Virus record (IMG/VR): IMGVR_UViG_3300033141_003730
Coordinates: 1 to 25,092 of that record
Direction: 5' to 3' (one strand)
DNA: 25,092 nucleotides
DNA from: a virus
A program made the translations under genes and the position numbers. A model generated the notes under the pieces. It was not told the origin of the DNA. It saw nothing but the letters and a program-made list of their open reading frames with translations, and searched no databases. Shown here one piece after another: positions 1 to 25,092 of this stretch. Numbering within the stretch: the stretch's first letter is position 1; every line of letters begins with the position of its first letter.

Positions 1-2
1 TG

Positions 3-113
3 CTATTGCCCGCCGTGCGCGAGCTGCGCTCCGCATTGCTGGCGTTGGGTTTGGAGCGCCGGGCGATCAACGCCGATCCGATTGGGCGACTGGTTAACCC
101 AGAGGATGAGTAA
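3..113 (+). CDS. C-terminal end of a probable small terminase subunit (partial)
   Basis: An open frame enters from the left edge and stops at TAA 111-113. The visible 36 residues read as a helical segment (LLPAVRELRSALLALGLE) followed by a short acidic tail ending NPEDE. The stop overlaps the ATG of the large terminase, the usual arrangement for terS-terL pairs. The tail resembles the C-termini of P27-type small terminases, where a conserved 'lgL' segment precedes the end, but the DNA-binding part lies outside the window. The role (recognising the phage DNA for packaging) is inferred mainly from position. Confidence 0.5.
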   Translation, partial: LLPAVRELRSALLALGLERRAINADPIGRLVNPEDE

Positions 114-1519
114 GACGCCCCTGACCGCCGAGCACGCCGCATGGTTCATCGAGCGCTGGTTCAAGAACGAGAAAGGCGAGCCGATACAGGTTTACCCGTG
201 GTGGTATGAAGTCCTCGGGGCGCTGTTCAGTCCGCAGTACCGGTTGATCCTGGTGAACACCATCCGGCAGCAGGGCAAGACCCAGCTGGCGCTGAACTAC
301 ATGCTCTACCGGATGCTGGTAGACAAGAACTGTTACTTCGTCGCGATCACCAATGCCGAGGAGCAGATGCGGCGGTTTGTGAGTCAGAAGATCGCGAGGC
401 CGCTGGGACATCCAGGACCTGATCGAGGTCAAGGACTCGATCGGAGAGGTGCGGGTTGCGGCGCGCAACAATCTGCTCAAGGTGCTGCCCGCGAACCGCG
501 CGACCGCGACCGGCACGAGCCCCGACCTGATATTTTTCGACGAGGCGAGAGACGCGCCCGACACTCTGTGGGAGGAGATCGCGCCGTCCGTGATGGGTCG
601 CCCCGACGGCAAGATGCTTGTTGCCTCGACCGCCGGAGCGCCGAGCGGGTTTTTCTACGAGTTGGTGCGGGCGCAGGAGGAGAGGCCCCAAGACGACTGG
701 TATCTGTTCCGCAGCAAGGAGGTTTTGAATCCGAACACCAGCCGCGACGAGTTGCGCCGGATCATGGCCGTCGGCAGCCGGGCCGGCGAGCTGCGCAACC
801 TCGACAACGAGTTTGCCGCTGAGGGCGACGAGCTGCTCAGCCGCGACGTGATCGATGCCGCGATAAACAAGCGACTGACCCAGCACGAGGACTCGGCGCT
901 GCGCGACACCGGCGGCAAGATCATCGGGCGGTACGACTGCTGGGCGTTTCTGGACATCTCGATCAAGCGCGATTTAACGAGCCTGGTTATCGTCGGGCGC
1001 GCCGATCCCGAGCAGGAGCGCCTGCAGGTCTTGCGCATCGTCGTCTGGGATCCGCGCAAGATGGCCGGCAAGCGGATACAGTTCGCACCGATCCGGCAGG
1101 AGTTGACCAACGCGATTCAGAATTTCAGGCCGCGGCGCCTGCTGGTTGACACCGCCAGCGGCGGCGGCGAGCTGATCAACTGGGCGCTGCGCAGCGGCTA
1201 CATGCCGCCTATCGAGGAGATGCACCCCTCGGCCAAATCGAACCAGGAGATGTGGGGGACATTACGCGATGTTCTCAACGAGCGGAAACTGGAGATACCG
1301 AATCACACCCGTTTGGTTGACGAACTCCGCGGGCTCAAGACCAAGGAATACGCTCAGGGGCTGGGGTTCCGCGTCGTCGATCCAAGCAAGCGCCTACATC
1401 GAGACATATCGTTCGCACTCGCCGGCGCGACCTGGGCAGCGAGTCAGGACTGGAGGCTCGGGCAGGTGAAGATGGAAAACTTTGATGACTTTTGGCGGGG
1501 ATTAAATGGCGTTATTTAA
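106..1519 (+). CDS. terL: Phage terminase large subunit, split by an apparent frameshift
   Basis: This is the ATPase and nuclease that pumps phage DNA into the prohead. The N-terminal part (from ATG 106) carries a Walker A-type motif, RQQGKTQ, with GKT at 274-282. The C-terminal part, in the next frame, carries Walker B LIFFDEA (DE at 539-544), a nuclease-type acidic motif FLDIS (Asp codon 953), LVDTASGGG, and the late RDISFALAGATWAA segment typical of terminase nuclease domains. The two parts lie in different frames. Frame 1 reads sensibly to about 395-403 (SQKIA), and frame 2 continues with WDIQDLIEVKD from about 404. Joined, they give a product of about 470 aa, a normal TerL size. Either one base is wrong or missing in the sequence, or the gene is broken. 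ATG 106 is preferred to 82 because it overlaps the upstream stop and gives a natural N-terminus (MSKTPLTAEH). It ends 14 bases inside the portal gene. Confidence 0.9.
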
Positions 1520-3086
1520 AAAACTCTCACCAGAAGAAGAGCTGATCCGCCGGCGACATCCGCTATACGGGAAATATCTCGCTGAGTGGGAGCTGCTGCG
1601 CAAGGCCTACGAGGGCGGTAACGAGTGGAAAAAGACAGCGCTTGATCCCTACAGCACCTCCGAGCTGTATGGCAATTACGCCGACCGTCTCCGCCGCGCC
1701 GTCGGTAGTAACCATGTCAAGCACGTAATTGCCGAGAAGCGGAATATCCTGTTCCGCCAGGGCGTCCACCGCGACGTAGTGAGCGGCGACAAGCCGCCCT
1801 TATGGGAAGCATTCAATGTCAACATCGACGGGCGCGGCACGGAGCGCGACGACTTTTTCCGCCGCGTCTACACAATAGGCACGCTCTACAGTTGGGTGCT
1901 GATATTGGTGGACAAGGCGCTCACGGCGGAGAGCGTGGAGGACGCCATAGCCCAACGCGCCTATCCGTATTGCGCGGTCTTCCCCCCGCAGGCTGTGCTC
2001 GACTGGAGCGTCGACCGCTACGGCAAGCTGCGCTGGGTGCTGCTGCGCGAGTCTTCGCGGGTGGATGGCGACCCGTGGCAAAAGGACGAAAACAAGGTCC
2101 TAGAAAGTTATCTTCTTTGGACACAGGACTACTGGCAGCGGATCCAAGCGCTCGCCGATGCGCCCGCATCGCGCAACACCGCCAGTTACGCCGAGCCGTA
2201 CGCCCGCCTGGTTGCCTATGACCTTGGCCGTAAGCGCAAGATTATCGGTAAGACCGAGCGAAACGAGAACCCCCTCGGCGAGGTGCCTGTAGTCATCTAC
2301 CGCGACGGTGAGCATCCGACCGACATGATCGTCGGTGACAACAACATGACTGAGATCGCGGACTTCTCCCGCGGTTGGCTCAACCAGCGCAGCAACCTCG
2401 ACGAGCAGATATATAACACCGTATTCCGCTTCCTGGCGATCATCGGCGGCGAAGCGAAGAAATCCAAGCAAAAAGTCGGCTCCCGTGTGGCGATCCACCT
2501 GCCGCCCGGCGGCGACATCAAGTGGGTAGACGCCGGGGCTTCGGCAGCTGACGCGATCATGAAACTGCTCAACGACGACGAGCGGTCGATCTACCTCAAG
2601 GCCAAGTTGCGCAGCGGCTACGGCGAAGAGAAGCGGCCCGAGCGCATGTCCGGCATAGCGCACAACTGGGATTGGCGCATCACCGGCGATGACATAGCCG
2701 ACGACGCTCGGGTGATGGAGAAATGCGAGCTTGAGGTCGACCGGTTATTCGGCCTCTGGGAGAAGATGAACGGCTTCAAGACCGTGGTTAATTACCCGCG
2801 TAATTTCTCCGTGACCTCCGCGCAGGAACAGTTGCTGCTGTGGCAGGGGCTGAACCAAACGCCGCTGTCGCCTACCGCGATGGCTGAACTCCACAAGCGC
2901 ACAGTCGAGAACCTGCTGCCGCGGATGGACGAGGCCAAGAAGAAAAAGATCCTCGCCGAGATCGAGGAAACGCCACAGCCGACACCGCCCGCCGCCCGCA
3001 ACCCTCTGTTGCCGCGCGGACTGGGGCTGAACAAAAAACTCGCAGAGAAAAAGCAGGCCGCAAATGAAACACCTGCTCAAGCGTAA
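1506..3086 (+). CDS. Phage portal protein
   Basis: This 526-aa protein is in the right place (directly after terL, before the minor head gene) and of the right size for a portal, the dodecameric ring through which DNA enters and to which the tail attaches. The N-terminal region (YGKYLAEWELLRKAYEGG, then HVKHVIAEKRNILFRQG) and the middle stretch with GEVPVVIYRDGEHP followed by an Asp/Asn-rich helix (DFSRGWLNQRSNLDEQIYN) resemble portal proteins of the SPP1 gp6 broad class. The C-terminal 40 residues are Pro/Ala/Lys-rich and probably disordered. The start ATG lies inside the terL 3' end, suggesting translational coupling. The assignment rests on family likeness and synteny. Confidence 0.85.
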   Translation: MALFKKLSPEEELIRRRHPLYGKYLAEWELLRKAYEGGNEWKKTALDPYSTSELYGNYADRLRRAVGSNHVKHVIAEKRNILFRQGVHRDVVSGDKPPLWEAFNVNIDGRGTERDDFFRRVYTIGTLYSWVLILVDKALTAESVEDAIAQRAYPYCAVFPPQAVLDWSVDRYGKLRWVLLRESSRVDGDPWQKDENKVLESYLLWTQDYWQRIQALADAPASRNTASYAEPYARLVAYDLGRKRKIIGKTERNENPLGEVPVVIYRDGEHPTDMIVGDNNMTEIADFSRGWLNQRSNLDEQIYNTVFRFLAIIGGEAKKSKQKVGSRVAIHLPPGGDIKWVDAGASAADAIMKLLNDDERSIYLKAKLRSGYGEEKRPERMSGIAHNWDWRITGDDIADDARVMEKCELEVDRLFGLWEKMNGFKTVVNYPRNFSVTSAQEQLLLWQGLNQTPLSPTAMAELHKRTVENLLPRMDEAKKKKILAEIEETPQPTPPAARNPLLPRGLGLNKKLAEKKQAANETPAQA

Positions 3087-3982
3087 CGAACTCCTGAACG
3101 CCCTACGCGACGAGATCAAGGGAACCGTGCGCACGGCGATGGAGGAGTGGCGAGTATGTGGACGTCAACCTGCCGGGAGTCACCGATGCAGTGCGGCCGG
3201 TTCTGAGTAAGGCGGTTGATCAGGGCGCGGGTTCCGGCAAGGCGATCCTGCGCCACCGCAAAGGGATGCACGCCAAAACTGACGTGGATTTTCAAGCGCT
3301 CGCCGACAATACATTGGCCGATGCAGCCGCCGCGATCCTGGCAGCCCGGGAGCGCTTCGCCGACGAGCTACAGCGCTCGACCGAGCGCATGGCCGGCCAG
3401 GGCATGGATACCGACGCGATCCTCGACGTGCTGCGCCTCGACTGGGCCAAGCAGTCCCGCGGGCGGATAAGCGGAGTGCTGTGGAGTTGGCGATCAGATA
3501 CGGTGTCAAGATCGATGCCGACTAAGCCCAGCCCCGATGAATATTTTCTCTGGGTAACGGTAGCCAACGGCAATGTTTGCCCCGAATGCCTGTTGATCGA
3601 GAGCATGCAGCCCGAGGAGGGCCGAACACTGGAGGAGTGGATCAGCCGCGGGCTGCCGGGCAGCGGGCATACAGCGTGTGGCGATCACTGCCACTGCGCG
3701 CTGATCGAGGCCGAGTATATCAGGCAGGAGGGCATCGATCCGAAGTTCATATACATCAAATCCGGCGAAATCGCGGAGGCCCCGCCCGCGGTCAAGGACC
3801 TGTGGGCGCTGTTTAAAGCCGGGCGCCTGGCGGGCATGACTGAGGAGGAGATGACCGCCGCGATGTTTGGCGAGACGTCGCTTAAAGGGATGGCCGAAGC
3901 GCTCGACCGAGTGATCATCCAGCGGCCCGGAGGGGCGGCGGCGATAGAGAAAGCGCGGGCCGAGATATCAGGCAATGAGTAG
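3064..3982 (+). CDS. Minor head / head morphogenesis protein (gpF or SPP1 gp7 type), apparent frameshift near 3150
   Basis: The main open frame (from GTG 3158, 274 aa) encodes a protein with a Cys/His-rich segment: CPEC near the middle, then SGHTACGDHCHCAL. This is the pattern of the zinc-binding C-terminal part of Mu gpF/SPP1 gp7-like head morphogenesis proteins, which sit on the portal inside the prohead. The natural start seems to be ATG 3064 in another frame, overlapping the portal 3' end. It encodes MKHLLKRNELLNALRDEIKG and TVRTAMEEW, then loses sense. At about 3146-3152 the sense jumps to the second frame (EYVDVNLPGV). A one-base error or indel there would restore one protein of about 305 aa. 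The 3' end overlaps the next gene by 8 bases. Confidence 0.75.
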
Positions 3983-4526
3983 TAGATCAGTCTACGTGAT
4001 CCAAGGGCCGGCGGGCCGCACGGTGGCGCGGACATCCGGAGAGATACACGCCGCACTCAGGCGCCAGCGCAGAAAGCGCGATGACGTGCTACGCAAGGCG
4101 CAAATCGCAAACGTCTCGGCGCACGCCGAGGAGGGCGAGAAGATCATCAAGGAACGGACACAGAGCGGCGAAGATTATCGCCGCAAACCGTTCGGCCCAT
4201 ATTCGCGCGGTTACGCAAAAGAAAAAGGCGTCAGCCAATTCAGCGTTGACCTGACTGACTCCGGCAAGTTCCTCGATAACCTCGTGCGCAAAAAGCTCGG
4301 CGACGGCCGCCGCTGGTTGTTGACCTTCCGCAGCCCGCAGATGCGCAAGCGGGCGCGCGGACTGGCGCGGGGCAAGTGGCCGGTATACGGCAAGTGGACA
4401 AACATGCGCCGCCCGAAGCGGCGCGTGATGGGATTTGAAAACCAGCAAGACAAGGAGCGTCTCTGGCGGAAAGGCTACAACGCATTTCGTGAGGTCTTCC
4501 GCCGGGGGATGCGACATGGGAGATAA
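3975..4526 (+). CDS. Virion morphogenesis / head completion-like protein
   Basis: This is a basic 183-aa protein with many Arg/Lys residues. It contains a central segment VDLTDSGKFLDNL and a C-terminal segment RRVMGFENQQDKERLWRKGY. In many phages a 'D-(T/S)-(G/S) ... L' element followed by a 'lG...' C-terminal helix marks the virion morphogenesis (Mu gpG/P2 gpS-like) or head-tail completion family, and the position between minor head protein and scaffold fits. It begins inside the previous gene (8-base overlap) and ends one base before the scaffold start. The exact family is uncertain. It could equally be a phage-specific internal head protein. Confidence 0.5.
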   Translation: MSSRSVYVIQGPAGRTVARTSGEIHAALRRQRRKRDDVLRKAQIANVSAHAEEGEKIIKERTQSGEDYRRKPFGPYSRGYAKEKGVSQFSVDLTDSGKFLDNLVRKKLGDGRRWLLTFRSPQMRKRARGLARGKWPVYGKWTNMRRPKRRVMGFENQQDKERLWRKGYNAFREVFRRGMRHGR

Positions 4527-4527
4527 C

Positions 4528-5256
4528 ATGTCCGAAAAAACAGGGTCCAGCGACACCCCGAAGTCGCAGCAAGATGCTCAGCCCGAAGGGGGCCAAAACC
4601 TTGATCAGTCCGGCGGGACAAAAACGCAAGAGAGCGGAGTTGACCTTTCAGGCTTCTACAGCAAGGCCTACAACGACGGCATGAACGCCCTGTTGAAGCG
4701 CGCACAGTGCGAGAGCGAGGATGAATTGCTTGCCCGCATTACCCGGGCGCGCGAACTGGCAGAGGCCCAGGAGCAACAGAAAGAACAGCAGCCCGCCATT
4801 GAGGAGCTACAGAAAAAGCTCCAGGACGTGAGTAAAGAAAAAGAGCGCCTCCAGAGTGAGCTCCAGAACGTGAGCGAGCGCATGAAGGCCTGGGAGATCA
4901 ACGACGCCGTGGAAGGCATTTTCTCCAAGGCCCGCAAGCCGCGCCTCGCACGGCTGGATTATTTCGATCAGTTTCAGGTCGTGCAGGACGAAAGCGGAAA
5001 GCTGATCGTTCAGAACAAGACCGGCACGCCGATTTTCGACGACAAAGGCCAGCCTGTCACACTGGAAGCCCACGCCGCCGAGTGGCTCAAGGAGCACCTT
5101 GAGCACCAGCCCGCTGCGAGCACGCAGGGGTCCGGTTCTCCCGGAGCGGCTGGAGAAGCGCAGAAAATCCCAACACGCGAGGAGTTTGCGGAGATGACCG
5201 CTGAGCAGCGCCGCGAGGTGCTACCCAAAATCTTGGAAGCTCAACGGCTCGGCTAA
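4528..5256 (+). CDS. Capsid scaffolding protein
   Basis: This 242-aa protein lies immediately upstream of the major capsid gene, the classic scaffold position. The N-terminal 40 residues are Gln/Gly/Ser-rich and disordered. Residues about 75-135 form a long charged heptad-type coil (EELQKKLQDVSKEKERLQS and following), and the C-terminus is a short charged helical region (REEFAEMTAEQRREV). That composition is typical of scaffolds, which direct prohead assembly and then leave. ATG 4528 is preferred because GGGAG lies 6 bases upstream. An in-frame ATG at 4516 is the alternative. A weak hairpin follows the stop. Confidence 0.8.
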   Translation: MSEKTGSSDTPKSQQDAQPEGGQNLDQSGGTKTQESGVDLSGFYSKAYNDGMNALLKRAQCESEDELLARITRARELAEAQEQQKEQQPAIEELQKKLQDVSKEKERLQSELQNVSERMKAWEINDAVEGIFSKARKPRLARLDYFDQFQVVQDESGKLIVQNKTGTPIFDDKGQPVTLEAHAAEWLKEHLEHQPAASTQGSGSPGAAGEAQKIPTREEFAEMTAEQRREVLPKILEAQRLG

Positions 5257-5280
5257 ACCCCCGCACAGATAAGCGTTTAG

Positions 5281-5303
5281 AAGCCCGGTAAAAGCCGGGC
5301 TTT
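5281..5303 (+). terminator. Hairpin between scaffold and capsid genes (weak terminator or RNA-stability element)
   Basis: AAGCCCGG and CCGGGCTT form a perfect 8-bp stem around the loop TAAAAG, followed by only three Ts. The short T-run makes it at best a partial terminator. A role in lowering read-through or in setting the high mRNA stability of the capsid transcript is an inference. Confidence 0.45.
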
Positions 5304-5327
5304 CGTGCGTACGGAAGAGAATAAAAA

Positions 5328-6506
5328 ATGTCTCAAGACCTTTCGGCTCTTTACCCGGAGGTTTGGGCGCAGACGGCGTTGGATACGCTGCACGAGAATA
5401 TCGTGCTGCCCAAACTGGTTACCCGGGACTACGACACCAACCCGGCGCGTCAGGGCGACAAGATTCACATCTTCGTCCCCGACACGCCGACCGTTTCGAG
5501 CAACACAGCTGACTCCACTTCCTACAGCGATCAGTCCGTGACCGAAAAGACCGTCACGATTGACCAGTGGAAGTACGTCAAGTACTACCTCAGCGACAAG
5601 GATGTCGCGCTGGCGCTTTACAACCCCGATCAGTTCGCGCGGCTGTTCATCGTTCCCGCAGCCCGGGAACTCGCCGCGACGATCGACAAGGCGTTGCTCC
5701 AACTCTACAAGGACGTGTATTACAGCGTCGGCACTGCCGGCGATCCGCCCGATTCCAGGGCTGACGTAATCGCGATCCTGGAGAAGGCCGCCAACTACAC
5801 GATCCCCAAGCCGTATCACCTCGTGATGGGGCCGACGGCCTATTATGACATGCTCGAGATCGCCGACTTCCTCCAAGTGTCTCTGCGCGGCCGTAGTGGC
5901 CCGATGGACAGCGGCGAACTGGGCGCCCTGCTCGGTTTCACCCCCTGGATGTCGCAGAACGTCGACCTGGCCGCGGGCGCCAAGCACACGATCGGCGGTT
6001 GGTACGACGCCAACTCTCCGCTAGTCGATCAGGCTGATCACGCCATCGGCGACACCACGATTCACGTCGACGGCCTGGCGACCTCGGGCAGCGACGAGAT
6101 CAAGGACGGTGACCTGTTCACCCCGGCCGACGAAAGCCACAGCTTCGTCGCGACTGCGGACGCCGACACCGACAGCAACGGCGACGCCGACATCACGTAT
6201 TCTCCCTCGGCTACCGTTGCCTGGGAGGACGGCGACGCGATCACCGTGACCGCGCCTGGGAGTGGCAACACCTACATCAACAACCTGTTTTTCAACCCCC
6301 AGGCTTTCGCCTATGTTACCAGGCCCCTCGGCCGCAGCGCTGAGCAGTACAGCGGCGCTCAGGTCGCCGAGCTGGAGCAGGACGGCGTCAGCGTGAGGGT
6401 CACCATCGGCTACGACCACGAGAAGCCCGGTCTGTTTGTCATGACCGACATGCTCTATGGTGTGGCCGCTGTCCGTCCCGAGTGCGCAATCAGAGTGCTC
6501 GGATAA
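5328..6506 (+). CDS. Major capsid protein, P22 gp5-like
   Basis: This 392-aa protein forms the shell of the virion. The N-terminus (LYPEVWAQTALDTLHENIVL, then GDKIHIFVPDTPTV) and the segment VTIDQWKYVKYYLSDKDVAL match the pattern of P22-type coat proteins, an HK97-fold group. Residues about 225-315 form a beta-rich, Asp/Thr/Ala-rich stretch (TTIHVDGLATSG, then IKDGDLFTPA), corresponding to the inserted domain seen in this group ('vdGl ... l+ GDvft'). The start has a purine-rich GGAAGAG upstream and follows a small hairpin. Neighbours (scaffold before, connector genes after) agree. The stop shares bases with the next ATG (TAATG). Confidence 0.9.
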   Translation: MSQDLSALYPEVWAQTALDTLHENIVLPKLVTRDYDTNPARQGDKIHIFVPDTPTVSSNTADSTSYSDQSVTEKTVTIDQWKYVKYYLSDKDVALALYNPDQFARLFIVPAARELAATIDKALLQLYKDVYYSVGTAGDPPDSRADVIAILEKAANYTIPKPYHLVMGPTAYYDMLEIADFLQVSLRGRSGPMDSGELGALLGFTPWMSQNVDLAAGAKHTIGGWYDANSPLVDQADHAIGDTTIHVDGLATSGSDEIKDGDLFTPADESHSFVATADADTDSNGDADITYSPSATVAWEDGDAITVTAPGSGNTYINNLFFNPQAFAYVTRPLGRSAEQYSGAQVAELEQDGVSVRVTIGYDHEKPGLFVMTDMLYGVAAVRPECAIRVLG

Positions 6507-6769
6507 TGCGCAATTACGAGTACATGCGCATGCCCGACGGGCAACTGACGCGTGTAAACAAAATCGCCGTGGAGGCGATGATCGCCAAGGGCTGGGAGCT
6601 TATCTCGGACCCTACACAGGCTTGCTCAGAGGCAGAGGGTGCCTCCTCGTCGGAGGAGGCCCCTCCCTCAAAGGGCAAATCCCGATCATCCGCCAAGCGC
6701 TCGCGCAAGGCACGCCCGCGATCGCGGTCAACCTCACGCTCCTCCTCGTCCCGGCGCACTTCGGGGTAA
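6506..6769 (+). CDS. Small protein after the capsid gene; 3' part overlaps the next gene
   Basis: ATG 6506 overlaps the capsid stop (TAATG), so translation is probably coupled. The first 40 residues (MRNYEYMRMPDGQLTRVNKI, then VEAMIAKGWELISDP) look like a compact folded head-module protein. From about residue 45 the frame becomes Ser/Arg/Lys-rich (KSRSSAKRSRKARPRSRS) and overlaps the well-formed coding frame of the Rossmann-like gene. The tail is therefore either a low-complexity extension or an artefact of a missing stop or frameshift near 6620-6640. No function is recognised. Confidence 0.5.
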   Translation: MRNYEYMRMPDGQLTRVNKIAVEAMIAKGWELISDPTQACSEAEGASSSEEAPPSKGKSRSSAKRSRKARPRSRSTSRSSSSRRTSG

Positions 6770-7239
6770 TCTTCGACTTCGACTGGTTCGCTGCCAATCC
6801 CGCGCAGCTTTGGCGATTTCCCGGCTTGATTTTCGTGCCGGAGAAGCGCCTGCGGGGCGCGACGCACTACACACTTGAGCCGGTCCGGATGCGCTCGCAT
6901 AAACCGCAGCCTGGACGTGACATCGACATCGGCCTCAGCGACTCGTTCGCAGAGGGGCTTTTCAGCAACCGCTGCGGCGGCGGCCTGGGCATAAGCGTTG
7001 CCTGGGCGCTCGGCGCCGATCCGATCCTGTTGGCCGGTTACGACGCGCAGGGAGATCGGCACTGGTATCAGCCCACGAGCGATAACCGCATGGATGACAT
7101 GGGGCATGTCCGCAAGGTGCTCGACCGCCTTGCGGATTATGCAGGTGAGCGCGTGATCAATTGCAGCGCGGAGACGGCCTTGACGGGCTTTCCCCGCGGC
7201 GATTTGGAGACAGAAATTGGACGCATTAATCCTCGTTGA
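6622..7239 (+). CDS. Rossmann-like MptE/DUF115-type protein in the head module
   Basis: The protein begins LLRGRGCLLVGGGPSLKGQ if TTG 6622 is the start. The glycine-rich V-G-G-G-P-S-L turn and the later NRCGGGLGISVAWALGADP and ILLAGYD segments are typical of the 6-hydroxymethylpterin pyrophosphokinase MptE-like/DUF115 group, proteins with a nucleotide- or sugar-nucleotide-binding Rossmann fold. Members appear in phage genomes without a proven role. Substrate is unknown. There is no convincing ribosome binding site or ATG/GTG at the 5' end; the frame opens inside the preceding small gene. Translation may depend on coupling, on TTG, or on a frameshift from the gene before. Length is about 205 aa. 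Its 3' end overlaps the connector gene by 23 bases. Confidence 0.65.
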   Translation: MLRGRGCLLVGGGPSLKGQIPIIRQALAQGTPAIAVNLTLLLVPAHFGVIFDFDWFAANPAQLWRFPGLIFVPEKRLRGATHYTLEPVRMRSHKPQPGRDIDIGLSDSFAEGLFSNRCGGGLGISVAWALGADPILLAGYDAQGDRHWYQPTSDNRMDDMGHVRKVLDRLADYAGERVINCSAETALTGFPRGDLETEIGRINPR

Positions 7240-7918
7240 CGTCGGCGGGCGGCTGACGCTCGGCAAGCTGACCAAGGCGGACGGGACCGTCGCCGCGCAA
7301 GGCGACGTCACCAACGCCAAGGTCAAGCTGTTTGAACCGGGCGATCAGAACGACACGTCGGATCCGCTGCAGGACTGGGCGGATGCCACGGTCGCCAGCG
7401 ACGGCACTGTCTACTACGACCTCGACGCGGCGCTGGCCGACGACGCGGGAGAGAACTACCGCGCACTCTGGCGCTACACGCTCGACAGCCGCACTCAGTA
7501 CCGCGATCAGATTTTCCACATCGTTCAGACGCGCTTTGACAAGACCTACACCGCCGACGACCTCGACTCCGAGGAGCCGTGGCTGGCGACGTTCACACAC
7601 ATCACCGAGGCGCACAAATCGCAGGTGATCGATGCGGCCTACGACGACGTCTGGGCCAAGCTCAAAGGCACCGGCAGGATGCCGTGGCTGGTGTTCAACC
7701 AGTCCGACATCAACCGCGTCGTGCACTACAGGGCGATGGAGAAACTCTGCCTCGGGCAAATGCGCGAGACGGGCGACGCCTGGCATACCAAGGCCGCGGC
7801 GTATCACGAGATGTACGAGAGCCTTTGGGGGCAGATCGCGATCAGCTACTCCGAGGACGACGACGCGACGCCGGACGAGACGCTCAGCTGGAACGAAGTG
7901 CGGACCGTGAGGGTGTAG
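7217..7918 (+). CDS. Probable head-tail connector / adaptor protein
   Basis: This 233-aa acidic protein starts at TTG 7217, supported by GGAG at 7206-7209 with 7-base spacing and by the natural N-terminus MDALILVDVGG. The first 100 residues look beta-rich (VKLFEPGDQNDTSDPL, VYYDLDAAL). The second half is alpha-helical (VIDAAYDDVWAKLK, then YHEMYESLWGQIAISY), similar to the helical adaptor fold of gp6/gp15-type connector proteins that sit below the portal. Its position between capsid and tail terminator genes supports this. It is a context-weighted call; no diagnostic catalytic motif is expected. Confidence 0.55.
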   Translation: MDALILVDVGGRLTLGKLTKADGTVAAQGDVTNAKVKLFEPGDQNDTSDPLQDWADATVASDGTVYYDLDAALADDAGENYRALWRYTLDSRTQYRDQIFHIVQTRFDKTYTADDLDSEEPWLATFTHITEAHKSQVIDAAYDDVWAKLKGTGRMPWLVFNQSDINRVVHYRAMEKLCLGQMRETGDAWHTKAAAYHEMYESLWGQIAISYSEDDDATPDETLSWNEVRTVRV

Positions 7919-7924
7919 ACAAAT

Positions 7925-8365
7925 ATGTCGACAAGCTTGTCCACAATACTGTCCACATGGCTGTATACGCCATTGGAGGACACTGTTGGCTTGCACAAGG
8001 CGACCGGCAACCTGTTTGACCTCAGCGAGGAGCCGACGTCCGCGCTGAATAACGCCTACTCGATCGGCACCATCGACGCCGAGCTGGAGCAGTCCACGAG
8101 CGGCCTGTCCGTCTACGGTCCCGTCCGCCTGACGGTCCGCGTCGCGCGCTGTTGGAGCGCATCGAGCAACTCGGCCAAGACCTACGTTGAGGCCGTGAGC
8201 GATCTCGTCACCCTTGCGGAGACGATCGAGGACGCACTGACCACCGGGCCGGGCGACGCCGTGGGCGTGGCGGTCACCCGTTGGCGCGGCGACAAACTCG
8301 GCAGCACTGCCGACTGGCTTGCGCTGGATGTCGACATAGAGATCACGGCGCACAGGGATAGATAG
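7925..8365 (+). CDS. Tail terminator-like / minor tail protein
   Basis: The 146-aa protein has a mixed alpha/beta pattern: an N-terminal helix (STSLSTILSTWLYTPL), a central strand pair (VYGPVRLTVRVARCW), a long helix (TYVEAVSDLVTLAETIEDAL), and a final strand ending ALDVDIEITAHRD. This order is typical of tail terminator proteins (lambda gpU/HK97 gp10 type), which cap the tail tube and join it to the head. It sits just upstream of the tail tube gene, as in those phages. Identification is by architecture and synteny only. Confidence 0.55.
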   Translation: MSTSLSTILSTWLYTPLEDTVGLHKATGNLFDLSEEPTSALNNAYSIGTIDAELEQSTSGLSVYGPVRLTVRVARCWSASSNSAKTYVEAVSDLVTLAETIEDALTTGPGDAVGVAVTRWRGDKLGSTADWLALDVDIEITAHRDR

Positions 8366-8368
8366 AAC

Positions 8369-8617
8369 ATGAGCGAAGTAAAGACATTGAAACATAGAGA
8401 CCTGCGGGAATGGGAGCCGCTGCTCGGGCGCACGTTCGGGCCGGGCTACGTCCTGGGCGTCGGCAAGGCGGACACCGCCGAGAAGCTGATCAAGTCCGGG
8501 CGCTGGGCCGAGTTGAAACCGGTGAGCCCCAGGCCCGCGAAATCCAAACCGAAACCACTGGAGGTCGAGGACAAGCCCAAGGCGGCGGACCAGACCCCGA
8601 CAGACAAACAGGAGTAA
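8369..8617 (+). CDS. Small hypothetical protein between tail terminator and tail tube genes
   Basis: This 82-aa protein has an N-terminal folded half (VKTLKHRDLREWEPLLGRTF, then GKADTAEKLIKSGRWAEL) and a Lys/Pro-rich disordered C-terminal half. It is packed three bases after the previous stop and three bases before the next start, so it belongs to the tail operon. Similar small Pro/Lys-tailed proteins occur next to tail tube genes. No function is recognised. Confidence 0.6.
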   Translation: MSEVKTLKHRDLREWEPLLGRTFGPGYVLGVGKADTAEKLIKSGRWAELKPVSPRPAKSKPKPLEVEDKPKAADQTPTDKQE

Positions 8618-8620
8618 GAG

Positions 8621-9724
8621 ATGACGGTATCTATAGGACATGAGACAGTCGCCGTCATCGGCAAGGAGACGACCTGGGGAACCGAAGTCGCAGCGACGAA
8701 TTCCGGCATCCTGGTCTTGCCGGGGACTACCGCGACGGTCAACGCCGCGCCGCATCACATAGCCGAAAGCGGCCAACCCTGGCCGCGCACCGACACCGTA
8801 ATCGGCGGGCCGATCAGGGCCGGCGGGACGATCCTGCAGACGGCGCGTTACGACGACATGCGCCTGATAGCCTACGCGTTGGGGATCGGCAGCAACTATG
8901 AGACGCCGACCGAGCAGACCCCCTCCGAGGGCGACTATATGTTCACTGTTGCTCCCGCCGACGATATCGAGGGTCTGTTTTTCAGTCTCGGCCTGCAGCA
9001 CGGCTCAGACATCGACACGTGGGTATCGAACAAAGCGCAACAGTTACGCATATTTGGTGACAATTCGTCTGATGACCTCACGGTAAAAATCGAGTTGCAG
9101 ACGTTGATGCACAGCCGCATCTGGGACAGCTCGACCCTGGTATCGGCTTCGTTCGCCGACGTGACCTATCCCGGCGACCGGGAGAACGTGATCAGGATGG
9201 ATCAGGCGTCCTTCCGCCTGGCCGACCACAGCGACTCGGAATCTCTCGATTCCGACGATGTTATTCCGATCACCTCGTTCGATTTCACATTCCGCCGCAT
9301 CCTCGCCTCGCTCGCCGACACCGCCACCGGGCGCTACATCCGCGAGCCGGTCAACGACGGCCAGGCGCTCGACATCGTCACGCTGACGGTCACGTTCGCC
9401 GATTTCAACGTCGACTCGCAGATCAAGGACTTCCTCGCCGATCTATACGCCGGTCAGCGCGCGATGGCTAACCTGCTGTTCACCGGCGCGCAGATAGGGG
9501 CGGGAGAAAACTACAAATTCAAGTTCCTGTTCCCTGAGCTCGTGGTAACCGACATCGGCGACACCGGAGCGTATAACGACCAGGGCAGACTGCCCGCGTC
9601 CGTGACGCTCAACGCCGTCCTGCCGGGCGACACCGCTACCGGCGGGGGATCAGACGAGTTATCGGTAGACGAGCTGTTCAAACTCTCCGTCATCAACACC
9701 CAGACGGCGAAGGCCGTAACGTAA
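8621..9724 (+). CDS. Major tail (tube) protein
   Basis: This 367-aa protein has an N-terminus (GHETVAVIGKETTWGTEVAA) of the kind seen in siphovirus tail tube proteins ('... e..~GT... '), followed by alternating beta strands. It contains SFDFTFRRILAS and VTLTVTFADFNVDSQIKDFL, typical of the tube-protein beta-barrel, and ends with a beta segment and short tail. AGGAG lies just upstream of the ATG. It precedes the chaperone pair and tape measure, which fixes the module order. It polymerises into the hollow tail tube around the tape measure protein. Confidence 0.75.
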   Translation: MTVSIGHETVAVIGKETTWGTEVAATNSGILVLPGTTATVNAAPHHIAESGQPWPRTDTVIGGPIRAGGTILQTARYDDMRLIAYALGIGSNYETPTEQTPSEGDYMFTVAPADDIEGLFFSLGLQHGSDIDTWVSNKAQQLRIFGDNSSDDLTVKIELQTLMHSRIWDSSTLVSASFADVTYPGDRENVIRMDQASFRLADHSDSESLDSDDVIPITSFDFTFRRILASLADTATGRYIREPVNDGQALDIVTLTVTFADFNVDSQIKDFLADLYAGQRAMANLLFTGAQIGAGENYKFKFLFPELVVTDIGDTGAYNDQGRLPASVTLNAVLPGDTATGGGSDELSVDELFKLSVINTQTAKAVT

Positions 9725-9745
9725 TCCAGCTTACATTTGCTGATT

Positions 9746-9791
9746 GGATAGAATCGCCAGCAATGAAGCTTAAATGCTAATGATTTTATCC
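9746..9791. repeat. 46-bp imperfect palindrome in the tail-operon gap
   Basis: The left arm starts GGATAGAATC and the right arm ends GATTTTATCC, which pair 10/10 if one G-T pair is allowed. The inner AGCAATGAAG/CTTAAATGCT pair 8/10. It lies in an AT-rich 238-base gap (9725-9962) inside an otherwise gapless structural operon. It could be a transcript-processing or attenuation hairpin, a protein-binding dyad, or the end of a lost insertion. Confidence 0.5.
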
Positions 9792-9861
9792 AGTTTGTTG
9801 TTTATTGGCGGGTGTCTGAACGGCGGCCTGCGGGTTGCTCAATAGGGCGCGCCGCCGCTTT

Positions 9862-9921
9862 GCGGGGCCGACGAGGCGGAACCAATCCTCTATTGGAGCG
9901 GTTCTCACTCTCCGGCCCCGC
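9862..9921. other. Second structured element in the 9725-9962 gap
   Basis: GCGGGGCCG (9862-9870) and CGGCCCCGC (9913-9921) form a perfect 9-bp outer stem. Inside are CCAAT/ATTGG and GAACC/GGTTC, which allow a nested or alternative stem. The element is GC-rich, unlike the AT-rich palindrome before it. It ends about 30 bases before the strong AGGAGG ribosome binding site of the chaperone gene. No recognised RNA family; no T-run, so not a simple terminator. Confidence 0.4.
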
Positions 9922-9962
9922 TGGATTGTGCGCCATTTATGCGCCATTAAAAGGAGGAAATC

Positions 9963-10460
9963 ATGCCTTTCCTGGTAACAGAACCCAAGAAAATCACCTC
10001 GAAATTCCCGTACTGGAACTCCGCCGCGGGGATCGGCAAGGACGACGGCGTCGCGCTGATTTTCCGCCAGCTCACCGCGGACGAGGAGCAGGAGTTTGCC
10101 GATCGGACCGACGCGGCGATCAGCGTCAAGATGGCGCGCAAGGCCGGCCGCGGCTTCCGCGACCGCAGCAAGGACCCGCGGACCCAGGCCGTGACCTACG
10201 AGACAGACACCGTCGCCATGCGCGAGATCCGGCGCGACCGCATCAAGGCCGCGCTTGTCGACTGGGAAGGGTTCGTCGACGAGGACGGCAGCCCGCTGCC
10301 CTACAGTTTCGACAACTTCCTCAAGGCGTGTGAGCTGCTTCCCGACCTCTATAACTTCGCAGAAGAGTGCATCGAAGAAGCCGCAGCAAAAGCGCTCAAG
10401 AAACTGGAAGAGCTGAAGGAATCGGAAAAAAACTCGCCGACTGGACAGAGTTCAGACTAG
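9963..10460 (+). CDS. Tail assembly chaperone, short form (gpG-like)
   Basis: This 165-aa protein is preceded by an excellent AGGAGG ribosome binding site. It reads as an acidic and helical tail assembly chaperone: FPYWNSAAGIGKDDGVALIF, then LTADEEQEFADR, with a C-terminal charged helix. It lies between tail tube and tape measure, the invariant position of the lambda gpG/gpGT pair. These proteins coat the tape measure during tail assembly and are absent from the mature tail. A -1 slippery heptamer lies 25 bases before the stop, so a fraction of ribosomes should make the longer fused form. Confidence 0.85.
   Translation: MPFLVTEPKKITSKFPYWNSAAGIGKDDGVALIFRQLTADEEQEFADRTDAAISVKMARKAGRGFRDRSKDPRTQAVTYETDTVAMREIRRDRIKAALVDWEGFVDEDGSPLPYSFDNFLKACELLPDLYNFAEECIEEAAAKALKKLEELKESEKNSPTGQSSD
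10427..10433 (+). promoter_or_regulatory. Programmed -1 frameshift site (A AAA AAC)
   Basis: In the frame of the short chaperone the codons read GAA AAA AAC, giving the canonical X XXY YYZ slippery heptamer A AAA AAC inside a run of seven A. The zero frame ends at TAG 10458. The -1 frame continues for 129 codons to TAA 10820-10822, producing a fusion of about 286 aa. This is the known gpG/gpGT mechanism of long-tailed phages. Confidence 0.85.
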
Positions 10461-10822
10461 CGACACTCTGCCCGGATATCGTTTTCGAGGAGACCGACCC
10501 CGAGACGGGTGAGCACCGCACCGTCGCCGGGGAGCCGTCGAGTTTTATGAGGGCCGCCCTGGACATGGGGCTGGGCGGGATACCCCTCCTGAACGAATGG
10601 AACACCCGCGCGCTGGACCTGTTTTGCCGAAACATCCGGCCCATCTATGAGAAACATCCGTATCTCGGCGCTGAGCATTGGCGGCTGATCGATATCCGCG
10701 TGGACTCCCGCGCCGAGGCCCGCGCGCTCCTGGCCGCGTGGAATAAATTTTACGTTTTCTTCGAGCGCTACAACTACAAGGTTGACGAAATAAAAAGGAA
10801 AACAAATAGCGGAAAGAAATAA
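10433..10822 (+). CDS. Tail assembly chaperone, frameshift extension (gpT-like)
   Basis: This is the -1 frame reached through the slippery site. After the shift the product reads LADWTEFRLATLCPDIVFEE and continues through GIPLLNEWNTRALDLFCRNI to KFYVFFERYNYKVDEIK. The frame is open upstream to a possible ATG at 10367, but that region is a shadow of the first gene, and a free-standing start is unlikely. In characterised phages the extension binds the tail tube subunit while the shared N-terminal part coats the tape measure. Its stop overlaps the tape measure start (TAATG). Confidence 0.8.
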   Translation, partial: LADWTEFRLATLCPDIVFEETDPETGEHRTVAGEPSSFMRAALDMGLGGIPLLNEWNTRALDLFCRNIRPIYEKHPYLGAEHWRLIDIRVDSRAEARALLAAWNKFYVFFERYNYKVDEIKRKTNSGKK

Positions 10823-13506
10823 TGGTAGGCGAAACCCACCAGGTCGTCTTCGAGGCCAAGGACCGCAGTCAACAGCTGCGGTCTTTTGATGCCCGCGTAG
10901 AGCGTTCGGCGCGCAAGTCTATCCGCGCAACAGAGAGAATCCGCGCCGGCTGGGCGAAGATCCGCACCGGCGTGATGGTTGCCGGAGCGGCTGTCGCCGG
11001 ATTCGTAGCGCTCGGAATTAAGAAAGCTGCCGAGCAGGAGCAGGCCGTCAACCGCCTCAACGCCGCGTTGAAATCTCAGGGCCGCTACTCGGCTGCCGCA
11101 TCGAAGGAATTGCAGGACTACGCCGCCGCGCTGCAAAAGGTCACGATCTACGGTGACGAGGCGATCATGCCGGTCATGGCGCTGATCCAGACACTTGGCG
11201 GCGGCAGTATCGACGAGATCAAGCGCGCGACAAGGGCGACGCTCGATTTCGCCGCGGCTACCGGCACAGACCTCAAGGCTGCTGCGATCCTCATGGGTAA
11301 GGCGATGGCCGGCGAGACGTCCAGCCTCAGCCGCTACGGCCTGATCATCTCCGAGCAGGAGAAGAAGACCAAAGGATTCCAGGCAGTCCTCGACGCGATC
11401 GCCACCAAGATGGGCGGGCAGGCGCAAGAAGCGACAAAGACATTCACCGGCAAAATGCAGCAGCTAAATAACGCCATCGGCGACATGCTGGAACGGGCGT
11501 TTATGCCGATGCTGCAGAAATTTACCGAATGGCTTAACACCGGAGATAACCAAGAGAAACTGCTAAAAACTTTTGAGAATGCAATTGGCGCATTGTCTGT
11601 AGTGGTAGAACAGGTAGGTAGCCTAGTTAGCACGGCGTCGAATGTTTTTAATGCCCTTAAAGAATCATATGAAAGCCTGCCTGAGCCAATTCGCAAGGTT
11701 TTAGAAGGCGGGATTCTTAAGCCCCATACTTCGGGGTCTCCTGGCCAAAACCTGGTAGCGAATGTTGGCTTATATCTTGCGCCATTACTGGGAATGACAA
11801 GCGCAGGAGTAAGGGGAGCAGAGATACTTTCGGGAGAAAAGTATGGTGGCGGCTGGTATACACAGGTGGCGAAACAGCAGCTTAGCTGGTGGAAGGAGAT
11901 ATTTAAAGAGCAGGATAAAGTAGAGAAAAAAACAAAGGATATAGCCAAAGCCACCACAGAGTGGCGGCTGGCGACGGACCCGCTGCCGAAGCTCACTGAG
12001 CAGGAGGCGGAGAACATCGAGCGCTCGGCGCGTGCGGCGGAGGAATACCTGCGCTTCCGGCGGCAGATCACAGACGAGATCATGCGGCTGCCGAGCCTGG
12101 ACATGGACCGCGTCCGCGGCATGGTGATTACCAGCCTGTCCGCGGCGGAGTCGCAGATGCTGTCGGATGCGATTCTGGCGGGCACAAAAAAGGCGACAGA
12201 AGGAGTTGAGGACACATGGTATCGCTCGCTCGATTCCGTAGCCGAGATGTTCTCCAGGACATTCGGCGGCGAGGGCTCAGTGATCGGGCAGGCGCTGTCC
12301 GCGTTTCTTGCGCTTGTCGAGCGCTACTCCGGCGACATGGCCCAGGTATGGGAGAATCACTGGAACGACGTGCTCGCCATCGGGCTGTCGGCGCTCGGCC
12401 AGCTATTCGGCGGCGGCAGGGGCTCACGGGCGTTTTCCGGCGCGGCGATGGGTTTACAGACGGGCTATGCCATCGGCGGACCCTGGGGCGCGGCCATCGG
12501 CGGGATCGGCGGGTTTTTCGCGGGGCTGTTCTCCGGCGGCGGTCGGCAGAAGATCAACCCGGCGGATTACGCAGCGGACTGGAAAGAGATACTGCAGGGA
12601 TATTTCGATGCGATAGATCAGTACATAGACACCGGCACCTCGATCCCGGAGAAGCTGCTGGCGGACATCACGCAGTCGCTGACCTACAGCGGGAGCCGCT
12701 GGGTAGACAAGATCGACGAAATCTCCGCGGCGCTCGACGCGCAAAAGGAGGCGCTCTACAACGCGCACAACCAGATGCGCGACTACCGGTTCCAGCTGGT
12801 TCAGGGCGCGATGGCGCTGTTCAGCTACCGTAAGCAACTCTGGGAACTGAACAACCAGATCAAGGACACGAAAAAGAGCCTGCTTGAGATGGCGACAGCC
12901 GGTACGCTGACGTTCCGTATGCCCAACGCGCCGTGGGCTCCCGAGATGCCCGGCCCTGGCGGCGCGCTCAGCGGGCAAGCGGCTCTGGATGCTATCTACC
13001 AGGCGCTCGAGGGCGCGCAGAACGCGCGCGGGATCATCCCGTGGGGGCGCCTGATGCAGATCGCCAAGGGTGCGAATGCGGAAGCGTTTGACTTGATTCT
13101 GCGGCTCGGCGAGCAACTCAACCAGAAAGCTCTGCTCAATTACCAGATCGATCAGCAGCGCCGAGCGAACAAGGTGCTCAAGCACCAACGCGACCTGCTG
13201 AAAAACAACCTGCCGTTGATGCGCGCGCGGCTGGACCGCATACGCGAAATCCTGGCGTGGATTAAAGAGCACTGGCGCGAGACCCCGCCCGACGGCGGAG
13301 GGGGCGGCGGGGGCGGAGGCCACAAGCCCGACGACGGCCGTAAGCAGGCTACGGGCGGCGATAGCAGCACGACGAATTACTACACCTCGCCGACGACGAT
13401 CACGATACCGGTCACCGTCAAGCTCGACGGCAAGACGTTGCAGCGCGAGCTGCATGTGATCGATGCGCGCAACCCAGGCGCCAAGCGCCGCAGACTGCGA
13501 GGTTAG
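10822..13506 (+). CDS. Tape measure protein
   Basis: This 894-aa protein is one of the two longest products in the window and lies right after the chaperones. The N-terminal 60 residues are basic and helical. There is a hydrophobic segment at about 53-70 (VMVAGAAVAGFVALGI), a tape-measure core (AMAGETSSLSRYGLIISEQE), a second Gly/Ala-rich membrane-type stretch at about 540-575 (IGGPWGAAIGGIGGFFAGLF), long coils, a polyglycine run near residue 830, and a C-terminal beta segment. Its length sets tail length, and the hydrophobic stretches may help DNA cross the host membrane. Bases about 11520-11960 are visibly AT-richer than the rest, suggesting a recombined block (residues about 233-380). Confidence 0.9.
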   Translation: MVGETHQVVFEAKDRSQQLRSFDARVERSARKSIRATERIRAGWAKIRTGVMVAGAAVAGFVALGIKKAAEQEQAVNRLNAALKSQGRYSAAASKELQDYAAALQKVTIYGDEAIMPVMALIQTLGGGSIDEIKRATRATLDFAAATGTDLKAAAILMGKAMAGETSSLSRYGLIISEQEKKTKGFQAVLDAIATKMGGQAQEATKTFTGKMQQLNNAIGDMLERAFMPMLQKFTEWLNTGDNQEKLLKTFENAIGALSVVVEQVGSLVSTASNVFNALKESYESLPEPIRKVLEGGILKPHTSGSPGQNLVANVGLYLAPLLGMTSAGVRGAEILSGEKYGGGWYTQVAKQQLSWWKEIFKEQDKVEKKTKDIAKATTEWRLATDPLPKLTEQEAENIERSARAAEEYLRFRRQITDEIMRLPSLDMDRVRGMVITSLSAAESQMLSDAILAGTKKATEGVEDTWYRSLDSVAEMFSRTFGGEGSVIGQALSAFLALVERYSGDMAQVWENHWNDVLAIGLSALGQLFGGGRGSRAFSGAAMGLQTGYAIGGPWGAAIGGIGGFFAGLFSGGGRQKINPADYAADWKEILQGYFDAIDQYIDTGTSIPEKLLADITQSLTYSGSRWVDKIDEISAALDAQKEALYNAHNQMRDYRFQLVQGAMALFSYRKQLWELNNQIKDTKKSLLEMATAGTLTFRMPNAPWAPEMPGPGGALSGQAALDAIYQALEGAQNARGIIPWGRLMQIAKGANAEAFDLILRLGEQLNQKALLNYQIDQQRRANKVLKHQRDLLKNNLPLMRARLDRIREILAWIKEHWRETPPDGGGGGGGGGHKPDDGRKQATGGDSSTTNYYTSPTTITIPVTVKLDGKTLQRELHVIDARNPGAKRRRLRG

Positions 13507-13509
13507 GTA

Positions 13510-14322
13510 ATGGCCGGACTGCCGCTGATAGTCTATTACAACCGCGTGTCGCAATCAGGCACAACGATCACTACGGGCAGCGAGCAATCCGCCTACCCGG
13601 CGGCCAACCTCGCCATAAACGATCATGTGCATGTGTGGCGGTCTGTAGACGCCTCGATCGCGCGAAAAGTCGTATTTGATTTCGGCTCGGCCAAGGCCGT
13701 AGATTTCGCGTTCATCCCGCGGTTTCACAATCTAACCAGCTCCGCCGTAGTCAAGGTCCAATTCAACAGCACCGATTCCTGGGACCCGCCTGCTGCCACG
13801 GAGGAGCTGGACGTTACGGCCGGCAAGGCGATCGCTAAAACGTTCACATCCCACAGCTACCGCTACGCGCGGCTGTACATCTCCGATACATCCAATCCCG
13901 ACGGCTACCTCGAGGTGCCGAATGTGTGGCTCGGCCAGCGGAAGGACCTGACGACCGCGCCGGGACCCTACACCCGCAGGCCGATCGTGCCGGGGCGTGG
14001 CGCTGTGAGCACCATCAACACCCGCCGGGTCTACCGCTCCGGCGCGCTTGCCTACGGCTTTACTTTGCCGTGGAGTTTCAACGCAGCCGATCAGGCGATA
14101 TGGGAAGCGGCGATGGAATACGCCGCCGAGGGGCCGATGGTGCTGGCGCTGGACCGCGACGACCTCGACGACACGACCTATCTGGTCAATTGGCTCGACG
14201 CGCAGCCGGGCGGCAAGCAGTCCCGCGGCGAGTTGACGGAGTCGATCAACACCGGCACTCAGGACGCCTTGATTACCGACGAGTGGGATTTTGAAGAGGA
14301 AGGCGCGGGGCTCGATCAGTAA
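13510..14322 (+). CDS. Distal tail-like protein with a galactose-binding-like N-terminal half
   Basis: This 270-aa protein follows the tape measure. The N-terminal part (ANLAINDHVHVWRS, ARKVVFDFGSAKAVDFAFI, then YRYARLYISDTSNPDGYLEV) has the strand order of a discoidin/galactose-binding-like jelly roll. The C-terminal part (GALAYGFTLPWSFNAADQ, VLALDRDDLDDTTYLVNW) is beta-rich, like distal tail proteins that form the hub at the tube end. This suggests a tail-tip ring with a possible sugar-binding face. It abuts the large tail-tip gene with no gap. The function is inferred from position and visible fold pattern. Confidence 0.6.
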   Translation: MAGLPLIVYYNRVSQSGTTITTGSEQSAYPAANLAINDHVHVWRSVDASIARKVVFDFGSAKAVDFAFIPRFHNLTSSAVVKVQFNSTDSWDPPAATEELDVTAGKAIAKTFTSHSYRYARLYISDTSNPDGYLEVPNVWLGQRKDLTTAPGPYTRRPIVPGRGAVSTINTRRVYRSGALAYGFTLPWSFNAADQAIWEAAMEYAAEGPMVLALDRDDLDDTTYLVNWLDAQPGGKQSRGELTESINTGTQDALITDEWDFEEEGAGLDQ

Positions 14323-17124
14323 ATGAGTAACTACGCAATTTGCCTGGAGCTGCAGTTGCCCGGAGGGACGGTCTACTACTCCGACACCGCGCTACACGAA
14401 AGCGCAAGATTTTGGGAGCCGCGCCTGCTCGAGGGCTGGGAGCCGAGCCGCTCTCTCGACGCCGAGCACTGCGAGGTCACCGTCGAGGCGCTGCAGGTCG
14501 CGCTGGACAACGCCGACGGCGCGCTGTCAACGATCCTCGAGGAGGACACCGTCAACGGCGCGACCGCCAAGCTCTATCTCAAGACCTTGAACCACTGGGG
14601 CAGCACGCTGTCCACCGAGCAGCGCTACGAGGGCAAGTGCCGGTTGCTCAGCGGCGGCCAGGACCGCGTCGAGATAGAGATACAGCCCGCGCTGATTACC
14701 GAGCTGGACTACTTGCAGCGCAAGATCACTACCGACGCGTTCCCCAACGCCCCCGACGGCGGCACTGCAGGCAAGCCGTCGACGCTGGGGCAGGGTATGC
14801 CGCTCGTCTTCGGCAATGCGACGTCGACCAAGGGCAAGGTCCGCCTGATCATGATCGACGAGACGGCCAACGCCGAGAAATTCTTGGTCGCGATGGGCGG
14901 GATATACAACGTCACCGCCGTCTACCGCCGCCGGATCGACAGCGCCACGGGTAAGGAGTTGTTCACCGCGCTCACCGGCGGGGGGACACACTACACGCTG
15001 ACCAGGTTCGCCGTCGACGCTCTCGGCAACGCCTACAGTTACATCACGCTGGCGAGCGGAGTATGGCAGGAGGGCGACGAGTATTACGCCAGCGTCCAGG
15101 GGATACCGCAGGAGGGGTATGTCACGCTCGACGGCGCGAATGGCCGCTGCAAAGTTACAGCAGCAAACAGCCCTACTTTGCCGGGGCGAACTGGAGTTAC
15201 GGGGGCATTCACAGTAGAAGCGAAAGTCCGGTTTGACGCATTGGGGTCCATGCAGGGCATTTGCGGAACGTTTGATGCACCTCAGGTGGACACTGGTTTT
15301 TGGTTGTACTATTTCTACACAACCAACAAATTCAGATTCGTGGTAAGCGGCAATGGTTCAAGCCTCTATCGCGCGGAGGCGCAAACGACCACTCCTGCGA
15401 TAAATACGGACTATATCATCCGGGCGCGTTGGGATCCCGAGAATGGCATAGCCGTCTGGATAAACGGCGTAGCACAAACATTAACACTCTCAGGCAGCAA
15501 CCCATCGGCACTTAATGCGTCCGCGCTCGATTTTGAAATTGGCTCTGGGGATTCCGGAAATTACAAGCTCGATGGCCGCGTCTATTACTGTCTAATCGCC
15601 TCGGGCGCGCAAGACATGGCAAGCGGCACAAGCCGTGACCGTGGTGAGCCGGGCTCACCGCTGAAGGACGTCATCTCCGAGTGGCAATTCTTCTATCCCT
15701 ACAACTCCGGCGGGACATACTATGTAATGGACCTCGTTGGGGACAACGATTTGACGTGTGTGTCGCTCACCGGCACAGATTTTACCCTGGTTAGCTACGA
15801 GCGCAACCCCGCGTGGATGATCGATCGGGCGCTGCGGTGGAAGTGGTACAACTGGCGTATCGGCTCCACAGATATCGACCGGTCGAGCCTGGGGGCTCTT
15901 GCCGCGATACACGCGACCAACGGCTGGAACGACAGCGGCGGGCAGTTTTATTCTGGGGTGCTGCCGCCCGATCCGGGCGCGGTGATGGAAACCCCAGCCG
16001 CCCTGCAAGCGATGTGTTACTCGTGCGCGTGCGCGCCGACTATCGGCACCGACGGCAGGCTGCGGTTTGTGGACGTCAACCTGATCGACGCCGACACGGG
16101 GACGGTAGACGAGTACAAAGAGGACCTCGGCGACTTCGTCAGCATCGAGTTGGACTGGCCGCTGAGGCTGTGGAATAAGGGCGTCGTCAATTACAGGCGC
16201 ATCCACCGCGACGGCGGCAGCTACGAGGCGTCGCTGCGGGCGAACAACCAGCTGAGTATAGATACCTTTGATGTGGCCGAGGAGGATACCGATCTGCCGC
16301 TCGTCGGGCATGCGGACATGGCGGCGGATATTATTACCCGGCACATGTTGCACCGCTCCGGCAGGGTATACGGCGTCGATCTGCGCATGTGCGGGATCGA
16401 CGCGCTGCAGACAGACGTCGGCGATAAGCCCGCAATCACCTGTCGCAACCTCGTCGGCGATGTCGACGATCAGCAGATACTGATCACAGATATGTCTGAT
16501 GGTTTGTGGTCCGCCAGCCCGAGACTCCGCGGCCTGGCCGTCGGCCAGACGGTCGGCGCGATCGCGGTAAGCAGAGAAGAAACCATAACGATAACGCCGG
16601 AGATTGACACGTTCGTATTTGAGGATGCGCCAAATACACAGTACGGAACCAGGGACTTCATACAGATAGGGCGGGACGCAGACAGCAAAATATTGTTTGG
16701 GTGTCTGCGATTCGATCTCAGCGAGATCGCCGCTGCGGGCGGGACTATCGTCGAAGCAACCCTACGAACGCGCACTATCCTAGCGAGCAAAAGGACTGTT
16801 ATGCACGAGCTCAGACAACTCAACTCGACTACATGGTCAGAGTCGAGCACGTGGAATAATTTTGATAGCGGCGGCGTGTGGAACACATCGAAATGGGGTG
16901 ACACCGCATTTAGCGACGCAATAAACGTTTATGCGCAAACCTACCACTCGTTTATGTTGAACCCTGCGGGAATAACATATCTCAACGGGCGTGTCGGGGC
17001 TGACAATAAAGCACAGCTGACATTCAAGGCAAATCCCGGCCCGAGTCAGTGGGCGTCGATAGCTTCCAGGGAAAACGGCACTACCGCATGGCGGCCACAA
17101 TTGACGATAATCTATACGGCATAG
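14323..17124 (+). CDS. Large tail-tip / receptor-binding protein with two carbohydrate-binding-like domains
   Basis: In this 933-aa protein the N-terminal 280 residues look like a tail hub/baseplate domain (ALHESARFWEPRLLEGWEPS, GKPSTLGQGMPLVFGN). Residues about 285-440 form an inserted concanavalin/LamG-like domain: FTVEAKVRFDALGSMQGICG, IRARWDPENGIAVWINGVAQ, DFEIGSGDSGNYKLDGRVYY. The hub sequence resumes afterwards. Residues about 750-932 resemble the CBM96/DNRLRE module: IDTFVFEDAPNTQYGTRDF, LFGCLRFDLSEI, TWSESSTWNNFDSGG, ending WRPQLTIIY. Base composition drops in GC across the LamG part, consistent with module exchange. It probably recognises host surface glycans. No catalytic motif was recognised. 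Confidence 0.75.
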   Translation: MSNYAICLELQLPGGTVYYSDTALHESARFWEPRLLEGWEPSRSLDAEHCEVTVEALQVALDNADGALSTILEEDTVNGATAKLYLKTLNHWGSTLSTEQRYEGKCRLLSGGQDRVEIEIQPALITELDYLQRKITTDAFPNAPDGGTAGKPSTLGQGMPLVFGNATSTKGKVRLIMIDETANAEKFLVAMGGIYNVTAVYRRRIDSATGKELFTALTGGGTHYTLTRFAVDALGNAYSYITLASGVWQEGDEYYASVQGIPQEGYVTLDGANGRCKVTAANSPTLPGRTGVTGAFTVEAKVRFDALGSMQGICGTFDAPQVDTGFWLYYFYTTNKFRFVVSGNGSSLYRAEAQTTTPAINTDYIIRARWDPENGIAVWINGVAQTLTLSGSNPSALNASALDFEIGSGDSGNYKLDGRVYYCLIASGAQDMASGTSRDRGEPGSPLKDVISEWQFFYPYNSGGTYYVMDLVGDNDLTCVSLTGTDFTLVSYERNPAWMIDRALRWKWYNWRIGSTDIDRSSLGALAAIHATNGWNDSGGQFYSGVLPPDPGAVMETPAALQAMCYSCACAPTIGTDGRLRFVDVNLIDADTGTVDEYKEDLGDFVSIELDWPLRLWNKGVVNYRRIHRDGGSYEASLRANNQLSIDTFDVAEEDTDLPLVGHADMAADIITRHMLHRSGRVYGVDLRMCGIDALQTDVGDKPAITCRNLVGDVDDQQILITDMSDGLWSASPRLRGLAVGQTVGAIAVSREETITITPEIDTFVFEDAPNTQYGTRDFIQIGRDADSKILFGCLRFDLSEIAAAGGTIVEATLRTRTILASKRTVMHELRQLNSTTWSESSTWNNFDSGGVWNTSKWGDTAFSDAINVYAQTYHSFMLNPAGITYLNGRVGADNKAQLTFKANPGPSQWASIASRENGTTAWRPQLTIIYTA

Positions 17125-17135
17125 GAGAGACAAAC

Positions 17136-17378
17136 ATGGCAAAGTTCAGTTTCGGAGATGCGGTTAACGCGCCGATGAAGGTTGTCGGCATCACAACCCC
17201 AGTCGGGCCGGAGCCAGGCGAAGGGCCGGGAAACGTCCTGCAGTACGAGCTGGAATTCGACGCTGGAACTAATCCGGTGACGAAAGACCAGCTGAGAGTG
17301 GTTACCCGCGCCGACGGCACCGTAGTAATCATAGTGGCCGCCGAGGCGGCGGATAACGTTCTAACCCAGAGACAATAA
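17136..17378 (+). CDS. Small hypothetical protein after the tail-tip gene
   Basis: The 80-aa product starts at ATG 17136 with AGGAGAG at 17123-17129. The frame is open further upstream, but that part lies inside the previous gene. The sequence (MAKFSFGDAVNAPMKVVGIT, then VLQYELEFDAG and QLRVVTRADGTVVIIVA) predicts a small all-beta protein, perhaps a tail-fibre accessory or a decoration protein. No family is recognised. It is the last gene before a terminator. Confidence 0.65.
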   Translation: MAKFSFGDAVNAPMKVVGITTPVGPEPGEGPGNVLQYELEFDAGTNPVTKDQLRVVTRADGTVVIIVAAEAADNVLTQRQ

Positions 17379-17417
17379 CTGGACGACGCAGTAATTTAAC
17401 AACAGAGATTTGATTTG

Positions 17418-17442
17418 GCTCCGCTTCGGCGGGGCTTTTTTT
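17418..17442 (+). terminator. Rho-independent terminator after the structural genes
   Basis: GCTCCGC and GCGGGGC form a 7-bp stem (one G-U pair) capped by a TTCG tetraloop and followed by seven Ts. The next gene's ATG begins directly after the T-run, so read-through or an anti-terminator would be needed to express the lysis-type genes from the same transcript. Confidence 0.85.
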
Positions 17443-17712
17443 ATGGACGACGACACAATGCCAGACGACAACGGAAACGGACGGGTGACGAACCGGGCGC
17501 TGATCGAGCGGATCGACGAGCGGACCGAGTGGACAATGGACGCGCTCAAGGACCTGCAGGAGTGGGTACGCGAACACACGCGGGAGCACATAACGATCCG
17601 TGACCGGCTCGGCAAGCTGGCCGTGCGCCAGGCGGTGATCTGGGGCGGGCTCGGACTGCTGACCTCGGCGGTTGTCAGCGCCGCCGTGGCCAAGGTCGTC
17701 GGCTGGTTCTAA
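17443..17712 (+). CDS. Holin-like membrane protein (XhlA-type layout)
   Basis: The product of about 89 aa (from ATG 17443; ATG 17458 and TTG 17410 are alternatives) has an N-terminal charged helical region (RALIERIDERTEWTMDALKD and LQEWVREHTREHITI). It ends with one hydrophobic C-terminal segment (AVIWGGLGLLTSAVVSAAVA, then KVVGWF). A soluble coil followed by one membrane helix is the layout of XhlA-like haemolysin/holin accessory proteins. It sits at the start of the post-tail genes, where lysis genes are expected. No ribosome binding site is obvious because the terminator T-run lies just upstream. A membrane role is likely; holin function is inferred. Confidence 0.6.
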   Translation: MDDDTMPDDNGNGRVTNRALIERIDERTEWTMDALKDLQEWVREHTREHITIRDRLGKLAVRQAVIWGGLGLLTSAVVSAAVAKVVGWF

Positions 17713-17716
17713 CTCG

Positions 17717-17756
17717 AAACGCAGGATGCTGCGATTAAACGCAGGATCGTGCGATT
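17717..17756. repeat. Two tandem 20-bp direct repeats
   Basis: AAACGCAGGATGCTGCGATT is followed immediately by AAACGCAGGATCGTGCGATT; 18 of 20 positions agree. The pair fills the short gap between the holin-like gene and the first lipoprotein gene. It could be a local duplication or a tandem protein-binding site. Confidence 0.7.
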
Positions 17757-17777
17757 CCAGGGAGTGAGATATGAGCG

Positions 17778-18299
17778 ATGAAGCGCACACTGTTGCCGTC
17801 CCTCGCGGCGGCGGTAATCGCGGGGACCCTCTGTAGCTGCGCCACGCCTGCGCCGCGCAGCCCGGAGGATTACGTAGAGCAGGCGTGGGGCAAATTGGTA
17901 AAAGCCCAGGGACAGGCCGAGTCCAGGGGCAAACAGCGCGCGGCGATATTCCGGCGGCTGAAATACCGCTGGCAGAACTTCCGCATTTCGAGTCACTTCG
18001 ACAAAGCAAAACTGATCGACTTGCAGGCTATCTGCACGCTGGCGGAGACAACGTGGGGCGGCGAGGTCAAGGTCGCCTTCCTGCGCAAAGTCCACGCATT
18101 CGCCAACACCGACGTGATCAGTTTCTACAAGATGGAGGGGATGTTTCACCCGCGTGAGCGCGCGGGAGTCAACAGCGCGGTGCTGGCCGTCGGGCGCGAT
18201 CTCAAGGACCTGATTAGAGTGCGAGCGATTAAGGCGAAGGAATACATGGCCGTGTGGCGGCCCGCCGAGTCCTGGGCGGAAATGGCGGTGATGCAATGA
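17778..18299 (+). CDS. Lipoprotein of unknown function (post-tail module)
   Basis: This 173-aa product has a clear signal peptide: positive start (MKR), hydrophobic core (LLPSLAAAVIAGTL), and lipobox L18-C19-S20-C21, so a lipidated Cys21 is expected. The mature part is basic and helical (AAIFRRLKYRWQNFRISSHF, then KVAFLRKVHAFANTD) with no recognised family. It could be an outer spanin-like subunit or a superinfection-exclusion lipoprotein, but it is longer than usual spanins. The start overlaps a tiny in-frame ATG unit at 17771. It overlaps the next gene by 4 bases (ATGA), so the two lipoproteins and the hydrolase are co-translated. Confidence 0.6.
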   Translation: MKRTLLPSLAAAVIAGTLCSCATPAPRSPEDYVEQAWGKLVKAQGQAESRGKQRAAIFRRLKYRWQNFRISSHFDKAKLIDLQAICTLAETTWGGEVKVAFLRKVHAFANTDVISFYKMEGMFHPRERAGVNSAVLAVGRDLKDLIRVRAIKAKEYMAVWRPAESWAEMAVMQ

Positions 18300-18667
18300 G
18301 GCCCGCAATGATTATGGCGCTGGCGGCGCTGCTGCTCTTGTCGGGTTGCGCGCTGCCTAAAAGGCCGACGCTGCAGGACGCGGACCCGATGGAGTATTAC
18401 GCCAGGTTCCTGGCGTTTGCTGAGTGCTGGGTAGTCGAGATCGCGAACTCGCAGGCGTGCGATCTGGAGACGGCGCAGGAATTAGTCAACTACATTTCGG
18501 CGCGGAGGCGGCTATTTGTTTCCGAGTCTGACGGCGCGGACTGGTATGTGCGCTACGAGACGCTCCGCGACGTGCTGTGGGCGTGGCTGGACTATCAACG
18601 CAAAACCGAAAAGATGACAACGCGGCAGTTCAAGTATTTCGCGGAGCTGCTCATGGGGTGGGGATGA
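18296..18667 (+). CDS. Second lipoprotein of unknown function
   Basis: From ATG 18296 the 123-aa product begins MRPAMIMALAALLLLSGC, an excellent lipoprotein signal with lipobox L15-S16-G17-C18. The mature part is small and helical (EYYARFLAFAECWVVEIANS, then LETAQELVNYISARRRLF) with two further cysteines. The longer frame from 18254 is less likely because it would hide the signal peptide. It starts within the stop of the first lipoprotein and ends within the start of the hydrolase gene. Two adjacent lipoproteins could form an envelope-spanning or exclusion pair. No family is recognised. Confidence 0.6.
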   Translation: MRPAMIMALAALLLLSGCALPKRPTLQDADPMEYYARFLAFAECWVVEIANSQACDLETAQELVNYISARRRLFVSESDGADWYVRYETLRDVLWAWLDYQRKTEKMTTRQFKYFAELLMGWG

Positions 18668-20001
18668 TTAAGAAAGGATCGTTGGCGGCGCTCAAATTAA
18701 TCGAGCGGCCGCGCAAGCCGAGCCGCATCATCGTGCGCAAGCGGGCCCGCCGAGGAGACTACCTCTATCGCCTGATCAACTGCGAGGACCTGCGCGCGGG
18801 CGACGAGGTGACGGTCAGGGCTCGGGGCGACCTCAAGCTGCGCATTCACGGGCCGATCGTTCAGGACGGCGACGCCGTGACGCTGACCAATCCGGGGGCG
18901 CTGTTTGTCTCTGCGCAGGGGCATCCGCGCAGCCGCGTCGAGATAGATGTCAAAGCCCCGCCGCTGCAGGACCCGCTCGCTCAGCCGCTTGTCGGGCCGG
19001 GGCTCTACTGGGCGCACAGCGCGATGGCCGGGATTCCGTTCCGGCGCTATGTAGACCTGACCGCCGACGCGGGGTTCAACTACTTCCGGGACATCCTGCC
19101 GAGTCACAGTTGGCTGCCGGGCTACACGCAGTCGATTTGGCGGCGCCTGCAGTCGGGCAAGTGGGAGCTGTCCGCGCTCGATAGGTCGTTCTGCGCGCGC
19201 CTGCGGGCGGACCTGTGGTATGCGCGCAAGCGCGGCGTTGTCGTGCACCTGGACCTGTTTGACCATCACCTGTTGCGCTTCTGGGACGTCTGGGGCCGGA
19301 GCGAGTTCAACGGCGCAAACAATACGCTCGGATACCCGCTGCCGCGGCACTACGGCGACCGGCCGGAGAACCTCGTCGAACACCCGCTCAAGGGCGTCTG
19401 GGATTACCCGGAGGGACACCCCGACCGGGCGCTGCAGCGGGCCTATGCCGAGGAGATACTCGACGGCTGGCGCAGGTTCGTCGGCGCCTACATCCCGCCC
19501 GGCCACATCGTCGGCGACGGCAACGAGCTTGAGAGCCGCTCGGTATCCAGGGCGATCCTGAGCAACGTGGATTACCCGGTCAAAGCGTATGGTGGGCAAC
19601 CCCTGCGGCAGGACTCGGCGATAGAGCACATCTGCAAGGACGTGGAATTGATGGAGCAGATCAGCTACATCTGCCTGCACAACACCGACCTCGCAGACTG
19701 GGCCGACGGCACGAGCCCGGAGACGTGGTATGCGCGGGTGTTGCCGATCCTCGACCGCTGGCCGCACATCAGGGCGCTGTTGAGCAACGACGGCACGGGC
19801 AGTCTGCGACAGCGGGTGAAACTTGCGGAACGCATCGCCGCCGAATGCGGGCGGCCGTTGTTCCCGGAGATAAAATTGACGCACGAAAAAGCGCGTGCTG
19901 TATTCGGCGCGCGCTACGGCGGCCTTGGGGACATCAAGACGCTGTCTCCGCAGGACACACTCGCGCTGTTTAATTTCTGGAAAAACCAAATCCTGGAATA
20001 G
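18664..20001 (+). CDS. Glycoside-hydrolase-like TIM-barrel protein
   Basis: This 445-aa protein starts at ATG 18664 (ATGA overlap). Residues about 15-100 form a beta-rich N-terminal domain (LYRLINCEDLRAGDEVTVRA). The rest resembles a clan GH-A (GH5-like) barrel: strand LTADAGFNYFRDIL, strand GVVVHLDLFDHH, then GDGNELES with N287-E288 in the position of the acid/base 'NE' motif. A later FPEIKLT has E402 as a candidate nucleophile. There is no signal peptide. It lies where an endolysin would be expected and may instead degrade exopolysaccharide or peptidoglycan-associated glycan. The catalytic residues are my reading of the pattern; substrate is unknown. Confidence 0.55.
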   Translation: MIKKGSLAALKLIERPRKPSRIIVRKRARRGDYLYRLINCEDLRAGDEVTVRARGDLKLRIHGPIVQDGDAVTLTNPGALFVSAQGHPRSRVEIDVKAPPLQDPLAQPLVGPGLYWAHSAMAGIPFRRYVDLTADAGFNYFRDILPSHSWLPGYTQSIWRRLQSGKWELSALDRSFCARLRADLWYARKRGVVVHLDLFDHHLLRFWDVWGRSEFNGANNTLGYPLPRHYGDRPENLVEHPLKGVWDYPEGHPDRALQRAYAEEILDGWRRFVGAYIPPGHIVGDGNELESRSVSRAILSNVDYPVKAYGGQPLRQDSAIEHICKDVELMEQISYICLHNTDLADWADGTSPETWYARVLPILDRWPHIRALLSNDGTGSLRQRVKLAERIAAECGRPLFPEIKLTHEKARAVFGARYGGLGDIKTLSPQDTLALFNFWKNQILE

Positions 20002-20041
20002 CGGAACCCGTTATTCCAAGTTTCCCCTCAGGAGGAAAATT

Positions 20042-20413
20042 ATGTGGGGCTTTTTTAAGCGCATCGGGCGCCGTCTGCTCGGCGTGTTCAGCTTTGTCAA
20101 GCGCAATATCCGCCGTGCGGCGAAGGTGCTGCGCGAGGTGGCGCTGCTGCTGGCGCGCTGGAAGGTGCCGTATGGCCAGAACATCGTCAAGGCGCTGGGC
20201 TACATCCTCGAGATCCTCGACTTCATCGACGATCTGTCGCCGTCGTTCGCGACGGATTACCTGCTGCGCGCTGTCGACATGCTCGAGGAAATTATAGAGA
20301 AGATCGAGGACGGCACCATCGAGGTAGCCGACGACGTGCGCGACCGCATCCTGGCGCTCTACGCAAAGGCCAAGGCCGCACTCGAGGCGGCCCGCAAACG
20401 ACTCAGTGATTGA
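20042..20413 (+). CDS. Small basic amphipathic protein, unknown function
   Basis: AGGAGG lies 7 bases before ATG 20042. The 123-aa product begins MWGFFKRIGRRLLGVFSFVK, a strongly cationic amphipathic helix. A second helix follows (VREVALLLARW-like region), then a mildly hydrophobic one (NIVKALGYILEILDFIDDL) and an acidic C-terminal helical coil. The N-terminal helix suggests membrane association, so a lysis or membrane-disturbing role is possible but unproven. It is the last + strand gene before the strong late terminator. Confidence 0.6.
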   Translation: MWGFFKRIGRRLLGVFSFVKRNIRRAAKVLREVALLLARWKVPYGQNIVKALGYILEILDFIDDLSPSFATDYLLRAVDMLEEIIEKIEDGTIEVADDVRDRILALYAKAKAALEAARKRLSD

Positions 20414-20533
20414 GTCGATCGACTTAACAAATAAGCCGTTTTAAGAGCCCTTTCTCTGCACCCCTATACTCGAGACTATGCCTTGCTATACGATCGCCCC
20501 CCAGGAGCGATTTACGGGCCTGAAGCGGCATAT

Positions 20534-20785
20534 TCATTCCTTCCCCTCAGCACCACGGGGCCGACGGTTTCCCTCCTTTCCCGTCGGCCCCACCTTTTTT
20601 TTCTTGTACAGTTTACGGATGGCCGCGCGCGCCGCGGCGGAGGGGGGCTTCCCCGCGGCCCAGTCGTAGAGTGTCCTTTCGGGCACCCCGAGCTCGGCGG
20701 CGATGCTTGACCATGTCATGCCGCTCGCGCGCTTCCGGCGGTGATCATCGCCGTGGAGGGCGTGGAGCTGTTCATACCAGCTCAT
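20534..20785 (-). CDS. Small helix-turn-helix protein, last gene of the accessory operon (Aca-like by layout)
   Basis: From ATG 20785 (GAGGAG upstream) the product is 83 aa. Its middle reads MTWSSIAAELGVPERTLYDW, a clear helix-turn-helix (helix 'WSSIAAEL', turn 'GVPE', recognition helix 'RTLYDWAAG'). The C-terminal tail is Lys/Gly/Arg-rich and overlaps the late terminator. It overlaps the upstream gene by 14 bases. As a small HTH protein at the end of an operon whose promoter contains a palindrome, it matches the layout of anti-CRISPR-associated (Aca) autorepressors. No Aca family membership could be checked, so repressor function is an inference. Confidence 0.65.
   Translation of the reverse strand: MSWYEQLHALHGDDHRRKRASGMTWSSIAAELGVPERTLYDWAAGKPPSAAARAAIRKLYKKKKVGPTGKEGNRRPRGAEGKE
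20557..20602 (+). terminator. Strong rho-independent terminator of the late transcript
   Basis: GGGGCCGACGG and CCGTCGGCCCC form a perfect 11-bp stem around a 13-base loop, followed by eight Ts at 20595-20602. The element lies inside the 3' coding end of the minus-strand helix-turn-helix gene, whose Lys-Lys-Lys-Lys codons are the T-run read on the other strand. It stops late transcription from running into the oppositely oriented operon. Confidence 0.9.
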
Positions 20786-21131
20786 CGTGCTCCTCAAGGA
20801 ATTCGGGATAGAATTCCTTGAGCCCTGGGAAATCTTCGGGCTCTGCGAAATACTCGTCGAAGGATACGGTGCGGATCATCTCCGCAACCTCCTCGTCGAC
20901 GGCGTCGCGGAGGCACTCCTCGCGGATGGCGAGGAGCTCCTCCTCCGAGTACCATTTGGCCGGCGTATGCCAGCCTGTGCTGACCTCGTTCTCGCTTTTT
21001 CCCATCCAGCCCTCGCGGCCGGTGAACTTGTGTCCCGGCCGGACAAGCTGGTGATAGGGGGCCACATGCCCATCCCACAGATAGCCGGACGGCGAGGTAC
21101 TCGTGATGGCAAGAGCTATTTTGCGTGTCAT
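20772..21131 (-). CDS. Hypothetical acidic protein in the accessory operon
   Basis: This 119-aa protein starts at ATG 21131 after AAAGGAGGAAACA, a consensus ribosome binding site. The N-terminal half (KIALAITSTSPSGYLWDGHV, then GREGWMGKSENEVSTGWHTP) is Gly/Trp/His-rich. The C-terminal half is strongly acidic (SEEELLAIREECLRDAVDEE and YFAEPEDFPGLKEFYPEFLE). A compact, acidic, family-less protein is typical of phage inhibitors, including many anti-CRISPRs, but nothing shows this directly. Confidence 0.6.
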   Translation of the reverse strand: MTRKIALAITSTSPSGYLWDGHVAPYHQLVRPGHKFTGREGWMGKSENEVSTGWHTPAKWYSEEELLAIREECLRDAVDEEVAEMIRTVSFDEYFAEPEDFPGLKEFYPEFLEEHDELV

Positions 21132-21143
21132 TGTTTCCTCCTT

Positions 21144-21164
21144 TGGTTTGCCTCATCAGCGCCG
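21144..21164 (-). repeat. Intergenic direct repeat, copy 1 (of two)
   Basis: On the + strand this reads TGGTTTGCCTCATCAGCGCC followed by G. It covers the stop codon of the 80-aa gene and the spacer before the 119-aa gene. The identical 21-base copy is at 21418-21438, upstream of the 80-aa gene. Confidence 0.85.
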
Positions 21165-21398
21165 CTCGATTACCCAAAACGGGTGTCCAGTGACTGTAAG
21201 GCCTACTATCACGTCTGATCCTGCTGGGTGTCCTTCCCAGTCCTCTTGGAGAATTGCAGTTGTGTATTCCTCGTCTTCCGGGTCAAGCCCGCAGGCGCGC
21301 ATGATTTCGTCGTAGTCGTCGACACCAAGATTTGCGTCACCTAAAGGAACGGCAGCCGGGTTGGCGAATACGTATTTGTGCAACCTAAATTTGCTCAT
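21156..21398 (-). CDS. Hypothetical small acidic protein in the accessory operon
   Basis: This 80-aa protein starts at ATG 21398 after AAAGGAGGGAAAA. It is acidic (GDANLGVDDYDEIMRACGLD, then PEDEEYTTAILQEDWEG) and ends VTGHPFWVIERR. No family is recognised. It is the second gene of the operon. The stop region and the spacer after it repeat the spacer upstream of its own start. Like the next gene it is a candidate inhibitor of a host defence by position only. Confidence 0.6.
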   Translation of the reverse strand: MSKFRLHKYVFANPAAVPLGDANLGVDDYDEIMRACGLDPEDEEYTTAILQEDWEGHPAGSDVIVGLTVTGHPFWVIERR

Positions 21399-21417
21399 TT
21401 TTCCCTCCTTTGGCTCC

Positions 21418-21438
21418 TGGTTTGCCTCATCAGCGCCG
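21418..21438 (-). repeat. Intergenic direct repeat, copy 2
   Basis: This is identical over 21 bases to 21144-21164 and lies just before the ribosome binding site of the 80-aa gene. Repeated gene-boundary sequence suggests that one small gene was inserted, duplicated or swapped by recombination at matching spacers. Confidence 0.85.
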
Positions 21439-21481
21439 GGGGAACCGCCCGCCGGCGGACAGGGCCGGAGCCCCGTTTCGG

Positions 21482-21922
21482 CTAGCCCTCGTCGATTACG
21501 CGATAGCGCCGAGGCTCTTTGGCATAGAGCCTGACCTGTTCTAAGGACAGCTCTTGTCCCCGGAGCTCGGGCGGCAGGTTAAGACTGATAGCCACTACCT
21601 CTGCCGCCTCGGCAGCGAGGTGTAGCGGGAGTACGCCAAATACCTTCCGCCCCTTGACGTCCTCAGGCCGGGCGTGGGCAATAACCCGGACATCCCGACC
21701 GATTAGCCCCAGCTCCCGCAGGTACTCTACGAGAGCCGGGTGGCGGGTGACCACCACGGGGCGGTCAAAATTATGAGCCTGCAAATCAGATATCCGATCT
21801 GCCTGCTCCTGGAACGGGAAATCCGCCGCGAAGCTACCATCGCAGTGCTCGCAGTAGAACCCCCCCTCCATGGTGGCCGCCATCGGCTCCATGCAGAATG
21901 GACAGGAAATTTTCTTGCTCAT
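21482..21922 (-). CDS. Zinc-ribbon protein with Csx16-like domain (candidate type III CRISPR antagonist / ring nuclease)
   Basis: This 146-aa product starts at ATG 21922 (AGGAGGAAACG upstream). Residues 7-27 form a zinc ribbon: C7-P-F-C10 and C24-E-H-C27. Residues about 54-143 resemble Csx16 (VVA1548-type), a CRISPR-associated family: V58-TRHPALVEYLRELG, then K93-VFGVLPLHLAAEAAEVV, then LPPELRGQELSLEQV, ending YRVI. Csx16 has been linked to type III systems and to removal of cyclic oligoadenylate signals (ring nuclease activity). No cas genes or array are nearby; the gene sits in a phage. I infer a possible phage defence-evasion role. It is the first gene after a regulated promoter. The zinc ribbon is not part of the usual family layout as I know it. 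Confidence 0.75.
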   Translation of the reverse strand: MSKKISCPFCMEPMAATMEGGFYCEHCDGSFAADFPFQEQADRISDLQAHNFDRPVVVTRHPALVEYLRELGLIGRDVRVIAHARPEDVKGRKVFGVLPLHLAAEAAEVVAISLNLPPELRGQELSLEQVRLYAKEPRRYRVIDEG

Positions 21923-21973
21923 CGTTTCCTCCTGCCGTTTGTTGGTTGCTATCTCATCCTGTCTCATACTTAT

Positions 21974-22002
21974 AATATACTGCGGTGACCGCAGTATGTC
22001 AA
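21974..22002 (-). promoter_or_regulatory. Promoter with palindromic operator for the accessory operon
   Basis: On the minus strand, TTGACA (22002-21997), a 17-base spacer and TATATT (21979-21974) form a near-perfect sigma70-type promoter. The spacer is filled by a perfect inverted repeat with arms ATACTGCGGT and ACCGCAGTAT separated by one base (21977-21997), overlapping both hexamers. A repressor bound there would block RNA polymerase. The HTH protein at the end of the operon is the natural candidate, the phage repressor the alternative. Confidence 0.85.
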
Positions 22003-22064
22003 GGGGAAAATGAGGATTTTTTCAAATTATTTGCCTTCCATACCCTACCATACACTTCCACTCG

Positions 22065-22083
22065 CGTGACGCAGGCGTGACGC
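22065..22083. repeat. Arm-type integrase-binding motif, left arm of attP
   Basis: CGTGACGC AGG CGTGACGC: two 8-base direct repeats 11 bp apart. The same 19 bases occur at 22316-22334 on the other side of the tRNA core. Such paired repeats flanking a core are the pattern of arm-type sites bound by the N-terminal domain of tyrosine integrases. Confidence 0.7.
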
Positions 22084-22122
22084 AGAATAGGCTTATTCTG
22101 GCGATTCTGGCGGCTCCTGGCG
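22083..22122. repeat. Inverted repeat and CTGGCG repeats in the attP left arm
   Basis: CAGAATA and TATTCTG form a 7-bp inverted repeat with a 4-base loop at 22083-22100. CTGGCG recurs at 22098, 22107 and 22117, about one helical turn apart. These may be binding sites for an excisionase or accessory factor. The remainder of 21968-22287 (a stretch without a protein gene) is AT-rich near 22010-22060 and holds no further feature that I recognise. Confidence 0.45.
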
Positions 22123-22210
22123 GATGAGGCGCACCTCAGCCTTCGCCCAGGAAGGCGTCTGCAACTCGTTGAAAACAGGATATTTACAGGCAGGCCAGGG
22201 GGTTGCGAAG

Positions 22211-22262
22211 TGGCGCGCCCTGCAGGATTCGAACCCGCGACCTTCTGATCCGTAGTCAGACG
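22211..22262 (-). other. attP core: 3' half of tRNA-Arg(ACG)
   Basis: On the minus strand this reads as a tRNA from the anticodon arm to the CCA end: stem TCTGA, loop CTACGGA (anticodon ACG), stem TCAGA, variable AGGTC, T stem GCGGG/CCTGC around TTCGAAT, acceptor AGGGCGC, discriminator G, CCA. No D arm or 5' acceptor follows on the other side, so this is not a complete tRNA gene. It lies directly after the integrase stop, as phage attachment cores do. Integration would restore a whole tRNA gene in the host. Confidence 0.85.
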
Positions 22263-22287
22263 GTGGTCACGGTATCTTGTTGCAGGG

Positions 22288-23370
22288 TCACGAGTTAGCG
22301 CCGCCGGTTTTCCGACGTGACGCAGGCGTGACGCTGGGCGCGGCGGGAAGATCGGGGACGCGGAGGTCCTCGGGCCGCTGGCGATAATACAATTTGGCGG
22401 TGTCGGGCTGGGTCCATCCCATGTAGTGCATCAGCTCGAGCATGGACATGTGCGGCGCGAGGTGGGTTGCAGTGGTGGCGCGGATATCGTGCACCCGGCC
22501 GGGTGGGTATTTGTTGTCCTTGAGGATCTTACGGAGTCGTTTGCGGGCCGCCTGGGAGTAATCGCGGACGCGCCCGTCGGTCGTCGGCAGCGGACGGTCG
22601 TCGGGCCAGAAGTAATAGCCGTTGTTGCCCGGATCGAGCGAGTCGAGGTGATCGCGCAGTTGAGGGGTGAGCGGGATGTCCTGGAGCTGACCGCGCTTGC
22701 CGCGTGCGAAGGAGATCACCCCACGCTTGCGGTCGATGTGCGAGACGTGGAGCTGGAGCACCACGCCGACGCGCTGACCGGACAAGTACAAGAATTTGTA
22801 GAGGTCGCCGAATTGGGGGTCGGCGAACAGGGCGCGCAGCTCCATCTCGGAGTAGATGCGCTGACGCTTCGGAATGTCACGGAAAAATGCGGAGGCGAAC
22901 CAGGGCTTGGAATCGTAGGTGTCGGGCATATAGCCCCAGGAGTCGAGCAGGTTGAGCGCGGAGCGGATGTGAGTGAGGTCCGAGTTTATACCGCGGCGAC
23001 GCCTGCCGTCGGAGCGCAGCTGGGCGGAGTAGGCGTTCAGATGTTCGGGCCGGAGCTGGTCGAGGTAGACTATCCCGCGCCTGGCGAGGTAGCGCTGGAA
23101 GTTGCCGAGGACCGTTTTGTAGCAGGTTCCGGTCTTGTGGTTACGGTTGGCGCGCTTGGCGTCGACGACCTGGTCGAAGGCATCGTCGATTCGGGATCGC
23201 CTGAGGCTTTCTTGCCGCTCGGCCTCGGCGCGCTCGTATGCCCGCCAGAGCATGTGTAGCGGCGTTGACGCCGGCAGGCCGAGCGAGTAGCGGACCCGCC
23301 GGCCATGGGTCTGGGTATCGACCCAGTAGAAGCCGGCGCGCAAAATGAAAGGGGATTTGCGTCGAGCCAT
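22288..23370 (-). CDS. int: Tyrosine-recombinase phage integrase
   Basis: This 360-aa protein catalyses site-specific integration at the tRNA-Arg core. The N-terminal 60 residues form a beta-rich arm-binding-type domain (FILRAGFYWVDTQTHGRRVR). Residues about 60-160 are the core-binding SAM-like domain (YKTVLGNFQRYLARRGI). The catalytic domain has R200 (LSGQR), Lys near 225, H294-D-I-R297, W319 in place of the usual His in 'GH', and nucleophile Y328 (TAKLYYR). AGGAGG lies before ATG 23370. The gene begins only 9 bases after the repressor stop, so both are probably on one transcript. The last codons overlap an arm-type site. Confidence 0.93.
   Translation of the reverse strand: MARRKSPFILRAGFYWVDTQTHGRRVRYSLGLPASTPLHMLWRAYERAEAERQESLRRSRIDDAFDQVVDAKRANRNHKTGTCYKTVLGNFQRYLARRGIVYLDQLRPEHLNAYSAQLRSDGRRRRGINSDLTHIRSALNLLDSWGYMPDTYDSKPWFASAFFRDIPKRQRIYSEMELRALFADPQFGDLYKFLYLSGQRVGVVLQLHVSHIDRKRGVISFARGKRGQLQDIPLTPQLRDHLDSLDPGNNGYYFWPDDRPLPTTDGRVRDYSQAARKRLRKILKDNKYPPGRVHDIRATTATHLAPHMSMLELMHYMGWTQPDTAKLYYRQRPEDLRVPDLPAAPSVTPASRRKTGGANS
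22316..22334. repeat. Arm-type integrase-binding motif, right arm of attP, inside the integrase gene
   Basis: Same 19 bases as at 22065-22083 (two CGTGACGC units, 11 bp apart). It lies within the codons for the last 15 residues of the integrase, so the binding site and the C-terminal coding sequence coincide. Confidence 0.7.
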
Positions 23371-23379
23371 GGCTGCCTC

Positions 23380-24024
23380 CTAAAACGCCTTGTGTGTGTA
23401 AATCGTTTGGACGACAGGCCAGATAGATACAACCTCGCTCTCTGAAATGAGTATGGATGCGTCTTTGCAGTTGAGCGGCTCCAGAACAAGCCTGCCTTCT
23501 CCTACAGGGCTAATCCTCTTGACGTATGCTTTTTCCTTAGCGCGGATGAAAAACACGCCCTCTCCAGATTTTGTAAAAGGAGCGTTCGGCGAGATTATCA
23601 GCCTATCTCCGATAGAGAAGCGTGGCTCAAGAGAGTTGTCTTGCACATCCAAGGCAAAGGCGTCTGGGTCGCAGACATCCGTATAGATATAGCCCATGCA
23701 GCCATCAGCGCTTGGGGTTCCCGCTAGCGTCCATGCCCACGTATCTACAATCGAGCCGTTAACCTTGCCCGCAATTTCAATCGGGGGAGATGAACGATAC
23801 TTCACTTTTTGCTCTGCTACAGCAAGAGGAAAGGTATCGTAGAGGTCTTCAATTCGCAGCTCAAGGATCTGAGCTATGCGGTAGACGGTGCTCGGCTCAG
23901 GCTGTCTCTTGCCGGTAAGCCACTTACTGATTTCGCTGTCGCTTTTCCCGAGCCGGTGAGCCAGATCGATTTGCTTCATTCCTCGTTTTTTCAGCGCCAG
24001 TTTAACTATCATAGAGTTGAACAT
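23380..24024 (-). CDS. LexA/cI-type lysogeny repressor
   Basis: From ATG 24024 (GGAGAG upstream) the product is 214 aa. Residues about 5-62 are an HTH_3 DNA-binding domain (KQIDLAHRLGKSDSEISKWL). Residues about 80-205 form a LexA-like S24 peptidase domain with catalytic S131 (DNSLEPRFSIGDRL) and K169 (AYVKRI). The IEIAGKV segment (A85-G86) is a possible self-cleavage site, so SOS-induced inactivation is plausible. It keeps the prophage silent by binding the divergent promoter region. A longer frame from 24201 would erase the promoters and is rejected. The integrase gene follows directly. Confidence 0.9.
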   Translation of the reverse strand: MFNSMIVKLALKKRGMKQIDLAHRLGKSDSEISKWLTGKRQPEPSTVYRIAQILELRIEDLYDTFPLAVAEQKVKYRSSPPIEIAGKVNGSIVDTWAWTLAGTPSADGCMGYIYTDVCDPDAFALDVQDNSLEPRFSIGDRLIISPNAPFTKSGEGVFFIRAKEKAYVKRISPVGEGRLVLEPLNCKDASILISESEVVSIWPVVQTIYTHKAF

Positions 24025-24052
24025 CGCTTTCTCTCCAAATCCTACCATAAAA

Positions 24053-24082
24053 AATATAACCCCTCTTGACGCGATAGTCAAG
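24053..24082 (-). promoter_or_regulatory. Leftward repressor promoter with overlapping operator dyad
   Basis: On the minus strand, TTGACT (24081-24076), a 17-base spacer and TATATT (24058-24053) precede the repressor ATG by about 28 bases. The dyad CTTGAC-6-GTCAAG (24065-24082) overlaps the -35, so repressor or Cro bound there would control this promoter. Confidence 0.8.
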
Positions 24083-24110
24083 GGAAAATTAAAAGAAATG
24101 TCCTTTGGGG

Positions 24111-24139
24111 TTGACTTGGCGCATCCGCCAACATATATT
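24111..24139 (+). promoter_or_regulatory. Rightward early promoter with dyad in the spacer
   Basis: TTGACT (24111-24116), a 17-base spacer and TATATT (24134-24139) match the leftward promoter's hexamers exactly. The spacer holds TTGGCG-CATC-CGCCAA (24116-24131), a perfect 6-bp dyad. It drives the Cro-like gene and those after it. Confidence 0.8.
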
Positions 24140-24176
24140 GAGAAGTATGGACGACTGAGGACACGGGGGTTGAGAC

Positions 24177-24389
24177 ATGCAAGCGCACTTCTCGGGGGCA
24201 AGGGCCAAACAACTCCGACTCAAACAAAAGCTCAGTCAAGACAAACTCGGCCAGAGAACCGGCTGGGACATCACCTTTATCTCTCGCCTTGAGAGCGGCC
24301 GCGTGCGCGATCCGCGGGTGTCGACCGTATGGAAGCTCGCCTGCGCGCTCGACCGCAAGGTAGAGGATTTCTTCGAGGTCGAGCGATGA
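24177..24389 (+). CDS. Cro-like XRE-family DNA-binding protein
   Basis: This 70-aa protein is almost entirely one HTH_3 domain: LRLKQKLSQDKLGQRTGWD, then TFISRLESGRVRDP and WKLACALDRKVEDFF. It is the first gene of the rightward early operon, divergent from the repressor, the standard place for Cro. It should compete with the repressor for operators and favour lytic growth. The stop overlaps the next gene's start (ATGA). Confidence 0.85.
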   Translation: MQAHFSGARAKQLRLKQKLSQDKLGQRTGWDITFISRLESGRVRDPRVSTVWKLACALDRKVEDFFEVER

Positions 24390-24733
24390 GCTACCACGAC
24401 GTTCCCCATCCGCATCCGCGCCAAATCCCCAAGGCGACAATCGTCTGGCGCAAGGATTCTCCTTACACAGTTGGCCATATCAGCCCCGACGGTTTTACTC
24501 CCCTTACAGACCCGAAATACGCCGAACTCGAGGCGCTTGAGGCGGCACGGCTCAAGGCGTTGTGGTCCAAGCCGTGGCTCAGCCCACGCGAGCTGCAAAT
24601 ATACCTCGACCGGGGCGACGGATCGGTGCGGCGATTCGTCGAGCGCTACCGGATTCGCAGGCGCTCGGTGGGCTCGCGGACGTGGGTAGTCGCGCGCGCG
24701 GACGTGGATAGGGTGCTGAGGAGAAGAGCGTGA
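24386..24733 (+). CDS. Excisionase/MerR-like small DNA-binding protein
   Basis: ATG 24386 overlaps the Cro stop. The 115-aa protein has an N-terminal extension (HPRQIPKATIVWRKDSPYTV) and a C-terminal half resembling an excisionase-family winged helix (HTH_17 type): WLSPRELQIYLDRGDGSVRR, then GSRTWVVARADVDRVLRRR. Such proteins direct excision or regulate early genes. Distance from the integrase and divergent orientation make 'excisionase' possible but unproven. A further 4-base overlap (GTGA) leads into the next gene. Confidence 0.6.
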   Translation: MSYHDVPHPHPRQIPKATIVWRKDSPYTVGHISPDGFTPLTDPKYAELEALEAARLKALWSKPWLSPRELQIYLDRGDGSVRRFVERYRIRRRSVGSRTWVVARADVDRVLRRRA

Positions 24734-24996
24734 GTCTGAAAGTCAACCCTAGATGGGGACAGGGGCGCAGCCTGGGGTTCATCGACAAGCACGACCGCGA
24801 GTGGAGCCACCGCCTCACGACCGCCGTCGGGCCGACGATTTATTTCGGCTCTCGATGCGACTCCAGGGGAGCGTTCCGCACGCCTCCGATGACAGACATC
24901 AGCCTGCAAATAGGATCGGAGCACGTGGTATTGGGGCGTCACCATGCCTGCGAGTTCGCGCGCACGATCCTGGCCCTGTGTGGAGAAGAGCAGTGA
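24730..24996 (+). CDS. Hypothetical early protein
   Basis: GTG 24730 overlaps the previous stop. The 88-aa product (MSLKVNPRWGQGRSLGFIDK, then DISLQIGSEHVVLGRHHACE and FARTILALCG) has no recognised family. Its position in the translationally coupled early operon supports it as a real gene. It overlaps the following gene by 4 bases. Confidence 0.6.
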   Translation: MSLKVNPRWGQGRSLGFIDKHDREWSHRLTTAVGPTIYFGSRCDSRGAFRTPPMTDISLQIGSEHVVLGRHHACEFARTILALCGEEQ

Positions 24997-25092
24997 AGCT
25001 AGGCGTCAAGTGTCCGCGGTGCGGTCGCGACGGCGGCTGGGAGCCGCGCCTCGACAACGAGGGCAACCGCGACGGCTATTACTGCCGTTACG
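24993..25092 (+). CDS. Zinc-finger-type protein, N-terminal part (runs off the window)
   Basis: GTG 24993 overlaps the previous stop (GTGA). The visible 33 residues begin MKLGVKCPRCGRDGGWEPRL and contain C7-P-R-C10, then GYYCRY with a third Cys at 31. This suggests a zinc ribbon whose fourth ligand lies beyond the window. Small zinc-ribbon proteins are common in early phage operons; function unknown. Confidence 0.55.
   Translation, partial: MKLGVKCPRCGRDGGWEPRLDNEGNRDGYYCRY

Follow-up and report, generated by a model that had tools for sequence, protein, structure and literature searches.

Does a temperate phage gene that joins a zinc ribbon to a Csx16 domain encode a viral ring nuclease directed against type III CRISPR? 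To our knowledge, few anti-type III CRISPR proteins are known. The gene is located in the window, i.e., the whole stretch of DNA analyzed here, an IMG/VR record of 25,092 bases taken in full. The original prediction, made from the sequence alone, regarded the gene as a fusion of a CxxC...CxxC ribbon with a Csx16-like domain and suggested that its product may neutralize type III signaling as a viral ring nuclease. It described ring nuclease activity in the Csx16 group as proposed or shown; for Csx16 the activity is now shown and cA4 specific, the enzyme having been verified biochemically to cleave cA4 in vitro (PMC12409355). Published counts of ring nucleases in phages are 36 genomes for AcrIII-1 versus 2 for Csx16, and phage Csx16 as such is thus already known, the window not being the first case (PMC12409355).

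Domains of the phage protein

The gene is encoded on the minus strand, which was not given in the original prediction, with an ATG start at 21922, a stop at 21482, and a strong Shine-Dalgarno sequence (AGGAGG) at 21928 to 21933, upstream of the start. The gene and its parts are as follows.

21482..21922, minus strand: zinc ribbon-Csx16 fusion gene, 146 amino acids (P0001), based on the ORF, the PF09652 and PADLOC profiles, and the Shine-Dalgarno sequence
21842..21904, minus strand: putative C4 zinc ribbon, residues 7 to 27 (C7, C10, C24, and C27), based on sequence, AF2 strands, and nonsignificant Foldseek matches
21764..21814, minus strand: predicted helical linker, residues 37 to 53, from the AF2 model (pLDDT of about 57 to 89)
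21497..21754, minus strand: Csx16 (PF09652) ring nuclease domain, residues 57 to 142, based on the profile match and AF2 (pLDDT of 92 to 97)

The original prediction had named a Pfam and TIGRFAM profile search as its check, and the Pfam part stood. The window protein matched PF09652 with 70.9 bits (cut-off of 25) over profile positions 2 to 90 of 91, far beyond chance (E = 1.1e-19), and it also matched the PADLOC Csx16 model (E = 1.4e-18). The TIGRFAM part did not, as TIGR02620, the narrower NCBI equivalog of CRISPR-associated members, gave 26.2 bits, below its cut-off of 46.35. The window protein is a member of the Pfam Csx16 family outside the narrower TIGR02620 set. The predicted signatures TRHP (59 to 62), GVLPLHLAAE (96 to 105), and LPPELRGQEL (116 to 125) are all present, and every residue invariant across 23 mostly phage-borne Csx16s is retained (R60, H61, L64, G96, P99, L102, R121, G122, E124, and L125). 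R60, H61, G96, P99, L102, and RGxEL are common to the window protein and one CRISPR-locus copy, and the family-conserved residues T/S-R-H, G..P, and RGxEL are present in the window protein. A sequence search of the PDB returned only designed ankyrin repeats, which aligned to the LPLHLAA stretch and were judged to be chance matches.

In a structural comparison of the modeled Csx16 domain, most of the top ranks went to ring nucleases and CARF domains (Cam1, Sis0455, Cad1, and Sso2081), with Z scores of 3.0 to 4.3 (4.3, the best value, for the Cam1 CARF domain and 3.9 for the ring nuclease Sis0455); unrelated Rossmann proteins scored similarly. These low values are in line with the DALI Z score of 4.8 reported between Csx16 and a viral Crn2 (PMC12409355) and are not decisive for the predicted fold. 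A Foldseek search with the model of the window protein returned no significant match.

The two CxxC knuckles of the ribbon, C7/C10 and C24/C27, lie where the original prediction placed them and are carried by a predicted beta-hairpin, the strands of which occur in both AF2 models. The ribbon region had pLDDT values of 57 to 80, and AF2 modeled the isolated ribbon only weakly (pLDDT of 69). No curated family cut-off was reached by the ribbon, with Zn_ribbon_6 giving E values of 0.11 for the whole protein and 0.012 for the ribbon alone, and Foldseek matches of the isolated ribbon were below significance and mostly to zinc ribbons of RNA polymerase and ribosomal proteins. The assignment as a zinc ribbon rests on the cysteine pattern, the AF2 hairpin, and these subsignificant Foldseek matches, and zinc binding is putative.

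Phage setting and the csx16 operon

The window is derived from a temperate tailed phage, with genes for a terminase, a portal protein, a major head/capsid protein, a tape measure protein, an integrase, and an S24-type repressor. Viral matches of the portal protein reached only about 24 to 26% identity, and a search of the same kind found no relatives of the integrase among viral contigs. Neither Cas10 (palm domain) nor Cas1 was found in the 25-kb contig, which may be a fragment, and this agrees with the predicted phage setting lacking cas genes; type III cas genes, the mark of a CRISPR accessory gene, do not adjoin csx16. The large terminase gene is seemingly split over two frames, 82 to 822 (the part with a Walker A-like motif) and 449 to 1519 (the rest), which appears to be a frameshift, a sequencing error, or a programmed event. 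An identical 19-nt repeat, CGTGACGCAGGCGTGACGC, flanks the 3' end of the integrase gene at 22065 to 22083 and 22316 to 22334, and its copies may belong to attP or serve as integrase arm sites. The features around csx16 are as follows.

22288..23370, minus strand: tyrosine integrase, temperate phage context
23380..24201, minus strand: CI-like repressor with HTH and S24 peptidase, temperate phage context
21974..22002, minus strand: sigma70-type promoter, TTGACA-17-TATATT, 11 of 12 matches
21977..21997, no strand: 21-bp palindrome ATACTGCGGT-N-ACCGCAGTAT, putative operator, filling the spacer between the -35 and -10 elements
21156..21398, minus strand: orf80, second operon gene, no Pfam match and only a weak PHROG match
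20772..21131, minus strand: orf119, third operon gene, no matches
20534..20797, minus strand: small HTH protein, last operon gene, candidate Aca-like autorepressor (HTH_23, phrog_4779)

The csx16 gene is the first of four codirectional genes, followed by orf80, orf119, and the small HTH gene, with gaps of 83 nt and 24 nt and then an overlap in which the HTH gene starts inside the end of orf119. Between the four genes, a scan predicted neither a terminator nor another promoter on the minus strand. The near-consensus csx16 promoter, located 52 to 80 bp before the gene, is the best promoter-like site of the 4-kb region scanned, and the palindrome within it, 55 to 75 bp upstream of the ATG, is the only perfect inverted repeat (arms of ≥9 and loop of ≤3) in the whole 25-kb window. 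By simple arithmetic, about 0.1 such repeats with 10-bp arms would be expected by chance per 25 kb, and far fewer in a promoter spacer. The last gene encodes 87 amino acids, or about 82 if translation begins at the ATG that overlaps orf119 at its end, and it matched HTH_23 above the cut-off (E = 4.1e-6) and the transcriptional regulator family phrog_4779 (E = 4e-5). An identical 21-nt repeat, TGGTTTGCCTCATCAGCGCCG, was observed at two gene junctions of the operon, beside the ribosome binding sites (21144 to 21164 and 21418 to 21438).

According to a survey of acr-aca operons, their promoters are near consensus, an inverted repeat is always part of the core promoter, and the HTH genes are located downstream (PMC9410906). 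In the csx16 operon, too, the inverted repeat belongs to the core promoter, less than 150 bp from the first gene, and a codirectional HTH gene lies downstream, and the 83-nt gap between csx16 and orf80 exceeds the 55-nt operon rule of that survey. By analogy, we infer that the HTH protein binds the promoter palindrome. No detectable relative ties it to a known Aca family, and searches for viral relatives of orf80, orf119, and the HTH protein found none, so that these genes gave no basis for extending guilt by association. No comparable promoter palindrome occurred at the other csx16 loci, and the operon wiring was seen for the window phage only. Control of csx16 by the phage's own CI was considered and rejected, as the palindrome of the divergent cI/cro region is a different one, which makes a separate repressor for csx16 more likely. 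This second palindrome, TTGGCG-CATC-CGCCAA (about 24116 to 24131), lies in the spacer region of a rightward early promoter by the repressor gene (24111 to 24139) and is likely a CI/Cro operator.

Relatives and evolution of phage Csx16

One degenerate-motif scan of viral contigs, with the motif seeded on the window protein, retrieved 23 other IMG/VR loci with Csx16 at 39 to 86% identity, including a few near-duplicates. A terminase match was found in 16 of the 21 viral records searched (the window's record included), whereas Cas10 was found in none of 22 and Cas1 in none of 21. In an annotated phage collection of 50,697 records, Csx16 occurred only in the archaeal viruses Drs3 (two records) and PhiF3, in line with the two phage genomes published (PMC12409355). 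Two further copies came from the genome collection and were judged from their ORFs: L032 has a terminase-like gene and looks phage derived, and L031 is a prophage-like region with csx16. The L031 genome carries a type III-B locus on another contig (cas6, cmr1, cas10 with GGDD, cmr3, and cmr4) and is a fitting setting for an anti-type III gene. No more Csx16 turned up when the phyla to which the two host MAGs belong were scanned. At L031:8015-9306, the bare csx16 directly follows an ORF with two divergent tandem Csx16-like domains, the motifs of which are partly lost and which is possibly a pseudo-dimer or a sponge. Tandem domains also occur in a 261-amino-acid protein (P0002) encoded by a plasmid of Allomeiothermus silvanus (L005:2995-3780), where the gene adjoins a conjugation gene and no cas gene is annotated within 3 kb.

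A phylogenetic analysis of 35 Csx16 domains, only four of which were CRISPR-locus copies and the viral set of which came from the motif seeded on the window protein, revealed two sides separated with a split support of 99/95. The CRISPR-locus copies fall on one side together with the viral contig L029, one archaeal plasmid, and the archaeal viruses. On the opposite side are two Deinococcota plasmids, the prophage-like copies, all other viral contigs, and the window protein. The TIGR02620 scores agree with this split, being 87 to 114 bits for CRISPR-locus copies versus at most 35.9 (L029) for all 23 of the mostly phage-borne alignment. These comparisons of sequences show a phage and mobile-element lineage of Csx16 lying apart from the few sampled CRISPR-locus copies and below the NCBI cut-off.

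The closest relative, L002, is a bare 107-amino-acid Csx16 in a 38-kb phage, with 86% identity over residues 53 to 142 and no ribbon. Between the two Csx16 domains, dN was 0.095 and dS was 0.617, a dN/dS of 0.15 that indicates purifying selection on the domain. A comparison of 21 window proteins showed that the two phages have only two others in common, both from the tail region (33 to 36% identity); judged from these sequences, the csx16 gene seems to travel on its own. The absence of the ribbon from so close a relative means that the fusion is recent or lineage specific, and the ribbon seems to have been gained by the window lineage or lost in L002 within a short divergence.

The original prediction called the zinc ribbon-Csx16 architecture new, and it was met nowhere else in the collections searched. 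A match of L017 from residue 1 was rejected as a second ribbon fusion, the matched stretch lying upstream of the gene's likely start, and no relatives in viral contigs were found that would make the ribbon a phage module shared on its own. Other phage Csx16s carry additions of other kinds, which indicates that these proteins are modular. L012 (671 to 1321) is extended at its N terminus and has a C-terminal tail holding several CxxC pairs, and L016 (5998 to 6348) has a C-terminal cysteine cluster, which suggests from sequence that putative zinc-binding additions to phage Csx16 arose more than once. L010, L013, and L014 have long extensions, that of L010 (5770 to 6360), N-terminal and about 100 amino acids long, being MazG-like by eye, with no family significant. 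On a plasmid of an uncultured archaeon (L007:4259-5285), csx16 is preceded, 4 bp away and in the same orientation, by an annotated zinc finger gene, and no further cas gene is annotated near csx16.

Proposed role and comparison with known systems

We put the probability that the window gene encodes a viral Csx16 ring nuclease, an anti-CRISPR protein against cA4-signaling type III systems under Aca-like control and with the ribbon as an add-on, at roughly 70%. This is the best reading because the conserved residues are intact, the protein belongs to the phage-side lineage, the control is acr-aca-like, and Csx16 is verified as cA4 specific (PMC12409355). The cautious suggestion of a viral ring nuclease in the original prediction thus holds up as a putative assignment, to which the promoter and HTH context and the phage clade lend independent support. 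On infection or in the lysogen, the host RNA polymerase would fire from the near-consensus promoter and Csx16 protein would be made early. As a CARF-like dimer, the domain would bind cA4 from activated Cas10 and cut it to linear products, so that with cA4 cleared the cA4-driven effectors would stay off. The HTH protein would then build up, bind the spacer palindrome, and shut the operon off in the manner of Aca proteins. The role of the ribbon is the least certain part; as a lineage-specific add-on, it would probably stabilize or oligomerize the enzyme or anchor it, close to the signaling site, to RNA or a complex rich in RNA.

The main rival is that the phage-clade Csx16 acts as a sponge or nuclease for another cyclic (oligo)nucleotide, e.g., in CBASS or another second-messenger defense. 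The ligand could have shifted in this clade, given its scores below the TIGR02620 cut-off and its distance from the sampled CRISPR-locus copies; moreover, the phage host is not known to have type III CRISPR, and Crn4, also a phage-borne ring nuclease, is of broad specificity (PMC12830947). However, both clades have the conserved core in common, a same-clade copy resides in the prophage-like region of a genome whose type III-B locus encodes an intact GGDD Cas10, and the Csx16 tested so far is cA4 specific (PMC12409355), and we regard another signal as unlikely. A prophage gene that damps type III signaling and thereby spares the lysogen from autoimmunity with the prophage as target, rather than serving lytic infection, would suit the position of csx16 beside the integrase and repressor genes, on their strand and with its own promoter, and the occurrence of other members in a prophage-like region (L031) and on Deinococcota plasmids. 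A strong promoter with a spacer operator instead suits an early burst followed by repression, and many relatives lie in contigs of 60 to 146 kb for which a temperate lifestyle is not established; self-protection in place of a lytic role is therefore quite improbable, although the two roles are not exclusive. That the gene is a functionless relic of a former cas locus captured by the phage can hardly be credited. Csx16 is otherwise a CRISPR accessory gene and the capture of single genes is common, but the dN/dS, the intact residues, the strong promoter and ribosome binding site, and the separate clade of the phage copies all argue against decay.

One search adds 23 further virus contigs to the Csx16s of phages and mobile elements, below the NCBI annotation cut-off. 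On balance, we lean toward a large, uncounted phage lineage of Csx16 anti-type III ring nucleases, distinct from that of the CRISPR loci and overlooked by current models, some of which have zinc-binding or other domains (the window protein, L012, and L016) and at least one of which would be encoded in an acr-aca-type autoregulated operon with two further anti-defense candidates. The window protein is the only phage Csx16 seen here that combines a zinc ribbon at the N terminus with an Aca-like operon. The operon offers one concrete, testable set of a candidate enzyme, operator, and repressor, and the domain fusions raise the question of whether viral ring nucleases are steered to the site of signal synthesis.

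Like acr-aca operons (PMC9410906), the csx16 operon has an anti-defense candidate first, an HTH gene last, and an inverted repeat in a near-consensus core promoter; it differs in its HTH protein without a detectable relative, its 83-nt gap after csx16, and the putative status of palindrome binding. Crn4b of phages and plasmids is also a small ring nuclease on mobile elements, and some phage Crn4 proteins have N-terminal extensions, the function of which is given as unknown (PMC12830947); its fold is unrelated, and the available part of that report mentions no zinc ribbon for the extension. AcrIII-1 (viral Crn2, DUF1874) has the role proposed here, that of a cA4-degrading viral ring nuclease blocking type III CRISPR, but it belongs to another protein family and is experimentally proven, whereas the role of the window protein is predicted from sequence. 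The Csx16s of Methanobacterium virus Drs3 and of PhiF3 are likewise carried by virus genomes; those viruses are archaeal, and their proteins fall on the CRISPR-locus side of the tree, lack a ribbon, and share about 34 to 38% identity with the window protein. With CRISPR-locus Csx16 (Cas_VVA1548, PF09652/TIGR02620), the window protein shares the full-length domain and the R-H, G..P, and RGxEL residues, but it is phage borne without cas genes, falls in another clade below the TIGR02620 cut-off, and adds an N-terminal zinc ribbon and helix.
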